This document shows positions 1 to 64,000 of a stretch of 64,000 nt of DNA, piece by piece. Each line of letters opens with the position of its first letter. Within the stretch, counting starts at the first letter, position 1. Both the position numbers and the translations under genes were made by a program. Where the stretch lies: contig JAFALY010000030.1 of the NCBI GenBank assembly GCA_019233975.1, forward strand, positions 127,550 to 191,549. Direction: 5' to 3'. The notes beneath the pieces are model-generated. The model saw nothing but the letters and a program-made list of their open reading frames with translations, was not told the origin of the DNA and ran no database searches. The DNA comes from Alphaproteobacteria bacterium (GTDB taxonomy: Bacteria > Pseudomonadota > Alphaproteobacteria > UBA9219).

Positions 1-143
1 CCACTGAGGGGACCTTCACTACTACCAAATACCTTCATAAAACCACCAACCCACGATCAAAACTAACCAACAAAACTGCCTCGCGTTCATTTTCATATAA
101 AAGCGACCATGAAATCAAATAAAGATTACGACTGTGATCAAAA

Positions 144-152
144 TTATCCACA
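144..152 (+). promoter_or_regulatory. Perfect DnaA box upstream of xseB
   Basis: TTATCCACA matches the consensus DnaA-binding 9-mer exactly. It lies alone in the 253-base stretch before xseB; no second good box or AT-rich unwinding region was seen beside it, so it is more likely a regulatory or titration site than an origin. The rest of bases 1-253 holds no convincing gene. Confidence 0.45.
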
Positions 153-253
153 GGCCACGTGTAACATGGCTACGGGCAGCCCCACCCCATAACCCCAGAT
201 GCCACCTTCATAATCCTTGCCCATCTTAAGAAATAGCCTTAAGGTCTGCCCCA

Positions 254-508
254 ATGTCAAAAAATGCCTCTGCCCTGCCCGCCGATATCGCCAAACTCAG
301 CTTCGAAGAAGCGATGACTGAGCTGGAAAAACTCGTGCGGCAACTGGAAGATGGCAAGGCCAAGCTGGATGACGCTATCACCGCCTATGAACGCGGTGCC
401 CTGTTGAAGCGCCATTGCGAAGCCAAGTTGCGCGACGCACAAGCCAAGATCGAACAGATCAGCCTGTCCGCCGACGGCAACGTCACGACGACACCCTTCA
501 ACCCGTAA
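254..508 (+). CDS. xseB: Exodeoxyribonuclease VII small subunit
   Basis: Small subunit of exonuclease VII, the cytoplasmic nuclease that degrades single-stranded DNA in both directions; several small subunits stabilise one XseA. The 84-residue product has the usual family length and its conserved N-terminal helix pattern (SFEEAMTELEKLVRQLEDG at about residues 17-35). A short AAGG lies 11 bases before the ATG. It is followed 15 bases later by ispA, the standard alphaproteobacterial pair. xseA is not in the window. Confidence 0.93.
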   Translation: MSKNASALPADIAKLSFEEAMTELEKLVRQLEDGKAKLDDAITAYERGALLKRHCEAKLRDAQAKIEQISLSADGNVTTTPFNP

Positions 509-523
509 CAATCTGGTATAGCT

Positions 524-1423
524 ATGCCTTCCGTAAGCCCTAATCTTGCCGCCGCCATGTCTGACTCGGCCAAAGCCGTTGCCGATGCCCTGGAACGTTT
601 GCTGCCCAAATCCGATTTTCCCGAACGCAAATTATTCGACGCGATGCGCTACGGCGCCCTGAATGGTGGCAAACGCCTGCGTCCCTTCCTGGTGATGAGC
701 GCGGCCAAGATTTTCGGCGTCGCGGACGAATGCGCCCTGCGCGCTGCCGCAGCGGTTGAATGCATTCATTGCTATTCGCTGATCCATGACGATCTGCCCG
801 CTATGGACAATGCCGACCTGCGTCGCGGCGTGCCGACAACGCACAAGCAATATGACGAAGCCACCGCCATTTTGGCGGGCGACGCGCTGCTAACGCTCGC
901 CTTTGAAATTCTGGCCGATCCACGCACACACGAAGACCCGCAGGTACGCTGCCGCCTTGTGACCGCATTGGCTAAGGCGTCGGGCGTACACGGCATGGTC
1001 GGTGGGCAAATGCTCGACCTGATCGCTGAAACCACGCAACTGGATATCGGCGCGATCACACGCCTGCAACGCCTGAAGACCGGCGAATTGATTGCTTTCT
1101 CAACCGAAGCCGGCGCCATTTTGGGCAAAGCTTCGTTGCAGCACAGCAATGCGTTGCGCGCCTATGCGCATGATCTGGGCCTTGCATTCCAGATCATCGA
1201 TGATTTGCTGGACGCCGAAGGCACAGAAGAGGAAACCGGCAAGTCTGTTGGCCGCGACGCACAAGCAGGCAAAGCGACCTTTGTCACCATTCTGGGTGCA
1301 GACCGCGCCCGCCAGCAGGCGAAGCTTCTGTCGGAACAAGCGATCCAGCATCTGTCCGTGTTCGAAGGCCGCGCACAGCATCTGGAAGACGTCGCCCGCT
1401 TTGTGGTGGACCGCAAGAAGTGA
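524..1423 (+). CDS. ispA: Farnesyl (short-chain) diphosphate synthase
   Basis: Condenses isopentenyl diphosphate with allylic diphosphates to make farnesyl diphosphate, precursor of quinone tails, undecaprenyl phosphate and hopanoids. The 299-residue protein shows GGKRLRP (residues 48-54), the first aspartate-rich motif DDLPAMD (89-95) followed by LRRG, and the second motif DDLLD near residue 227. Length and motifs fit the IspA class rather than the longer IspB class, which is also present at 55-56 kb. It follows xseB closely, and its stop overlaps the GTG start of the next gene (GTGA). The usual next gene, dxs, is absent here. Confidence 0.92.
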   Translation: MPSVSPNLAAAMSDSAKAVADALERLLPKSDFPERKLFDAMRYGALNGGKRLRPFLVMSAAKIFGVADECALRAAAAVECIHCYSLIHDDLPAMDNADLRRGVPTTHKQYDEATAILAGDALLTLAFEILADPRTHEDPQVRCRLVTALAKASGVHGMVGGQMLDLIAETTQLDIGAITRLQRLKTGELIAFSTEAGAILGKASLQHSNALRAYAHDLGLAFQIIDDLLDAEGTEEETGKSVGRDAQAGKATFVTILGADRARQQAKLLSEQAIQHLSVFEGRAQHLEDVARFVVDRKK

Positions 1424-3249
1424 GGATAGGTCGCGCAACCCTGCTGGTATTCCTGATCGGAATAAGCGCAGGGTTGTGCTTCACCACCGCAGCACAAGCC
1501 GTAGAAACAACAGCCATCGCCATGCATGGCGTGCCGAAATACGCGGATGGCTTCGATCATTTCGATTATGTGAACCCGAACGCGCCGAAAGGCGGCGCGC
1601 TGCGCCTTGGCATAACAGGGACATTCGACAGCCTGAACCCGTTTATCGTTCGCGGGCAACCGCCGCTGGGACTGAACACTGGCTTGATGTCGTTGGTTTA
1701 TGAACCGCTGATGATGCGCAGCGCCGATGAACCGCTTACTCTCTACGGCCTGTTGGCTGACAAGGTTGACATCGCGGATGACAGGTCCAGCATAACCTTT
1801 CATATCAATAAGTCTGCGCATTGGTCCGACAACGTGCCGGTGACGGCAGACGATGTTTTGTTTTCGTACGAAACGCTGAAAAGCCAGGGTCGCCCCAACC
1901 ACCGCACTTATTACAAGAAGGTTGCGCAAGCCGCAGTCCTGGACCCGCAACGTATCCGCTTCACCTTCAAACCGAATGCGGACGGCAGCATAGACCGCGA
2001 AATGCCCCTGATCATGGCCTTGATGCCCATCCTGCCACGCCATGACTGGCAAGATCGCCCGTTTAACCAGACAACATTACGCACGCCTGTCGGGTCAGGC
2101 CCCTACATCATCAACGCCATGGATACAGGGCGCAGCATAACCTATGCCCGCAATCCGCATTATTGGGCTGCCGCCCTGCCCGTCATGCGCGGCCTGGATA
2201 ATTTCGACAAGATACAAGTGGATTATTATCGCGATGACGGCGTCGCGCTGCAGGCCTTTAAGGCGGGGCAGTTTGATATGCGTTTTGAAAGCAACATCAA
2301 CCGATGGGCCACAGCCTATGACTTTCCTGCCGCAAAAGACGGCCGCGTGAAAATGGAGTCCATGGTGCACAGTCGTGCCGAACCTGCCACAGGTTTTATC
2401 TTCAACACGCGCCGCGCCCCGTTTACCGACCCGAAATTCCGCGCTGCGTTGATGTATAGTTTTGACAGTGGCTGGATCAACCGCAACCTGTTTCATGGAC
2501 TGTATCACCGCGTGAGCAGTTACTTCCCGAACACATCGCTGGCAGCCCCCACACTGCCTGATGCGGCAGAGCAATCAATCCTGCGCCGCTATGAAACGCA
2601 ATTGCCGCCTGATCTTTTCACTGACCCGGTTACGCCTGCCGACACAGATGGAACAGAGGAATCCGCGCGGTCAAACCTGCTGGAAGCCAGCACGCTGTTG
2701 CACGACGCGGGCTATACCCTCATTGACAACAAATTATACGCACCCAACAGCGACAAGTCCGTCACGTTCGAGATTTTGCTGAGCGACCCGTCGGAGGAAA
2801 AACTTGCGCTGGTGTGGATGCGCAGCCTCGCACGCATCGGCATATCCGCCCGCGTTCACACAGTGGACAGTGCGCAGTATCAGGCGCGCCTGGCGCAATT
2901 CGACTTTGATGTGATCAGCGGCAGATGGATTAACTCCCTGTCGCCCGGCAATGAACAGACGGTTTTTTGGGGCTCAGCCGCCGCCGATCAACCAGGCAGC
3001 CGCAATTATGCAGGCATCAAATCACCGGCCATAGATGCGCTGGTCGCCGCCATACCGAATACCAAGAGGCGCGAAGATCTGGTCGCCATGACGCACGCAC
3101 TCGACAGGCTTTTGCTGGCCGGGCATTACATGATCCCGCTTTTCTACGCAGGCGCCGACAATGTGGCGTACTGGAATAAGCTGCATCACCCGGACGTGAC
3201 GCCCATCACAGGCACAGTCCGCGAAGCGTGGTGGTCAGATAAGGATTAA
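1420..3249 (+). CDS. ABC transporter solute-binding protein, family 5 (YejA-like)
   Basis: Predicted periplasmic binding component of a peptide, opine or nickel-type ABC importer. Residues 1-27 form a signal peptide ending AQA. The mature part has the family 5 layout (NPNAPKGG near residue 48, then the SLNPFIVRG and LVYEPLM stretches), and 609 residues agrees with the large YejA-type members. The start is GTG, overlapping the ispA stop as GTGA, so translation is probably coupled. No permease or ATPase gene lies next to it, so the transporter partners must be elsewhere. The stop codon overlaps that of the convergent CoA-transferase gene. The substrate cannot be read from the sequence. Confidence 0.85.
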
Positions 3250-3881
3250 TGCAAGCCGACGCGGAATTCTGCTTCGGTCCGCGCCTTAACCTCATCCACC
3301 GTTACTTCGGGAGCGAGCGCGACCAACGTTAACCCTTCGGGCATAAATTCGAATTCACCCAGGTCAGTAATCAGTTTGTTCACGACCTTGGTGCCTGTCA
3401 GCGGCAGACTGCACTGCTTGACCAGCTTCGCCTCACCCTTGGCGTTGTGTTCCATCAGAACGACGACACGCTTCACGCCGGCGACCAAATCCATAGCGCC
3501 GCCCATGCCCTTAATCAGCTTGCCCGGGATCATCCAGTTAGCAATGTCGCCCTTTTCCGAAACCTGCATCGCGCCCAAAATAGTCAGATCGATATGACCG
3601 CCGCGGATCATGGCGAACGAAGTCGCGCTGTCGAAATAGCTGGAATACGGCAACTGCGTGATAGTCTGCTTGCCTGCGTTAATCAGGTCAGCATCCACTT
3701 CGCTTTCCGTCGGGAACGGGCCGATGCCCAGCATGCCGTTTTCACTTTGCAGCACTACATGCATACCTTTCGGTATATAATTGGCAACCAGCGTCGGAAT
3801 GCCGATGCCAAGATTGATATAGAAACCGTCCTGCAATTCATTCGCTGCACGAGCAGCCATTTCTTCGCGTGTCCAGGGCAT
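3246..3881 (-). CDS. scoB: 3-oxoacid CoA-transferase subunit B
   Basis: Beta subunit of succinyl-CoA:3-ketoacid (acetoacetate) CoA-transferase, which activates acetoacetate for ketone-body or polyhydroxybutyrate-derived carbon use. The [12 protein letters not shown] stretch carries the family's catalytic glutamate, and [14 protein letters not shown] is typical of ScoB/AtoA. I start it at MPWTREEM because AAGGAG sits just upstream there; the frame is open 27 codons further up but overlaps the A-subunit gene without a ribosome site. Product 211 residues. It follows scoA on the same strand in the usual A-then-B order. The phasin at 18.9 kb suggests a polyhydroxybutyrate connection, which is inference. 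Confidence 0.9.
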
Positions 3882-3891
3882 GGTAATCTCC

Positions 3892-4590
3892 TTAAGCGGT
3901 GCGGATGGTACGTTGTTCAATGCGCTTTTCAAACTGCGCACCCTTGAACAAACGCTGCACAAAAATACCGGGCGTGTGTACGGCGTCTGGCTCTATCGCG
4001 CCGATGGGCACCAGCTCTTCAACTTCCGCCACGGTGACCTTACCGCACATGGCCGCGAGCGGGTTAAAGTTGCGTGCTGTCTTGCGATAAATCAGGTTAC
4101 CCTCATGGTCACCCTTTTGTGCCTTAACAATCGCCAGATCGCACACAATGCCGCGTTCCAAAATATAAGTGTGGCCGTCAAACTCGCGAACTTCCTTGCC
4201 TTCGGCCACCTGAGTGCCAACACCCGTTTTGGTATAAAACCCGGCTATGCCCGCGCCACCTGCACGCATGCGTTCTGCCAACGTGCCTTGCGGATTAAAT
4301 TCAACGACCAGTTTCTTGGATAAGTACAGTTCAGCGAACAATTTGTTTTCACCGACATAGGACGAGATCATTTTGACGATCTGCCCTTTTTCCATCAGCT
4401 TGCCGAGCCCAAATCCGTCAACCCCAGCATTGTTGCTGACGATCGTCAGGCCTGTTACGCCGGTTTGCTTGATCGCCTCAATGCAATGCTCGGGAATGCC
4501 GCAAAGGCCGAAACCGCCAGCCGCGATCGTCATGTCATTCCGCAGCAAGCCAGCCAACGCCTCAACCGCATTGTTATATAATTTGCCCAT
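3892..4590 (-). CDS. scoA: 3-oxoacid CoA-transferase subunit A
   Basis: Alpha subunit of the same CoA-transferase. [10 protein letters not shown] near the N-terminus is the coenzyme A-binding signature of family I CoA-transferases, and [13 protein letters not shown] with the following FDG stretch is typical of ScoA. The start at [12 protein letters not shown] is chosen because AGGAGG lies a few bases upstream; 13 upstream codons in frame have no ribosome site. Product 232 residues, the usual size. Ten bases separate its stop from scoB, so the two are one transcript. Confidence 0.9.
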
Positions 4591-4679
4591 GCAACGCCTC
4601 CTGTAACGCGTTCGATTCGACCAATGCATGCAGTTTCCCCGACCCGGCGGAAACGGTCAAGGCAGGATTAACCCACCGA

Positions 4680-5750
4680 TTATGCCCAATCTTTGACGCG
4701 CGACCCCACCGCATCAGCCACATGTGCGTAACCATCGCGGCGAAGCAATTGTGCCAGATCACGCAAAATACGCGTGACCACCCGTGGCCCCTGATAGACC
4801 AAGGCGGAATAAAGTTGCAGCAACGAAGCGCCCGCGCAAATTTTTGCATAGGCGTCAGCCCCCGACCCGATACCGCCGACACCGATGAGCGGCAACTTTC
4901 CTTCAGTTAATTGATACATTCGTGCCAGTATGCGGGTTGAGGGTTCAAACAGGGGACGTCCCGATAGCCCGCCCACCTCAGCGGCATACCACGCTGGCAC
5001 GACATCGGGCCTTGAGATTGTCGTGTTACTAACAATCAACCCGTCGATCTTGTTAGACAGAACGACGGTAGCGATATCTTCCATCTGCCCTTCATCCAGA
5101 TCAGGCGCGATTTTGACGAAAAGCGGCGGCTTGCGCACTTCTGCCTGATGCGCTTCACAAACATGTTGCAACAGGTTGTTCAGTTGATCGCGCCCCTGCA
5201 GGTTGCGCAGGCCCGCCGTGTTGGGTGATGATACATTGACGACCAGAAAATCCGCCAAGGGGGCAAACCCACGAAGATTAATGACATAATCCATAATGGG
5301 ATCAGTGGTATCTTTATTGATCGTTATATTGATGCCTACTGTTCCCCTGCCCCCGGTTTCACGATAATGCCTAAGGCGTCCTACACAAACGTCTGTTCCG
5401 TCATTATTGAACCCGAACCGGTTGATAATGGCTTCGGCCTCCGTCACGCGGAATAGGCGTGGTTTTGGGTTGCCGGGTTGTGGGCGCGGCGTAATCCCCC
5501 CCACTTCAGTAAACGAAAAGCCCAGGCGCAGGATTGGCGCTATGACTTCAACATGCTTGTCAAAACCCGCGGCCATGCCCAACGGATGCGCAAAAGAAAG
5601 GCCACAAACCGCGGTGTTCAACACAGGGTCATTCACTGGTGCAGCAGCAGGAAACAACCCGGCCTTTAGAGCCTTGATCACAAGTCCATGCGTGCGCTCA
5701 GGATCAAGCTGAAACAGCAATGGCCGCACAAGCGGATAGAAATCCAGCAT
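4680..5750 (-). CDS. pyrD: Dihydroorotate dehydrogenase (quinone), class 2
   Basis: Membrane-associated flavoprotein that oxidises dihydroorotate to orotate in pyrimidine synthesis and passes electrons to quinone. The 356 residues fit class 2. Visible family stretches are the N-terminal membrane-contact helix with DPERTH, NRFGFNNDG, NVSSPNTAGLR (the catalytic serine region), FVKIAPD and GVGGIGSGADAYAKI near the FMN phosphate site. It stands 89 bases upstream of scoA on the same strand with no shared function. Confidence 0.94.
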   Translation of the reverse strand: MLDFYPLVRPLLFQLDPERTHGLVIKALKAGLFPAAAPVNDPVLNTAVCGLSFAHPLGMAAGFDKHVEVIAPILRLGFSFTEVGGITPRPQPGNPKPRLFRVTEAEAIINRFGFNNDGTDVCVGRLRHYRETGGRGTVGINITINKDTTDPIMDYVINLRGFAPLADFLVVNVSSPNTAGLRNLQGRDQLNNLLQHVCEAHQAEVRKPPLFVKIAPDLDEGQMEDIATVVLSNKIDGLIVSNTTISRPDVVPAWYAAEVGGLSGRPLFEPSTRILARMYQLTEGKLPLIGVGGIGSGADAYAKICAGASLLQLYSALVYQGPRVVTRILRDLAQLLRRDGYAHVADAVGSRVKDWA

Positions 5751-6033
5751 AAACGCATACCCCAGTATGTTAAGGGCTAGATCTGCCCAGTCATTTGCAA
5801 AAGAAAACTACCAACAATTATCATGCGTGTGTAGCCCTGCTTTGGCATAACAGTGATAACCTACGCCGCTATGCGTCAAAAGTTTTTATCCCCCCTCATT
5901 TATTGGCTTTTATTTTACGTATGGGGCGCATAATGAAAAACAATACGGCATGATACCGGGGAAAAGCCGCGCATTTTGGGTCTTGTCGCGACAGGTTCTC
6001 TCTGGGCATTCTTTCTGTATTGCGGAGGCTAAC
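5751..6033. other. Intergenic region between pyrD and a small Lys-rich gene
   Basis: These 283 bases separate divergent genes and must hold the pyrD promoter and that of the small gene at 6034. I see no confident RNA, repeat or operator. A 20-codon hydrophobic frame at 5871-5933 has no ribosome site and is not called. Confidence 0.3.
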
Positions 6034-6186
6034 ATGACTCAAAAATCCCCCAAAAAAGCGAACCGTAAAAGTGCAGAAAAAAAGCCGAAGAAAAAGATCC
6101 GTGCCGTGAAACGTGAAGACAAAGGCGATTTCAGCGAGCCCTTTTATAAAGCGCTGGACGTCGTCAAGAAAATGGACAGGTTCTAA
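6034..6186 (+). CDS. Small lysine-rich protein, unknown function
   Basis: A 50-residue basic protein starting MTQKSPKKANRKSAEKK, with a positively charged first half and a C-terminal half (SEPFYKALDVVKKMDRF) that could form an amphipathic helix. I start it at the ATG preceded by GCGGAGG with 6-bp spacing; the frame is open 28 codons further up without such a site. It is followed within a few bases by a strong terminator, which supports a real single-gene transcript. No family is recognised. The charge would suit nucleic-acid binding, but this is only a guess. Confidence 0.6.
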   Translation: MTQKSPKKANRKSAEKKPKKKIRAVKREDKGDFSEPFYKALDVVKKMDRF

Positions 6187-6190
6187 TAAA

Positions 6191-6230
6191 AAACCCCGCC
6201 GATCATACAAGATTGGCGGGGTTTCTTTTT
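6191..6230. terminator. Bidirectional rho-independent terminator
   Basis: A 14-bp stem (6191-6204 pairing with 6211-6224, one G-U pair) with a 6-base loop is followed by CTTTTT on the plus strand and preceded by an A-rich stretch that gives T residues on the minus strand. It sits between the convergent small gene and the repeat-protein gene and can serve both. Confidence 0.85.
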
Positions 6231-6242
6231 CAGCTAGCCGTG

Positions 6243-6866
6243 CTAGTGCGCTACGCCACGGTTGTCTTCGTGCTGTTCGCGCCGATCCTGACGCTGATCC
6301 TTACGGTGTTCACGTCTTTCATCAGAACGCTGTTCATGTCGTTCACGATCTTCGTGACGATCACGATAGGCATCACGACGCTTTTCACGATCTTCACGGC
6401 GCTCCGCTTTGTCCTGTCGGCGCTGGCCTTCGTCCTGATGCAGTTTCTGTCTTTCCTGCCTGGCATCAGGGTAGTCCTTGTTCTGGATATCCTGACGCAA
6501 TTGCTGGCGATCCTGCCCTATCGTCTGGTTGTCCTGACGGATACGCTGGTTATCCTGCCTTACATTCTGGTTATCCTGACGGATGGTCTGATCATCGCGG
6601 CGCATTTCATTATGGAAACGCTGCCCCGGAGGAGGTCCACCTTGCGGGCCACCTTGAAACCCACCTTGTGGCGGCGGGCCGCCTTGCGGACCACCTTGGG
6701 GACCGCCCTGAAATCCGCCTTGCGGTGGCGGGCCACCCTGCGGACCACCTTGCATGCCTTGTGACGGGGGCGGAGGTTGTCCACCCGTGTCAGTCGTTTG
6801 CGCGAAAGCAGGTACAGTCATCATGACGCTGAGCAACCCGGCAACCAGAAGCTTGGACTTATCCAT
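6243..6866 (-). CDS. Secreted Pro/Gly-repeat and RQDNQ-heptad protein
   Basis: Unknown exported protein of 207 residues. Residues 1-22 form a signal peptide ending AFA. Residues 28-82 are repeats built from QGGPQGGPPPQGGF. Residues 91-127 are heptads of the type DNQxxRQ (IRQDNQ, VRQDNQ, IRQDNQ, IGQDRQ, LRQDIQ), and the remainder to residue 205 is very rich in Arg, Asp, Glu and His, likely helical. I choose the second of two adjacent ATGs, since GGAG would otherwise abut the start codon. It loosely recalls periplasmic Spy/CpxP- or RcnB-like highly charged proteins, but no such motif can be asserted. The gene ends at a shared terminator. Confidence 0.75.
   Translation of the reverse strand: MDKSKLLVAGLLSVMMTVPAFAQTTDTGGQPPPPSQGMQGGPQGGPPPQGGFQGGPQGGPQGGPPPQGGFQGGPQGGPPPGQRFHNEMRRDDQTIRQDNQNVRQDNQRIRQDNQTIGQDRQQLRQDIQNKDYPDARQERQKLHQDEGQRRQDKAERREDREKRRDAYRDRHEDRERHEQRSDERREHRKDQRQDRREQHEDNRGVAH
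6486..6596 (-). repeat. 21-bp tandem repeats encoding DNQxxRQ heptads
   Basis: About five imperfect 21-base units inside the secreted repeat protein, each coding a seven-residue DNQ-x-x-RQ block. A second repeat zone (6627-6749) codes the GGPQGGPPPQGGF units. Both are internal to the gene and candidates for length variation by slippage. Confidence 0.7.
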
Positions 6867-7110
6867 TCGCATCTCCTTCAGAGCAGTTGTTGATTACAGG
6901 AACGAAAACCAGTTCAAACGAACCGCCAGCCGCCCTGACATTTGGGAATATAAAGGACCAACTGGGCTGAATTTTGTCGATTATTACTTAAGCCGTCCTT
7001 AATATTACGCAGCATTTGATCAATAGAGCCGGGGTGATTACGCCTTGAGGGTCATTGATTCAGCCGCTAGTGTTTATTCTCTTCACACACCAATACGGCA
7101 CCCATTCAGT

Positions 7111-7740
7111 ATGACAGACAAAAAATACCAGGTTCTGCAACGTGAAACCCTGTTTCAGGGTTATTTCCGCGTCGACCGTTATCATGTCCAGCACGAACGG
7201 TTTGACGGCACGATGGGCGCCCCCTATACGCGCGAAGTGTTTGACCGATGCCGCCACGTGGCGGGTATTCTACTGTACGACCCCATCGAAGATATGATCG
7301 TGCTGGTCGAGCAATTCCGCACCGGAACATTGGCTCTGGGCGAAGATCCGTGGATGACGGAAGTCGTTTTGGGCATGGTCGATGTCGGTGAGACCATCGA
7401 ACAAGCCGCGCGCCGCGAAGCGAAAGAAGAAGCGGGTTGCGACGTGCTGGAGATACAAAAAATATTCAGCTTCTTTGACAGCCCCGGCGGCACGACCGAA
7501 CACATCACGCTTTTCGCCGGACGCATACACGCGCCAAAGCACGGCGCAACCGGTGGTCTTGCGCACGAAAACGAAGATATCCGCGTGCATGTTGTTCCGG
7601 CGACGGCGGCGATACGCATGTTGTTCAATAACCAGTTCCGCGACTCCCAGACTATTATCGCCATGCAGTGGTTCGCGATGCACCGCACGGAATTGCGCAG
7701 CCGGTGGATGGTCAGCGACGTAGGTGCACCACTTGTTTAA
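7111..7740 (+). CDS. nudF: NUDIX hydrolase, ADP-ribose pyrophosphatase type
   Basis: Hydrolyses ADP-ribose or related nucleoside diphosphate sugars to AMP and sugar phosphate. The full Nudix box is visible: G-x5-E-x7-REAKEEAGC, beginning GMVDVGE. The flanking FDSPGGTTEHITLFAGR and AHENEDIRVHV stretches are those of the NudF/TrgB group. I start at ATG 7111 (MTDKKYQVLQRETL), which gives a 209-residue protein matching family length; the frame is open 22 codons further upstream from a TTG. The ribosome site is weak. It lies alone before dnaB. Confidence 0.88.
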   Translation: MTDKKYQVLQRETLFQGYFRVDRYHVQHERFDGTMGAPYTREVFDRCRHVAGILLYDPIEDMIVLVEQFRTGTLALGEDPWMTEVVLGMVDVGETIEQAARREAKEEAGCDVLEIQKIFSFFDSPGGTTEHITLFAGRIHAPKHGATGGLAHENEDIRVHVVPATAAIRMLFNNQFRDSQTIIAMQWFAMHRTELRSRWMVSDVGAPLV

Positions 7741-7854
7741 TAGGCCTATGATAATATTGGGTAATTTATCCCCAGCATCCACAGACAGGGTTAAATAAGG
7801 CTCTGCCTTTTCGCTGGGTTTGGCTAAGATGGTCGCCTGTTAAGGGATGATCAC

Positions 7855-9366
7855 ATGGCCGAGAGCATTACCAATTTCCCAGCATTGCGCAGCACGGGCA
7901 CGGATCTGGTCCCCATTCAGCGCACACCGCCGCATAATATCGAGGCGGAGCAAGCCCTCCTTGGCGCCATCCTCATCAACAACACCGCCTTTGAACGCAT
8001 CGGCGAATTGCTGCAGCCCGAACATTTTTACGACCCGGTCCATGGCCGTATTTTCGGCGCGATATCGACACTGATCAATCGTGGGCAGATAGCCGACCCC
8101 AAAACGCTGCGCGGTCTGTTTGAAAATGACCCTGCCCTGTCCGACCTTGGCGGCGCGCAATACCTGGGCGATCTGGCCGCCAGTGTCATCAGCATCATCA
8201 ATGTCGAAGACTATGGCCGCCTGATCCACGAACTTTACACACGGCGGCAGCTCATCATCCTTGGCGAGGACACGGTCAACGAAGCCTACCGTCATGATCT
8301 GGACAACCCCGCCGCGCGGCAGATTGAACAGGCAGAAACGCGTCTGTTCGAGCTGGCACGTACTGGCGAGCTGGATCGTGGTTTTGTGAAGCTTGAGAAA
8401 GCGCTGCTCGGCTCCCTCAAGATGGCGGAAGAAGCGCACAAGCGCGACAGCCACGTCACCGGCGTGACGACCGGTTTACGCGATCTGGACCGCAAACTGG
8501 GCGGTTTGCAGAAATCCGACCTTGTTATTCTGGCGGGTCGTCCGTCCATGGGTAAAACCGCACTGGCAACCAACATCGCCTGTAACGCCGCGAACGCGTG
8601 GTACAAAAGCGAAGGCAAGGAAGGCTCAGCCGTCGCGTTTTTCTCGCTTGAAATGTCGAGCGAGCAGCTCGCCACCCGTTTGCTGGGTGAACACGCGCAA
8701 GTGCCGTCCGACAAGATCCGCCGTGGCGAGGTGAAAACCGAGGATTTCTCAAAATTCTTTGAGGCGGCCAAGTTCCTGTCGCGCGCGCCATTGTATATCG
8801 ACGACACGCCGGGCCTGACCATCGCCGGTCTGCGCACCCGCTCGCGCCGCCTGAAACGCCAGGTGCCGCATCTGGGCGCGATCGTCGTCGACTATCTGCA
8901 ATTGCTGAGCGGTTCCGGCAAGCGTGATGACAACCGGGTGCAGGAAATCTCGGAAATCACGCGCGGTTTGAAGGCGTTGGCCAAGGAACTGGATATTCCG
9001 GTTGTGGCCCTGTCACAGTTGTCGCGTGCCGTTGAAATGCGCGAAGACAAAAGGCCGCAATTGGCTGACTTGCGCGAATCCGGCTCGATTGAACAGGACG
9101 CCGACGTTGTTTTATTTGTGTATCGTGAAGAATATTACCATGCACGCGCCGAACCCACGCGCCGCCAGGACGAAGGCGACGAAAAGTTCAACCAGCGTTA
9201 CCAGAATTGGCAGCAGCGCGGCGAGGAAATCAGCAACATCGCCGAAGTCGTGGTCGCCAAACAACGCCACGGCCCCATCGGCATCGTGCAACTGCATTTC
9301 GACGGTGCGTTTACGCGCTTCTCAGACCTTGAACGCCGCTTTGGTCAGGAGCCGGAAGAATACTGA
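7855..9366 (+). CDS. dnaB: Replicative DNA helicase DnaB
   Basis: Hexameric 5'-3' helicase that unwinds DNA at the replication fork. The 503-residue protein has the N-terminal DnaB domain (PHNIEAEQALLGAIL) and a RecA-like C-terminal domain with Walker A GRPSMGKTAL at about residues 227-236, Walker B IVVDYLQL, and the DLRESGSIEQDADVV stretch typical of DnaB. The ATG start gives the usual N-terminus. The 114-base upstream gap contains TTATCCCCA (7766-7774), one base from a DnaA box. This is the chromosomal-type enzyme and there are no phage genes around it. Confidence 0.97.
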   Translation: MAESITNFPALRSTGTDLVPIQRTPPHNIEAEQALLGAILINNTAFERIGELLQPEHFYDPVHGRIFGAISTLINRGQIADPKTLRGLFENDPALSDLGGAQYLGDLAASVISIINVEDYGRLIHELYTRRQLIILGEDTVNEAYRHDLDNPAARQIEQAETRLFELARTGELDRGFVKLEKALLGSLKMAEEAHKRDSHVTGVTTGLRDLDRKLGGLQKSDLVILAGRPSMGKTALATNIACNAANAWYKSEGKEGSAVAFFSLEMSSEQLATRLLGEHAQVPSDKIRRGEVKTEDFSKFFEAAKFLSRAPLYIDDTPGLTIAGLRTRSRRLKRQVPHLGAIVVDYLQLLSGSGKRDDNRVQEISEITRGLKALAKELDIPVVALSQLSRAVEMREDKRPQLADLRESGSIEQDADVVLFVYREEYYHARAEPTRRQDEGDEKFNQRYQNWQQRGEEISNIAEVVVAKQRHGPIGIVQLHFDGAFTRFSDLERRFGQEPEEY

Positions 9367-9396
9367 CCCGCACAGTCACAGTCTGCGCATAAAAAA

Positions 9397-9422
9397 ATGG
9401 CGGGAACCGAAGTTCCCGCCAT
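9397..9422. terminator. Perfect 11-bp terminator with UUCG loop on the minus strand
   Basis: ATGGCGGGAAC (9397-9407) pairs perfectly with 9412-9422. On the minus strand the loop is TTCG closed by C-G, the very stable tetraloop, followed by seven T residues, so it ends the minus-strand gene at 9449. On the plus strand it follows dnaB by 30 bases, but its T tract there is poor. Confidence 0.85.
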
Positions 9423-9448
9423 TCTTGCTTAGCCTTGCGGCTTGTCTT

Positions 9449-11194
9449 TTACATGCCTTGGGTTACTTTTTGGCCCGCCGCAGTCCGTGTCGTGACTGTC
9501 GTTGTACCACTCACTGTGCCGGTACCAAAGTTGCTGCCGTTATTATTTCCGGCATTGTTACCGACATCGTTACCATTGTCATGGTTGTTGTCATGGCCAC
9601 CGCTGGCAGTTGCACCGGTTGAACCAGCTTGGTTGATACCACCGTTGCTGTTATCGGTACCACCCGTTGACGAACCGCTGCCGGTATTAACCGAAGCCTG
9701 ACCTGACGCAGTCGTTGTTGTAGTTGTGGTCTTGGTACCCAGCACATTATCACCACCTGCCTGATAGCTGGTGCCGTTATTGCTGGACGCCGTAGCAGAG
9801 CCGTTATTACCCTTTACGATGCTGCCGCCACCTGAATTCAGGTCACCGGCTGTACCGCTGCCAACAACTGATTGGCCTGTGGCGGTATTGTTGCTGTTGT
9901 TCGTGCGGTTGTTGCTGTTCGTATTATTGCTGTTAACGGTGTTGCCGCTGTTTGTGTTGTTGCTGTTCACCTGGTCACGCAGCAGACCACGGCTGGCAGC
10001 CTGACCGACCTTGTAAACACCAAGCCCCTGGAACAGAACGCCTGTATCGGCAATAAAACTGCCCAACGCGCTGACGAAAGCCGTACCACCGCCCTGCGTC
10101 ACACCGGCCGGATGACCATCCTGGTCATAATGCATGTTCTGCGCCCAGATGTTGCTGGTCGAATAGTCGAACACGCCATTCGGGCCAACCGTCATGGTGC
10201 CCGCCTTGTAATGACCATCGGCACGCGCCTTCATATAGGCGTCTTCGATCTTCTTGTCGTCCTTGCGGCCGCGTTGCGCATCAGCAGACAATGTCGCTTC
10301 ATCTTGAACCAACAGCGTCGGGTTGGTGGAGTCACTCACCATGTTGCCGAACGTGGCGTTGGTGATATACGGACGCGCGTCAATAAACGCCTGAACGGCC
10401 TGCACACGGTCACCGGGGGCCATGCCGTTGGCGGCACCAGCCAACTGGTCGCACATACCAACATAATCATCTTCGGACATGCCATGCGCAGCCATCGAGT
10501 AACGGGCATGCATCAACTTCTCAACCGTCGGCTTAATAGCTTCCGGTGGCAACTTGCCTAACAGCTTGGCTGTCGCATCAAATTCGCGACGGTCCATGCT
10601 GCTGGCGGCATCCATCAGGCTATCTGCCGTATCTTGCAACATGCCATTGTCTGTAATTTTACCCAGTTGATGCATCAAGCCCGGGTTACGCGCCATGACA
10701 TTCGTCAGGTCACACACTTCCTGAACGCTGAGGTTCGGCATACGCTCAAGCAGGTCAATGGATTCGACCACACCATTACGACCCACATAGTGCTTCATGG
10801 CAACGAACGCACCAGCGACATGAGTCTGCATATCCAGGTCGCAATTCATTTCATCCATGAACTTGTTCAGGCGACCCGCTTCCTCGGGCGTGAAATGTGC
10901 AAAGATATTGATGTTCTGCGGCGCCGGTGCAGCTGCTGTGACCGGGGCGGGAGGTGTAACCTGTGGTTGTGCAGTCGGGGCACTGGCTGCTGCGGAAGCG
11001 CCAACATTCACGTTAACAACTGTCGGACCTGATGTTCTGACCGTGCGCTCGGCCTGCGCCGTTTGGCGCGGCTTAGCTGTCCCAGCCGTGGTTGATTGGG
11101 GTTGCGAGCGCCGGTGCTTGCGAACGCCAGTATGTTCGGTAGTATTTGGTTCGCTGGTCTCAATCGTGACGCTTGCTTGTGCTTCCTGGGCCAT
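9449..11194 (-). CDS. Large protein with Asn/Thr/Ser/Gly-rich tail, unknown function
   Basis: No family recognised. The 581 residues fall into three parts: a disordered Thr/Pro/Ala-rich N-terminal region (1-95); a mostly helical, evenly charged central region (about 96-395) starting near FAHFTPEEAGRLNKF and with possible solenoid-like helix pairs such as LLERMPNLSVQEV and LLGKLPPEAIKPTV; and a low-complexity tail (about 396-581) of Asn, Ser, Thr and Gly, with runs such as NSNNTNSGNT and a block of seven threonines. No signal peptide or membrane segment. A good terminator follows. It is divergent from the His-tailed protein at 11438 across an AT-rich gap, so shared control is likely. A scaffold, secreted or adhesive role is possible but unsupported. 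Confidence 0.75.
   Translation of the reverse strand: MAQEAQASVTIETSEPNTTEHTGVRKHRRSQPQSTTAGTAKPRQTAQAERTVRTSGPTVVNVNVGASAAASAPTAQPQVTPPAPVTAAAPAPQNINIFAHFTPEEAGRLNKFMDEMNCDLDMQTHVAGAFVAMKHYVGRNGVVESIDLLERMPNLSVQEVCDLTNVMARNPGLMHQLGKITDNGMLQDTADSLMDAASSMDRREFDATAKLLGKLPPEAIKPTVEKLMHARYSMAAHGMSEDDYVGMCDQLAGAANGMAPGDRVQAVQAFIDARPYITNATFGNMVSDSTNPTLLVQDEATLSADAQRGRKDDKKIEDAYMKARADGHYKAGTMTVGPNGVFDYSTSNIWAQNMHYDQDGHPAGVTQGGGTAFVSALGSFIADTGVLFQGLGVYKVGQAASRGLLRDQVNSNNTNSGNTVNSNNTNSNNRTNNSNNTATGQSVVGSGTAGDLNSGGGSIVKGNNGSATASSNNGTSYQAGGDNVLGTKTTTTTTTASGQASVNTGSGSSTGGTDNSNGGINQAGSTGATASGGHDNNHDNGNDVGNNAGNNNGSNFGTGTVSGTTTVTTRTAAGQKVTQGM
9889..9975 (-). repeat. Asn-codon microsatellite-like repeats
   Basis: Irregular repeats of AAC/AAT and AGC codons (read as gttgttgctg on the plus strand) encoding the NSNNTNS-type tract within the large protein. 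The tract stays in frame and the codon third positions vary, so selection on the protein rather than recent slippage is likely. Confidence 0.6.
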
Positions 11195-11437
11195 AATATT
11201 CTCCGGTCGAATGTGGTTAGCGAAAGGTTACCCGTTCGTAAAAAATCTATAAATTTTTGGCGACCCTGAAAGCAATTCCAAAAAATGGTTAATGCAAATA
11301 TTTTTTACCAACATGAAAGTATTTTCTATTATGATGATACTTGAGCCTGTGCTTAACATTTTGGTAAGAATTACTGTCAGCAGGAAGCGCTTTATACCAA
11401 GAAACCTTTTGTGCAGCGTTTGATTTCAGGAGATATG
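11195..11437. promoter_or_regulatory. AT-rich divergent promoter region
   Basis: A 243-base gap between the divergent 9449 and 11438 genes, markedly richer in A and T than its neighbours, with T-runs around 11250-11310 and a TATTATGAT element near 11327-11335 that could be a -10 box for the plus-strand gene. No clear operator palindrome was found. Confidence 0.4.
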
Positions 11438-12349
11438 ATGGCCGAAGCCCCTAATAAAACCGTTCAATCACAGCGTGTTACTGTTACTTCTGGTCAGGAA
11501 ACAGCTGTCGTTGCACAAGCCGGGGCTGAAACGAAAGTTGTCGCGCAGACTGGTGGTGAGAAGAAGATTGTCGTCTCCGCGGATAAAGCGGAAGCCAGAG
11601 TTATCTTCCAAGCTGGCGACTCACCCGATCAATTAACAGTTACGGCAGCAACGGATTCACCAGACACGTCAACGGTTGTGGTTAAATCTGGCGATGCCGC
11701 TACACCAGACACAACAACCGAAAAAAAACAGCAGGTCACCACAACGCAAGGTGCAGCGCCGCAAGCCGTAGGCGCAGCCCCCCAATCCGCCACGCCCGAG
11801 TCGAAAGCAGCGACCGCTCAGGCATCACCTACACCGGCAGCAGGCAAGCCCGCTGATACCACCATCACCACAAGCACCCTGCCGCCCGCGCGTTCACGCG
11901 GCGTTACATTGAATGACCTGAAGGCCGCCAATGTGCCGCAGGATATGCATCTGGATAAAACCGCAGACGGCGCGCAGCAGCTGCATATCAATCCGACGGA
12001 AGACAAAGATAACAACTCGGTCGTTGTGCGTTATGGCAATGGCGGCGGGTTTATGGTCAGCGCGGCCGACCCTGTTGACCCCAAAACCGGCCAAGTCTTC
12101 ATGCACGCGCCAGCCGGGCATGACCCCAATTTGTCAGTTGATGATATGAAGGGGTTGGAAGTTGCGTTTAACGGTGGTGGCGCAACGGGTGTACTGAACT
12201 ACGCCTCCGCACATCATCTGTGTGTGACGACACTGCCCAAGGCAGGCGTTGTAGTGCCCGCCAGGATTGTGGGCGGCACGAAGGTGCATCATCACCATCA
12301 CAGGCACCACCGCAAACAACTGCAACAGCAAAGCGGCGCACGCACCTAA
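11438..12349 (+). CDS. Beta-repeat protein with poly-His tail, unknown function
   Basis: No family recognised. The 303-residue product begins with about five short repeats of the type VVAQxGxExK (residues 18-75: AVVAQAGAETK, VVAQTGGEKK, IVVSADKAEAR, VIFQAGDS), which look like stacked beta strands. Then come a Thr/Ala/Pro-rich linker to about residue 155, a compact globular region (about 156-285) and a C-terminal HHHHHRHHRK stretch followed by QLQQQ. No signal peptide. The second of two adjacent ATGs is used because AGGAG is then five bases upstream. Its stop overlaps that of holC. The histidines could bind metal; this is inference. Confidence 0.72.
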   Translation: MAEAPNKTVQSQRVTVTSGQETAVVAQAGAETKVVAQTGGEKKIVVSADKAEARVIFQAGDSPDQLTVTAATDSPDTSTVVVKSGDAATPDTTTEKKQQVTTTQGAAPQAVGAAPQSATPESKAATAQASPTPAAGKPADTTITTSTLPPARSRGVTLNDLKAANVPQDMHLDKTADGAQQLHINPTEDKDNNSVVVRYGNGGGFMVSAADPVDPKTGQVFMHAPAGHDPNLSVDDMKGLEVAFNGGGATGVLNYASAHHLCVTTLPKAGVVVPARIVGGTKVHHHHHRHHRKQLQQQSGART

Positions 12350-12792
12350 CTGCGCTTTTCCCAGCCTTTATCGGTTTGCTGCCAGTAAGTAAGGGCGTGG
12401 CCGCTGTTTTTATATTCACTCCAGCGCGCCCGCGCAGCAGTCACGGCATCCGGGTCGTTGCCGTCGAACATCATGCAAACGCGCATGTAATCCGCGACAT
12501 GCGTTGAGACGGCACCATCTGTCATAAACAGCACTTCCGCCTCATTCGGGCGTTCGTCATCCGCCGTAAACCATAGAGGTTGATCAACGGCGTGTCCGTC
12601 ACGCGCATTGCCGTGCGGCAGGAAACTGTTCGGCTTCCATGTCCAGAGATGCTGCGTCAATGCTTCCGCCCGTTCCGTCGAGCCTGTCATCACAACCGCC
12701 CGCCAGCTACGCGCCAGCGTTTTTTCCAGCAGTTCAGGCAGCGCCTGTTCCAACGCGGTGCGCGTCATGTGGTAAAAGTGAATATCCGCCAT
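12346..12792 (-). CDS. holC: DNA polymerase III chi subunit
   Basis: Chi links the clamp loader to single-stranded-DNA-binding protein at the replication fork. The 148-residue protein shows the alphaproteobacterial HolC pattern: N-terminal DIHFYHMTR, LWTWKPNSFLPHG in the middle and the C-terminal ARARWSEYKNSGH then YWQQTDKGWE. It follows pepA by 17 bases on the same strand, the common pepA-holC pair. Confidence 0.9.
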   Translation of the reverse strand: MADIHFYHMTRTALEQALPELLEKTLARSWRAVVMTGSTERAEALTQHLWTWKPNSFLPHGNARDGHAVDQPLWFTADDERPNEAEVLFMTDGAVSTHVADYMRVCMMFDGNDPDAVTAARARWSEYKNSGHALTYWQQTDKGWEKRS

Positions 12793-12809
12793 GCGCGCAA
12801 CGTGCCCGA

Positions 12810-14324
12810 TTACTTCGCTTCGAAATTATCGGCAATAAAGCGGTCCAGCAAGCGCACACCAAACCCCGTTGCACCCTTGCCGTACAGGGTCGAATCCTTG
12901 CCCTGATCCGCCACACCGGCGATATCCAGATGCGCCCAGGGCGTGCCCTTTTTAACGAAACGCTTAATGAACTGTGCGCCGGTGATGCTGCCCGCTTCGC
13001 CTGCATTGCCGATATTCTTCATGTCGGCAACAGTGGAGTCGAGCTGCTTATCATAGGCATCACCCAACGGGAAGCGCCACAGCTTTTCATCCACAGCCTT
13101 ACCCGCTGCGGTCAATTGATCGCTGAGTTTATCATCATTACTAAAGATACCGGCATATTCACCGCCGAGCGAGATGATGATGGCCCCCGTCAGGGTCGCG
13201 AGGTCGATGACGCAGCGCGGGTTAAACTGATCCTGCGCATACCAGACGGCATCCGCCAGAACCATACGACCTTCGGCATCCGTGTTCAGAACCTCAACCG
13301 TCTGCCCCGACATAGATGTCACGATATCACCCGGGCGGATCGCGTTGCCATCAGGCATGTTTTCTACGCAACCGACAACCCCAACGACGTTCGCCTTGGC
13401 CTTGCGCCCGGCCAACGCCTTGATCGTGCCGATAACCGCCGCCGAACCGGCCATGTCGTACTTCATGTTGTGGGTCATCAAAGACGCCGCCGGTTTCAGG
13501 GAGATACCGCCCGTGTCAAAGGTCACGCCTTTACCAACCAGTGCGACGGGCCGCGTGTCGCGGCTGTGCGGGTCGCCGGTCCATGTCATAGTCACGAGGC
13601 GCGGCGGCTTTTCACTGCCCTGCGCGATGCCCAGCAACGCGCCCATGCCCAGTTGCTGCATTTGCTCTTCGTCCAGAATTTCAACCTCGACGCCCAGCTT
13701 TTCCAGCTCGGCGCACTGCGCGGCAAGGCTGTCCGGGAAAATCACATTGCCGGGCTCGCTGACCAGTTCACGCGCCAGATGCACGGCATCGGCAACCTTA
13801 TCCTGTGCCACATAGGCACGACGGGCCTCAGCAAAATCGGCGGACAGAATGCTGATAGATTTCAACTGATGCTTCTGTTCCGGCTTTTGCTTGGTCATGT
13901 ATTTGTCAAAACGGAACGAACGCAATTTGGCGCCCGCACCAAGATTGGCGGCAAAATCTGCAAGCGATAGCGCGTTGCCTGCATGGTCATCAGCCAACAG
14001 GGCCGCCTGCGCTTCCTTACCACCCACTGCCACATAAGCCGCACCACCTACCGATTTTGCGGATTGGTCTGTAACGGCATCCGCCTTGCCGATACCGACC
14101 AGAATAATACGGCTGAGACGCGTCTTGGCAGGCGACAGGATGGTCAGTGTCTTATCCGCCGCGCCGGTGAAGTGCCCATCCTTCATGGCGCGCTTCAGCA
14201 ATCCACCCAGTTTTTTATCCAACTTGGCGCCCGCTTTGCCCAATTTCTGCGATTCGGCGACGGTCACGACCAGACTGTGGTTGCTGGGGATAGCTGTATC
14301 GGCGGCAAAGCTGATTTTTATCAT
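12810..14324 (-). CDS. pepA: Leucyl aminopeptidase (cytosol aminopeptidase, M17)
   Basis: Cytoplasmic two-metal aminopeptidase that trims N-terminal residues from peptides. The M17 signature NTDAEGRMVLADA is present, as are LVGKGVTFDTGGISLKP with metal ligands and DMAGSAAVIGTIKAL. The 504-residue length is normal and its start uses a clear ATG after a short gap from the divergent lptF promoter region. It is upstream of holC in one transcript. Confidence 0.95.
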   Translation of the reverse strand: MIKISFAADTAIPSNHSLVVTVAESQKLGKAGAKLDKKLGGLLKRAMKDGHFTGAADKTLTILSPAKTRLSRIILVGIGKADAVTDQSAKSVGGAAYVAVGGKEAQAALLADDHAGNALSLADFAANLGAGAKLRSFRFDKYMTKQKPEQKHQLKSISILSADFAEARRAYVAQDKVADAVHLARELVSEPGNVIFPDSLAAQCAELEKLGVEVEILDEEQMQQLGMGALLGIAQGSEKPPRLVTMTWTGDPHSRDTRPVALVGKGVTFDTGGISLKPAASLMTHNMKYDMAGSAAVIGTIKALAGRKAKANVVGVVGCVENMPDGNAIRPGDIVTSMSGQTVEVLNTDAEGRMVLADAVWYAQDQFNPRCVIDLATLTGAIIISLGGEYAGIFSNDDKLSDQLTAAGKAVDEKLWRFPLGDAYDKQLDSTVADMKNIGNAGEAGSITGAQFIKRFVKKGTPWAHLDIAGVADQGKDSTLYGKGATGFGVRLLDRFIADNFEAK

Positions 14325-14461
14325 GGGGATATCCTGTTAACGGTTTAAGGCGGGACGCAAAAACGGCATTTGCCCAATGAGATTAAACCGACTATGCATT
14401 TTGTCTATATGAATTAATGGGGTGGGCCGCCCCGGGGTTTGTGGCCGGACGAAAGTGACAG

Positions 14462-15592
14462 ATGCGCCTTCTGGGAATGAATAGACTGGCTTTTTACCTT
14501 TTCCGGCAATTGCTTGGAACCTTCCTGTTCGCGGCTATCGCGATCAGTTTTGTCGTGCTGTTTTCACAGATGTTCCGTCTGCTGTCGCTTGTTATCAATA
14601 ACGCATCCACGCTCTGGGTCTTTGGTAAATTGCTGGGCTTGTCGGTCCCGACCTTTTTACCGTTGGTTTTGCCCATCAGTCTTGGCGTTGCCACCCTGTT
14701 TGTTTATCACAAGTTGTCAGTCGACAGCGAACTGGTCGTTATGCGCGCGGCAGGCATTGGCCCCATGACGCAAGCGTTGCCGGGGCTGGTGCTGGCCTTT
14801 ATCACCGTGGGGTTGTGTTTCGTGTTGACACTTTGGCTGACGCCCAAGGCCAACCGCGACCTTGTGAACCTGCAATACAAGGTCCGCAACAGTTACGCCG
14901 TGTTCCTGTCCCGCCCCGGCAGTTTTAACGACATAACGGACGGCCTGACATTCTTTACCCGCAAACGCGGTGATAATGGCGGGCTGGAAGGTGTTTTGAT
15001 CCACGATATTCGCAAACCGGAAATGCCTATCACCATTATGGCGGATACGGGACAGATCGTCTCACGCAACGGCCAGCAACAGATTGTTGTGTTTAACGGC
15101 CGCCGTCAGGAAATGGATCCTACAACCGGCCGCTTATCCGAATTGGCGTTTGACCAGTATGTATTAGAACTGGATTCGCTGCGTGGAACCGAAACGGGCC
15201 GCCTGCCTGACCCGCGCGAGCAAACGCTTTCGGAACTCATGCACCCCAGCGAAGACATGTTACAACGTCGCGCAACCGAACCCTATTTGATTGCCGAACT
15301 TCACCAACGTCTGGCGTCGCCCCTTTTGGCAATATCCTACGCACTGATCGGCCTGACGGCACTGCTGGCGGGCGAGTTTAACCGCCGTGGCATGGGAAAC
15401 CGCATTCTGACTGCTATGGCCAGTATCATCCTGACACAGGCGAGTTTTATGTCGCTCAGCCACCTTATCGCCAAGCATGAAAAGATGGGGATAATCCTCT
15501 ATGTTGTGGCATTGATGCCCGTGCCGTTGTGCCTCAGCCTGTTGGGCCTACGCCCGGTGCGCAGCAGCAGAAAGACGGCGGCTGCATCATGA
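14462..15592 (+). CDS. lptF: LPS export permease LptF
   Basis: Inner-membrane permease of the LptBFG transporter that extracts lipopolysaccharide from the inner membrane. The 376-residue protein has the LptF/LptG layout: N-terminal membrane helices, a periplasmic beta-rich domain (about residues 130-270) and helices at the C-terminus. The N-terminus MNRLAFYLFRQ is typical; it is also possible that translation starts at that Met (14477). Its stop overlaps the lptG start as ATGA. lptB, lptA and lptC are not in the window. Confidence 0.92.
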   Translation: MRLLGMNRLAFYLFRQLLGTFLFAAIAISFVVLFSQMFRLLSLVINNASTLWVFGKLLGLSVPTFLPLVLPISLGVATLFVYHKLSVDSELVVMRAAGIGPMTQALPGLVLAFITVGLCFVLTLWLTPKANRDLVNLQYKVRNSYAVFLSRPGSFNDITDGLTFFTRKRGDNGGLEGVLIHDIRKPEMPITIMADTGQIVSRNGQQQIVVFNGRRQEMDPTTGRLSELAFDQYVLELDSLRGTETGRLPDPREQTLSELMHPSEDMLQRRATEPYLIAELHQRLASPLLAISYALIGLTALLAGEFNRRGMGNRILTAMASIILTQASFMSLSHLIAKHEKMGIILYVVALMPVPLCLSLLGLRPVRSSRKTAAAS

Positions 15593-16677
15593 TCAACCGC
15601 ATGACATTAGGCCATTATCTGGCCCGGCAATATCTGCTGTGGTTCGGTGTATTTCTGGGAACGCTGGCCAGTATCATCTATCTGTTCGAAGTCGCCGAAC
15701 TGGCGCGCCGCGCCGCGCACAGCGACACGCCGTTTAGCATGCTGCTGCGTATGGGCCTGTATAAACTGCCGGAAACGGTAGAGCATGTTTTGCCCTTCGT
15801 CGTATTGTTTGCAGGCATGTTCACATTCTGGCGCTTGACGCGCAGTCAGGAATTGACCATTGCGCGCGCGGTCGGCCTGTCAGCCTGGCAATTTTTGGCG
15901 CCTGCCCTAATGGTGACGCTGATTTTCGGCGGCCTGAACCTGTCCATCATCAACCCGTTGGGCGCCCATTTCAGCAGCCGCTACAAACAGTTGGAAATGC
16001 GTTACCTGGAACACGCACCGTTGATGGAGCTGACTGGCGCCGGCCTTTGGCTCCGCCAACGCGATAACGACCATCGCTATCTGATCCACGCAGACCATGT
16101 GACACAGGGCCCGATGACCCTGACGCCAGTTATCGTTTTCATCTTTGACACAGACGACCATTATCAGGGCCGCATTGACGCACCATCTGCCGTTTTACGT
16201 GACGGGTACTGGGAAATGGACAGCGGCTGGATGAACATGGACCAGCAAGCACAACAGGCGGTAGAGCATTACCATCTGGCGACTACCCTGACGCTTGATA
16301 AAATTCAGGAAAGCATGGCGCCACCTAATACCATTTCATTCTGGGAACTGCCCGCCTTTATTGAAGCCCTACAGACCATAGGCTTGCCACCCGTGCGGCA
16401 TGAACTGGAATTCCAGCGCCTGCTGGCGCAACCTATCCTGCTATGCGCCATGGTGTTTTTCGCCGCGTTGTTTTCCTTGCGCATGTCGCGCCGCGGACGC
16501 ATCATGGAGACGGTTTTGCTAGGCGCCGTATTGGGCGTGGGCGTTTTCGTGTTGAATAATATCGTCACGGCCCTTGGCGCCAATCAAAACCTGCCCGTCA
16601 CACTGGCGGCCTGGGGCATACCCCTGGTTGCCTTGTTCCTTAGCAACGCCGTTCTGCTTCATATGGAAGATGGATAA
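15589..16677 (+). CDS. lptG: LPS export permease LptG
   Basis: Partner of LptF in the LPS extractor. The 362-residue protein begins MINRMTLGHYLARQYL, with helices at both ends around a periplasmic domain, and it contains RSQELTIARAVGLSAWQFL, the coupling stretch that meets the LptB ATPase. The start is fixed by the ATGA overlap with lptF; the frame is open 20 codons further up inside lptF. The surA start follows the stop after one base. Confidence 0.93.
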   Translation: MINRMTLGHYLARQYLLWFGVFLGTLASIIYLFEVAELARRAAHSDTPFSMLLRMGLYKLPETVEHVLPFVVLFAGMFTFWRLTRSQELTIARAVGLSAWQFLAPALMVTLIFGGLNLSIINPLGAHFSSRYKQLEMRYLEHAPLMELTGAGLWLRQRDNDHRYLIHADHVTQGPMTLTPVIVFIFDTDDHYQGRIDAPSAVLRDGYWEMDSGWMNMDQQAQQAVEHYHLATTLTLDKIQESMAPPNTISFWELPAFIEALQTIGLPPVRHELEFQRLLAQPILLCAMVFFAALFSLRMSRRGRIMETVLLGAVLGVGVFVLNNIVTALGANQNLPVTLAAWGIPLVALFLSNAVLLHMEDG

Positions 16678-16678
16678 G

Positions 16679-17983
16679 ATGAAACTCTGGCTTCGTAAAT
16701 TTCCGCTGACGCTCGCCCTCATGCTGATACCCGTAACCGCGATGGCGCAGCGCGTGGACCAGTCAGCTCTGAACAGTCAAGCCGAACAAAGCGGGGCACA
16801 GGATAAAATCGCCGCTGTTGTAAACGACAACATCGTGACGACAGCCGATATTTTCTCGCGCTACAAGTTGGCAATTCTGTCATCCAACCTGCCTGATAAT
16901 GACGAAGTTCGATCTCACTTGATACCGCAGGTCTTGCGTGGCCTGATCGATGAGCAATTGCAGATGCAGGAAGCGAAGCGACTGGAAATCAACGTCAACA
17001 AGGCCGAAATACAGCAAACGCTGGAACGCATAGCCCATGACAACAACATCATCGGCGGCATGGATGATTATCTGAAACAGCACGGCATCGCGTCAGGCGC
17101 CTTGGAGCAACAAATCCGCGCCAGCCTGTCCTGGAACAAGGTTGTACAACGTGAATTGCGCCCGCGCGTGGATGTCGGCGACGACGAGGTTGACGCCGCG
17201 CTGGAACGCTTGCGCGCCAACAGCGGCAAGCAGGAATTTATGGTCAGCGAAATTTACCTGGGCATCGACAACCCCAAGGATGAAGAACAGGTGCACCAGC
17301 TGGCTGATAATTTGGTCAAGCAATTGAAGAGCGGCACCAGTTTTGGCGCCATCGCACATCAGTTCTCACAAAACACCAGTGCTGCTGCCGGTGGCGATAT
17401 CGGTTGGGTGCAGGAAGGCCAAATGGCGCCTGAGGTCAACAAAGCCCTTATCGATATGAATACCAACCAGGTTGCGGGGCCAATCCGCGCGGCCAGCGGT
17501 TATTATATCATCGGCCTGCGCGACAAACGCACCATCACGGCGGATGCAGGTGCCAGTGAAAGCAAAATACAAATGCAGCAAATCTTCCACCCATTTGACT
17601 CCAAAACAGATAGGGCTGCCGTTCTGGCGCAGTTGAGCCAATTGTCACAACAAGTCGATGGTTGCGATGCGTTACGCAACAAGGTGGCCAGCAGTTTCCC
17701 CGAATGGAAGTATCAGGATCTGGGTGAAACGCCGGCGAATAAGATTCCGGCATGGCTGAACGAAAAAATCCATGACCTACCGATTGGCAAGGCCAGCGCC
17801 CCCATCACCACGGACAAAGGTGTTCTGGCCATGTTTGTCTGCGGCCGCCATTCGACGGATACATCTGGCCTGCGTGACAGCCTGACCAACAGCATCGGGG
17901 CAGAAAAACTGGAGCTACAAGCGCGCCGCCTGATGCGCGACCTGCGCCGCACGGCCTATATCGACATCCGCTTTGGCAATTAG
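16679..17983 (+). CDS. surA: Periplasmic chaperone and peptidyl-prolyl isomerase SurA
   Basis: Escorts outer-membrane proteins across the periplasm. Residues 1-23 are a signal peptide ending AMA. The SurA N-terminal domain begins AAVVNDNIVTTADI, and a PpiC/parvulin domain starts near SEIYLGIDNP with FGAIAHQFSQ and GGDIGWVQEGQM; the second parvulin region is degenerate. The 434-residue start at MKLWLRKF is chosen one base after lptG because it gives the signal peptide. Neighbours lptFG and rsmA match the alphaproteobacterial block, but lptD and pdxA are missing. Confidence 0.9.
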   Translation: MKLWLRKFPLTLALMLIPVTAMAQRVDQSALNSQAEQSGAQDKIAAVVNDNIVTTADIFSRYKLAILSSNLPDNDEVRSHLIPQVLRGLIDEQLQMQEAKRLEINVNKAEIQQTLERIAHDNNIIGGMDDYLKQHGIASGALEQQIRASLSWNKVVQRELRPRVDVGDDEVDAALERLRANSGKQEFMVSEIYLGIDNPKDEEQVHQLADNLVKQLKSGTSFGAIAHQFSQNTSAAAGGDIGWVQEGQMAPEVNKALIDMNTNQVAGPIRAASGYYIIGLRDKRTITADAGASESKIQMQQIFHPFDSKTDRAAVLAQLSQLSQQVDGCDALRNKVASSFPEWKYQDLGETPANKIPAWLNEKIHDLPIGKASAPITTDKGVLAMFVCGRHSTDTSGLRDSLTNSIGAEKLELQARRLMRDLRRTAYIDIRFGN

Positions 17984-17990
17984 GCCCGGC

Positions 17991-18827
17991 GTGCGTACCG
18001 ATACCCTGCCCCCCTTGCGCGACGTCATTGCCCGCCATGAGTTGGCTGCGCGTAAAGCGTTGGGCCAGCATTTCCTTTGTGACCTGAACCTGACACGCGC
18101 TATTGTGGCCAAGGCCGGTGACTTGTCAGGCAGTCTGGTCTGCGAAGTGGGGCCGGGGCCAGGCGGTTTGACACGCGCGCTTGTGGACTCCGATGCGGCA
18201 CAGATTGTTGCCATTGAAAAAGATCATCGTTGCCTGAGCGCATTGGCAGACATTGCCGCCGTTTCGGACAACAGGTTGCACGTTATTGAGGGCGACGCGC
18301 TGCGCACTGACCTGCTTGCCCTGCCTGCAGCAGCCATGGACCGCCCGCGTTATGTCATTGCCAACCTGCCCTATAACATCGGTACTGAGCTGCTCATCGG
18401 CTGGTTAAAGCAAATGCCAGCATGGAACGGCCTGACCCTGATGTTTCAAGCCGAAGTGGTGGATCGCATTACCGCCCAACCCAACAGCAAAGCCTTTGGC
18501 CGCCTGTCGGTGCTGTCACAATTCTGCTGTAACGCTGAACGGGTGATGGATATTCCGGCGCGCGCCTTTACCCCGCCACCCAAAATTGACTCGGCCGTTG
18601 TTCACCTGACCCCACGCCACGACAGACCTGCCGACGTCAGACTGGATGTGCTGGAGAGGATAACGGCGACTGCCTTTGGACAACGCCGCAAGATGTTGCG
18701 CGTTTCACTCAAGCCATTAGGCGGAGAAGCTTTGTTGATGAAGGCAGGCATTGAGCCGACATTGCGCGCGGAAAATCTGACCGTAGCACAGTTTGAGACC
18801 CTGACCCGTCTGGTTCAGCAGGCATAA
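17991..18827 (+). CDS. rsmA: 16S rRNA (A1518/A1519) dimethyltransferase
   Basis: Dimethylates two adjacent adenines in the 3' hairpin of 16S rRNA (KsgA activity). SAM-binding motif GPGPGGLTRAL, NLPYNIGTEL (the catalytic NLPY) and FTPPPKIDSAVV are all clear. I prefer the GTG at 17991 (MRTDTLPPLRDVIARH), which follows the surA stop and matches family N-termini; a TTG at 17973 would overlap surA. About 278 residues. A terminator directly follows its stop. Confidence 0.93.
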   Translation: MRTDTLPPLRDVIARHELAARKALGQHFLCDLNLTRAIVAKAGDLSGSLVCEVGPGPGGLTRALVDSDAAQIVAIEKDHRCLSALADIAAVSDNRLHVIEGDALRTDLLALPAAAMDRPRYVIANLPYNIGTELLIGWLKQMPAWNGLTLMFQAEVVDRITAQPNSKAFGRLSVLSQFCCNAERVMDIPARAFTPPPKIDSAVVHLTPRHDRPADVRLDVLERITATAFGQRRKMLRVSLKPLGGEALLMKAGIEPTLRAENLTVAQFETLTRLVQQA

Positions 18828-18854
18828 AAAAACGCGGGGCAAGCCCGCGTTTTT
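18828..18854. terminator. Bidirectional terminator between rsmA and phasin
   Basis: AAAAACGCGGG (18828-18838) pairs perfectly with CCCGCGTTTTT (18844-18854) around a 5-base loop. The A and T tracts make it work in both directions for the convergent rsmA and phasin genes. Confidence 0.88.
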
Positions 18855-18872
18855 ATTCTTGATCAGTGACGA

Positions 18873-19328
18873 TCAGGCGGCCTTGCCACCCTTGATGATC
18901 TCGCGCACTTCCTGAACGCTTTCGCTCACGCGCGTGCTGACGGTTTCCAGAGCCTGATTATTGCACTTGGCGACCGTTTCGGCGACATCGCGCAGATTGG
19001 TCAGGCACTTTTCAAAAGCAGCCTTGGAAGCTTCGGCCTGGCGAATGGCCTTTTCTTCGGCTGTCGGGCATGAGGCCCAGCTGCTGGCGAAGCTGTTGGC
19101 TTCTTCGAAGCTTTGGCGGGCAGCATCGGCCTGACGGCGCGCGAGGCTCTGCCAGCTTTCGAACACGGCCTTGTTCAGAGCGCTGAACGCTTCCACGTTA
19201 CGGCGCTGGGCCGACATAACGGCGTCAAAGTTGAAATTCGGAATCTTGTATTCACCGGCGGCCTTGGAAGGATCCATCCATTTCCAGAAACTCAGGTCTG
19301 CAAATGGGTTCGTGCTCTGTTCTGACAT
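18873..19328 (-). CDS. Phasin family protein
   Basis: Amphipathic helical protein that coats polyhydroxyalkanoate granules. The 151 residues match the phasin_2 type: NFDAVMSAQRRNVEAFSALNKA, the central heptad-rich helix, then EKCLTNLRDVAETVAKCNNQALETVSTRVSE and a C-terminal IIKGGKAA. AGGAG lies seven bases before the ATG. It suggests the host makes PHB, which would fit the CoA-transferase at 3-4.6 kb; no phaC or phaB is in the window. Confidence 0.88.
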   Translation of the reverse strand: MSEQSTNPFADLSFWKWMDPSKAAGEYKIPNFNFDAVMSAQRRNVEAFSALNKAVFESWQSLARRQADAARQSFEEANSFASSWASCPTAEEKAIRQAEASKAAFEKCLTNLRDVAETVAKCNNQALETVSTRVSESVQEVREIIKGGKAA

Positions 19329-19498
19329 GGCAAACTCCTGTTAGAAGCTGAAAACCTGCAGTCGTGACATCCATGCCCTGAGGCTGAGCTATTCACGATC
19401 TGGCACGACGGCAACGGCGTCGAATAAGATCCTTATGACTTATTTGTTAATATTTGTCACTATCTTTTTACTTCAGATTTTTTGATATTAACCATGAA

Positions 19499-20104
19499 TT
19501 ATTTCAATGGGTTACATGCAGGTGAAATAAGGGATGAGAAAGTCTCGGCCCGAGCCATTAAACGATCAATGACCGCCATGGTCCGGGACAAGTCTTTGGA
19601 TGCATCCTGTTGCCACGCGCAGAGTCCTCGCGCATAGAGCGCCATAAGCCCAAAAACCAGCAATCTGTCCCTGCTTTTCTGCGCATCATGACCGCACAAA
19701 GTCAGGATTTGCCGCATTGCAACATGAGCTGCGTTCACGCCCTGCCACGCAAGTTTCCTGTCTGCCTTGGCCCCAGTTATCAATGCCAGAAATACAAGGC
19801 GGTTCTGTTGCATCAATTCAAAGCGCGTTATCAACAGTTCAAATACGCCTTCGCGCAGTGATAATTCGCCGATGGACGCAGCGCTGTGTTGCACGCGTTT
19901 GTTCAGATCATCAGACAATGCCTGCGCCACAGCATACACATCAGGAAAAAAAGCCGAAACCCGCGCAACCGGAATCTTCAATCGCCGCGCAACTGACTCT
20001 AATGAAAATGTCGTCCACCCTTCGGTCGCAATCAGGTCCAGCGCTGCCTGATATACACGCTGCTGCGTATGGATTTTTGATTGTTTCTGTTTCTTGCGGA
20101 TCAT
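19499..20104 (-). CDS. TetR/AcrR-family transcriptional regulator
   Basis: Predicted DNA-binding repressor of 201 residues. The N-terminal helix-turn-helix is visible at about residues 10-60 (VYQAALDLIATEGWTTFSL, then VARRLKIPVARVSAFFPD). The C-terminal ligand and dimer domain is variable as expected. Its ATG overlaps the proC stop as ATGA, so it is probably cotranscribed with proC. The target is unknown; the phasin gene just downstream is a candidate. Confidence 0.8.
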   Translation of the reverse strand: MIRKKQKQSKIHTQQRVYQAALDLIATEGWTTFSLESVARRLKIPVARVSAFFPDVYAVAQALSDDLNKRVQHSAASIGELSLREGVFELLITRFELMQQNRLVFLALITGAKADRKLAWQGVNAAHVAMRQILTLCGHDAQKSRDRLLVFGLMALYARGLCAWQQDASKDLSRTMAVIDRLMARAETFSSLISPACNPLK

Positions 20105-20937
20105 GGCTTGCCACCCGCCAATTCTTTTGTACGGCGCAGGGAGGCTTCCGTCGTCAGCCTGAACAGATTTTGTAAAGCGCCTTCGCCCGCACCCACATCC
20201 CGCATTAAAACGGTCAGACCGGCCGCCGTGCTACCGCCCTTGCTGGTGACGGCCTCACGCAACAGTGCTGGCGTTACATCCGATGCGGCCAGTTGCGCGC
20301 CGCTGCCTACCATCGTTTGTCGTGCCAACAGCGCGGCTACGTCCGGCGCGAGGCCCAAAGATAAAGCCGCCTGTTCCAGCGCCTCTGTCACCGCAAACAC
20401 AAATGCCGGACCACACCCGGCCACAACGCCAGCCTTGTCCATGTCATCTTCGGTTGTTACCCACAAAGCACGGCCGAGGCTTTCCATAAGATCTTGTGTC
20501 CATGCGTGATGGAGCGCAGGCAAGGACGCATCAGTCACAACCGTTGTCATGCCTTGCCCGATTGCCGACGGCAGATTGGGCATTGCACGCACGAGCAGCG
20601 CCGCGCCTTGAAGCATGTGGCGCAATTGGAAAAGCCGCACACCGGCAGCAATGGACAGGAATAGCGCGCCGCTATAACGCGCATAGACAGGAATAACGTC
20701 CGGCATCACTTGCGGCTTAACGGCCAAGACTACAATATCGGGTGTATAACCGACGGGCAGACCATCAATGCCGGAATGCCATTCGGCCAGCGGGTGCAGA
20801 TCCGGCGCAAGGGGTGTCGGTTTAATGACGCGCAGTGACGCGGCGAGTTTGTTCGCAGCGAACCGCCGCAATAACGCCGACCCCATATTCCCGCATCCCA
20901 CAAACAGGATATGCGGTAAGTGGCCCTGCGTCGGCAT
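20101..20937 (-). CDS. proC: Pyrroline-5-carboxylate reductase
   Basis: Last step of proline synthesis, NAD(P)H-dependent. The N-terminal Rossmann motif is FVGCGNMGSALLRR, and the C-terminal ALTEALEQAALSLGL-like stretch (here VTEALEQAALSLGLAPD) with SKGGSTAAGLTVL is the P5C reductase signature. 278 residues, normal length. It starts three bases after the lipoprotein stop without a clear ribosome site, so translation is probably coupled. Confidence 0.93.
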   Translation of the reverse strand: MPTQGHLPHILFVGCGNMGSALLRRFAANKLAASLRVIKPTPLAPDLHPLAEWHSGIDGLPVGYTPDIVVLAVKPQVMPDVIPVYARYSGALFLSIAAGVRLFQLRHMLQGAALLVRAMPNLPSAIGQGMTTVVTDASLPALHHAWTQDLMESLGRALWVTTEDDMDKAGVVAGCGPAFVFAVTEALEQAALSLGLAPDVAALLARQTMVGSGAQLAASDVTPALLREAVTSKGGSTAAGLTVLMRDVGAGEGALQNLFRLTTEASLRRTKELAGGKP

Positions 20938-20940
20938 GGG

Positions 20941-21360
20941 TTATTCGCTAGGCGGCAGATAGGCCGAGCAAAGCGATCCGCCACCCGCCAATGGCATGCG
21001 GCCTGAGCAATGGGTTTCTTCCCAGCCACGTTGACGCATGCATTCGCTGACGATCAGGCTGGGTTGCTGAACGCACTGATTGTCTTTGTCGGTAGCGACG
21101 GTCAAGCCGGTTTCGGCCAGACGTTGCTTGTCTTCCTGAAACTCAACCCCCTCATCACGCGGCGTGCTGGTCGGATAAATACCGCAATGGCATTGGCTGA
21201 TATCAAAGTTCAGTTTGCGCTGCGCTTTATCAAGCGGCAGTTGGATATTCGGTTCACTGATCGGGCGCCAGAATTGCGCGACGTTACCTTGCGTACAGGC
21301 GGCCAACGCCACAAGCGCGGCAAGCGGAAGCAGGGCGGAAATTGTCAAACCAAAGCGCAT
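20941..21360 (-). CDS. Small Cys-rich lipoprotein, unknown function
   Basis: A 139-residue protein with a lipoprotein signal: hydrophobic leader then LVALAAC, with Cys21 the lipidated residue. The mature part has seven further cysteines (QCHCG, NQCVQQ, SECMRQRGW, THCSG, SLCSAY), so several disulfides are likely in the periplasm. The CMRQRGW element recurs in proteobacterial lipoproteins, but I cannot assign a family. GAGGGAG precedes the ATG by seven bases. It is the first gene of the run lipoprotein-proC-TetR. Confidence 0.75.
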   Translation of the reverse strand: MRFGLTISALLPLAALVALAACTQGNVAQFWRPISEPNIQLPLDKAQRKLNFDISQCHCGIYPTSTPRDEGVEFQEDKQRLAETGLTVATDKDNQCVQQPSLIVSECMRQRGWEETHCSGRMPLAGGGSLCSAYLPPSE

Positions 21361-21465
21361 AAAAGGCTCCCTCTGAAGTGGCCGAAAACGGCGCGCGTCG
21401 AATCGTGATCATCATTGGTGATTTTTTGTATAAAATCAACTGGTTGTTGCCAATTATCGCACGGT

Positions 21466-22167
21466 TTACAGAAGGCCGAGGTTTTTAAAGCTGGCAACCC
21501 CCTGCCGCCCGATAATCAAATGGTCGTGGATAACGATGCCCAGCGGTTTACAGGCTTCAACGATGGCCTGCGTCAAGGTGATATCTTCACGACTTGGCTG
21601 CGGATCGCCGCTGGGATGGTTATGCACCAAAACCAACGCCCCTGCCCCAACCTCCAACGCCCGGCGCACAACCTCGCGCGGGTAAATAGCGGCATGGTCG
21701 ATGGTGCCGCGTTGATGCACTTCATCCCCCAAAAGCTGGTTCTTGCGGTCAAGGAACAAAAGGCGGAACTGTTCTTGTCCTTCGTGCGCCATGGCGGCGC
21801 GGCAATAATCGACGATGCGTTGCCAACTGTTCAGCAGTGTTGTTTGCCGAATAGATGTTTTGTGCGCGCGCAGCGCGACAGCCCCCGTCGCCAGCAACGA
21901 CGCAACCACGGCTTCGCTGAGACCGAAAGCGAGTAGCCGGTCAGCGGGCGCATTCAAAAGCGACCACAGATCCTTAAATTCAGCCAGCAGTTCTTTTGCC
22001 AACGGCTTCACATCACGGCGTGGAATTGCGGTGAACAGCAGCAATTCCAGCAGCTCGTAATCCTGAAAAGCGTCGGCGCCTGCCGTAAAGAATTTTTCAC
22101 GCAGGCGGTCACGATGCCCATGATAATGGGGTTTGCCTTCCTTGGCCTGCACCGCGGCCTTAGTCAT
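21466..22167 (-). CDS. radC: RadC-family JAB-domain protein
   Basis: Member of the RadC (YsdA) family with a JAMM/MPN+ metalloprotease-like domain; its role is unsettled and the link to DNA repair is doubtful in the literature. The JAMM motif is complete: HNHPSGDPQPSRED (H-x-H-x7-S-x2-D), and the N-terminal helix-hairpin region has YELLELLLFTAIPRRDVKPLA. 233 residues. Its start overlaps the map stop by eight bases, so the two are coupled. Confidence 0.92.
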   Translation of the reverse strand: MTKAAVQAKEGKPHYHGHRDRLREKFFTAGADAFQDYELLELLLFTAIPRRDVKPLAKELLAEFKDLWSLLNAPADRLLAFGLSEAVVASLLATGAVALRAHKTSIRQTTLLNSWQRIVDYCRAAMAHEGQEQFRLLFLDRKNQLLGDEVHQRGTIDHAAIYPREVVRRALEVGAGALVLVHNHPSGDPQPSREDITLTQAIVEACKPLGIVIHDHLIIGRQGVASFKNLGLL

Positions 22168-22972
22168 TGGATAGGGTATAGGGCGGACGGTGCAGCCCCT
22201 TGGGCGACAGCGTAAAAACCTCGCACCCTGTTTCCGTCACGCCGATGCAATGCTCGAACTGAGCGGACAGGGATTTATCCTTGGTCACCGCCGTCCAGCC
22301 ATCCGCCAAAACCTTGATGTCATAGCGGCCCACATTGATCATCGGCTCGATGGTAAAAATCATGCCCGGTTGCAGCACCAAACCTTCGCCGGATTCACCG
22401 TAATGCAAAACGGATGGGGCTGTATGGAAAACGCGCCCAACGCCATGACCACAGAAATCACGTACAACGGAAAACCCTGCCGCTTCGGCATGGGTTTGTA
22501 TGGCATGGCCAATGTCGCCCAATGTTGCGCCCGCCTTAACAACGCCGATGCCGAGCATCAGGCATTCGTAAGTGACATCAACCAGTTTGCGTGCCTTGAC
22601 GCTGACTTTATCGCCGACAAAAAACATCCGGCTGGTATCGCCATACCAACCATCCAGAATAACGGTCACGTCGATATTGACGATATCACCTTCTTCCAGA
22701 CGTTTGTCGCCCGGTATGCCGTGACAGACAACATGGTTGGGTGAAATGCAGGTTGCGCGCGGATACCCTTTGTACCCCAACGGGGCGGATATGGCGCCGC
22801 GTTCGCGTGTGTAGGCGTCGCACATATCATCCAGATCACCCGTGCGCGCGCCAGGCACGACATAAGGCGTTATGTAATCCAGAACTTCGGCCGCCAGTTT
22901 TCCGGCGCGATGCATCGCGGCGAAATCGGCGGGACCGTGAATGACAATGCGGGGATCGGCTTCGTGTTCCAT
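22160..22972 (-). CDS. map: Type I methionine aminopeptidase
   Basis: Removes the N-terminal methionine from new proteins. The dinuclear metal site is visible: DVTVILDGWYGDTSRMF (two Asp), GHGVGRVFH (His), TIEPMI (Glu) and AQFEH (Glu). I use ATG 22972 because AGGA lies upstream at good spacing; a TTG one codon earlier is possible. 270 residues. It is cotranscribed with radC, a common alphaproteobacterial neighbour. Confidence 0.94.
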   Translation of the reverse strand: MEHEADPRIVIHGPADFAAMHRAGKLAAEVLDYITPYVVPGARTGDLDDMCDAYTRERGAISAPLGYKGYPRATCISPNHVVCHGIPGDKRLEEGDIVNIDVTVILDGWYGDTSRMFFVGDKVSVKARKLVDVTYECLMLGIGVVKAGATLGDIGHAIQTHAEAAGFSVVRDFCGHGVGRVFHTAPSVLHYGESGEGLVLQPGMIFTIEPMINVGRYDIKVLADGWTAVTKDKSLSAQFEHCIGVTETGCEVFTLSPKGLHRPPYTLSND

Positions 22973-22998
22973 CAACTGTTCCTGAGATAATGCGAGAC

Positions 22999-23685
22999 TT
23001 AGATAGAGCCACCGGGTTTGAAATTGACCTGAACGCCCACTTTTTCCATTTGCGCCATGCTGGTCGCCAGCCCTTGCTGGGACGCCGCTGCCAACATCGC
23101 CTGACCATATTCCGTCGGCGCGCGACTGCTGGAGCCGCGTTCAGCACGCAACAGATTGCTCAAAATGCCTGGCAGGCCGCCATCAGCCACTTCGCCACTA
23201 CGGATACCTTCATCCTGGCGCGATTTCGGGCCCCAAAATAATTCGGTCACGCGTGTGTCGCCCGACTTCTTTTTTTTCTTCTTGATCGGCAGGCCGGTAT
23301 CCGGATCCAGTTCAGGTTGCGCCTTCGGATCTTCCCATTCACAGTCGCGCCAGTTGACCCCCAGAAAATCCTGAATGGCACTCGACATAAAGGGCAGGTT
23401 GACCAGCAATTCGCGGAACATGCCAGCCGCTTCGAAAATGGCGTCTTCTTCCAGTTTTTTCAGCTCGGACTTCTGCTCAGGTGTTTTCATGCCTTTGCGT
23501 GCCGCCATCACCGGCTTCATGCAATTGTCTTTCAGTTTCTTGGCCCAGTCGGATGCGACCGACGCGCGTTCCGGTTCGTTGTGTTCCTTATAAAGATCGG
23601 CGAGTGTGCGCAGGCGTTTTACAAGACATTCCGACCAGTACCACCAGTCGTTAAAGGGAGCGCGCTCGCTATATTTCTTTGCCAT
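22999..23685 (-). CDS. Hypothetical protein, member of a tandem related pair (A)
   Basis: No known family. The 228-residue, soluble, highly charged protein begins MAKKYSERAPFNDWWYWSE, has a Lys-rich run (six lysines near residue 140) and ends with an Ala/Gln/Gly-rich tail. Its stretch GPKSRQDEGI then GGLPGILSNLLRAER resembles GLKSDGSEGI then GRLPEVLSDLIERE in the next gene upstream (23793-24437), and both N-termini have an aromatic D-W followed by a helix ending in RL. This suggests an old duplication. AAAGG precedes the ATG. Confidence 0.7.
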   Translation of the reverse strand: MAKKYSERAPFNDWWYWSECLVKRLRTLADLYKEHNEPERASVASDWAKKLKDNCMKPVMAARKGMKTPEQKSELKKLEEDAIFEAAGMFRELLVNLPFMSSAIQDFLGVNWRDCEWEDPKAQPELDPDTGLPIKKKKKKSGDTRVTELFWGPKSRQDEGIRSGEVADGGLPGILSNLLRAERGSSSRAPTEYGQAMLAAASQQGLATSMAQMEKVGVQVNFKPGGSI

Positions 23686-23792
23686 GACAAGCCTTTATTA
23701 CAAATGACGCCCTAAAATGATCGAGTTCCGGCCCGCTGGCAAGAGGGATCACCAGCCCGGGAGGCTAAAGCTAAATGCTTAATATTTCCTGC

Positions 23793-24437
23793 TTATTCCA
23801 TGCCGCCAGACGCCGACGAGCTTTGGCGCGTATGGTCTGTCCAGCGGCGGCGCAGCGCCGTATGGCGTATAGGGGTCGTATCTTCGGTGTCCCGCCCTTC
23901 GCCATCTTCACCATGGCGGTGCAGGGCCGAGCGCGGTTCCCGGCCTTCACCTACGGTTTCACGTTCAATCAAGTCACTCAGCACCTCAGGCAACCGCCCA
24001 TGTTCAGGCAGGCCGGTCCCGATGCCTTCGCTGCCATCCGACTTTAACCCACGGAACATTTCCATCGCGGCGCGACTGGTCCAGCGGTCGTGCCAAGGCG
24101 ATTTCATCAATTTCTGCATATCCTTGGAGACTGTGGGCAAGGCATCCAGCGTCTGCCGCGCCAGCACCATCAGGCCGGAAACAATGCGTTCGTCATGGCG
24201 TGCCACATCGGCCAGTGAATCTGTTGGCGTTTGCGTGTCGTCCGTCAGGGTATGAACACGGCGCAGCAGCTCGACACACTGCGCCGTTTTATCCTGTCTT
24301 TCGCGTTCGGACATAAATACATCATCAAAAGGCGGGCGTTTGTATGTATGCACCGCCTGCGTCAGACGATCAATGACCACCTGCATGGTGTGCGTCCAGT
24401 CGCGATGCGACGGTTTTCTGATCCCTGGAAGCGCCAT
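23793..24437 (-). CDS. Hypothetical protein, member of a tandem related pair (B)
   Basis: No known family. 214 residues, begins MALPGIRKPSHRDWTHTMQ, with helical middle and a very charged, His/Arg-rich C-terminus (SALHRHGEDGEGRD). It shares the GxKSxxxEGI...LPxxLSxLxxE block with the downstream gene. AGGGGAAG precedes the ATG. The two genes are 107 bases apart on one strand, before map. No export signal or membrane segment is visible. Confidence 0.68.
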   Translation of the reverse strand: MALPGIRKPSHRDWTHTMQVVIDRLTQAVHTYKRPPFDDVFMSERERQDKTAQCVELLRRVHTLTDDTQTPTDSLADVARHDERIVSGLMVLARQTLDALPTVSKDMQKLMKSPWHDRWTSRAAMEMFRGLKSDGSEGIGTGLPEHGRLPEVLSDLIERETVGEGREPRSALHRHGEDGEGRDTEDTTPIRHTALRRRWTDHTRQSSSASGGME

Positions 24438-24619
24438 AAATACTTCCCCTCAGTTATCTTCAATCAATACTACAACCACTGTCTTTTTACAAGGTAATTG
24501 AAGTTAAGATGTAGTGCAAAGCAGTATTACTACTATTGTTCAAGCACTTCTTGTGATTTTTACGTGAGAACACTACTCTGTGCCAGTTTAGTTAATTTAT
24601 CAAGCACACGGGGCCATGC

Positions 24620-25975
24620 ATGCGCACGCTAATTGTCAGTCAGAACGGACGCGAAAGCTCGCTCGCGTGGCGCATGGCGGAACACAGCACGTTGTGTGCG
24701 TTTATCGCACACAAGAATCCAACCATCATTCATCACGTTGAACGCACGGGCGGTGTGTGGGCAATCGGCAAACCGACCGACCCGCAAGCAGTATGTGACT
24801 TCGCCATAGCGCAGCAGATAGAGCTGGCCCTGGTCAGTTCGGATGATCCGTTAGCCGCAGGCGTTATCGATGCGCTGCGCGCCGCCAACATCCCATGCGT
24901 CGGCCCAACGAAGGCGGGCGCCGAAATTGAATGGAGCAAAACCTACAGCCGTGATCTGGTTCAAAAAGTGGCACCTGAAGTAAATCCATTTTTCCGCATC
25001 GCACATACGCCTGCCGAAATTGACGCCATCTTCGATGAAATCGGCACGATGGAAGTCGCCGTTAAACCGTCTGGCCTGACAGGCGGCAAGGGCGTCAAGG
25101 TTATGGGCCCGCACCTGGCCGACGCAGCGAAAGCAAAAGCCTACGCGCATCAGGTTATTGCCGATGCCATCGGCGGCGGTGCTGCGGTGATTATCGAAGA
25201 AAAAATCACCGGCGTTGAATTTAACATCCAGATCATCACCGACGGCGTTCATCTGGTTACGCCGCCCGCGACCTTTGACTATCCTTATCGCCTTGCCGGC
25301 GATACGGGGCCGGGCACAGGCGGCATGGGCTCGTATAACCTCAGCACACCCGCCCTGCCCTTTATGACACAAGCGCATTATGACAAGGCCATCGATATTT
25401 CACGCAAAGTTATCACCGAACTGCGCCAGCAAGGCAGGCATTTCAGCGGCGTTTTGTACCCCGGATTTTTTCTGACAAACAAGGGCGAGCTGAAACTGAT
25501 TGAATTCAACGCGCGTTTTGGCGACCCCGAATGCATGAATATCATGATGATGCTGGAAGGGAATTTTGTCGATCTTCTGAAAGACATCGCAGCGCAGAAA
25601 CTGAACCCAGCCGCCGTGCGTTTCAAAAACGCATGCTCAACCGTTATTTATCTGGTCGCCCCCGACTATGGTTATGGCCGCAAGAGCCCGCCGCTTGACT
25701 TTCATCTGGATGTTGAGGCGATAGAGGCCGCAGGGTGCCACGTCTTTTTCGCATCATCCGAACGTGTGGAAGGGGCGGATAAAACACTATTCCGCACGGT
25801 TGGCACGTCGCGTTGCATAGCCATCGGCACAACTGCGCCGACCCTTGAAGAAGCGCGCAACCGTATCAAGGACGCCATTACGGCACATACACACGGCCCA
25901 CTGGAATGGCGCGAGGATATTGCGACCGAAGGAAATATTGCAGCCGCAAAGGCGATACTGAAAACAGCGGCTTAG
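24620..25975 (+). CDS. purD: Phosphoribosylamine-glycine ligase-like ATP-grasp enzyme (divergent PurD)
   Basis: Expected to join phosphoribosylamine and glycine in purine synthesis. The PurD order is visible: N-terminal NGRESSLAWRMAE, ATP-grasp stretch KPSGLTGGKGVKV, EEKITGVEFNIQIITDG, GDTGPGTGGMGSYN and FNARFGDPECMNI. It differs from the common bacterial form: the substrate loop reads VEFNIQ rather than EEASF, the GGMG element is followed by SYN, and the C-terminus lacks the usual ending. These features recall archaeal-type PurD. 451 residues. It stands alone, convergent with gcvPB. A related ATP-grasp ligase of other specificity cannot be excluded. Confidence 0.8.
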   Translation: MRTLIVSQNGRESSLAWRMAEHSTLCAFIAHKNPTIIHHVERTGGVWAIGKPTDPQAVCDFAIAQQIELALVSSDDPLAAGVIDALRAANIPCVGPTKAGAEIEWSKTYSRDLVQKVAPEVNPFFRIAHTPAEIDAIFDEIGTMEVAVKPSGLTGGKGVKVMGPHLADAAKAKAYAHQVIADAIGGGAAVIIEEKITGVEFNIQIITDGVHLVTPPATFDYPYRLAGDTGPGTGGMGSYNLSTPALPFMTQAHYDKAIDISRKVITELRQQGRHFSGVLYPGFFLTNKGELKLIEFNARFGDPECMNIMMMLEGNFVDLLKDIAAQKLNPAAVRFKNACSTVIYLVAPDYGYGRKSPPLDFHLDVEAIEAAGCHVFFASSERVEGADKTLFRTVGTSRCIAIGTTAPTLEEARNRIKDAITAHTHGPLEWREDIATEGNIAAAKAILKTAA

Positions 25976-25976
25976 G

Positions 25977-27557
25977 TTACTCCGCCGCCGAGGCGATGTA
26001 ATCCGGTGCAGCCTCCGGCTTCCATTTCAAAATCGGCTGACGTGCCGCTGTCGTTTCATCCAGGCGCCGGCGCGGCGTGTGTTCGGGCGCCTGTTTGAAC
26101 GGATTGGCGTTTGCGTTGCCTGTGCCCGCCTTCGCCTGCTGCGCCAGATCGCGCATGGTCTTGATGAACCCATCCAGCGTTTCCCTGCTTTCTGTTTCCG
26201 TCGGTTCAATCAGGAACGCGCCCGGCACAACCAGCGGGAAATACATGGTCATGGGATGATACCCGCGGTCGATCAGCATTTTTGCGATATCAAGCGTGGT
26301 GACGCCCGTATCCTTCAAAAAGCGGTCATCGAACAAGGCTTCGTGCATGCACGGTCCCGCAAAGGGTGCAGACATGACATCCTGCAGCCGCGCCAGAATA
26401 TAGTTGGCGTTCAGCACGGCATCATTCGCAACCTGACGCAGGCCGTCAGCGCCGTGGCTCAGTATGTACGACAAGGCGCGAATGAACATGCCCATCTGGC
26501 CATGGAAAGCCTTCATGCGGCCAAAACTTTGGCCGGCGGCCTTATCTGCCTTACTTTCAATCAGACGGCAGGCTTCGCCTTCCTTCTGCACGAAGGGCAG
26601 CGGCGCAAACGGCGCCAGCGCCTTGGAAAACACAACGGGACCTGAACCGGGGCCGCCGCCGCCATGCGGCGTTGAAAATGTTTTGTGCAGGTTGATATGC
26701 ATGCAATCGACGCCAAGGTCCGCCGGACGCACGCGCCCGACAATCGCGTTGAAATTGGCACCATCACAATAGAAATAACCGCCAGCACCGTGAATAAGGT
26801 CAGCGATGGCAATGATATCGCGTTCAAACAGACCACATGTGTTGGGGTTTGTCAGCATGATACCCGCAACATCGGGCCCCAACTTTGCCTTTAGCGCGTC
26901 CAGATCAACGCGCCCTTCAGCCGTCGCCGGAATGGCATCAACCGTAAAGCCCAGTGCCGCTGCCGTGGCAGGATTTGTGCCATGTGCCGACTCCGGCACC
27001 AGAACGCGGGTACGCTTTTCGCCGCGCGCACGAATGGCGGCCTTGATGGCGGCCATGCCACAGAATTCCCCATGTGCACCGGCGGCAGGCGCCAGCGTGA
27101 CGCCAGCCATGCCCGTAAGCGTCATCAGCCAATGCGCCAGTTCGTGCATCAGCCCCAGCGCACCCTGCGTCGTTGCCGTTGGTTGTAGGGGATGCAGGTC
27201 GGCAAAACCGGGTAGACGCGCCATTTTCTCATTCAGGCGCGGGTTATGCTTCATGGTGCATGAACCCAGCGGATAAAACACGCTGTCGATACCGTAATTT
27301 TTTTGGCTGAGGCGCGTGAAGTGCCGCACAACCTGCGGTTCGGCAAGGTCGGGCAGACCAATCTGGCCTTGACGCGACGCACTGCCCAAACGTGATTTAT
27401 GCGCTGGCACAGGCGGCAGATCGACACCGATGCGGCCCGGCGTGCCGCGTTCGAAGATCAAGGGTTCTTCAAGGATCATGCCGCGATGTTCACCTGTGTT
27501 GGCGTGACCTGTCGGTGCGGCGGGTTGTGTCGGACGTCCGTGCGTGTTCATGGTCAT
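25977..27557 (-). CDS. gcvPB: Glycine dehydrogenase (decarboxylating) subunit 2
   Basis: PLP-bearing half of the split P-protein of the glycine cleavage system; it decarboxylates glycine and passes the methylamine to the GcvH lipoyl arm. [20 protein letters not shown] contains the PLP lysine, and [13 protein letters not shown] is typical of the subunit 2 type. About 526 residues. AAGGAG precedes the ATG at 27557; a second ATG is two codons later. The start overlaps the gcvPA stop by four bases. Last gene of the long threonine/glycine/serine run. Confidence 0.95.
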
Positions 27558-28903
27558 TGTGCAATCTCCTTCAGCGCGGCAATCAGCGCATCCATATCGG
27601 CATCTGTCGTCAATTCCGTCACGGTCACCAGCAGCAGGTTTTCAACGCCTGCCTGCCCGGGGTGCAGACGGCTGACCGGCACACCGGCCAGCAAAGGTTT
27701 CTTCGCCCAGACATCAACCAACGGTGCGGCGGCCTTGGGCAAGGCGACGGTGAATTCGTTGAAGAACGTTTCGTTCAGCACACTGCAACCGGCGACTGCA
27801 TTGATTTTGTCAGCCAGTTGGCAAGCGCGTGCGTGATTGAGCGCCGCAAGGTGGCGCAGCCCCGTCTCACCCAGCAGGCTGAGATGCATCGTAAAAGCCA
27901 ACGCGCACAAGCCGGAATTAGTGCAGATATTGCTGGTCGCCTTTTCACGGCGGATATGCTGTTCACGCGCCGAAAGCGTCAGCACAAAACCACGGCGCCC
28001 TTCGGCATCCTTGGTCTGACCGCACAAACGACCGGGCATCTGGCGCATATATTTTTCTTTGCACGCAAACAGGCCGACATAGGGGCCACCGAAATTCAGA
28101 CCGTTGCCGATCCCCTGCCCTTCGGCCACTACAATATCGGCGCCCATCGAACCGGGGGATGCCAACGCACCCAATGAAATAACTTCCGTCACCACAACAA
28201 CCAACAAGGTACCAACGGCATGACACGCTTCGGCGAGCATGCTGAGGTCCTGCGTGCGGCCAAAAAAGTCGGGGTTCTGCACAACAACGCATGAGGTTTC
28301 AGGCGTCAGTTGTTTGGCCAGATCTTCAGCACCCGCTGGCGCGGGCGGCAAGGCAGTCAGTTCAAAACCGGTCAGGTCGGCGGTCGTCACCACCGTATCG
28401 CGGTAGTGTGGATGCAGGTTGCCGGACAGAACCGCGCGGCTGCGTTTGGTCACACGGTTGGCCATCTGCACCGCTTCGGCGCAGGCTGTCGAACCGTCAT
28501 ACATCGACGCATTCGCCACATCCATGCCGGTCAGCATGCAAACCTGCGTCTGAAATTCAAACAGCATCTGCAGCGTGCCCTGCGATACTTCGGGCTGATA
28601 GGGTGTGTAGGATGTCAGAAACTCGCCACGCAGCAACAGTTGGTCAACACTGGCCGGCACATGGTGCCGGTAAGCCCCAGCGCCCAAGAAGAAAGGCGCC
28701 GCGCCAGCACTGACATTCTTCGCTGCAAGGCGGGACAAGTGACGATCCACTTCATATTCGGGCTGATGGTTCGGCAGGCCAGAAATCGGTGCCGTCAGGC
28801 GCGCGGCCTGCGGCACATCACGAAACAAGTCATCAACCGATGCGACACCCACCGCCGCCAACATATCAGTACGATCTTTTTCAGTCAGCGGTAGGTAACG
28901 CAT
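27554..28903 (-). CDS. gcvPA: Glycine dehydrogenase (decarboxylating) subunit 1
   Basis: First half of the split P-protein, forming the catalytic heterodimer with GcvPB. The N-terminus [19 protein letters not shown], the [19 protein letters not shown] stretch and [11 protein letters not shown] are typical. 449 residues, the normal size. AAGGAAAC lies seven bases before the ATG, 18 bases after gcvH. Confidence 0.95.
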
Positions 28904-28921
28904 GGTTGTTTCCTTATAGGC

Positions 28922-29296
28922 TTAAAGTGATTTCACATAGGCATCATAAGCGGCTTCGTCCATCAGGCTGCCCAGTTCGCCCGCATCGCTGAGCTTTAGC
29001 TTAAAGAACCAGCCATCCGTCATTGCGGCATTGTTCACCAGCGAAGGATCATTCACCAGTGTACCGTTAACCTCGACAATCTCACCTCCAGCCGGCGCGT
29101 AAACTTCGCTGGCTGCCTTGGCTGATTCAACGACAGCGGCCTGATCACCTTGCGCGTATTTCGCACCGGCTTCCGGCAATTCCACATAAACAATGTCACC
29201 AAGCGCGTGCTGCGCATGGTCGCTGATGCCGCAAACGGCGACATCGCCATCAACGCGCAACCATTCATGATCTTTGGTGAAGTAAAGACGGCTCAT
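28922..29296 (-). CDS. gcvH: Glycine cleavage system H protein
   Basis: Carries the lipoyl group that shuttles between the P-, T- and L-proteins. The lipoylated residue is Lys60 in [14 protein letters not shown]. 124 residues, standard size. Its ribosome site (AAGGAG) lies inside the end of gcvT, two bases of spacing separate the genes, and the order T-H-PA-PB is conserved. The lipoamide dehydrogenase (L-protein) is not in the window. Confidence 0.96.
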
Positions 29297-29298
29297 AC

Positions 29299-30441
29299 TT
29301 AACTCCTTAAATAACGATGGGGGACAAAGGGTAGGCTGACGATTGTGGCCGGATGGTTCTTGCCACGAATTTGTAACTGCACCTGCGTGCCGACCTTGGC
29401 AAAGGCGGGGGGCACAAAACCCAACGCCACGGGGCCATTCACACTGGGGCCGAATGTGCCGCTGGACACAATACCGATAGTGTTGCCTTCCGTGTCCAGA
29501 ATGGGTGTCTGTTCACGCGCAACAGCGCGACCTTCGGGGCGCAGGGCAACGCGTTTCTTTTGCACGCCATCCGCCAGTTGCGCCTGTATCTTGCGCGCAC
29601 CAACAAACCCGCCCGCCGTGCGGCGGCGTTTACCGATGGCCCAGGTCAGCCCGGCCTCGATCGGCGTGATGTCTTCCGTCAATTCGTGACCGTAAAGGGA
29701 AAGACCGGCCTCCAGACGCAAGGAGTCGCGGGCGCCAAGGCCGATCATCATCACGCCATCAACCGTCAGCAGCAGGCGCGCGAACTTTTCAACCGTTGCC
29801 AAGGGCACGGAAATCTCAAAACCATCTTCGCCCGTATAACCGGAGCGGCTGATCCAGCATTCACCCATTTGCGCGATGTTGAATTTACCCGCACGCATAA
29901 ACTTCAAGGCATTCGGCGCGTCACAGAAATGCGCCAGCGCGGCGGCGGCTTTTGGCCCCTGCAACGCCAGCAATGCGCGGTCATGCAACATCTCAACCTT
30001 CAGGCCCGGCAGGCCACGCTGCAACCGCGCCAGATCACCATGTTTGCATGAAGCATTGACGACAATGTACGCCTGATTTTGTTCATCGGGCGATGCAGGG
30101 CGCGTGACCATCAGATCGTCACACGTTCCGCCTTCATCGTTGAGCAGGAACGAGTAACGAACTTCACCCGGCACCAGTTCCTGAAAATCGCCGGGCATCA
30201 GTTTTTCAAGCTGCGCCAGAACATCGGCGACGCCCGTCACCAGAATTTGCCCCATATGCGAGATGTCGAACAGCCCCGCATGTTCACGTGTATGCTGGTG
30301 CTCCTTGATGATGCCTGCGGGAAACTGCACCGGCATTTCATAACCGGCGAACGGGACCATCTTGCCGCCAAGTTCCAGATTCAGGGCGTAAAGTGGCGTT
30401 CTTTCCAAAACATCAACCTTTTGCGCCTCTGCCCCTGACAT
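29299..30441 (-). CDS. gcvT: Aminomethyltransferase (glycine cleavage T protein)
   Basis: Transfers the methylene group from the H-protein intermediate to tetrahydrofolate and releases ammonia. Landmarks are FDISHMGQ near residue 60, the folate-site stretch [13 protein letters not shown] and the conserved [18 protein letters not shown] start at ATG 30441 (MSGAEAQKV), preceded by GAGGTG; GTG two codons upstream is possible. About 380 residues. First of the gcv genes, 82 bases after tdh. Confidence 0.94.
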
Positions 30442-30471
30442 GGTCACCTCATCATCAGTAGATTTAGATTG

Positions 30472-30505
30472 CCCGCCGAGCCTAACCGATTCGGCAAGCG
30501 GCGGG
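30472..30505. other. Hairpin between tdh and gcvT
   Basis: CCCGCCG (30472-30478) pairs perfectly with CGGCGGG (30499-30505) around an inner GCC/GGC stem. No T tract follows on the minus strand, so it is not a standard terminator; it could act as a processing or polarity element between the tdh and gcv halves of the operon. It lacks the conserved core of a glycine riboswitch. Confidence 0.4.
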
Positions 30506-30523
30506 TACCCCTCACGAAACCGC

Positions 30524-31552
30524 TTATTTCCAGTCTAAAACGACTTTTCCGGCCTGTCCGGACAGGGCCGCGTCAAAGCCTTGCTGGAAATCTTCCATCT
30601 TCAGGCGGTGCGTAATCAACGGCTTCAGATTCAGACCGTTTTTAATCAGCCCGAACATCAGACGCCATGTCTCAAACATATGGCGGCCATACACACCCTT
30701 GATCGTCAGCGCCTTTAAAATGATTTTCGACCATTGAACGGGCATAGGTTGCGCAGGCAAGCCCAGCAAGGCCAGCCCACCGCCCATAATCAACGCACCG
30801 ACAGCCTGATCAAAAGCCTGCGGACTGCCTGACATTTCAAGGGCGACATTAAACCCGTCCACAATACCTTCGGCAGCCATGACATCACGCAAATCTTCCT
30901 TGGTCACATTCACAGGGCGTATGTCCGCAAGCTTGGCAGCGAGTTGTAACCGGTAGTCATTGACGTCCGTCAGAACAACGGTACGCGCGCCAGCGCGACG
31001 CGCAGCAGCGGCGGCCATGATGCCGATGGGTCCGGCACCGGTGATCAGGACGTCTTCGCCCAACATGCTGAATTGCTGCACTGTATGAACGGCGTTGCCG
31101 AACGGGTCGAGTATCGACCCAATTTCGTCATCAACATCATCCGGCAACGGCACAACGTTAAAAGCCGGGATCACCAGATAGTCGGCAAACGCGCCCTGAC
31201 GGTTTACACCGACACCCTTGGTGTCCGGGTCCAGATGGAACTGCCCCGCACGCGCGGCGGTCGAATGCAAATTGATAATATGCCCTTCGCCCGACACGCG
31301 TTGCCCGACCTTCAGCGGTCGCGTCACGGCTTTGCCGATTTCGACAATTTCACCGGCATATTCGTGGCCGGTAATCATCGGCACGGGAATGGTCGCCTGC
31401 GCCCATTCATCCCATTTATAAATATGCAGGTCTGTGCCGCAGATCGCCGTCTTGTGGATGCGGATCATTACATCTTCGGGCCCGCAGACGGGTGTTGGCG
31501 CCTCAACCTGCCAGAGACCCGTTTGTGCATGAAGTTTAGAAAGCGCGCGCAT
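30524..31552 (-). CDS. tdh: L-threonine 3-dehydrogenase
   Basis: Oxidises threonine to 2-amino-3-ketobutyrate, the substrate of Kbl. The catalytic zinc ligands are in KTAICGTDLHIYKWDEW (Cys38) and ITGHEYAGEIV (His-Glu), and GAGPIGIMAAAAA is the NAD site. 342 residues, the same size as the E. coli enzyme. Oddly, the structural-zinc loop has no cysteine: after GEGHI the sequence continues NLHSTAARAGQFHL where the family has four cysteines. AGGGG precedes the ATG; the open frame further upstream overlaps kbl and is not used. Ten bases after kbl. Confidence 0.93.
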   Translation of the reverse strand: MRALSKLHAQTGLWQVEAPTPVCGPEDVMIRIHKTAICGTDLHIYKWDEWAQATIPVPMITGHEYAGEIVEIGKAVTRPLKVGQRVSGEGHIINLHSTAARAGQFHLDPDTKGVGVNRQGAFADYLVIPAFNVVPLPDDVDDEIGSILDPFGNAVHTVQQFSMLGEDVLITGAGPIGIMAAAAARRAGARTVVLTDVNDYRLQLAAKLADIRPVNVTKEDLRDVMAAEGIVDGFNVALEMSGSPQAFDQAVGALIMGGGLALLGLPAQPMPVQWSKIILKALTIKGVYGRHMFETWRLMFGLIKNGLNLKPLITHRLKMEDFQQGFDAALSGQAGKVVLDWK

Positions 31553-31562
31553 GAAATAACCC

Positions 31563-32774
31563 CTATGCTGCCTTGACTTGTTGGTAAGCCTGCGTAAACG
31601 CTGCAATCGCCTTGTCCACATGGGCAAAGCTGTGTGCAGCGGATAATTGTGTACGAATGCGCGCCAGACCGCGCGGCACGACCGGGAAAGAAAATCCGGT
31701 GACATAGATGCCAGCATCCAGCAATTGCGCGGCCAGTTGTTGTGCAAGGCGCGCATCACCCAGCATCACCGGCACAATCGGCGAAACGCCGGGCAACACT
31801 TCGAACCCCGCCGCCTGCATGCCTTCTCGGAAACGCTTGGTATTCGCCTGTAATTGTGCGCGTAGCTTGTCGCCTTCTTCCGATTGCGCGATGCGTATGG
31901 CCTCAAGGCTCGCACCACAAATAGCAGGCGCCAACGCATTGGAAAACAGATAAGGCCGCGCCCGCTGACGCAGCAACGCAATAACCTCGCGCCGCGCAGC
32001 AATAAATCCGCCCATTGAGCCACCGAGCGTCTTGCCGAACGTGCCTGTCAGAATATCAATACGGCCTTCGACCTGATGCAGGGCCGCAGTGCCGCGCCCG
32101 CCTGCGCCTATATGCCCCGTGGCGTGGCAGTCATCCACCATCACCAGCGCGTCATATTTGTTGGCGAGCGCCGTAATCTCCGGCAATTTAGCGATATAGC
32201 CATCCATCGAAAACACGCCGTCAGTCACGATGATAATATGCCGCGCCTTATCGGCACGCGCCGTTTTCAACTGCGTTTCAAGGTCATTCATATCACTGTT
32301 GGCGTAGCGATAACGCTTGGCTTTGCACAGGCGCACACCGTCGATGATCGATGCATGGTTCAGACTGTCGGAGATAATCGCGTCTTCTTCCCCAAACAGG
32401 GGCTCAAATACCGCGCCGTTCGCGTCAAAGCACGCGGCGAACAAAATGCTGTCTTCATGGCCGGTATAGCGGGCAATCGCTTGCTCCAGATCTTTATGAA
32501 TGGCCTGCGTGCCACAGATAAAGCGCACGGATGACAGGCCACCGCCCCATTGTTCGGTTGCCGCCTGCGCCGCGCGTGCAATACGTTCATCCCCCGCCAG
32601 ACCCAGATAGTTGTTTGCGCAGAAATTAATGGCATCAGTCACGCGCCCATCGGGACGGCGCACCTTAATATCAGCCCCCTGTCGGGAGACAATAATGCGC
32701 TCCGGTTTGGTCAGCCCCTGCTGGTCAATGTCGGCGAGCGTGCTGGATACGTGATCAAGGAAAGACTGTGACAT
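31563..32774 (-). CDS. kbl: 2-amino-3-ketobutyrate CoA ligase (glycine C-acetyltransferase)
   Basis: PLP enzyme that cleaves 2-amino-3-ketobutyrate with CoA to glycine and acetyl-CoA. [11 protein letters not shown], the [10 protein letters not shown] aspartate stretch and [14 protein letters not shown] with the PLP lysine are all present. 403 residues, normal. AGGGGG precedes the ATG at seven bases. Kbl-tdh order is the widespread threonine-degradation pair. Alpha-oxoamine synthases such as BioF are close relatives, but the tdh neighbour decides. Confidence 0.95.
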
Positions 32775-32805
32775 GGGTTATCCCCCTGCAAAGTGAGGTG
32801 TCAGG

Positions 32806-34206
32806 TTAGCACTCAACGAAATTAACCGCCAGCCCGCCAAGCGATGTTTCTTTATAAATATCCTTCATGTCCTCACCCGTGCGCTTCATAGTCAGGATGA
32901 CCTGATCCAGACTGACATAATGGGAACCGTCGCCCGCCAACGCCAGACGCGCCGCATCAATTGCCTTGATCGCCGCCATCGCATTACGCTCTATACAGGG
33001 GATTTGAACCAACCCGCCGACGGGGTCGCATGTCAGGCCAAGATTATGCTCCATGCCTATCTCGGCGGCATTTTCAATCTGGGCATTGGTCCCGCCAAGG
33101 GCAGCCGCCAGACCACCTGCCGCCATGGAGCAGGCGACGCCGACTTCGCCCTGACAACCCACCGCCGCGCCGGAGATTGACGCGTTACGTTTGTAGAGTG
33201 CGGCAATAGCGGCAGCAGTCAGCATATAATCACGACGCCCTTGCACCGTGCCGTTGCAAAAACGGTCATAGTAACGCAGGACGGCGGGCACAACGCCCGC
33301 ACCGCCATTGGTTGGCGCCGTGACGACACGACTGCCTGCCGCGTTTTCTTCATTGACCGCCAGCGCCCAAACATTGACCCAATCCATCCCGCTCATCGGA
33401 TCAACAACCTGTTGTTCAGCACGTTGCATCAGTTTTTCATGTAACGCCTTCGCGCGGCGCTTGACCTGCAATTTGCCGGGCAAACTGCCTGATTGACGCA
33501 TGCCGCGGTCGATACAGGACTGCATCGCGCTGATAAGCGCATCCAGTTTCTGTTCGACTTCCGATAAAGGACGGCGCGCCACTTCATTCGCAAGCATCAG
33601 TTCAGGAATACGCAGCCCCGCCTGCTCCGCCATGGCAAGCATCTCGGCAGCAGACGTGAAGGGATAAGGCAGTGTATCCTGCGGCCCGGATTGTTCAGGC
33701 GCATTGTGCAGTATTTCCTGATCATCAAGCACGAATCCGCCCCCGATTGAATAATAGACTTTGTCGAACAGGGCTTCGTGCTGACCGATAACGGCGCTGA
33801 ATTTAACGGCGTTGGCGTGTTGGGGTAGACGGACGTCCCCTTGCCACACAATATGCCTGACTTCATCAAAGGCAATGCGCGGTCCCTGATAGATGGGATG
33901 CATGGCGCCAAGCACCAAGGCCTTTTCTTCGCGCAGTTTGGACAATGCAACCTCACCCGCATCCGGGTCCAGCAAGGCAGGTTCATACCCCATGAGGCCC
34001 AGCATACTTGCGGTATCTGTTGCGTGCCCCTTCCCTGTCAAAGCCAACGAGCCATACAGATAAGCGGTAACCTGCGTCACGCGGCCCAACAGTTTTTCAG
34101 TGTGCAGCAGACCCAGAAAGCGAACCGCCGCCGTCATGGGTCCCATGGTGTGTGAACTGGAAGGACCTACGCCAAGCTTGAAGATTTCAAACGTGCTGGA
34201 CACCAT
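32806..34206 (-). CDS. sdaA: L-serine ammonia-lyase, iron-sulfur dependent
   Basis: Deaminates serine to pyruvate with a 4Fe-4S cluster. The N-terminus [23 protein letters not shown] is the beta-domain signature, and cluster cysteines are seen in [13 protein letters not shown] and [14 protein letters not shown] start at ATG 34206, preceded by GGGG; the frame is open 36 codons further up but without family similarity. 466 residues, a single-chain form. First gene of the run leading to kbl, tdh and gcv. Confidence 0.94.
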
Positions 34207-34302
34207 AGAGAACCCCATTGGCTTAAACTGCGCGGCAGTAAACCAGAATTCAGGTTGAGGCCCAATTAAATAAGTCGCTGCAGCGCAGCACATAATTCGT
34301 AT

Positions 34303-34321
34303 AAATCCATACACTGGATTT
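34303..34321. promoter_or_regulatory. 19-bp inverted repeat in divergent sdaA / aldolase region
   Basis: AAATCCA (34303-34309) and TGGATTT (34315-34321) are perfect inverted arms around TACAC. The element lies about 56 bases before the aldolase start and 97 bases before sdaA, a typical place for a dimeric repressor or activator site. No regulator gene is adjacent, so the cognate protein is unknown. Confidence 0.45.
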
Positions 34322-34376
34322 TGTAATTTGTATCGTTTATATCATCTGGCATGAAATTTATGGAAACAAGGCCATG

Positions 34377-35045
34377 ATGACACTCGCAGAATCCGTAAAA
34401 AAAGTTCCCCTGATCGCCGTACTGCGCGGAATCAACCCGACCGAAGCCAAGCAAGTAGGGCGCACATTGGTTGAAGCGGGTTTCACATGTATGGAAGTTC
34501 CCGTTCGCTCCAAGAAAGATGGTTTTAAGTCTTTGGATGCGGATGCGTTGGCCAGCCTGGGTATCCTGATGAAGGAATGCAGTGCTGACGCCAATGTCGG
34601 CGCCGGAACCGTTTTGGAAACCGGTGATATTGCCGCTTTGCAGAAAATCGGTATCCGTGACTGCCTTGCGCCTAATTTCAACGCCGCCGTCGTGACCGAA
34701 GCCAAACGTCTGGGCACCGACTTTATTCCCGGCATTGAAACAGTTTCCGAAGCCAAGGCCGCTTTGGCCGCAGGCGCCAGCGCGTTAAAGCTATTCCCGT
34801 GCGTCATGCGCGAAGCAGATGGCAGCATCACCTACCGCCACGCGCCGGCCTATGTCAAAACGCTGGTCAGCTTCTGCCCCGCACCGATTTACCCGAGCGG
34901 CGGTATCGACTGGACCATCGCGCCTCTGTATCGCGCGGCAGGTGCGGCAGGCATCAATATCGGCGGCGAGTTGTACAGCCCCGGACGTTCTCTGGAAGAT
35001 CTGGCAGACCGTGCGCGTAAGTTTGTGGCCGCCGTTAAAGGCTGA
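34377..35045 (+). CDS. dgoA: 2-dehydro-3-deoxy-6-phosphogalactonate aldolase (KDPG/KDPGal family)
   Basis: Class I aldolase splitting KDPGal (or KDPG) into pyruvate and glyceraldehyde 3-phosphate. LIAVLRGI near the N-terminus, the acid-base glutamate in MEVPVRS, and the Schiff-base lysine in SALKLFPC (about residue 138) are visible. The C-terminal INIGGELYSPGRSLED is closer to DgoA than to Eda, and the next gene encodes the matching kinase. The second of two adjacent ATGs gives better spacing to AAGG. 222 residues. It is convergent with dgoK; the shared TGATCA provides both stops. Confidence 0.88.
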   Translation: MTLAESVKKVPLIAVLRGINPTEAKQVGRTLVEAGFTCMEVPVRSKKDGFKSLDADALASLGILMKECSADANVGAGTVLETGDIAALQKIGIRDCLAPNFNAAVVTEAKRLGTDFIPGIETVSEAKAALAAGASALKLFPCVMREADGSITYRHAPAYVKTLVSFCPAPIYPSGGIDWTIAPLYRAAGAAGINIGGELYSPGRSLEDLADRARKFVAAVKG

Positions 35046-36020
35046 TCAGGCTTTCAGCAAAGCGGCGCCAATCATCTGCAATCCGCGCAGATAGGTTTCT
35101 TCTGCCGACAATTCACCAGCCAGCGGCCAGCCGACAATTTCAAGCGCGCGCACATACAGATCACGCTTGGCCCCCTTATCCAACACGAGCGTGAGCGGGT
35201 CTTTGCGCCCAAAGAAGCGCGTTGCCCCCATCAATTCATGGCCGATCAGGACGCCAGAGGCGTAGCTGTGGAAGCTTTTCGGCGGATTATCGCCTGATAC
35301 ATTCTGCGCGCGGATCATATGCAGGTCGGCCAACAGGTCGAACCCCTGCATGGCAATCGTGACGCCGCGTTCGAACGAAGCAAGGTCTTCAGCTTCTTCT
35401 GTGGGGATACAGGATGCAATGCAGCCATGCTTCAAGATGGTGTGGTAAATCTCACCTGTCATAAAGGTGCAGAAATAATCAATCGTCTGGCCGTCCAAAT
35501 GCGTCCACTGACAATGCGTGCCCGGCATGGCCAGAACATGCCGCCCTTCGGGTAGCAGGCCGACTGCGCCAAACGACTTGCTTTCCTCACTGCGCATCAC
35601 ATGGCGGCGTTCGCCTTCCAGTGTCACCTTCAGTCCGCGCACAATATAAATCTTGCGGCTGCGCAGCGCACCAAGCTCCGTGTCCGGGATACAGTGCAGA
35701 TTTTGCGCAACCGTTTCAACCGTCGCCGGGCATGACATATGTCGCGCCTCAGACCATCCTTCGTTTGTTCCGATGGCGCCGCCCATCAAAACCGGCATAT
35801 CCGGATATTCATTCAACCAGTCGCCAATATGTTCCTGAGCCAGCGCGGCATACAACTCGCCTTTCGGGCGGTCTGTGCGCATGTAGTAATTCAACTGGTG
35901 AACGCCGCTGTGGCTCACAATGCGCTTTTCCCACGCACCGCCTACACTGCCGCGATAAAAACGTAAGTTGGTATTGCCCCAGTCTGCCAGAATAAGCGTC
36001 GGCTTGGATGAATCAGACAT
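35046..36020 (-). CDS. dgoK: 2-dehydro-3-deoxygalactonokinase
   Basis: Phosphorylates 2-keto-3-deoxygalactonate, giving the substrate of DgoA. The DgoK family signature is clear: ILADWGNTNLRFYR (phosphate 1 loop), GGAIGTNEGWSEA, LAMPGTHCQWTH and FMTGEIYHTI. 324 residues, slightly longer than E. coli DgoK. It is convergent with dgoA rather than in one operon. No galactonate dehydratase (dgoD) or transporter is nearby. Confidence 0.92.
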   Translation of the reverse strand: MSDSSKPTLILADWGNTNLRFYRGSVGGAWEKRIVSHSGVHQLNYYMRTDRPKGELYAALAQEHIGDWLNEYPDMPVLMGGAIGTNEGWSEARHMSCPATVETVAQNLHCIPDTELGALRSRKIYIVRGLKVTLEGERRHVMRSEESKSFGAVGLLPEGRHVLAMPGTHCQWTHLDGQTIDYFCTFMTGEIYHTILKHGCIASCIPTEEAEDLASFERGVTIAMQGFDLLADLHMIRAQNVSGDNPPKSFHSYASGVLIGHELMGATRFFGRKDPLTLVLDKGAKRDLYVRALEIVGWPLAGELSAEETYLRGLQMIGAALLKA

Positions 36021-36110
36021 CAGTAACCCGGAAATTGACGAACGTAAGGGGGTGGTTTATGCGTTTCATAGGCATTCTGCAACAAGAACCACAACTGACC
36101 AAGCCCCGCC

Positions 36111-37001
36111 ATGACAATTGCGCGCACGATTACCCCGCTGATGTCCAACATGCCCCGCTGCATCTTAGGCGAAGGGCCGCATGTTGATGGTGATAATAAC
36201 CGCCTTTTGTGGGTGGATATTGAAGGCAAAGCCGTTCACATCTATTTTTTTGCATCGCAACATCACACCGCGATCCCCACACCCACGCGGGTGGGCTTTG
36301 CCGTTTTGGCCGGGGACGACTCGATAATCGCCGGGCTGGATGACGGCATATATCGTTATCACGACGGCACATGGAATCTGTTGGACGGATGCAATACCGA
36401 CGCACGCAACCGCTTTAACGATGGCAAGACATCCCCGGATGGACGCTACCTGTTTGCAGGCACGATGAATCTGGGCACCGGCGTGGATGGCAAGCGCGAG
36501 CCGACCGGCGCGTTCTATCGCATGGACACGCATGGGCATGTTACCCAACTGCGCCAGGGTGTTTTTACTTCAAACGGCATTGGCTGGAGCCCTGACCAGA
36601 AGACGATGTATTACATCGACACCGGTCTGCGCAAAATCATGCAGTTTGATTACCACGTCGTCACCGGTACGCCCAGCCATGAACGTGACTTTGCAACCGG
36701 CAAACGGTTCGACGGTCTATGCGTTTCCGATGACGGCCATATTCTGGTTGCTATCTGGGGCGAAGGCACTGTTGAAATCTATACGCCGGATGGCCGACTG
36801 GCGCACAGCATCGCCCTGCCCGCACCACAGACAACCAGTGTCGCACTGGGCGGAAGGTCGGGCAATACATTATATGTAACCAGCGCCAGCCAATTATCAG
36901 AGGCTGAGTTGACCGCACATCCGCTGGCGGGACAGGTGTTTGTGGTAGAGGGCCTGCCCTACCACGCGCAAAAGGCGCACAAGTTTAAGTGGCAGGCGTA
37001 A
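36111..37001 (+). CDS. SMP-30/gluconolactonase family lactonase
   Basis: Beta-propeller lactonase of the regucalcin family, expected to open sugar lactones such as gluconolactone or galactonolactone. The metal-site glutamate lies in ILGEGPHVDGD, the NRFNDGKTSPDGRYLFAGTM stretch carries the conserved Asn and Asp, and LCVSDDGHILVAIWG is the late conserved blade. 296 residues. No good ribosome site precedes the ATG; a Met at residue 11 is possible. With dgoK and dgoA it would suit a galactose-to-pyruvate route; substrate is inference. Confidence 0.87.
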   Translation: MTIARTITPLMSNMPRCILGEGPHVDGDNNRLLWVDIEGKAVHIYFFASQHHTAIPTPTRVGFAVLAGDDSIIAGLDDGIYRYHDGTWNLLDGCNTDARNRFNDGKTSPDGRYLFAGTMNLGTGVDGKREPTGAFYRMDTHGHVTQLRQGVFTSNGIGWSPDQKTMYYIDTGLRKIMQFDYHVVTGTPSHERDFATGKRFDGLCVSDDGHILVAIWGEGTVEIYTPDGRLAHSIALPAPQTTSVALGGRSGNTLYVTSASQLSEAELTAHPLAGQVFVVEGLPYHAQKAHKFKWQA

Positions 37002-37007
37002 CTACTT

Positions 37008-38480
37008 TTATTCGTGCCAGCAACGACCCGACCGCTTCACCAGATCATCGCCTGACTTCGGGCCGTGGCTGCCAGTCACATAGGTTTCAGGCTTCATGCC
37101 TGTGGCCTGCCAACCCTCGATGATGCCATCGACGAATTTCCATGCAGCCTCAACCTCATCACGACGCACAAACAGCGTGCGGTTACCCTTCAGGGCATCC
37201 AACAGCAACCGTTCATAGGCAATGCGCCGGCGCACATGCGCGTCTTCCTGTAAACTGAGGCTCAACGGCAGGCCTCGCAGATGCATGCCATCCTGTGTCA
37301 GGCCGGGCGTCTTATTAATAAGGCGCAGCGATATTTCTTCATCCGGTTGCAGGCTGATAACCAGCCGGTTCGCGGGCGGCGGCGACGGGAATATCTGATG
37401 TGGCGTCTTTTTAAACTGCACGATGATTTCAGTACAACGCCGGTCAAGCCGTTTGCCCGTACGCAGATAGAATGGCACACCATGCCAGCGCCAATTGGCG
37501 ATTTCTAACTGCATAGCCACAAAAGTTTCCGTGTTTGAGGGTGAACCCTTTTCAGCCTCATACCCCTTGGTTTCGCCTTCGTTGTTTTTGCCAGCGCCAT
37601 ATTGGCCGCGCGCCGTCAATTCCTGCACATTGGTTTTGTTGATTGCCTTCAGCGAACGCAAAACTTTCAGCTTCTCATCGCGCAGCGCATCGGGGTCAAG
37701 GCTCGACGGCGGTTCCATGGCAAACAGGCAAAGCAGTTGCAACATGTGGTTTTGCAGCATGTCACGGATGGCGCCGTAATCATCATAGTAACTCAGGCGC
37801 TCACCTACGCCGATTGTTTCCGCAACCGTTATCTGCACATGGTCGATAACCGTATTGTTCCAGAGCGGTTCAAAGATCGCGTTAGCAAAGCGCAGCGCGA
37901 TTAAATTCTGCACTGTTTCTTTGCCCAGATAATGGTCAATTCGGAACACGCGGCTTTCGTCAAAAGCCACTGCGACAGCGTCATTGATAACCTTGGAGCT
38001 TTCCAGCGAGCGCCCCAGCGGCTTTTCGATAATCACGCGCGCAGGTGCCGACGAAAGGCCCGTTGCATTCAACGTTTCACAAATAGGTTTATAAATGGAC
38101 GGCGTCGTCGCCATAAAGACGACCAGGTCTATATCCTGCGGTTCACCCGTCGCGGCCTTCAGCCGCGTACCGGATGCCGCATCATTGGCGTCAAAAACGA
38201 CATAATCCAAACGTGCCAGAAAGCGTTCGCGCGCGGCGGCGTGCAGCGCGCTGCCAAGGCGCAGGTCAAGCGCACCCGCCACACGTTCAGCAAATGCCTC
38301 GCGCGTCAGTTTTTCACGCGCACAGCCGATAACGCGAAAATCATGGGGCAGAAACCCGTCCTGATCCAGCATAACAAGCGATGGGTAAAGCATGCGCAGG
38401 GCTAAATCACCCGTGCCACCGATCAGAACAAAAACAGGTTTGCGCGTCCCTTGCGAAACAGACACTTGTGAAACTGACAT
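37008..38480 (-). CDS. zwf: Glucose-6-phosphate 1-dehydrogenase
   Basis: Oxidises glucose 6-phosphate to 6-phosphogluconolactone with NADP, feeding the Entner-Doudoroff or pentose phosphate route. N-terminal nucleotide site VFVLIGGTGDLALRMLYPSL and the active-site RIDHYLGKE are present. 490 residues from ATG 38480, chosen for AGGGAG just upstream; the frame is open 16 codons earlier. It is convergent with the lactonase. pgl, edd and gnd are not in the window. Confidence 0.95.
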   Translation of the reverse strand: MSVSQVSVSQGTRKPVFVLIGGTGDLALRMLYPSLVMLDQDGFLPHDFRVIGCAREKLTREAFAERVAGALDLRLGSALHAAARERFLARLDYVVFDANDAASGTRLKAATGEPQDIDLVVFMATTPSIYKPICETLNATGLSSAPARVIIEKPLGRSLESSKVINDAVAVAFDESRVFRIDHYLGKETVQNLIALRFANAIFEPLWNNTVIDHVQITVAETIGVGERLSYYDDYGAIRDMLQNHMLQLLCLFAMEPPSSLDPDALRDEKLKVLRSLKAINKTNVQELTARGQYGAGKNNEGETKGYEAEKGSPSNTETFVAMQLEIANWRWHGVPFYLRTGKRLDRRCTEIIVQFKKTPHQIFPSPPPANRLVISLQPDEEISLRLINKTPGLTQDGMHLRGLPLSLSLQEDAHVRRRIAYERLLLDALKGNRTLFVRRDEVEAAWKFVDGIIEGWQATGMKPETYVTGSHGPKSGDDLVKRSGRCWHE

Positions 38481-38546
38481 ATCACTCCCTTTAACTATCT
38501 GCGGCCCTGCGCCCGCCAAACGAGGCAAGATACCCCGGCCTGCGTC

Positions 38547-39953
38547 TCACGCCAATGCTTTCTTCCAACGCTTGATTTGCACCCTGACTTGCTGTGGCGC
38601 CGTACCGCCATAGCTTTTACGGCTGTTGACGGAAGCCTCCGGCGTCAGAACCTTGAATAGATCCGCCGTAATTGCGGACTCAATCGCCTGTAAATCGGCC
38701 AGAGAAAGTTCATCCAAACGGCATTTCCGGCTTTCGGCCAGACGCACGGCGCGGCCCGTCACATGATGTGCCTGCCGGAACGGCATCTTGGTCGTACGCA
38801 CCAGCCAGTCGGCCAGGTCGGTTGCCGTCAGATAGCCGCGCTGACAAGCCTCAGCCATGCGGGTACGATCGGCCTGCATATCACGCACCATGCCCGCCAT
38901 GGCGGCCACCATAAGGTAAAGCTGATCCGCCGCATCCATGACCGGCAGTTTTGTTTCCTGCATGTCCTTATTATAGGTCAGCGGCTGCCCCTTCAATGTC
39001 ACCAGAATGCCATTGAGCGCGCCGATGATGCTGCCCGCCTTGCCGCGTATCAGCTCAGCCGCGTCCGGATTACGTTTTTGCGGCATGATCGATGACCCGG
39101 TCGTGAACGCTTCCGTCAGGCTGACAAAACCAAAAAAGGGTGAGGTCCAGATAATGATTTCCTCAGCCAGACGCGACAGATGAACCGCTGTCATGCTGGC
39201 TGCCGCCAGAAATTCCATGCCATAGTCACGGTCTGAAACCGCATCAAGCGAATTTGCCATAGGCGCGTCAAAACCCAACGCGCGGGCCGTGTGGTTTCTA
39301 TCAATCGCAAAGCCGGTACCCGCCAGCGCTGCCGCACCCAGTGGCGATTGGTTCGCGCGCGTGCGACCATCAGCAAAGCGGCCGCGGTCGCGCCCGAACA
39401 TTTCGACATAGGCCAGCAGATGATGTCCAAAGGTGACGGGCTGCGCGGGCTGCAAATGCGTAAAACCTGGCATAACCGTCGACGCTTCTTTTTCCGCCTG
39501 TTCAACCAGTGCCTTTTGCAGGTCAAGCAGCACAGCATCCATGCGATCATAGGCGTCACGGACCCACAGGCGCACATCAACCGCCACCTGGTCATTACGC
39601 GACCGCGCGGTGTGCAAGCGTCCGGCAGCCGGGCCGATAATTTCCGTCAGGCGTGCTTCGACATTCATGTGAACATCTTCCAGCGCTTCGCGCATCACAT
39701 AACGGCCATCAGCAATTTCCTTTTCAACCTGCCGCAGTCCTTTGACAATCTTGCGCGCATCGGTATCTGTAATAATACCCTGCGCCGCCAGCATTTCCGC
39801 ATGCGCGATAGAGGCGCGAATATCCTGCCTGTACAGGCGTTGATCGACGTCAATACAGGCGTTTATCCGCTCCATAACCTCAGCCGGTCCGGTCGCATAA
39901 TGCCCGCCCCACATGGGATTGGCGGAAGATTGTTTGGATGTGTTTTTTGTCAT
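38547..39953 (-). CDS. argH: Argininosuccinate lyase
   Basis: Last step of arginine synthesis, cleaving argininosuccinate to arginine and fumarate. The fumarase/aspartase superfamily signature [12 protein letters not shown] is exact, and [19 protein letters not shown] is the ArgH stretch near residue 110. 468 residues from ATG 39953 (MTKNTSKQ); the frame is open 11 codons upstream. No other arginine gene is adjacent. Confidence 0.96.
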
Positions 39954-40033
39954 GATGAACCTGTCCGTATCCCTATCAGATTGCACAATGCCATCTGATG
40001 CGCAACCATGGGGATTGAAACAGGGTACAGGGC

Positions 40034-41134
40034 TTAGAAAAGCTCTACTGCGCCATTTTCAAGCGGCGGCGTTTCTTCTACAGGCGCACCGCCAGTAATG
40101 TGTCCCTTACGCACAAGCGTCAGGCCATTTTCCGCAGCCCGGGCATAGAGCATATTCTGTACTTTGGACAGCCGCACCTTGTCGAGTATGTGTTGGAAAT
40201 TATCTTCGATATTCGCGTCACAAATGGCCAGATTCTCGGGCCGCATCATCACGGACATGGCCTGCAATATCCCCATGGCAGCCGTTATCATTTGCACATT
40301 GCGGTCTTGAAACTGGATATTCATATTCAACGTGTCAATGCGGGAAGACACTTCGCGCACAGCCGCGGATGCCTGTTGTATCGTAGCACTGATATCCAAA
40401 CTTTGTTGATGCAAGCTTTCCGTCATGTGGTTAACTTCGTCACGCACAACCAGATAAATAGAAAAATCGACTTTCTTGATTGCCTCCAGCGCGTTTTGCC
40501 CGGCTTCGATGGCGCGGGACAATTCTTTAATCTCACGCTCGATATTCTGCGCCATCGCATTGATACCCTGCGACAGCGTCTTAACTTCACGCGCAACAAC
40601 CGAGAACCCACGCCCGTGTTCGCCTGCACGTGCGGCTTCAATCGTCGCATTCATGGCCAGAACGCGCGTCTGACCGTTAATGCGGTGCACCTCGTGCACC
40701 GATTTCTGAATGCCGCCAACCATGTCCATCATGTGCCTGGTAGCATCAATAAGACCCACAGTGTTTTCAGACAGGTTATGAATATCCTGCATGGGCGCAC
40801 TGACCTGCGCCGCGATCATACTGACGAAATCCTCGAACGATAATTCCTGATCCTTATGGCTCAAATGGCCGATCGTCTGGCTGAAATGCGACAGAATATC
40901 GCCCTGATGATAGGCAATCTGCGCCAATGTCTTAAAGTCATCCTGAATACCGGTGACGGAACGTTCAATGTCGACCATGACTTCCGCCAGCAGGTCGCAC
41001 AGCGCATCCGAGCAGATGCGGATAATCAAATGATGGTCGGCGTGATGCACGACACCTTCGGGCTGCTTGGTGTCGTTCGCAGGCGGCGTTTCAACCGGCG
41101 TCCAGCGCAGTAGATTGTTCAGCAGACGCATCAT
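40034..41134 (-). CDS. Soluble methyl-accepting-chemotaxis-protein-like protein
   Basis: Cytoplasmic chemoreceptor-like protein of about 366 residues with no membrane helix, HAMP or PAS domain. The receptor hairpin is recognisable: [20 protein letters not shown] then [13 protein letters not shown], flanked by long helices. Further on, [18 protein letters not shown] is unlike ordinary receptors and resembles helical adaptor ends. It ends ENGAVELF, a tail shared in form with CheD and the receptor at 49589. The start at 41134 overlaps the cheB stop as ATGA, so it is part of the che operon. It may act as a signalling adaptor or localisation factor rather than a sensor. Confidence 0.8.
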
Positions 41135-42201
41135 GCAAAACATCTCCTGATAATGACGTGGGGCATTTCATCAAGCGATGCTTCTTCATCAACCGCGCCA
41201 AGTTGCACCGCTGATTTCGGCATACCATAGACAACACAGCTGTCTTTGTTCTGCGCGACAGTATAAGCCCCTTCCTTCCGCAAGTCCAACAGACCCTGCG
41301 CACCGTCACTGCCCATGCCGGTTAAGATAATGCCCAACGTCTTGGCCGCCGCAAAGCGGGCGATAGAGGCGAACAAAACATCAACGGATGGTTTATGCCG
41401 GTTAACAGGCGCTTCATCGGATATTTTTGCGACAAAACCACTGCGACCAGCCGCGATTTTCATATGCTGTCCGCCCGGCGCCACAACAGCCATGCCGTTG
41501 CTAAGCGGCAGACCATCGGATGCTTCGCGAACATTGATGGCGCATATCATGGACAGCCGGGTCGCAAAAGAATGGGTATATCCCGCCGGCATATGTTGCG
41601 CGATAACAATGGGCGGGCATTCAGGCGGCAATTGACAAAGGATGCTGGTCAACGCCTCTACCCCGCCGGTTGATGAGCCGATGGCAATCAGCTTTGTCGA
41701 GTGCATGTGCGCCTGTGGCCTGGATTCAATCAATGCCTTTGTTTTAGGTGAGTGACGCAGCGCGCGAACGGATGCCTGTGCCGCAGACAGAACCGCCTCA
41801 ATGTAAGTAGAGGCAAACCCATCCATGGCTTCGGGGGACACTTTATCAGCCGCCGGTTTGCCCACGCAATCAACCGCACCCAATTGAAGCGCATGCACGG
41901 CGATATCGGTTCCCGGGCCGGATAATGTAGAAACAATCACTACCGGCGTAGGGCGCAGCGCCATAATCTTTTCAAGAAAGTCCAGACCGTTCATGCCCGG
42001 CATTTCAATATCCAGTGTCACAACATCAGGGTTCAGGCTTTTAATTTTTTCACGGGCATCCGGAACATCCACCGCCGTGCCGACCACCACAAAGCCGCCA
42101 TGGTCAGACAAAATGCCGGACAGCAACGCGCGGTAAAACTGCGTGTCATCCACGACCAACACCCGAACCTGCTTACCATGGCTAAACAAAGAGCTCGACA
42201 T
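41131..42201 (-). CDS. cheB: Chemotaxis response regulator and methylesterase CheB
   Basis: Removes methyl groups from receptors, and deamidates glutamines, when phosphorylated by CheA. A receiver domain (residues about 12-130, phosphorylated Asp64 in TLDIEMPGMNG) is followed by the esterase domain with catalytic Ser in IGSSTGGVEAL, His in IAQHMPAGYTHSFA and Asp in TGMGSDGAQG. I start at MSSSLFSHGK (42201), with GGTGG six bases upstream, overlapping the cheD end by 20 bases; a Met two codons earlier is possible. 356 residues. Confidence 0.95.
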   Translation of the reverse strand: MSSSLFSHGKQVRVLVVDDTQFYRALLSGILSDHGGFVVVGTAVDVPDAREKIKSLNPDVVTLDIEMPGMNGLDFLEKIMALRPTPVVIVSTLSGPGTDIAVHALQLGAVDCVGKPAADKVSPEAMDGFASTYIEAVLSAAQASVRALRHSPKTKALIESRPQAHMHSTKLIAIGSSTGGVEALTSILCQLPPECPPIVIAQHMPAGYTHSFATRLSMICAINVREASDGLPLSNGMAVVAPGGQHMKIAAGRSGFVAKISDEAPVNRHKPSVDVLFASIARFAAAKTLGIILTGMGSDGAQGLLDLRKEGAYTVAQNKDSCVVYGMPKSAVQLGAVDEEASLDEMPHVIIRRCFA

Positions 42202-42820
42202 CCCCATCCACCGTATCGCTATTGATCTGACTTTCGTACTGTCTTTCCATTTCAATAATGCGGCGATCGCCCTTGCGCCGCAACTTACGCATCATGACCC
42301 GGCCGGTGCCGGCATAAAAATGGATGCGCCGCGGTTCATCACCACCCAGATCACTGGCTGTGATCGCCAGATTTTCACGCGCCAGAAAGTCGAGAACAAA
42401 TTCAACATTGCGGCCGCCGATCATGGCCGAATTATCAATGACATTTGCGCCGCCAAAGACCTTGACCTGCAGCCTGTCCTTGCTGGCGCCAAGCGCCAGC
42501 GCTTTGTTGATCAACTGCTCCATGGCAAAAGCGCCGTAACGTGCGCCCGCTTCATGCGTGCGCGAAAAACTACCCGGCGCCCCCGGCAACAGGAAGTGAT
42601 TAATGCCTGCAATGCCCGTCAAAGGGTCACGCACGCAAGCGGCCACGCAGGACCCCAAAACCGTTACCATCATTTCATCTGGTCGGTGCGTCACATAACA
42701 ATCGCCTGAAAATATTTTGACGACGGTAATTTCAAAGTTGCGGTCGTAATAGCGCTTCTCACCATGAAAAAAGTCGCCGACCTGATGTGTTTCCGCCTCT
42801 TCTCGCCGTTGTTCGTGCAT
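42182..42820 (-). CDS. cheD: Chemoreceptor glutamine deamidase CheD
   Basis: Deamidates receptor glutamines; in systems with CheC it also tunes adaptation. The catalytic Cys and His are in VLGSCVAACVRD and GINHFLLPG, and KVFGGANVI is family-typical. 212 residues, longer than minimal CheD because of an N-terminal extension and a C-terminal tail ending GDVELFV. That tail resembles the ends of two receptor-like proteins in this island. Its start overlaps the cheR stop by one base (TGATG), and cheB overlaps its end. No cheC is in the window. Confidence 0.94.
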   Translation of the reverse strand: MHEQRREEAETHQVGDFFHGEKRYYDRNFEITVVKIFSGDCYVTHRPDEMMVTVLGSCVAACVRDPLTGIAGINHFLLPGAPGSFSRTHEAGARYGAFAMEQLINKALALGASKDRLQVKVFGGANVIDNSAMIGGRNVEFVLDFLARENLAITASDLGGDEPRRIHFYAGTGRVMMRKLRRKGDRRIIEMERQYESQINSDTVDGDVELFV

Positions 42821-43635
42821 CAGGACGCCTTTCTGTAAATTGTGCGTCCGACTGTTTCAAAACGGTCAGAAATGGAACTGAGGTTTTCCGAGTGCCCTAT
42901 ATAAAGCCACCCCTGCGGTTTCAGTATATCCGCGTATCGCGCAAAAAGTTTAGCCTGTGTCGGCTTATCGAAATAAATGACCACGTTGCGGCAGAAGATG
43001 GCGTCAAACTGTCCCTTCATTGGCCAATGCTCCAGAAGGTTCAGTGTTTTAAAATGCACCAGACGCCGTATTTCCTGACTGACGCGAATAGTGTCCCCTT
43101 CCGGGCCATCCTCGAAATAGGTCGTGTAGGATCGCGGCACATTGTCCAACTGCGTTTTTTCATAAACGGCGGCGCGCCCTATATCCAAAACATTGGTATC
43201 GATATCGGTGGCCAGAATTTTAATATCCCACCCGGTCTTCGGCAGATGAGAATGCAACGTCATCGCGATGGAATAAGCTTCCATACCCTGTGAACTGCCT
43301 GCCGACCACAAACGCACACGCTTGCTTTCCGTGTTTTTCAACAGATGCGGCACCATGGTATTAGCCAGATGGTCAAAATGATGATTTTCCCGAAAGAAGT
43401 GCGTCACATTAGTCGTGATCGCATTGATCAGCTCTTCCAACTCCTCCTGCGGATGGTCACGCAGGAACGCAACATAGTCGCGGAATTTCTGTAATCCTAA
43501 TTTACGCAAGCGGCGGGAAAGGCGGGCATAGACCATATCCTTTTTCTGTAAGGGCAGATGTATGCCCGCCTGTTCATGTATCAATGACGCAACATGCTGA
43601 AAGTCCCGGTCGGTGAATATAAATTCTCTGTCCAT
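42820..43635 (-). CDS. cheR: Chemotaxis protein methyltransferase CheR
   Basis: Methylates glutamates on chemoreceptors using SAM. N-terminal four-helix domain, then the methyltransferase with WSAGSSQGMEAYSIAMTL (motif I) and FDAIFCRNVVIYFDKP. 271 residues. The receptor gene just upstream ends in GWEEF, a likely CheR tether. No clear ribosome site; the gene is 21 bases after the receptor stop and probably translated by coupling. Confidence 0.95.
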   Translation of the reverse strand: MDREFIFTDRDFQHVASLIHEQAGIHLPLQKKDMVYARLSRRLRKLGLQKFRDYVAFLRDHPQEELEELINAITTNVTHFFRENHHFDHLANTMVPHLLKNTESKRVRLWSAGSSQGMEAYSIAMTLHSHLPKTGWDIKILATDIDTNVLDIGRAAVYEKTQLDNVPRSYTTYFEDGPEGDTIRVSQEIRRLVHFKTLNLLEHWPMKGQFDAIFCRNVVIYFDKPTQAKLFARYADILKPQGWLYIGHSENLSSISDRFETVGRTIYRKAS

Positions 43636-43656
43636 CGCAGTATGCCCGGGTCAGGG

Positions 43657-46269
43657 TCAGAATTCTTCCCAACCCGCCTCATTAGGGTTGCCGCCGGGTT
43701 TTGGTCCGGCATTTATTTTACCAGTCGGCCTTTGCGCGGCAACGTTCTTGCCACGTGGCACGACGTGCAGCGATTGCGACGGGCCGCGCGCCAGCAGTTT
43801 TGGCGCAGGTTTCCTTTCCTGTACCGCGCGCCCCGGGCCAGCATTGGCAACCAGTCGGCTTTGACCTGCTTCCTCGCCGATTTTGAAGAAGGCGATCATT
43901 TCTTCCAACGCCTTGGACTGATCTACCAACGACCCCGCTGCCGCGGTATTTTCTTCAACCAAAGCCGCATTCTGCTGCGTCATCTGGTCCATTTGTGCGA
44001 CAGCATTGTTGATTTCTTCAATGCCGGTTGATTGCTCAACACTGGCGGCAGCGATTTCATTCATAATGTCCGCCACCTTGCGTACCGCCCCCACAATATC
44101 CTTCAGGGTCGCACCCGCGTGGTTCACAAGCTCGGCACCGGATTTAACTTGTCCGACGCTTTCGCTGATCAAGGATTTGATTTCCTTCGACGCCGAAGCA
44201 GAACGTCCGGCCAGTGACCGCACTTCCTGCGCCACGACCGCAAAGCCCTTACCCGCTTCGCCAGCGCGCGCAGCTTCGACGGCAGCGTTAAGCGCCAGCA
44301 GGTTGGTTTGGAACGCGATTTCGTCGATGACGCCAATAATATCCGCGATCTTTTGTGACGAGCGCTCGATTTCACCCATCGCCGACACGGCCTTACTGAC
44401 AACAGTACCGCCCTGCTCCGCCACCTCATTGGCTTGTTGCGCCAGCGTTTTCGCGTTATTGGCGTTTTCGGTGTTCTGCTTAACCGTACCGGTGACTTCT
44501 TCCATCGACGCAGCCGTTTCTTCAAGGTTGGAGGCCTGCTGCTCCGTGCGTTGCGACAAGTCGGCACTGCCGGTCGAAATTTCACTGGCCGCGCTGCCGA
44601 CCGCATCCGCTGATGAAATGATGTTCATAACAATTTCCGTCAGTTGGTCGATGGTGGCGTTCATGGCCTTTTTAATTTCCGCGAACGTGCCGTGGTATTC
44701 ACCCTCCATCTTGCGCGTCAGGTTGCCGGCTGAGACGCCCTGCAATACTTCCACGGCCTCTGCCATGCCTTTTTCATTTTCGGTTCGTGCCAACACCATT
44801 TGCGTGACGTCCGTCGCCGTTTTCACGACACGCACGACTTTGCCGCGCAGGTCAAGAATAGGGTTATAGGTGGCTTGTATCCAGACCTCGCGCCCACCTT
44901 TGGCCAGGCGTTTGAACTCCGCCGTTTGCGCTTCACCACGGGCCAGACTTTCCCAGAATTGCCTGTATTCAGGGCTGTTTTTATAGGCTGTATCCACAAA
45001 CATGCTGTGGTGACGCCCTTTTACCTCGTCGAGTGAATAACCCATGGCAGCAAGGAAATTACTGTTGGCGCTTAAGATCGTGCCATCGAGCAGGAATTCA
45101 ATGACAGCCTGCGATTTATTGATGGCTTCTATCTGGCCCAACGCTGCGCCGTCCTGCCATTCAACAACCGTACCCAGCCTTTCATTATTCGGCCCGAATA
45201 CCGGATTGGCGACAAGGTTGAACGAACGTCCACCCACCAAAATGGATGTCTTATAAGGCGTGGTGAGTTTTTCCAACATGCCGCGTTGATGGGCGGGGTT
45301 TTTGTGGAACACATCTATATTTTGTCCCATCAGCGCATTCACATTAAAGCGCGGCAAATCTTTTTGGATATCCTTTTCCGCGTTTTGCAGGAATCCCTTC
45401 AGGGATTCATTCATATAGTTGATGTTGTATTTGTCATCCGCCATCATCATGTTGGCTGTTGACGTGTCGAGCGCCAGCTTCAGGCGAATAGCCGCCAGAC
45501 TTTCCTGTTTCTGCTGCGTAATGTCATAGGCGTATTTGGTCACCTTGTACGCCTTGCCGTTTACATCCAGCAGCGGGTTATAGGAAGCCTGAAGCCAAAC
45601 CTCCTTACCGTCGCGGGCGTAGCGTTTGAACTCACCCGCCTGAAATTGGCCGCGCGCCAGATTGTCCCAGAACTGTCTGTACTCCGAACTGTTTTTGTAC
45701 GTCTGATCCACAAACATGCCGTGGTGCTTGCCCTTGATTTCATCAAGCGTGTAGCCCATGGCATCCAGAAAGTTTCCGTTGGCATACAAAATTGTGCCAT
45801 CCACAGAAAATTCGATCATCGCCTGAGATTTACCGATGGCGGTGATGAGCGCGACTGACTCCGCATTATGAATGCGTAACGTCGCATCGTTCCATTCAAC
45901 GACAATACCGGTTTTCTTGCCCGCCTTATCGAACAAGGGCGAGGCTACGAGGTCGAACATGCGGCCACCGATATTGATGGTAGCTTTATGCGACTGCGTC
46001 AGGCGGTTCAACATGCCGCGCTGATGCGCCGGGTTCTTATGGAACACGTCGATATTGCTGCCGATCAGGCCGTTGACGCTAAAATTCGGCAAATCTTTGC
46101 GTATGTCGGACTCCGCCTCACGTAGGAACGACATAACCGCCGGGTTCATGTAGGTGATGTTGTAATCAGCGTCGGCAACCATCAGGTTGGCGCTAATGGC
46201 GTTCAGCGCCTCCAGTTTATTGTGCTCTGTGCTGCGTGACTGACCGATTGACAAGAGAGAATTCAACAT
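43657..46269 (-). CDS. Cytoplasmic chemoreceptor with four PAS domains in two duplicated pairs
   Basis: Soluble sensor of the che operon. The 870 residues contain PAS-A (about 24-132), PAS-B (140-255), a second copy A' (260-370) and B' (373-487), a HAMP-like segment (about 495-560), the receptor signalling domain with [20 protein letters not shown], and a linker ending GWEEF. A and A' share [17 protein letters not shown] and B' share the YKNSxEYRQFW stretch, so the pair arose by duplication. No membrane helix or cleavable signal, so it senses a cytoplasmic cue such as redox or energy state; no cofactor ligand is certain. AAGGAGG precedes the ATG. GWEEF fits the xWxxF CheR-binding peptide. Confidence 0.92.
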
Positions 46270-46280
46270 TGTTTACCTCC

Positions 46281-46811
46281 TTACTGTTGTGTTTCTGGGG
46301 CGATGTGCTGTGACAGCGCTTCCGCATCGGCGGTAAAAAGCTGCACGATATTCAACAGGATGATCATGCGTTCTTCGAACGAGATCAGACCGTCGACAAA
46401 GCGTTCCTTGATGCCGTGACTGGCTTCCTGTGGCGTATGTTTAATGGCGCCCGATTCAACCGTCACGATGTCGGAAACGGCGTCAACCAGAATGCCGATA
46501 TTGCGATGCCCCACCGCCAATATGACAACGACGTTCTTGGCGTGCGCCTGTGTCAGGCCATGGTCGAAACGGCATCGAAGATCGAAAATGGGAATGATCG
46601 ATCCGCGTAGATTAATGACGCCGCGCATATAATCCGGCGTGTTGGGCAGTCGCGTTTCCGCCGTCCACCCCTTAATTTCACGCACGGACATGATGTCCAC
46701 GCCGTATTCGGCATCATCGACACGGAATGTCAGAAATTGCACTGCGCCTGCCAAATCAGCAGCGGCGGCCATGTCCGCGATGCTGTGATCCTGTGCTACT
46801 GCCATATTCAT
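46281..46811 (-). CDS. cheW: Chemotaxis coupling protein CheW
   Basis: Bridges receptors and CheA. Conserved elements are FLTFRVDDAEYGVDIMSVREI, NTPDYMRGVINLRGSIIPIFDLR and the second SH3-like half GILVDAVSDIVTV. 176 residues. GGGAGG lies eight bases before the ATG and the start directly abuts the cheA stop. Confidence 0.95.
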   Translation of the reverse strand: MNMAVAQDHSIADMAAAADLAGAVQFLTFRVDDAEYGVDIMSVREIKGWTAETRLPNTPDYMRGVINLRGSIIPIFDLRCRFDHGLTQAHAKNVVVILAVGHRNIGILVDAVSDIVTVESGAIKHTPQEASHGIKERFVDGLISFEERMIILLNIVQLFTADAEALSQHIAPETQQ

Positions 46812-48794
46812 TTAGCTCGCCTCCCTCAATAAGTGGTTTGCGTCTTCACGATCCAGAATGCCATTCACCCCACCGATATCGAGGATCAGCGACACCTTGC
46901 CGTCGCCCAATATGGTGGCGCCCGAAATGCCAGCGACCGGATCGGCATTGGCTTCCAAACTTTTGATGACGACCTGCTGCTGTCCCAATAGCTCATCAAC
47001 AACAACGCCCAGTTTGTGCGAACCCGCCTCAACCAGAACGACCAGTGCCTGCGCCGGGTCATGGACGGCATTTGCCACACCAAATACGGCGTGCAGATAG
47101 ACAATCGGGATAAACTCGCCGCGCACATTGAGAACATCCTGCCCGTCGGGCACAGCATGAACGGCACCGGGTTTGGGGCGCAGGGTTTCAATGATACTGG
47201 TGATTGGAATAATGTAGTTTTCAGCACCAACACGGACGATCATGCCGTCCAGAATGGCCAGTGTCAGCGGCAAGATGATGGTCATGCTGGTAGACTTACC
47301 GAATTCGCTGCGCACCTGAATGGTGCCACCGATGGATTCGATGTTCTTTTTCACGACATCCATCCCCACCCCGCGACCCGAGATATTGGAGACCTGATCC
47401 GACGTCGAAAAGCCCGGCAGGAATATCAGCTGTTCAATCTGGTCAACGGACAGGGCGGCATCTGCCGCGATCAAACCCTTCTGCCGCGCCTTTTGCAGGA
47501 TTTTCTCGTGGCTCAGACCGGCGCCGTCATCCGACACCTCAATAACAATCTGCCCGCTCTGGTGTGATGCCTTCAGATGCACGGTGCCCTGCGCAGATTT
47601 GCCCGCAGCCAGACGCACCTCTGGCCGTTCAATGCCGTGATCGGCGGCGTTGCGGATCATGTGGGTGAGCGGATCGGCCAAAAGCTCGATGATCGTTTTA
47701 TCGACCTCTGTCGCCTCGCCGGTCATGACCAACGCGATGTCTTTTCCCAATTGATGCGCAATATCGCGCACGATGCGTGGCATACGTGAGAAGACCGACT
47801 TGACCGGCTGCATCCGGACAGACATCACGGCTTCCTGAAGTTCGCGCATATGCTGGGATAATTCATCAACACCGCGCAGCAATTCCGGGAATTGTTCAAC
47901 GGACAGGTGACGCGTCTGTACCTGCAGCATGGCCTGCGTTATCACCAGCTCACCCACCATGTTGACCAGCCGGTCTACCTTTTCCAGATCAACGCGGATG
48001 GATGTCACAGCCAGATTGGCATCAATCGCGTCAGAGGCACGACGGTTCATAGTCTGGCGCGGCACGTCATCCTGTACTGCTTTTTCAATCTTCTCGATTT
48101 TCAGATCGCATTCATCGGCCACAAATTCGAAGGCCTCGCCAATGGCGGCTTCGCCTTTGTCAGTCGTCAATTCAATGGTCCATGACAGATAGCACTGCCC
48201 GTAATTAAGGTTCGGCAACTGCGGCAGCCTTTCATCATGCAAGGCGACATGCATGTCGCCGAGTTTGCCCAGTTCGCGCAAGATCAGCAGCGGATCGTTG
48301 CCCGTCATGAAAATGTTGTCATGCGGCGCAAAATTGATTTTGTAGGTCTCTCGTTTTCTTTCGCCCTCACTCTTTTCCACGAGACCGGGGTTTGCGATAA
48401 CCTGCCCTTCAGTACCACATAGCTTGTCCAGCTCCTGCGCCAGATCAGCGCCGAAATCCTCAGGGATTGCTTCCCCCTGACTTTCTGCCTTCAGGATTGC
48501 GGTTGTTACATCCACAGATTTGATAAGCGCCGTCACCGCTTCGTCTGTTACCGGCAGGCGTCCATCGCGCAATTTATCCAGCAGCGTTTCCAATCTGTGC
48601 GTAAAAGCTATTGTTTTGTGAAAGCCAAAGGCCCCGGCTCCGCCCTTGATGGAATGCGCACACCGGAATATGGCATTCAATTCCCCTACATCTGCGCTTT
48701 GCACATTTATGGCAACCAGACGTCCCTCCATGTCCGCCAGCAGCTCGGCGCACTCATTCAAATAGGTTTCGCGGAAGCGATCCAGCGTGACCAT
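46812..48794 (-). CDS. cheA: Chemotaxis histidine kinase CheA
   Basis: Receptor-controlled kinase that phosphorylates CheY and CheB. Domains in order: P1 Hpt with phosphorylated His47 in CAHSIKGGAGAFG; a P2-type response-regulator-binding domain (about 145-245); P3 dimer helices with KVDRLVNMVGELVI; P4 ATPase with the N box HMIRNAADHGIE, DDGAGL and GRGVGMDVV; and a CheW-like P5 (about 510-650). The start ATG 48794 overlaps the cheY stop (TGATG); a TTG three codons earlier is unlikely. 660 residues. Confidence 0.96.
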   Translation of the reverse strand: MVTLDRFRETYLNECAELLADMEGRLVAINVQSADVGELNAIFRCAHSIKGGAGAFGFHKTIAFTHRLETLLDKLRDGRLPVTDEAVTALIKSVDVTTAILKAESQGEAIPEDFGADLAQELDKLCGTEGQVIANPGLVEKSEGERKRETYKINFAPHDNIFMTGNDPLLILRELGKLGDMHVALHDERLPQLPNLNYGQCYLSWTIELTTDKGEAAIGEAFEFVADECDLKIEKIEKAVQDDVPRQTMNRRASDAIDANLAVTSIRVDLEKVDRLVNMVGELVITQAMLQVQTRHLSVEQFPELLRGVDELSQHMRELQEAVMSVRMQPVKSVFSRMPRIVRDIAHQLGKDIALVMTGEATEVDKTIIELLADPLTHMIRNAADHGIERPEVRLAAGKSAQGTVHLKASHQSGQIVIEVSDDGAGLSHEKILQKARQKGLIAADAALSVDQIEQLIFLPGFSTSDQVSNISGRGVGMDVVKKNIESIGGTIQVRSEFGKSTSMTIILPLTLAILDGMIVRVGAENYIIPITSIIETLRPKPGAVHAVPDGQDVLNVRGEFIPIVYLHAVFGVANAVHDPAQALVVLVEAGSHKLGVVVDELLGQQQVVIKSLEANADPVAGISGATILGDGKVSLILDIGGVNGILDREDANHLLREAS

Positions 48795-49159
48795 CAGGGG
48801 CAAACCTTTTTCATAACTTCAATCAGCTTTTCCGGATTAAAGGGTTTGACGATCCACCCCGTGGCGCCCGCCGCTTTGCCATCCTGTTTCTTGGTGGCAT
48901 CACCTTCTGTCGTCAACATCAAGATGGGCGTGAATTTGTATTTTGCATCGGCGCGCGCCGCGCGAATAAGGCCGATACCATCCAGATTAGGCATATTGAG
49001 GTCGGTGATAATGACGTCGATGGAATTTAGAGCCATGACACCAAGGCCGATTTTGCCGTCTTCCGCTTCCAGCACGTTATAGCCGGCTTGCTTCAGCGTA
49101 AAAGACACCATCTCACGCATGGTTTTAGAGTCATCAACAGTCAGAACAGTCTTAGCCAT
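48794..49159 (-). CDS. cheY: Chemotaxis response regulator CheY
   Basis: Single-domain receiver carrying the signal to the flagellar motor. Acid pocket Asp9-Asp10 (LTVDDSK), phosphorylation site Asp53 (ITDLNMPNLDG), switch Thr in MLTTEGDA and Lys in IVKPF. 121 residues from MAKTVLTVDD; the frame is open 28 codons upstream inside the STAS gene. It overlaps the STAS stop by eight bases and cheA by one. No cheZ is seen in the window. Confidence 0.95.
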   Translation of the reverse strand: MAKTVLTVDDSKTMREMVSFTLKQAGYNVLEAEDGKIGLGVMALNSIDVIITDLNMPNLDGIGLIRAARADAKYKFTPILMLTTEGDATKKQDGKAAGATGWIVKPFNPEKLIEVMKKVCP

Positions 49160-49427
49160 GTGAGGTCCATTCCCTGAGTTGTGCAGACAGGCCCAGTGTT
49201 TCGAAATCGTGGCGCACGCTCTCCGATGCCGAATGCAATTCAATCCTTGCGGTCTTGGTGTCGATTGTTTTTTGACAGGCGAGCAGCAGCTGCGCCATGG
49301 CGGCGCCTAGATATGTCATCTCTGCGCAATTGATGGACAAGGTGCCACCGGCATCGCACGCCTCTTTGACAAGAGGCGCGAAAGCCTCCATTTGCGCAAC
49401 ATCCGCACGTGCAGGCGCCTTGATCAT
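49152..49427 (-). CDS. STAS-domain protein of the chemotaxis operon
   Basis: A 91-residue single STAS domain, related to anti-anti-sigma factors. The core LSINCAEMTYLGAAMAQLLLA matches the STAS strand-helix region, but where the phosphorylated Ser usually sits after the Asp, the sequence is LGAA, so switch phosphorylation as in SpoIIAA is unlikely. First gene of the che operon, overlapping cheY. STAS proteins occur at this place in other alphaproteobacterial che clusters, but their role is unclear. I start at MIKAPARADV, with GGGGG upstream. Confidence 0.8.
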   Translation of the reverse strand: MIKAPARADVAQMEAFAPLVKEACDAGGTLSINCAEMTYLGAAMAQLLLACQKTIDTKTARIELHSASESVRHDFETLGLSAQLREWTSHG

Positions 49428-49534
49428 ACAGCCCCCACTAAGACGATAAGAAAACACAACGGAACTTATTGGGCTGGATATTAGAAATAATTTAACAAAT
49501 AAGTAAATACATATTATTCTAAAGTATGTCGAAG

Positions 49535-49550
49535 TAATACATATGTATTA
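49535..49550. promoter_or_regulatory. 16-bp perfect palindrome in divergent che/receptor region
   Basis: TAATACATATGTATTA is a perfect palindrome, with a related half ATACATATTA at 49508-49517. It lies 40-75 bases before the plus-strand receptor and about 108 bases upstream of the STAS-che operon, where a shared operator could control both. The region is AT-rich, so chance is not excluded. Confidence 0.4.
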
Positions 49551-49588
49551 TACCTAATTCTTAACTTAGCCACGTCGCGCGCCTGCAC

Positions 49589-51322
49589 ATGCTTCATGAT
49601 CGGCTTCATATGACCCTGTCGCAAAAATTTACCGCAATAACGGTTATGACACTGGTTATCAGTTTGATTTTCTTTCTGTGTGATGCGTGGCATTCGCACG
49701 TACAAGAAAGCAAATTCAAGAACCTTACGGATATGTATAACGAGCACACAACCCTGCTTTATCAATTCGGGCAGAATGCCAAAGATTACCAGCACAGCCT
49801 GAACCAGGTTGTAACATCCCTGCAAAACCCGAGCGCCGACGAAGAAACGACACAACGCGCAGTGGAGGCCATCCGCAATGCTCAACAACTTAACCACGTT
49901 ATGTTGGAACAAGCGGTTGCACTGAATGTCTTTGCGGACAAGAACGGTGTCATACGCCGTTTACAGGAATCCGATAAGGCACTGGCGACATTAAACACGG
50001 CAACACAGCCCCCTGAAGTCGGCGCGGGGCAATGGCTGGACATATTGCGGACCCAGTCAGGCAATATGGGGGATATTATCAGTATTGTCACCGATACCAG
50101 CACAAAAATTCACAGCAACATCAATGATGCAATTGCGAATATCTTTCAAGCGGAAACCTATTTTACAAAGGCCACCATTGCCGTACTGGCCGCCACACTG
50201 TTGGCGCTGATTGCCTTGTTCTACGCAGCGCGACGCCACGCCATCACGCCCATTGAGAAAATTATCGAACAGCTGGACCACAATCATTCTGAGCGTGACA
50301 TCCACCTTTCCCCTTATGATGCACGGCAGGATGAAATCGGCATTCTGGCACGCGCGATTGTAACATTTCACAAACACTATATGGACGCGACCGATGCGGT
50401 GATTAAAGCCAAGGAGGAGGAAACACACACGGAAACCAACAAGCGCATTGTTGCGATACAACTGGAAGATGCGCTGGAATTTGAGATCAACAAGCAAGTC
50501 GGCACGCTGCAGGAAGCCTGCAAAGTATTGAACAACAACGCCACATTGCTACAAAGCCAATCAGCACAAATTGCCGACAGTTCCAGCGATGCGAAGATGC
50601 TGACCCGGGAAATGCAGGATGCTGTTATGGCGATCAAGGCCAGCACGGACAATATTTCCAGCACCATTGGCGTCGTGTTGCACGACACCAGACAATCCAC
50701 CGATATTACACATAAGGCCGTTTCAGAGTCGCACGTGCTACGCGACCGCATGAACGTACTGACAGAAGCGACCCAGCAGATCAGTAGCAGCCTGACCGTT
50801 ATTCACAAAATCGCGGCACAAACACGTATGCTGGCATTGAATGCGACGATTGAAGCCGCGCGCGCCGGTGATTTTGGCCGCAGCTTTGCCGTCGTCGCGC
50901 AAGAAGTGCGCGTCCTGTCGGGGCAGACTGAAAAAGCCGCCTACGATATATCCACCCATATTCAGAATATTCAGGGACAAACCGGTCAGGCGTTGGAGGA
51001 AGTCAAAACGATCACGGATGTCATTGCTGAAATAGACAAAGCTTTGGAGCATGTTCTGAGCTCGATGACCATACAGGAAAACAGCACACACGAGATTGTG
51101 GAAAACACCGGTCGCGCCGTTGAGTGCATTACCGAGGTGACAGGCAGCATTGCAAAAATTGGTGACTCCACCCGGTCGGCAGAGAAAGAAGCCAACGAAG
51201 TCGCAAACTCTGCACAAACGGTAACGACACACGTCGACACCATGCGTGGCGCGATACAACAGGTCCTTCAGAACCAGAATAAGAGTGTCGAGGAAAGCAG
51301 CGGTGACGTGGACCTTTTTTAA
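49589..51322 (+). CDS. Membrane methyl-accepting chemotaxis protein
   Basis: Transmembrane chemoreceptor of 577 residues. TM1 about 14-33 and TM2 about 193-214 enclose a roughly 160-residue, helical periplasmic sensor domain. A HAMP segment follows (ITPIEKIIEQLDH), then a signalling domain with [20 protein letters not shown]-type hairpin (here [17 protein letters not shown]). It ends SSGDVDLF, like the soluble receptor-like protein and CheD. The ATG at 49589 is used; a Met at 49610 (MTLSQKF) fits receptor N-termini equally well and neither has a strong ribosome site. It is divergent from the che operon. Ligand unknown. Confidence 0.88.
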   Translation: MLHDRLHMTLSQKFTAITVMTLVISLIFFLCDAWHSHVQESKFKNLTDMYNEHTTLLYQFGQNAKDYQHSLNQVVTSLQNPSADEETTQRAVEAIRNAQQLNHVMLEQAVALNVFADKNGVIRRLQESDKALATLNTATQPPEVGAGQWLDILRTQSGNMGDIISIVTDTSTKIHSNINDAIANIFQAETYFTKATIAVLAATLLALIALFYAARRHAITPIEKIIEQLDHNHSERDIHLSPYDARQDEIGILARAIVTFHKHYMDATDAVIKAKEEETHTETNKRIVAIQLEDALEFEINKQVGTLQEACKVLNNNATLLQSQSAQIADSSSDAKMLTREMQDAVMAIKASTDNISSTIGVVLHDTRQSTDITHKAVSESHVLRDRMNVLTEATQQISSSLTVIHKIAAQTRMLALNATIEAARAGDFGRSFAVVAQEVRVLSGQTEKAAYDISTHIQNIQGQTGQALEEVKTITDVIAEIDKALEHVLSSMTIQENSTHEIVENTGRAVECITEVTGSIAKIGDSTRSAEKEANEVANSAQTVTTHVDTMRGAIQQVLQNQNKSVEESSGDVDLF

Positions 51323-51441
51323 TAAATGATATTTTGTAAACCATTGTAATCATTATATATTGTAAAAGAAACTATTAATATATTTTAGTTTCATGTATAA
51401 AGACCGCGGATCATTTTAACAAGAGAATATAAGGTAGTTTT

Positions 51442-52668
51442 TTGAGTTATCCGCATCGATACCCGGTTATTAATTTACGCGAAGAAGCCTCCAGTGAAAT
51501 TGCAGGACGACGTCCGCGTAAAGTCGTCGCCATGCGTCATGCGACGAGAACGGAAGTGGCAACGGCGGTATGCTGGACAGGCAGCGTTGTCTGTGTTGCC
51601 CTGATAGCGGCCAAGGCCATCAGCGACCATATGCCTGCCGGACATATCCCCCACGGCCATGTTGTGCAACATGATATTCTGAGCGATGTGCCTTTAATCG
51701 CCTCGACGGACAGTCCGCCGACCGTCACCGTGCGGGCGCATCCACCCGCCTACTCGCAGGAAGATATCGAAACAGCGCGTGATATTTTACACCATCGCCT
51801 GACGCCTGCCGAAGCGGCCATTTATGCCGACATTAAACGCATTACGCATGATGAATCCCTCGTGCGTGATTTGGTCTCGGTGTACAACATAACGGGCGTG
51901 CCGATCGAAGACATGCTGGCCGTTATTATTGCCGAGACGAGCGGCCGACATTCCAAATTCGATAACGGCGCCGCGCAATCGGCGATGCAGGTAACAGAAT
52001 TGGCTATGCCCGGTCTTCTGGGTCACTATGGCCACAAGGTTGCCGGCCAGATGGCCGCCTATGCCGACAGGATAAAAGACGAAACGCAAGCCCGCCATAT
52101 GCGCGCCGTAGCCGAAGAGCTACGCACCGTTGCAGCCCATACGCATTCAACCGACGGTTTACATTATACCGTTGCGCCCGCCTTCAAAACCCGTGCGCAA
52201 GCCCTGCATAAAAACTGGATGGTTGTCATGGCCTTGCAGGCAACCAGCAACCAGCACGACGTTGACGGCTTTATTGACCGCCATCCCGATTGTCACCAGC
52301 TATTTGGCAACAATGTGGGGCGCGTTATCAATTACCTGGGTATGGGTGCGGCGGAAAAACTGCTGATCGCCCACCGTCATAACCCGCATGCCCCAGTGAC
52401 GCATGAGGTTATGGCCCCGGATGTCGCAGACCGTAACCATGCCTACACCGTTGTGACCAAGACTGTTGTCCAACACCATCATGGTCGCGTGATTAAACAC
52501 ACGGTACAGGTAAAACAATACTACACCGTGCATGAAATGGTTGAGCGGCAGATTAAACCCTATGCCCGCGCGATGGAAGCCATTGAGATGAGCATCGAAC
52601 GCATTAAAGCCGAGCATGTTCTGGCTGCCACGCAGCACAAGAAACCCCTGCTGCATTTCGGCAGATAA
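51442..52668 (+). CDS. Membrane-anchored, lytic-transglycosylase-like protein
   Basis: A 408-residue protein with one N-terminal membrane segment (about residues 38-58: ATAVCWTGSVVCVALIAA). The middle has a lysozyme-like SLT fold signal: VPIEDMLAVIIAETSGRHS then FDNGAAQSAMQVTE, in which the Glu of AET would be the catalytic residue. The C-terminal part (about 330-400) is rich in His and positive charge. The start is TTG after AAGG; a Met at residue 31 is possible. The family similarity is weak. It sits between two chemoreceptors, so cell-wall remodelling for a motility or chemosensory structure is possible but is inference. Confidence 0.6.
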   Translation: MSYPHRYPVINLREEASSEIAGRRPRKVVAMRHATRTEVATAVCWTGSVVCVALIAAKAISDHMPAGHIPHGHVVQHDILSDVPLIASTDSPPTVTVRAHPPAYSQEDIETARDILHHRLTPAEAAIYADIKRITHDESLVRDLVSVYNITGVPIEDMLAVIIAETSGRHSKFDNGAAQSAMQVTELAMPGLLGHYGHKVAGQMAAYADRIKDETQARHMRAVAEELRTVAAHTHSTDGLHYTVAPAFKTRAQALHKNWMVVMALQATSNQHDVDGFIDRHPDCHQLFGNNVGRVINYLGMGAAEKLLIAHRHNPHAPVTHEVMAPDVADRNHAYTVVTKTVVQHHHGRVIKHTVQVKQYYTVHEMVERQIKPYARAMEAIEMSIERIKAEHVLAATQHKKPLLHFGR

Positions 52669-52698
52669 TCCCCCAAGCCCATAAGGCGCGGTCAATCC

Positions 52699-54633
52699 TT
52701 ACGACGCCCTGAGCGCCGCGAGGAAATTCTGCATTTCTTTACGCAGGTTTTCGGCCATCTTGGACAATTCCTGTGAAACCGTCAAAACCGCATCAGAGAC
52801 CTTGCCCGTCTGACCGGCAGCATCGGCAACACCGGCAATATTGCTCGAGATCTCAATCGTTCCCTGCGCCGCATTGTGAACATTGCTCGATATTTCTGTC
52901 GTGACGGAAATCTGTTCCTGCACCGCAGAAGCAACGGCGGTTGAGACACTGCTGATCGCGCCGATAGAAGTCGATATGCCCTTAATAGCGCCGACAGTTT
53001 CACCAGTGGCGGTCTGAATGCCTCCAATTTGCGCGGCAATTTCCTCTGTTGCCTTGGCCGTCTGGTTCGCGAGTGATTTAACCTCGCTCGCCACAACGGC
53101 GAAACCTTTACCGGCATCGCCCGCGCGCGCGGCTTCGATGGTCGCGTTCAGCGCCAGCAGGTTTGTCTGTCCCGCGATTTGCTGAATAAGTTCGACGACC
53201 GAACCGATTTTCTCGGCACCGCGAGAAAGGCCATCAACAATGACACCCGCCTTTTCCGCCTCACGCACGGCTTCACCTGCCATATGCGATGCCTTGGTGA
53301 CCTGCTGGCCGATTTCGTTGCTGGAGGCGGTCAATTCCTCAGTGGCGCCGGCAACAGCCTGTATATTCACGGATGCCCGCTGCGTCACGTCTACAACCGT
53401 GGCGCTTTGCTGCTGGGTTTCCTGCGCCGCCGCCGCCATGGTTGCGGCACTGGACTGCAATTCTGTTGCCGACGACGCCACCATATCCACAATACCGCCG
53501 ACATTGGCTTCCAGCTTCTGCGCGAGATCCTGCATGTCTTGACGGCGCCGCTTTTCCGCTTCCTCTTTCTGGCGGCTAATTTGCGCTTCAAGTTCACGTG
53601 CCTTGATCAGGCCGCTTTGCAAGGCCTCAAAGGCGCGCATCATGCGCCCGATTTCATCGCTGCGGTCATCACGTTCGACGCTGGCATCCAGCTTACCGTT
53701 AGCGACTTCTTCCATCGCCTTCGTGATCCCCTGCACCGGCTTGGTTGTCGACCGCATGACAAGGAAGGCAACCAGAAGTCCAATCGCGGTAAAGATGAAA
53801 CAGATAATCAGGCGATTGATGACGACACCATGAAACCCGTCGATACGCGCATCCAAAAGACGTTCCATTTCAGCGTCAAGAACCGGAAACGTCGAAGCAA
53901 CCGCCGCCTCGGCCAGCGGGGCAGCTGCCAGGGTGGACTCATAATTATCGGCGCTGGCGGCGCTCAACAACTTATCAAGCACCTTATTCAGGTCAGACGT
54001 GGCACTGCCAATATGTTTTTCCAACGCACCATCAGCATTGGCCTTAACAGCCTTTGTATAGTCCGTCTTTAAAGCGGCAGCAGCCGTAGCTAACCCATCA
54101 CGGGCCACGGCAAAAGCCTGCAAAGCCTCAGGCGTTTTATCGCCCTTGAGTTTCTGTGCAGCGGCAAACAGATCCTTGTTCTTTTGCAAAATCAGCTCGC
54201 CTTGATTGGCAATCATATCACCGACAAAATAAGAGTCCGGGTCAGGATCCAACGTAATGTTGGAGTTGTCAGCCGCAAGGCTGATTAAATCCGATAACTT
54301 CCCTGCGGCAGTTGTAGCGGATGATGTCAACGCGGTGGAAGCCTCCTGCGCCTGCGTTGCCAGCCCCAGCGTGCCGCTATCATTCTTTTCAGCTTCGGTG
54401 ATGGATGCAGCCGCAGACTTGGCCGCGGCAGCATCTACGCTGACGCTACTGGCGGCCACAAGTCCCTTTTGCGCAGCTTCCAGATAATGAACGCCACGAA
54501 TTTCGTGTTTGGCGAAATTAATCAGCCCGTCTTTCTCGATCACCAGAAAATACGCCATAACAACAACAGGCACAAACAGCAGGACATTGGCCACGATCAA
54601 TTTGTGTGCAAGAGAAAGGTCTTTTGCTCTCAT
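52699..54633 (-). CDS. Membrane methyl-accepting chemotaxis protein
   Basis: Transmembrane chemoreceptor of 644 residues. TM1 about 11-30 and TM2 about 276-296 enclose a large Ala-rich, helical periplasmic sensor (about 31-275). HAMP follows ([20 protein letters not shown]), then a coiled coil with EAEKRRRQD, and the receptor tip [20 protein letters not shown]. It ends FLAALRAS without a CheR-binding pentapeptide. GGGTGA precedes the ATG. It is convergent with the transglycosylase-like gene. Ligand unknown. Confidence 0.92.
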
Positions 54634-54890
54634 AAGTCACCCGTTGTTTTTTGTTGATGATGGCGCGCGCTTACGGATCGGACTTATTTGGTCCCGTTTA
54701 GACCGATAGCACAAAAAAGATTAACAATATCTATATGCGCCACACGGCAAAATGACGGGCATTTGCTCTTCTTTGAATAGCACACGGCTGTGGTTTGCAC
54801 ACCTATTGGCGCAATAAATTCAGCCTGTTATGGCAAGTGCGGGGATAAAAGCTGCATCAAGAGTGCCGGTAACAATCGACATCGCTAAGA

Positions 54891-54967
54891 TGGTCGGAGA
54901 GAGAGGATTCGAACCTCCGGCCCCTGCCTCCCGAAGGCAGTGCTCTACCAGGCTGAGCTACTCTCCG
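54891..54967 (-). tRNA. tRNA-Pro (anticodon CGG)
   Basis: A 77-base cloverleaf read on the minus strand: acceptor CGGAGAG pairs with CTCTCCG, D arm GCTCAGCCTGGTAGAGC, anticodon stem CTGCC/GGCAG with loop TTCGGGA (anticodon CGG), T arm GGTTCGAATCC, and an encoded 3' CCA. It decodes CCG proline codons. Nothing suggests an integrated element at its 3' end. Confidence 0.96.
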
Positions 54968-55050
54968 AGCCGTGAAGAGCGGTGTTTATAGCCGCTTGGG
55001 CAGGCGCATGCAATAATTAATAAAACCGCCACCGGATGCCAAAAACAGGC

Positions 55051-56073
55051 TTAAAATTCGCGCTCCACTGTAAAATCAATGATATCCAGCAGGGCCTGCC
55101 GTACGGGGCTGTCCGGGAACAGACCCAACGCGTCACGCGCAATGGCGCCGTAATGGCGGGCGCGATCAATTGCGTCACGCAGGGTGTTATAACGGCGGAT
55201 GAGGTCCTGCGCATGCGGCAGGTCGCCATCCCTGTAATCGGCTTCATCCAGAACGCGGCGCCAGAAACTGCGTTCCGCCTCATTACCGCGATGAATGGCC
55301 AGAATAACCGGCAGGGTCATTTTACCTTCGCGCAAATCATCACCCACGGTTTTACCAAGGCGTTCCTGTACGGCGGCGTAATCCAGAACATCGTCCACAA
55401 TCTGGAACGCGATGCCGAGATTGAGGCCATAGGTGCGCAGCGCTTCTTCTTCCGCCTGCGGACGTCCGGCGACAACGGCGCCGATACGGCACGCCGCGGC
55501 AAAAAGCTCAGCCGTCTTGGCGCGCACAACTTCAAGATAGGCTTGTTCGCTGGTCGCGCTGTTATGCGCGGTCGAAAGCTGTAGCACTTCACCTTCCGCA
55601 ATCACCGCCGACGCATTGGACAGTATACGCAGCACATCAATGGAGCCGTCCTCCACCATCAATTCAAAAGCGCGGCTGAACAGAAAGTCACCAACCAGAA
55701 CGCTGGCTTCGTTACCGAACAAAGCATTGGCCGAGGGACCGCCACGACGCAGATCGGACGCGTCCACCACATCATCATGCAACAGGGTCGCGGTATGAAT
55801 GAACTCAACACACGCGGCCAGCTTCAGATGGCGTTGTCCGTCATAACCGCACAGTTTGGATGCAGCCAGCGTCAAAATGGGGCGCAGGCGTTTGCCGCCC
55901 GCCGCGATGATGTGACCCGCCAGTTGCGGGATCAGCGGCACACGGCTTTCCATACGGCGGATAATCAGCTGGTTGACAGCGCGCACATCATCGGCCACCA
56001 GTCCGGTCAGGACTTCAAGTGCGCGATCGGCCGATTTGCGGCGTGACTGTTCAAGCGGAATAATGGTAGCCAT
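55051..56073 (-). CDS. ispB: Long-chain polyprenyl (octa/decaprenyl) diphosphate synthase
   Basis: Makes the side chain of ubiquinone. The first aspartate motif DDVVDASDLRRGG is the long-chain type, and the second is IVDDVLDYAA; GGKRLRPILTL precedes them. 340 residues from MATIIPLEQ; the frame is open 19 codons further upstream and overlaps the divergent methyltransferase. It complements the short-chain IspA at the other end of the window. The exact chain length cannot be read. Confidence 0.93.
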   Translation of the reverse strand: MATIIPLEQSRRKSADRALEVLTGLVADDVRAVNQLIIRRMESRVPLIPQLAGHIIAAGGKRLRPILTLAASKLCGYDGQRHLKLAACVEFIHTATLLHDDVVDASDLRRGGPSANALFGNEASVLVGDFLFSRAFELMVEDGSIDVLRILSNASAVIAEGEVLQLSTAHNSATSEQAYLEVVRAKTAELFAAACRIGAVVAGRPQAEEEALRTYGLNLGIAFQIVDDVLDYAAVQERLGKTVGDDLREGKMTLPVILAIHRGNEAERSFWRRVLDEADYRDGDLPHAQDLIRRYNTLRDAIDRARHYGAIARDALGLFPDSPVRQALLDIIDFTVEREF

Positions 56074-56114
56074 AGAATAACCCGTTTCATTCGTACGGCC
56101 GGAGTATAGCCAGT

Positions 56115-56855
56115 TTGCAACAAGACACAACTCAAGACGGACTGTTAAATAAACGCGTTACAGTGGAACAACCCACGAAGGGTTTTCGCATTGCAATCGA
56201 CACAATTTTTCTGGCCGCTGCCGTTCCGGCAAGGGCGGGGCAACGCGTTCTGGATATGGGTTGCGGCGTGGGCGGTGCCCTTCTGTGCCTTGCCGCGCGC
56301 GTACCCGGCCTTTCTATCGACGGCATTGAGGTTCAACCGGAGCTCGCGCAGTTATGCCAAAGTAACATTCTACGCAATCAGGGCGGCGACTGTCTGCGCG
56401 TCATCGAACATGATGTGCTGACCTATACGCCCCCACACCCGTATGACCATGTCATGATGAACCCGCCCTATCACGACGCCGCACGGCATGATGGGCCGGA
56501 TAACCCACAGAAACTACGGGCGCACATGATCGACAATGCCGATATGCAGGCATGGATCGAAAAAGCCGACCAGTTAGCAGGCGACAAGGGCACGATCACC
56601 ATCATACACCGCGCCGACCGGCAGGATGAATTGGTAGAAATGCTATCGCCACGTAGGCCGGATATCAGGATTATTCCCCTGTTACCCAAAGTTGGGGTAG
56701 AACCAAAACGCATCATCATCCGCGCACAAAAAGGGGGGGCGTGTGTGACGATCTGCCAACCGCTTGTGCTCCATCAGGCCGATGGAAAATATACGACAGA
56801 AGCAGACACCGTGCTGCGCGACGTTGCGGCGATTGGTTTTATTGCCACGCTATAG
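56115..56855 (+). CDS. TrmN6-like tRNA/small-molecule SAM methyltransferase
   Basis: Class I methyltransferase of 246 residues. SAM site VLDMGCGVGGALLCLA and the amino-methyltransferase catalytic NPPYHDAA are clear; the overall layout resembles TrmN6 (YfiC), which methylates A37 of tRNA-Val. The start is TTG with GGAG upstream. It is divergent from ispB, a common alphaproteobacterial pair, and its 3' end overlaps ruvX by six bases. The exact substrate is not proved by sequence. Confidence 0.85.
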   Translation: MQQDTTQDGLLNKRVTVEQPTKGFRIAIDTIFLAAAVPARAGQRVLDMGCGVGGALLCLAARVPGLSIDGIEVQPELAQLCQSNILRNQGGDCLRVIEHDVLTYTPPHPYDHVMMNPPYHDAARHDGPDNPQKLRAHMIDNADMQAWIEKADQLAGDKGTITIIHRADRQDELVEMLSPRRPDIRIIPLLPKVGVEPKRIIIRAQKGGACVTICQPLVLHQADGKYTTEADTVLRDVAAIGFIATL

Positions 56856-57341
56856 TCCTTGCCGCATTCCCAGCGCGTCGAGCGCGCCCTGCAGGATATA
56901 CGCGGCGGCGGCCTTGTCGATGACAGCATCACGGCGTTTGCGCGTCATGTCGTCGGCGATCAACATCCGCTCAACCGCCGCGCTGGAAAAACGTTCATCC
57001 CAGAACAGAATGGGTATTGCCGGGTCCGGCAACCCACCGCGTTCGACCAGATTGCGGGCAAAGGCGCGGGCGGACTGCGCCGCCGGCCCCTCTGACCCAT
57101 CCATGTTTTTGGGCAGGCCGATGACAAGGCCGCCTACCTGACGCTCCCGGATGATTTTCACGATGGCCGCCGCGTCATCGGCAAACTTCTTGGCGCGGTT
57201 CAACGACACCAAGGGAGAGGCTACGCGGCGCATAGGGTCGGATACTGCAACCCCGATAACGACCGAGCCGGGGTCGAGCCCCAGCAAAGGGCGGGCGGGC
57301 GGTAACGCGGGGGCAAAGTCGATAAGGGTTAAAACGGCCAT
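56850..57341 (-). CDS. ruvX: Putative pre-16S rRNA nuclease / Holliday junction resolvase-like RuvX
   Basis: RNase H-fold protein of the YqgF family, shown in E. coli to take part in 16S rRNA 5' end processing. The LLGLDPGSVVIGVAVSD motif carries the first catalytic Asp, LVIGLPKNMDGSEGPAA follows, and DERFSSAAVERML holds the conserved Glu. 163 residues from MAVLTLIDF; a GTG five codons earlier is possible. Convergent overlap with the methyltransferase gene. Confidence 0.9.
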   Translation of the reverse strand: MAVLTLIDFAPALPPARPLLGLDPGSVVIGVAVSDPMRRVASPLVSLNRAKKFADDAAAIVKIIRERQVGGLVIGLPKNMDGSEGPAAQSARAFARNLVERGGLPDPAIPILFWDERFSSAAVERMLIADDMTRKRRDAVIDKAAAAYILQGALDALGMRQGL

Positions 57342-57364
57342 GCCCCCACTATCCACACACCGGA

Positions 57365-58903
57365 CTAAAAGGCAAATTCATATTCCAGCTTCCACCTGAC
57401 CGCATGGTCGGGCGTGGCAGGCGTTGAGCCGTACAGGTAGCCGACTTCGTAGCGGATACCCTGCCCGTCAAAGGTATAAACCTTACCGAATATGGCCGGA
57501 CCGATCGCCAGTTGCTGATCCTGAAAACGCGCCTTGCCGTCCGTATTGCCATACAATTCAAAACCGGGTTCGAACAAGTGGTGATAGCGATAGCGGAACT
57601 GGTTGCTGTAGATAAAGCCGGTTGGCGTATCGCCTGCGCCATAATCTTTGTGCACAAGCAGGTTGGTCACGTTACTAAACTTGCCGATATCTTTGCCACC
57701 CAGAACGCCAAAGATGATGTTGTTCGGTCCTGTACGGGCAAAATCCATTTCATAGAACAATGCGGGATCGATCCAATACTCACCCTGCTGCGCCAGCTGG
57801 AACGTGTTTTCAATGTTGAATGATGAATAGCGCAGCTTGTTATCGCCATCGTCACCACCATTGCCGGCAGGGCGTTCAAACTCAGCTTCGAACTCCGCAC
57901 GGTAATAGTCGGTCGGGCTGTAACCAAACGCCAGCGTGCCGTCCTTATCATTACTATTATCCGGGTTTTTGTCATGCGATAGATAACCCTGATGCTCAAA
58001 TTCCGCTTCGCCCTTTTCCACATAGGGGCTGAGCACTTCAAGCGCTTGGGCCTGATGCGCCGACAACAGCCCCACCGCAGCGATGATAACCGCAACCGGT
58101 GTAATCGCCTGACGCGCCACTAGGCGGGTCAGCAGGATGACCAGCGACAGGGTGCACACATAGAACACCAGTTCAATACCGTTCGGTTGCGCGATATAAC
58201 CCGTGAACGCCGATAGCATTTGACCCAAAAATCCCTGGTCAGAGATGATGCCGCTGCTGTCCCACAAACGATTGCCCAGTTCGGGCAATAATCCGGCCTG
58301 TGCCAGAAAATTACCGGCGCGCGCCGCCATGCCCGCCGCAATCAGCACCAGAACAATGTTGGTGAAGGTAAAAACGCGGTTGATCGGCAGTGATACAAAT
58401 CCCCAATACATCAGGGCGCTGACAGCCAGTCCAGCCGCGAGGCCCATTAAACCGCCACCGATCACATTCGTCACGGCGCCCGAAGCCCAAAGCCCCTGCA
58501 GCATCAAAACAACTTCGGATCCTTCACGCATGACCGCCAGAGCAACGATAACGGCCAGCATGGACATGTGCTTTTCGCCATTGCTGATCCCTGCGCATTT
58601 CTGCTGCATCTCGGCAACCATTTCACGGCCATGCTGGCTCATCCACACAACATGCCAGGCGATCAACGCAACGGCTGTAAACAAAATGGCCGCATTCACA
58701 ACCTCCTGACCCACGCCGTCAAACAGGCCGGAGATAGAAGTCGTCAGCAAACCAACGAGCGTCGCGCCAACAACGCCAGCGCCGACACCGGCCCCGACCC
58801 AGAGGCCACGATGGCGAACACCCTGTGTCGCGGCCAGTATGATGGTCACGATCATCGACGCTTCCAGAATTTCACGAAAAACAACAAGAGCAGCTGCAAA
58901 CAT
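57365..58903 (-). CDS. FTR1-family iron permease fused to an outer-membrane-barrel-like domain
   Basis: Residues 1-260 are an FTR1-type permease for iron uptake: multiple helices with two RExxE motifs (REILE at 10-14 and REGSE at 126-130). Residues 260-287 look like a signal peptide (RLVARQ, hydrophobic core, then AQA at 285-287), and residues 288-512 are beta-rich with alternating aromatic residues, ending EYEFAF, the terminal Phe typical of outer-membrane barrels. No stop or frameshift separates the two. The whole frame is 512 residues, much longer than a bare FTR1 (about 270-280). An in-frame GTG at residue 262 could alternatively start a separate secreted protein. It follows the cupredoxin gene by 22 bases. 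Confidence 0.88.
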   Translation of the reverse strand: MFAAALVVFREILEASMIVTIILAATQGVRHRGLWVGAGVGAGVVGATLVGLLTTSISGLFDGVGQEVVNAAILFTAVALIAWHVVWMSQHGREMVAEMQQKCAGISNGEKHMSMLAVIVALAVMREGSEVVLMLQGLWASGAVTNVIGGGLMGLAAGLAVSALMYWGFVSLPINRVFTFTNIVLVLIAAGMAARAGNFLAQAGLLPELGNRLWDSSGIISDQGFLGQMLSAFTGYIAQPNGIELVFYVCTLSLVILLTRLVARQAITPVAVIIAAVGLLSAHQAQALEVLSPYVEKGEAEFEHQGYLSHDKNPDNSNDKDGTLAFGYSPTDYYRAEFEAEFERPAGNGGDDGDNKLRYSSFNIENTFQLAQQGEYWIDPALFYEMDFARTGPNNIIFGVLGGKDIGKFSNVTNLLVHKDYGAGDTPTGFIYSNQFRYRYHHLFEPGFELYGNTDGKARFQDQQLAIGPAIFGKVYTFDGQGIRYEVGYLYGSTPATPDHAVRWKLEYEFAF

Positions 58904-58925
58904 TTCTTAATCCCCAATCTATCAA

Positions 58926-59261
58926 TTACGGTTGCGCGACCAGCTTGCCGGTCGTATCGCGGTGGAAGTCGTCATAGAAGCCATAGGCCCCGGCTGACAG
59001 GGGGCCGATGAAGACTGTGATCTCGCCATGGCCAGCCACGACCTTTTCACGGTTCAGTTCGCTGCTTTCAAATTCGGCGGCGTTGTCGTCATCATTCGTG
59101 ATGACCAGTTTAAATTTTTTGTCGGCGGGTACTTTGACCTCAGCCGGCACAAAAGCGTGGTCTTTGATATGCAATGGTATCTGCTGCATGTCATCGGCCT
59201 GCGCGTGAACAGCCAGCACCGACATCATTCCCACCAAAACGACTGCGAACTTTTTTGACAT
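58926..59261 (-). CDS. Periplasmic cupredoxin-like protein, FTR1 partner
   Basis: A 111-residue exported protein with signal peptide (about 1-22, ending AQA) and a compact cupredoxin_1 fold: PLHIKDHAFVPAEVKVPADK, LVITNDDDNAAEFESSELNRE and GPLSAGAYGFYDDFHRD. As in other FTR1-linked members, the usual copper Cys is replaced in the EFESSELNRE stretch, so classical blue-copper electron transfer is unlikely. It probably helps oxidise or deliver iron to the permease, which is coded directly downstream. Preceded by a Fur box. Confidence 0.87.
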   Translation of the reverse strand: MSKKFAVVLVGMMSVLAVHAQADDMQQIPLHIKDHAFVPAEVKVPADKKFKLVITNDDDNAAEFESSELNREKVVAGHGEITVFIGPLSAGAYGFYDDFHRDTTGKLVAQP

Positions 59262-59283
59262 CTGATTCCCGATCTTTCTAACT

Positions 59284-59302
59284 AAGAATGATTATCATTT
59301 AC
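59284..59302 (-). promoter_or_regulatory. Fur box upstream of the cupredoxin-FTR1 operon
   Basis: On the minus strand GTAAATGATAATCATTCTT matches the 19-bp Fur consensus at 15 of 19 positions, including the central ATGATAATCAT. It lies 23 bases before the cupredoxin start, overlapping the expected promoter, so iron-dependent repression of the operon is likely. Confidence 0.8.
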
Positions 59303-59355
59303 AACATAAGGCCATACACGTCAATGACATAGATCAAATGACTAACCTTTTGAAT

Positions 59356-61488
59356 TTATTGGATTGAGGACAAAACCGTGTCGGTGGAAAGCAATTCCGG
59401 CAGCAAAACCCCCTGCGGATGCCGGGGTGAATAAACGATATCGAACGGTATGCCAAAGCGTCCGTATTTTTGCAGATAGGCTGCAATCTTCGGGTTAGGG
59501 TTGGTCCAATCGGCCTGCATCGGAACGACGTCCGCACGACCGAACAGGTGTGCTGCAACTTCCGGACGCGACAAAACAAATTTCTTATTCGCCTTACAGG
59601 TCAGACACCAGCTGGCGGTTACATCCACAAACACTGTGCGACCTTCTGCCACTTCGGATGGTATCTGGCTTTCATCGAAAACCTGCCATTGATGGTCCGC
59701 GAGCACCTGCGGCTTCATACCGTCACCGGCGTGCGCCGCAAAGACCAGACAGAACAACGCGACAATGGCCACGACCCCTGCCCGCTTTGCCGGTTTTACC
59801 TGACCGTAGACAAGACATGCGACAAACAAAGAAACACCAAAAGCGAGAACAGCAACATCCATCAGCCTTATCTGCGCAGCCAGCACCCACAGCAGCCACA
59901 GCGCGGTCAGCGCCAAAGCAACGCCCAGCACGCGACGCAGCGCAACCATCCACACACCGGGGCGCGGCAAGCAGACGGCGATTTTTGGCAGCACCGCGAC
60001 AGCCAGATAAGGCGACGCCATGCCGATGCCCAACGCGGCAAAGATCAGCAAAATCTCCCCAGATCCGGCTGACAAGGCAAAACCAACCGCCGTGCCGAGA
60101 AACGGCGCCGTACACGGCGTGGCCAGCAAGGTCGCGAATGCGCCGGTCAGAAAATCACCCAACAATTTCGGATGATTTTCAGACAGGCCCAGGCGATCAG
60201 CCAGATGATACGGCAGTTGAATCTGCAGCCAGTCCCACATATTGGCGGCGAATAACGACAATACCAAAACAAGCCCGATCAGAAAAACCGGCTGTTGAAA
60301 CTGCACGCCCCAACCGACTGCCTGCCCCGCCTGCTTCACAATCATGGTGGCACAACCCATTGCCAGAAAGGAAAAGATGATACCGGTCGCCGTCACAATA
60401 AAGCTGCGCCTGACATGTGTTTCTTCACCGCCACCATGTTTGATGAGCGACAAAACCTTGATCGACAAAACGGGCAAGACGCACGGCATCAGGTTCAAGA
60501 TGAACCCGCCCAGTAATGCCAGCACCAGTGCATATTGTAGACCGATGGAAGGGGCGGATGTCGACGCGCCCACCCCGTCACCCTGTGTAGCGGATGGGGT
60601 GGGTGGTGTAGCCGCATCCCCGGTTTTTGTTACCAGCGCAGCTGGCCCCGCATGATCATCATGAATTTCCAGCGCCCTGTTGCCATCCACCAACGTCGCA
60701 GTGATCGGCAATCCTGTTAAACTGACGCCATCGGGTAGCTTATCCGTTGGCTTGACGGTTAGCGTTGCCGCGTGATGCCCTTCTTCCCAAGTAATCAGCG
60801 GCGCGGCAAATTCAATGTCCTTGTCGTTTTCAACAAAGATGTCGGGGCTGGCCAAATCATCATCCGATTTAACATGGAAGGACAGGCTGTCCGCCTTACG
60901 CTCCACACGGTCTATCGTCAGACCATCAACCCGGCTTTGCGGAACGGCAGCGCGGGCGGCTTTCAGCACATCAGCCTCTGCCCCCTCATCGCCATCACCG
61001 GATACCAGTGACAAACTCAGATTAAACGTCTTCGGCACGCAGGTTTGATTGCACACCAGAATGTTGACTGTTGCCTGCAGTCGCGCCGCCTGCCCCGGAT
61101 GCGCCAACGTCACATCGACGGGGAACACCACACCTTTGCGATAGCCGATCGTTTCAAGACCAAAGTCCGTATAACGTTTGGGTGCCGGGTATAATAACGT
61201 CGCCGTTTTCACATTGCCGGTATCACTTTGGCTCTGTGTCCAGTCCAACTGCGGTGGCAATCCGGCCATGCCGGGTGTGCGCCAATAGGTATGCCAGCCT
61301 TCACCAAGGCGTATCTGTAGACCGACATCTACCTTGTCGCCATCCCCCACGCCACTACGTGCGGCAATTAATCTGGCCGATGCATCAGCATCCCCCTGCC
61401 ATGCCCCTGCGGCCGCCCAAACCAACTGGGTTGACAACAAAACAGCCGCCACAACTACGGAACTAGCTAATATCCTTATTAACCGCAT
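59356..61488 (-). CDS. Thiol:disulfide interchange protein, DsbD/ScsB-like
   Basis: Membrane protein that moves reducing power from cytoplasmic thioredoxin to the periplasm. Signal peptide at 1-25 (ending VWA); an N-terminal beta domain with a CNQTC motif; an eight-helix transporter with redox cysteines in NLMPCVLPVLSIKVLS and ATPCTAPFLGTAVG; and a C-terminal thioredoxin domain with WCLTCK. 710 residues is nearer the ScsB group than the 565-residue E. coli DsbD. AGGA lies seven bases before the ATG. It may keep cysteines reduced for cytochrome c or metal-handling proteins; the cupredoxin operon downstream is an obvious candidate. Confidence 0.9.
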   Translation of the reverse strand: MRLIRILASSVVVAAVLLSTQLVWAAAGAWQGDADASARLIAARSGVGDGDKVDVGLQIRLGEGWHTYWRTPGMAGLPPQLDWTQSQSDTGNVKTATLLYPAPKRYTDFGLETIGYRKGVVFPVDVTLAHPGQAARLQATVNILVCNQTCVPKTFNLSLSLVSGDGDEGAEADVLKAARAAVPQSRVDGLTIDRVERKADSLSFHVKSDDDLASPDIFVENDKDIEFAAPLITWEEGHHAATLTVKPTDKLPDGVSLTGLPITATLVDGNRALEIHDDHAGPAALVTKTGDAATPPTPSATQGDGVGASTSAPSIGLQYALVLALLGGFILNLMPCVLPVLSIKVLSLIKHGGGEETHVRRSFIVTATGIIFSFLAMGCATMIVKQAGQAVGWGVQFQQPVFLIGLVLVLSLFAANMWDWLQIQLPYHLADRLGLSENHPKLLGDFLTGAFATLLATPCTAPFLGTAVGFALSAGSGEILLIFAALGIGMASPYLAVAVLPKIAVCLPRPGVWMVALRRVLGVALALTALWLLWVLAAQIRLMDVAVLAFGVSLFVACLVYGQVKPAKRAGVVAIVALFCLVFAAHAGDGMKPQVLADHQWQVFDESQIPSEVAEGRTVFVDVTASWCLTCKANKKFVLSRPEVAAHLFGRADVVPMQADWTNPNPKIAAYLQKYGRFGIPFDIVYSPRHPQGVLLPELLSTDTVLSSIQ

Positions 61489-61580
61489 GTTTTTTCCTGT
61501 GTATGAGCCCCACTTACAGCTTTCGCTTTATATTATCATGCAATAAACTCGGTCCGTAAGTCATAAAAACGAAGGCCATA

Positions 61581-62216
61581 ATGATTGACGAACCCGAAGA
61601 CGACGAAAATCAAAGCTTTCACGTAGAAAATACCTCCATCAAGCTGATCCGCGGCGAAGGCGATGGCTGGCTGACAGGGCAATTGCTCGTTGCCATGCCG
61701 AACATGATCGACCCGAATTTTACGAAAACCGTCATTTACGTCTGTTCACACAGCCCGAACGGCGCCATGGGCATTGTCGTCAACCGTTTGTACGGACAGG
61801 CGGATTTTGACATGTTGCTGGACCAGTTGAACATCACAACATCGCTCAACACACCTGACCTCGACATCCATTACGGTGGGCCGGTTGAACAAGGGCGCGG
61901 CTTTGTCCTGCACAGCACCGACTTTGTCCGCGAAGGCACCGTGCAAATTGATGATGATTATGCACTCAGTGCAACGGTCGAAATTTTGCAGGCCATTGCC
62001 GACGGCGACGGTCCCTCGCGCCTGGTCCTGGCACTGGGGTACAGCGGCTGGGGCGCCGGACAGTTGGAATCGGAAATCAAGGCCAATGGCTGGCTGGTGG
62101 CACCTGCGGACGATGCCCTGCTGTTCGGTGAGGATATCGACACAAAATGGGAGCGCGCGCTGGCCAAAATCGGCATTACCCCCCTGTTGCTATCGGGTGA
62201 TGTCGGCCACGCCTGA
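61581..62216 (+). CDS. YqgE/AlgH family protein
   Basis: UPF0301 member of unknown biochemical role, conserved in proteobacteria. The N-terminal GWLTGQLLVAMPNMIDPNFT and VIYVCSHSPNGAMGIVVNR are diagnostic, followed by YGGPVEQGRGFVLHSTDF and GYSGWGAGQLESEI. 211 residues with an N-terminal acidic extension of about 25. AAGG precedes the ATG at good spacing. Confidence 0.92.
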   Translation: MIDEPEDDENQSFHVENTSIKLIRGEGDGWLTGQLLVAMPNMIDPNFTKTVIYVCSHSPNGAMGIVVNRLYGQADFDMLLDQLNITTSLNTPDLDIHYGGPVEQGRGFVLHSTDFVREGTVQIDDDYALSATVEILQAIADGDGPSRLVLALGYSGWGAGQLESEIKANGWLVAPADDALLFGEDIDTKWERALAKIGITPLLLSGDVGHA

Positions 62217-62259
62217 TTTGTGGTAGATTAGCGAATCATAATTATCGCAGATCGCCCCC

Positions 62260-63255
62260 ATGCAGAACCCGATTATTTCCTACCTCGAAACACATCTTGG
62301 CAAAGACACCTGGAAAGAACTGGGCCAGCATCTACGCTATCTGGCCGAAGATTTTTGGTTTGACGGCCCGTGGAATCCGTTGTTGCAGAAGCGCCCCGCC
62401 ACGTTCGATGGCCCAGTTGCAACGGCAACAGTGGCGGCGGCGGCCTCACCCACCAAAACAAAAACTGATACGCAAGCCGCCACAAAGCCCAAAAACACAA
62501 CGTCCTGGCATGCGCAGCCCGGCGAGATTTCGGAAAAAATGTGGGGCGAAGGTGAAGTCGCCCCGCTGGATCTGTTTTTGTACGACAAGCTGATTATCCC
62601 GCTTGCGCTCAATTCGAATATGAGCGTTCTGGATATGTCAGCCGGTCTTGGCGGCCGCATGCGACGCACAACCGAAGAATTAGGCGTTTACTTTACGGGC
62701 TTGGAGCCTGACCCAGAGATCGCTAAACGCGGCATGGAATTGTCCGTAAGAGCGGGCAAAGGGAAAAAAGCCCCCATTGAACATTACGACCCCAGCCATT
62801 TGAAAGTGTCACGCACCTATGACTGCGTGATCGCGCGCGAAACATTTTATCGTGTACCGGACCAGGTCGCCTGTTTACAGGCCATCGGCAAATGCACGAA
62901 GCCCCGCGCGCAAATCGTTTTCACGGATTACATCCTGAACCCGGAAGATCGCGAGAAGCCGGCCATCAAAACATGGCTGTCTTCGGAAAAGGGGGCCAAC
63001 CCGTTCAGCCTGATTGAAATGGCAGAGGCTTGGGCAAAAGTCGGCTTTAATATCCGCATCAGCGAGGATCTGACAGATATTTACAAAGCCGAAATCGCCA
63101 ACGGTATGAAAAGATTGCTGGTTTTCCTGTCACAGGGCGCAAAACCCGATGAAGAAACCAAGGTGGCGCTGGCCAAGCGTATTGACACATGGAACCGCCG
63201 CACTGCAGCGATGGAACAGGGCATGAAGTTTTTCCGTTTCTACGGCACAAAATAA
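62260..63255 (+). CDS. SAM-dependent methyltransferase, unknown substrate
   Basis: A 331-residue protein with a helical N-terminal region, a disordered Thr/Lys/Ala linker (about 55-90) and a class I methyltransferase domain with motif I VLDMSAGLGGRM and LEPDPEIA. It retains a strand-4 acidic region (YDCVIARETFYRVPD) and FTDYILNPED. No N-terminal signal and no clear membrane helix. Between yqgE and squalene-hopene cyclase; a role in lipid or hopanoid modification is possible but not shown. No strong ribosome site. Confidence 0.82.
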   Translation: MQNPIISYLETHLGKDTWKELGQHLRYLAEDFWFDGPWNPLLQKRPATFDGPVATATVAAAASPTKTKTDTQAATKPKNTTSWHAQPGEISEKMWGEGEVAPLDLFLYDKLIIPLALNSNMSVLDMSAGLGGRMRRTTEELGVYFTGLEPDPEIAKRGMELSVRAGKGKKAPIEHYDPSHLKVSRTYDCVIARETFYRVPDQVACLQAIGKCTKPRAQIVFTDYILNPEDREKPAIKTWLSSEKGANPFSLIEMAEAWAKVGFNIRISEDLTDIYKAEIANGMKRLLVFLSQGAKPDEETKVALAKRIDTWNRRTAAMEQGMKFFRFYGTK

Positions 63256-63346
63256 CGCAGAAAAACGCATAAATGCTTGTTTTCAGCGGTGAAATTACGC
63301 ATCTTGGGCCTGTTTAGCCCATTTTTTTTCAGGAACAAACCATACT

Positions 63347-64000
63347 ATGACCGCACCGCTTGCCGCCGTAATGCAGCCCACGCATGACCGCCTACAGGAC
63401 GCTATCAAAAACGGGACGGACGACCTGTTAAGCCAGCAACGCCCCGATGGCCATTGGGTTTTTGAACTTGAAGCCGATGCAACCATACCGGCGGAGTACA
63501 TCCTTCTGGACCATTTTTTGGGCACTGTTAATCAGCCATTGCATGAGCGCATGGCCTATTACCTCCGCGAAATTCAGGAAGAGCATGGCGGTTGGCCCCT
63601 GTTTCATCGCGGCGAACTGAATATCAGCGCGAGCGTTAAGGCTTATTACGCCCTGAAATGCGTCGGCGACGCGGTTGATGCCCCACATATGGTGCGTGCG
63701 CGCAAAGCGATTTTGGCCGCAGGCGGTGCAGAAAAAAGCAATGTCTTCACGCGCATACAAATGGCGTTGTTCGGCGCGGTGCCGTGGCATGCCGTACCTG
63801 TGATGCCGGTTGAGATTATGCTGCTGCCCCGCTGGTTCCCGTTCCATCTCAGCAAAATATCATACTGGTCGCGCACGGTGATTGTGCCCCTGCTCATCCT
63901 GATGACCAAGAAGCCCATGGCGCGCAATCCGCGCCGCGTCTTTGTTGATGAATTGTTTGTCACACCACCCAGTCAGGTCAAGAATTGGAACAGCAACACA
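63347..64000 (+). CDS. shc: Squalene-hopene cyclase, partial (3' end beyond window)
   Basis: Cyclises squalene to hopene for hopanoid membrane lipids. Only the first 218 codons are present and the frame is open at the window edge. The N-terminus is typical: LLSQQRPDGHWVFELEADAT is the first QW-type repeat with the GHWVFELEADATIPAEYILL signature, then EEHGGWPLFHRGELNISAS and FGAVPWHAVPVMPVEIMLL. AGGA lies upstream of the ATG. The farnesyl diphosphate synthase at 0.5 kb makes its precursor. The catalytic DxDD motif lies beyond the window. Confidence 0.95.
   Translation, partial: MTAPLAAVMQPTHDRLQDAIKNGTDDLLSQQRPDGHWVFELEADATIPAEYILLDHFLGTVNQPLHERMAYYLREIQEEHGGWPLFHRGELNISASVKAYYALKCVGDAVDAPHMVRARKAILAAGGAEKSNVFTRIQMALFGAVPWHAVPVMPVEIMLLPRWFPFHLSKISYWSRTVIVPLLILMTKKPMARNPRRVFVDELFVTPPSQVKNWNSNT

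Follow-up and report, generated by a model that had tools for sequence, protein, structure and literature searches.

Outer-membrane passage of free ferrous iron is usually left to general porins in FTR1-type uptake systems. The closest described systems, FtrABCD and EfeUOB (Brucella, Bordetella and Escherichia coli), pair a permease with a periplasmic cupredoxin. In the part of the published account of FtrABCD that was available, the cupredoxin FtrB speeds the oxidation of Fe2+ and has E84, E86, E93, D118, D119 and H121 as metal ligands, and FtrC, a member of the FTR1 family, is the permease (PMC11966278).

The locus presented here has a permease and a cupredoxin of these types, and its permease gene continues in frame into a predicted β-barrel. 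It lies in an alphaproteobacterial stretch of 64,000 nucleotides (the window, meaning the whole stretch that was analysed). A sequence-only reading had described one frame coding a permease, a signal-peptide-like joint and an outer-membrane-barrel-like domain; that observation is confirmed by our computational analysis, and its main interpretation is supported. The frame runs from 58903 to 57365, ATG start to stop, on the minus strand (a point missing from the earlier reading), and encodes a chain of 512 amino acids that ends, as had been stated, in EYEFAF. The features are as follows.

57365 to 58903, minus strand: fused gene of FTR1 permease, signal-peptide-like joint and 12-stranded barrel, a single open frame
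58118 to 58903, minus strand: FTR1 iron-permease domain, residues 1–262, seven transmembrane (TM) helices (Pfam PF03239, AF2 model)
58862 to 58876, minus strand: RExxE motif 1, REILE, residues 10–14, in TM1 (from the sequence)
58514 to 58528, minus strand: RExxE motif 2, REGSE, residues 126–130 (from the sequence)
58043 to 58120, minus strand: joint, residues 262–287, predicted internal Sec signal peptide (n-region, h-region and AQA)
58118 to 58120, minus strand: GTG codon 262, suggested earlier as a possible internal start
57368 to 58042, minus strand: predicted barrel domain, residues 288–512, with an acidic lumen (AF2, Foldseek, VIA-align)
58926 to 59261, minus strand: cupredoxin of FtrB/EfeO type, 22 bp upstream of the fused gene (Pfam Cupredoxin_1)
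59356 to 61488, minus strand: DsbD-like gene, 94 bp upstream of the cupredoxin (Pfam DsbD_TM, DsbD_N and Thioredoxin_7)

The identity of the first half is clear. Residues 1–266 match Pfam FTR1 (PF03239) with an E-value of 6e-31 and 108 bits against a cut-off of 25.3; the best NCBIfam match is EfeU, at 134 bits and below the equivalog cut-off of 255. The AF2 model of residues 1–292 (pLDDT 89.9) contains the permease helices in a seven-helix topology, and no sequence relative was found in the PDB at E 0.01. Both RExxE motifs of the sequence-only reading are present, REILE and REGSE, and E11 and E14 of the first and E127, G128 and E130 of the second are invariant in the permease alignment.

Residues 288–512 on their own match no Pfam or NCBIfam family. 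Their AF2 model, built with 19 aligned sequences, is confident (mean pLDDT 90.8) and places twelve strands in order. The best PDB match found by Foldseek is FapF (E 7.6e-7), and VIA-align gives Z-scores of 21.2 for FapF, 20.7 for the COG4313 channel 4RL8 and 19.2 for KdgM, at 7–10% identity, with the FapF and COG4313 alignments spanning about 215 residues. These comparisons are matches of fold only; the set of barrels as a whole has no Pfam or NCBIfam match of note. A non-barrel prediction for this part would have refuted the earlier proposal; what was obtained is a confident 12-stranded barrel with structural matches to outer-membrane channels.

Of the 12 strands, 11 show a clear difference in hydrophobicity between their two faces. 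The strands hold twelve acidic residues that are invariant or nearly so (domain positions 12, 14, 16, 50, 78, 92, 98, 158, 162, 199, 220 and 222), and all of these are on the less hydrophobic face. Faces were assigned from residue parity and hydrophobicity, without measured coordinates, and the less hydrophobic face was taken as the lumen. On this model the domain is predicted to be a β-barrel with a hydrophobic exterior and a polar interior, and its outer-membrane location is inferred. The predicted lumen is acidic and probably cation-conducting. An acidic lumen fits a cation pore; iron conduction is an inference, and only the neighbouring genes speak for specificity towards iron.

Residues 262–287, VARQAITPVAVIIAAVGLLSAHQAQA, read as a signal peptide, with AQA at 285–287, as the sequence-only reading had recognized. 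A small-x-Ala site of the signal peptidase I type directly precedes the barrel in all 29 fused genes (27 A-x-A, one SYA and one TQA). In the 18 fused genes first found, the stretch before the site carries a net charge of +1 to +4 followed by 16–25 mostly hydrophobic residues, and the site lies 5–6 residues before a conserved proline of the barrel. The site is kept across the fused genes; the sequence of the h-region is not. Positive residues (RLVARQ) lie between TM7 and the joint, in agreement with a turn in the cytoplasm and export of the part beyond it. By its sequence the joint is a signal peptide; cleavage itself is inferred.

If no cleavage occurred, the product would be a two-domain inner-membrane protein with its C-terminal part tethered as a periplasmic beta domain. 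There is no proteomic or biochemical evidence of cleavage, and AF2 draws residues 242–291, TM7 plus the joint, as a single long helix; both points count against a polyprotein and in favour of an uncut chain. However, the AF2 alignment for residues 1–292 had almost no homologous rows across the joint, and the unbroken helix therefore says little. The C-terminal domain has the hydrophobic outer and polar inner faces of membrane barrels and matches outer-membrane channels, its unfused homologues have ordinary signal peptides, and the small-x-Ala site persists despite an h-region that is not conserved. Between the AQA site and the first predicted strand there are about 11 residues. A linker of that length cannot bridge the periplasm, and an uncut chain anchored in the inner membrane would therefore be unable to place its barrel in the outer membrane. 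We consider an uncut chain very improbable.

In two congeners of a fused species (G129 and G237; loci L100 and L072), a homologous joint is followed by a different domain of 78 residues with four cysteines, which has no Pfam match above the cut-off and may represent a second cargo after the same joint. G129 carries a separate barrel gene with its own signal peptide 3.8 kb away.

The sequence-only reading had raised both cleavage and an internal GTG start at codon 262, and had placed that codon correctly at position 58120. Under the second reading, translation would begin a second time near the end of TM7, and the cell would make both the long chain and a shorter pre-protein in which the barrel follows an N-terminal signal peptide. 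Starting at GTG-262 would indeed give a well-formed signal peptide of 26 residues, but there is no Shine–Dalgarno pairing upstream of this codon (+0.7 kcal/mol; the ATG that starts the gene has −5.5). In another fused gene (G348) an ATG near the end of TM7 does have Shine–Dalgarno-like pairing (−5.5 kcal/mol), and internal initiation could therefore contribute in some lineages. Fused genes often have a methionine at the end of TM7 (10 of 18), but so do alphaproteobacterial permeases without the fusion (16 of 42; Fisher p 0.26); since it is common in both groups, it is a feature of TM7. No internal start codon, GTG-262 included, is conserved among the fused genes, and two of them (L092 and L148) have no ATG, GTG or TTG 18–40 codons before the predicted cleavage site, the range in which a signal peptide could start. 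An internal start would not prevent synthesis of the full-length chain, as there is no stop ahead of the barrel. An internal start is thus poorly supported, and we regard it as unlikely; cleavage of a polyprotein is favoured.

The in-frame fusion occurs in 29 distinct genes from seven families, all with intact frames. Three genomes of the window's order carry it, among relatives with separate genes; further fused genes came from searches of the class, one further order and the phylum. Full-length matches to the fused gene have 33–61% identity. Apparent full-length matches from Gammaproteobacteria were rejected as fusions, being two adjacent, often overlapping genes; there, permease and barrel are encoded by such neighbours and the barrel has its own signal peptide. 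The sequence-only reading had named a missed stop or frameshift near codon 260 as a possible refutation of the fusion. Relatives with neighbouring separate genes lend that idea some colour, as does locus L151 (1446–3060), in which permease and barrel share a frame with a single TAA between them. An artefact of sequencing or assembly that joins two neighbouring genes is nevertheless refuted for the family by the recurrence of intact fused frames in many genomes, and the chance that it explains the window is negligible. In L151 the barrel has a separate ATG and signal peptide, and this arrangement is plausibly a step between the separate and fused states.

Unfused barrels carry their own N-terminal signal peptides and often adjoin FTR1 and cupredoxin genes. 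Three unfused gene orders are found in Alphaproteobacteria: cupredoxin–permease–barrel, permease–cupredoxin–barrel and cupredoxin–barrel–permease. The genes are kept together although their order varies, which argues that the products work jointly; the set of permease, barrel and cupredoxin genes recurs, usually unfused. Because the two proteins are encoded by separate genes in relatives, and often by neighbours, the fused chain is most likely cut in two. Barrel and FTR1 are not obligate neighbours, since some barrel genes have no FTR1 alongside: two (L101 and L109) adjoin a cupredoxin only and five (L102, L104, L106, L107 and L108) adjoin neither. At loci without FTR1 nearby, the barrel may also serve other transporters. 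On a Hydrogenophaga plasmid (L141, 4001–5680), an FTR1 gene is followed by two short coding sequences annotated 'hypothetical protein' over the barrel region, and the barrel looks broken.

On a permease tree of 82 rows, the fused label requires eight changes, five of them forced by starred branches; one of the five is L158, a fused gene cut by the end of its contig and counted as separate, which leaves four. On a barrel tree of 56 rows, nine changes are required and five are forced. Both trees were built by a quick method, and the counts do not distinguish gains from losses. On well-supported branches, switches between the fused and the separate form number at least four or five. Such interconversion is expected if both arrangements, with or without an intervening stop, leave the cell with the same two products.

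The gene directly upstream of the fusion encodes a cupredoxin (Pfam Cupredoxin_1, E 1.3e-27) that matches the structure of Brucella FtrB (8VUK, E 3e-14) and in which the equivalents of all six FtrB ligands are conserved. It is probably a periplasmic ferroxidase or iron carrier. An FtrB-like cupredoxin adjoins the permease or the barrel in most related loci. For the DsbD-like gene, no homologue was found beside related loci, and a part in the fused-gene unit is not shown. In the whole genome that holds the window, nothing matches FtrA/P19 (PF10634). A clear FeoB was not seen there either; the FeoB_N matches are in frames sized like other GTPases, and absence is not proven. Two TonB-receptor matches are present. 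FTR1 may be the main ferrous-iron importer of this organism.

At three gammaproteobacterial loci (L038, 498–5655; L024, 1345–5603; L142, 1–3194), cupredoxin, FTR1 and barrel genes follow a response regulator and a histidine kinase. An SDR enzyme is encoded further upstream at all three, a haem-oxygenase-like iron enzyme also at L038 and L024, and an AMP-binding enzyme also at L038. A small-molecule pathway may be tied to the uptake system at these loci.

We propose that the fused gene probably encodes a polyprotein, and that cleavage after AQA-287 yields an FTR1 permease for the inner membrane and a barrel for the outer membrane. The seven-helix permease would insert into the inner membrane with its C terminus in the cytoplasm, and the joint, acting as an internal Sec signal peptide, would send the C-terminal part to the periplasm. 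Signal peptidase I would then cut after AQA-287, and the BAM machinery would insert the released 225 residues into the outer membrane to form a 12-stranded barrel. The acidic-lumen barrel would probably admit ferrous iron or another cation to the periplasm, where the FtrB-like cupredoxin may bind or oxidize iron, and FTR1 would carry iron inward. The proteins for the two membrane steps would in this way come from one chain, in equal amounts. The fusion, its conservation, the fold of the barrel, the signal-peptide features and the gene partnership were established computationally; for the polyprotein products, cleavage, location in the outer membrane, and iron as substrate and its flux are inferred. 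Action of signal peptidase on an internal segment after seven TM helices would also be unusual.

The barrel family is still recorded as 'hypothetical protein' in public records and has no name or description in Pfam, NCBIfam or the literature searched; neither for it nor for the permease–barrel fusion did we find a description in the literature and databases searched. Its recurrence in Alpha- and Gammaproteobacteria, next to FTR1 and a cupredoxin resembling FtrB, makes this barrel family a concrete candidate for a dedicated pore. The fused genes go further than neighbourhood evidence in tying the two membrane steps together, and they offer a clean way to ask whether a polytopic inner-membrane protein and an outer-membrane barrel can be separated by signal peptidase I. 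The fuller reading, in which the polyprotein joins an inner-membrane transporter to a dedicated, TonB-independent outer-membrane pore for ferrous iron and has repeatedly interconverted with a two-gene form, seems to us evenly poised between right and wrong.

Each part of the fused gene can be set beside a described system. Residues 1–262 match the FTR1/EfeU family (PF03239), which includes FtrC of FtrABCD, in both RExxE motifs and in the seven-helix model; no described member of that family with an outer-membrane barrel was found in the literature searched. Residues 288–512 have the same barrel fold as the FapF and COG4313 (4RL8) channels, but sequence identity is very low and no Pfam family was detected in common, and a shared fold is not a shared function. 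For internal cleavage by signal peptidase, no usable published precedent was found in the literature searched. The cytochrome b/c1 precursor of Bradyrhizobium, encoded by fbcH, is one gene product that gives a polytopic inner-membrane protein and an exported protein, split post-translationally at an internal signal sequence. Both fbcH products stay in one inner-membrane complex, whereas the second product of the window's gene would go to the outer membrane. For FtrABCD, the available part of the published account describes no dedicated outer-membrane pore (PMC11966278), whereas in the gene set of the window the barrel is a recurrent partner.
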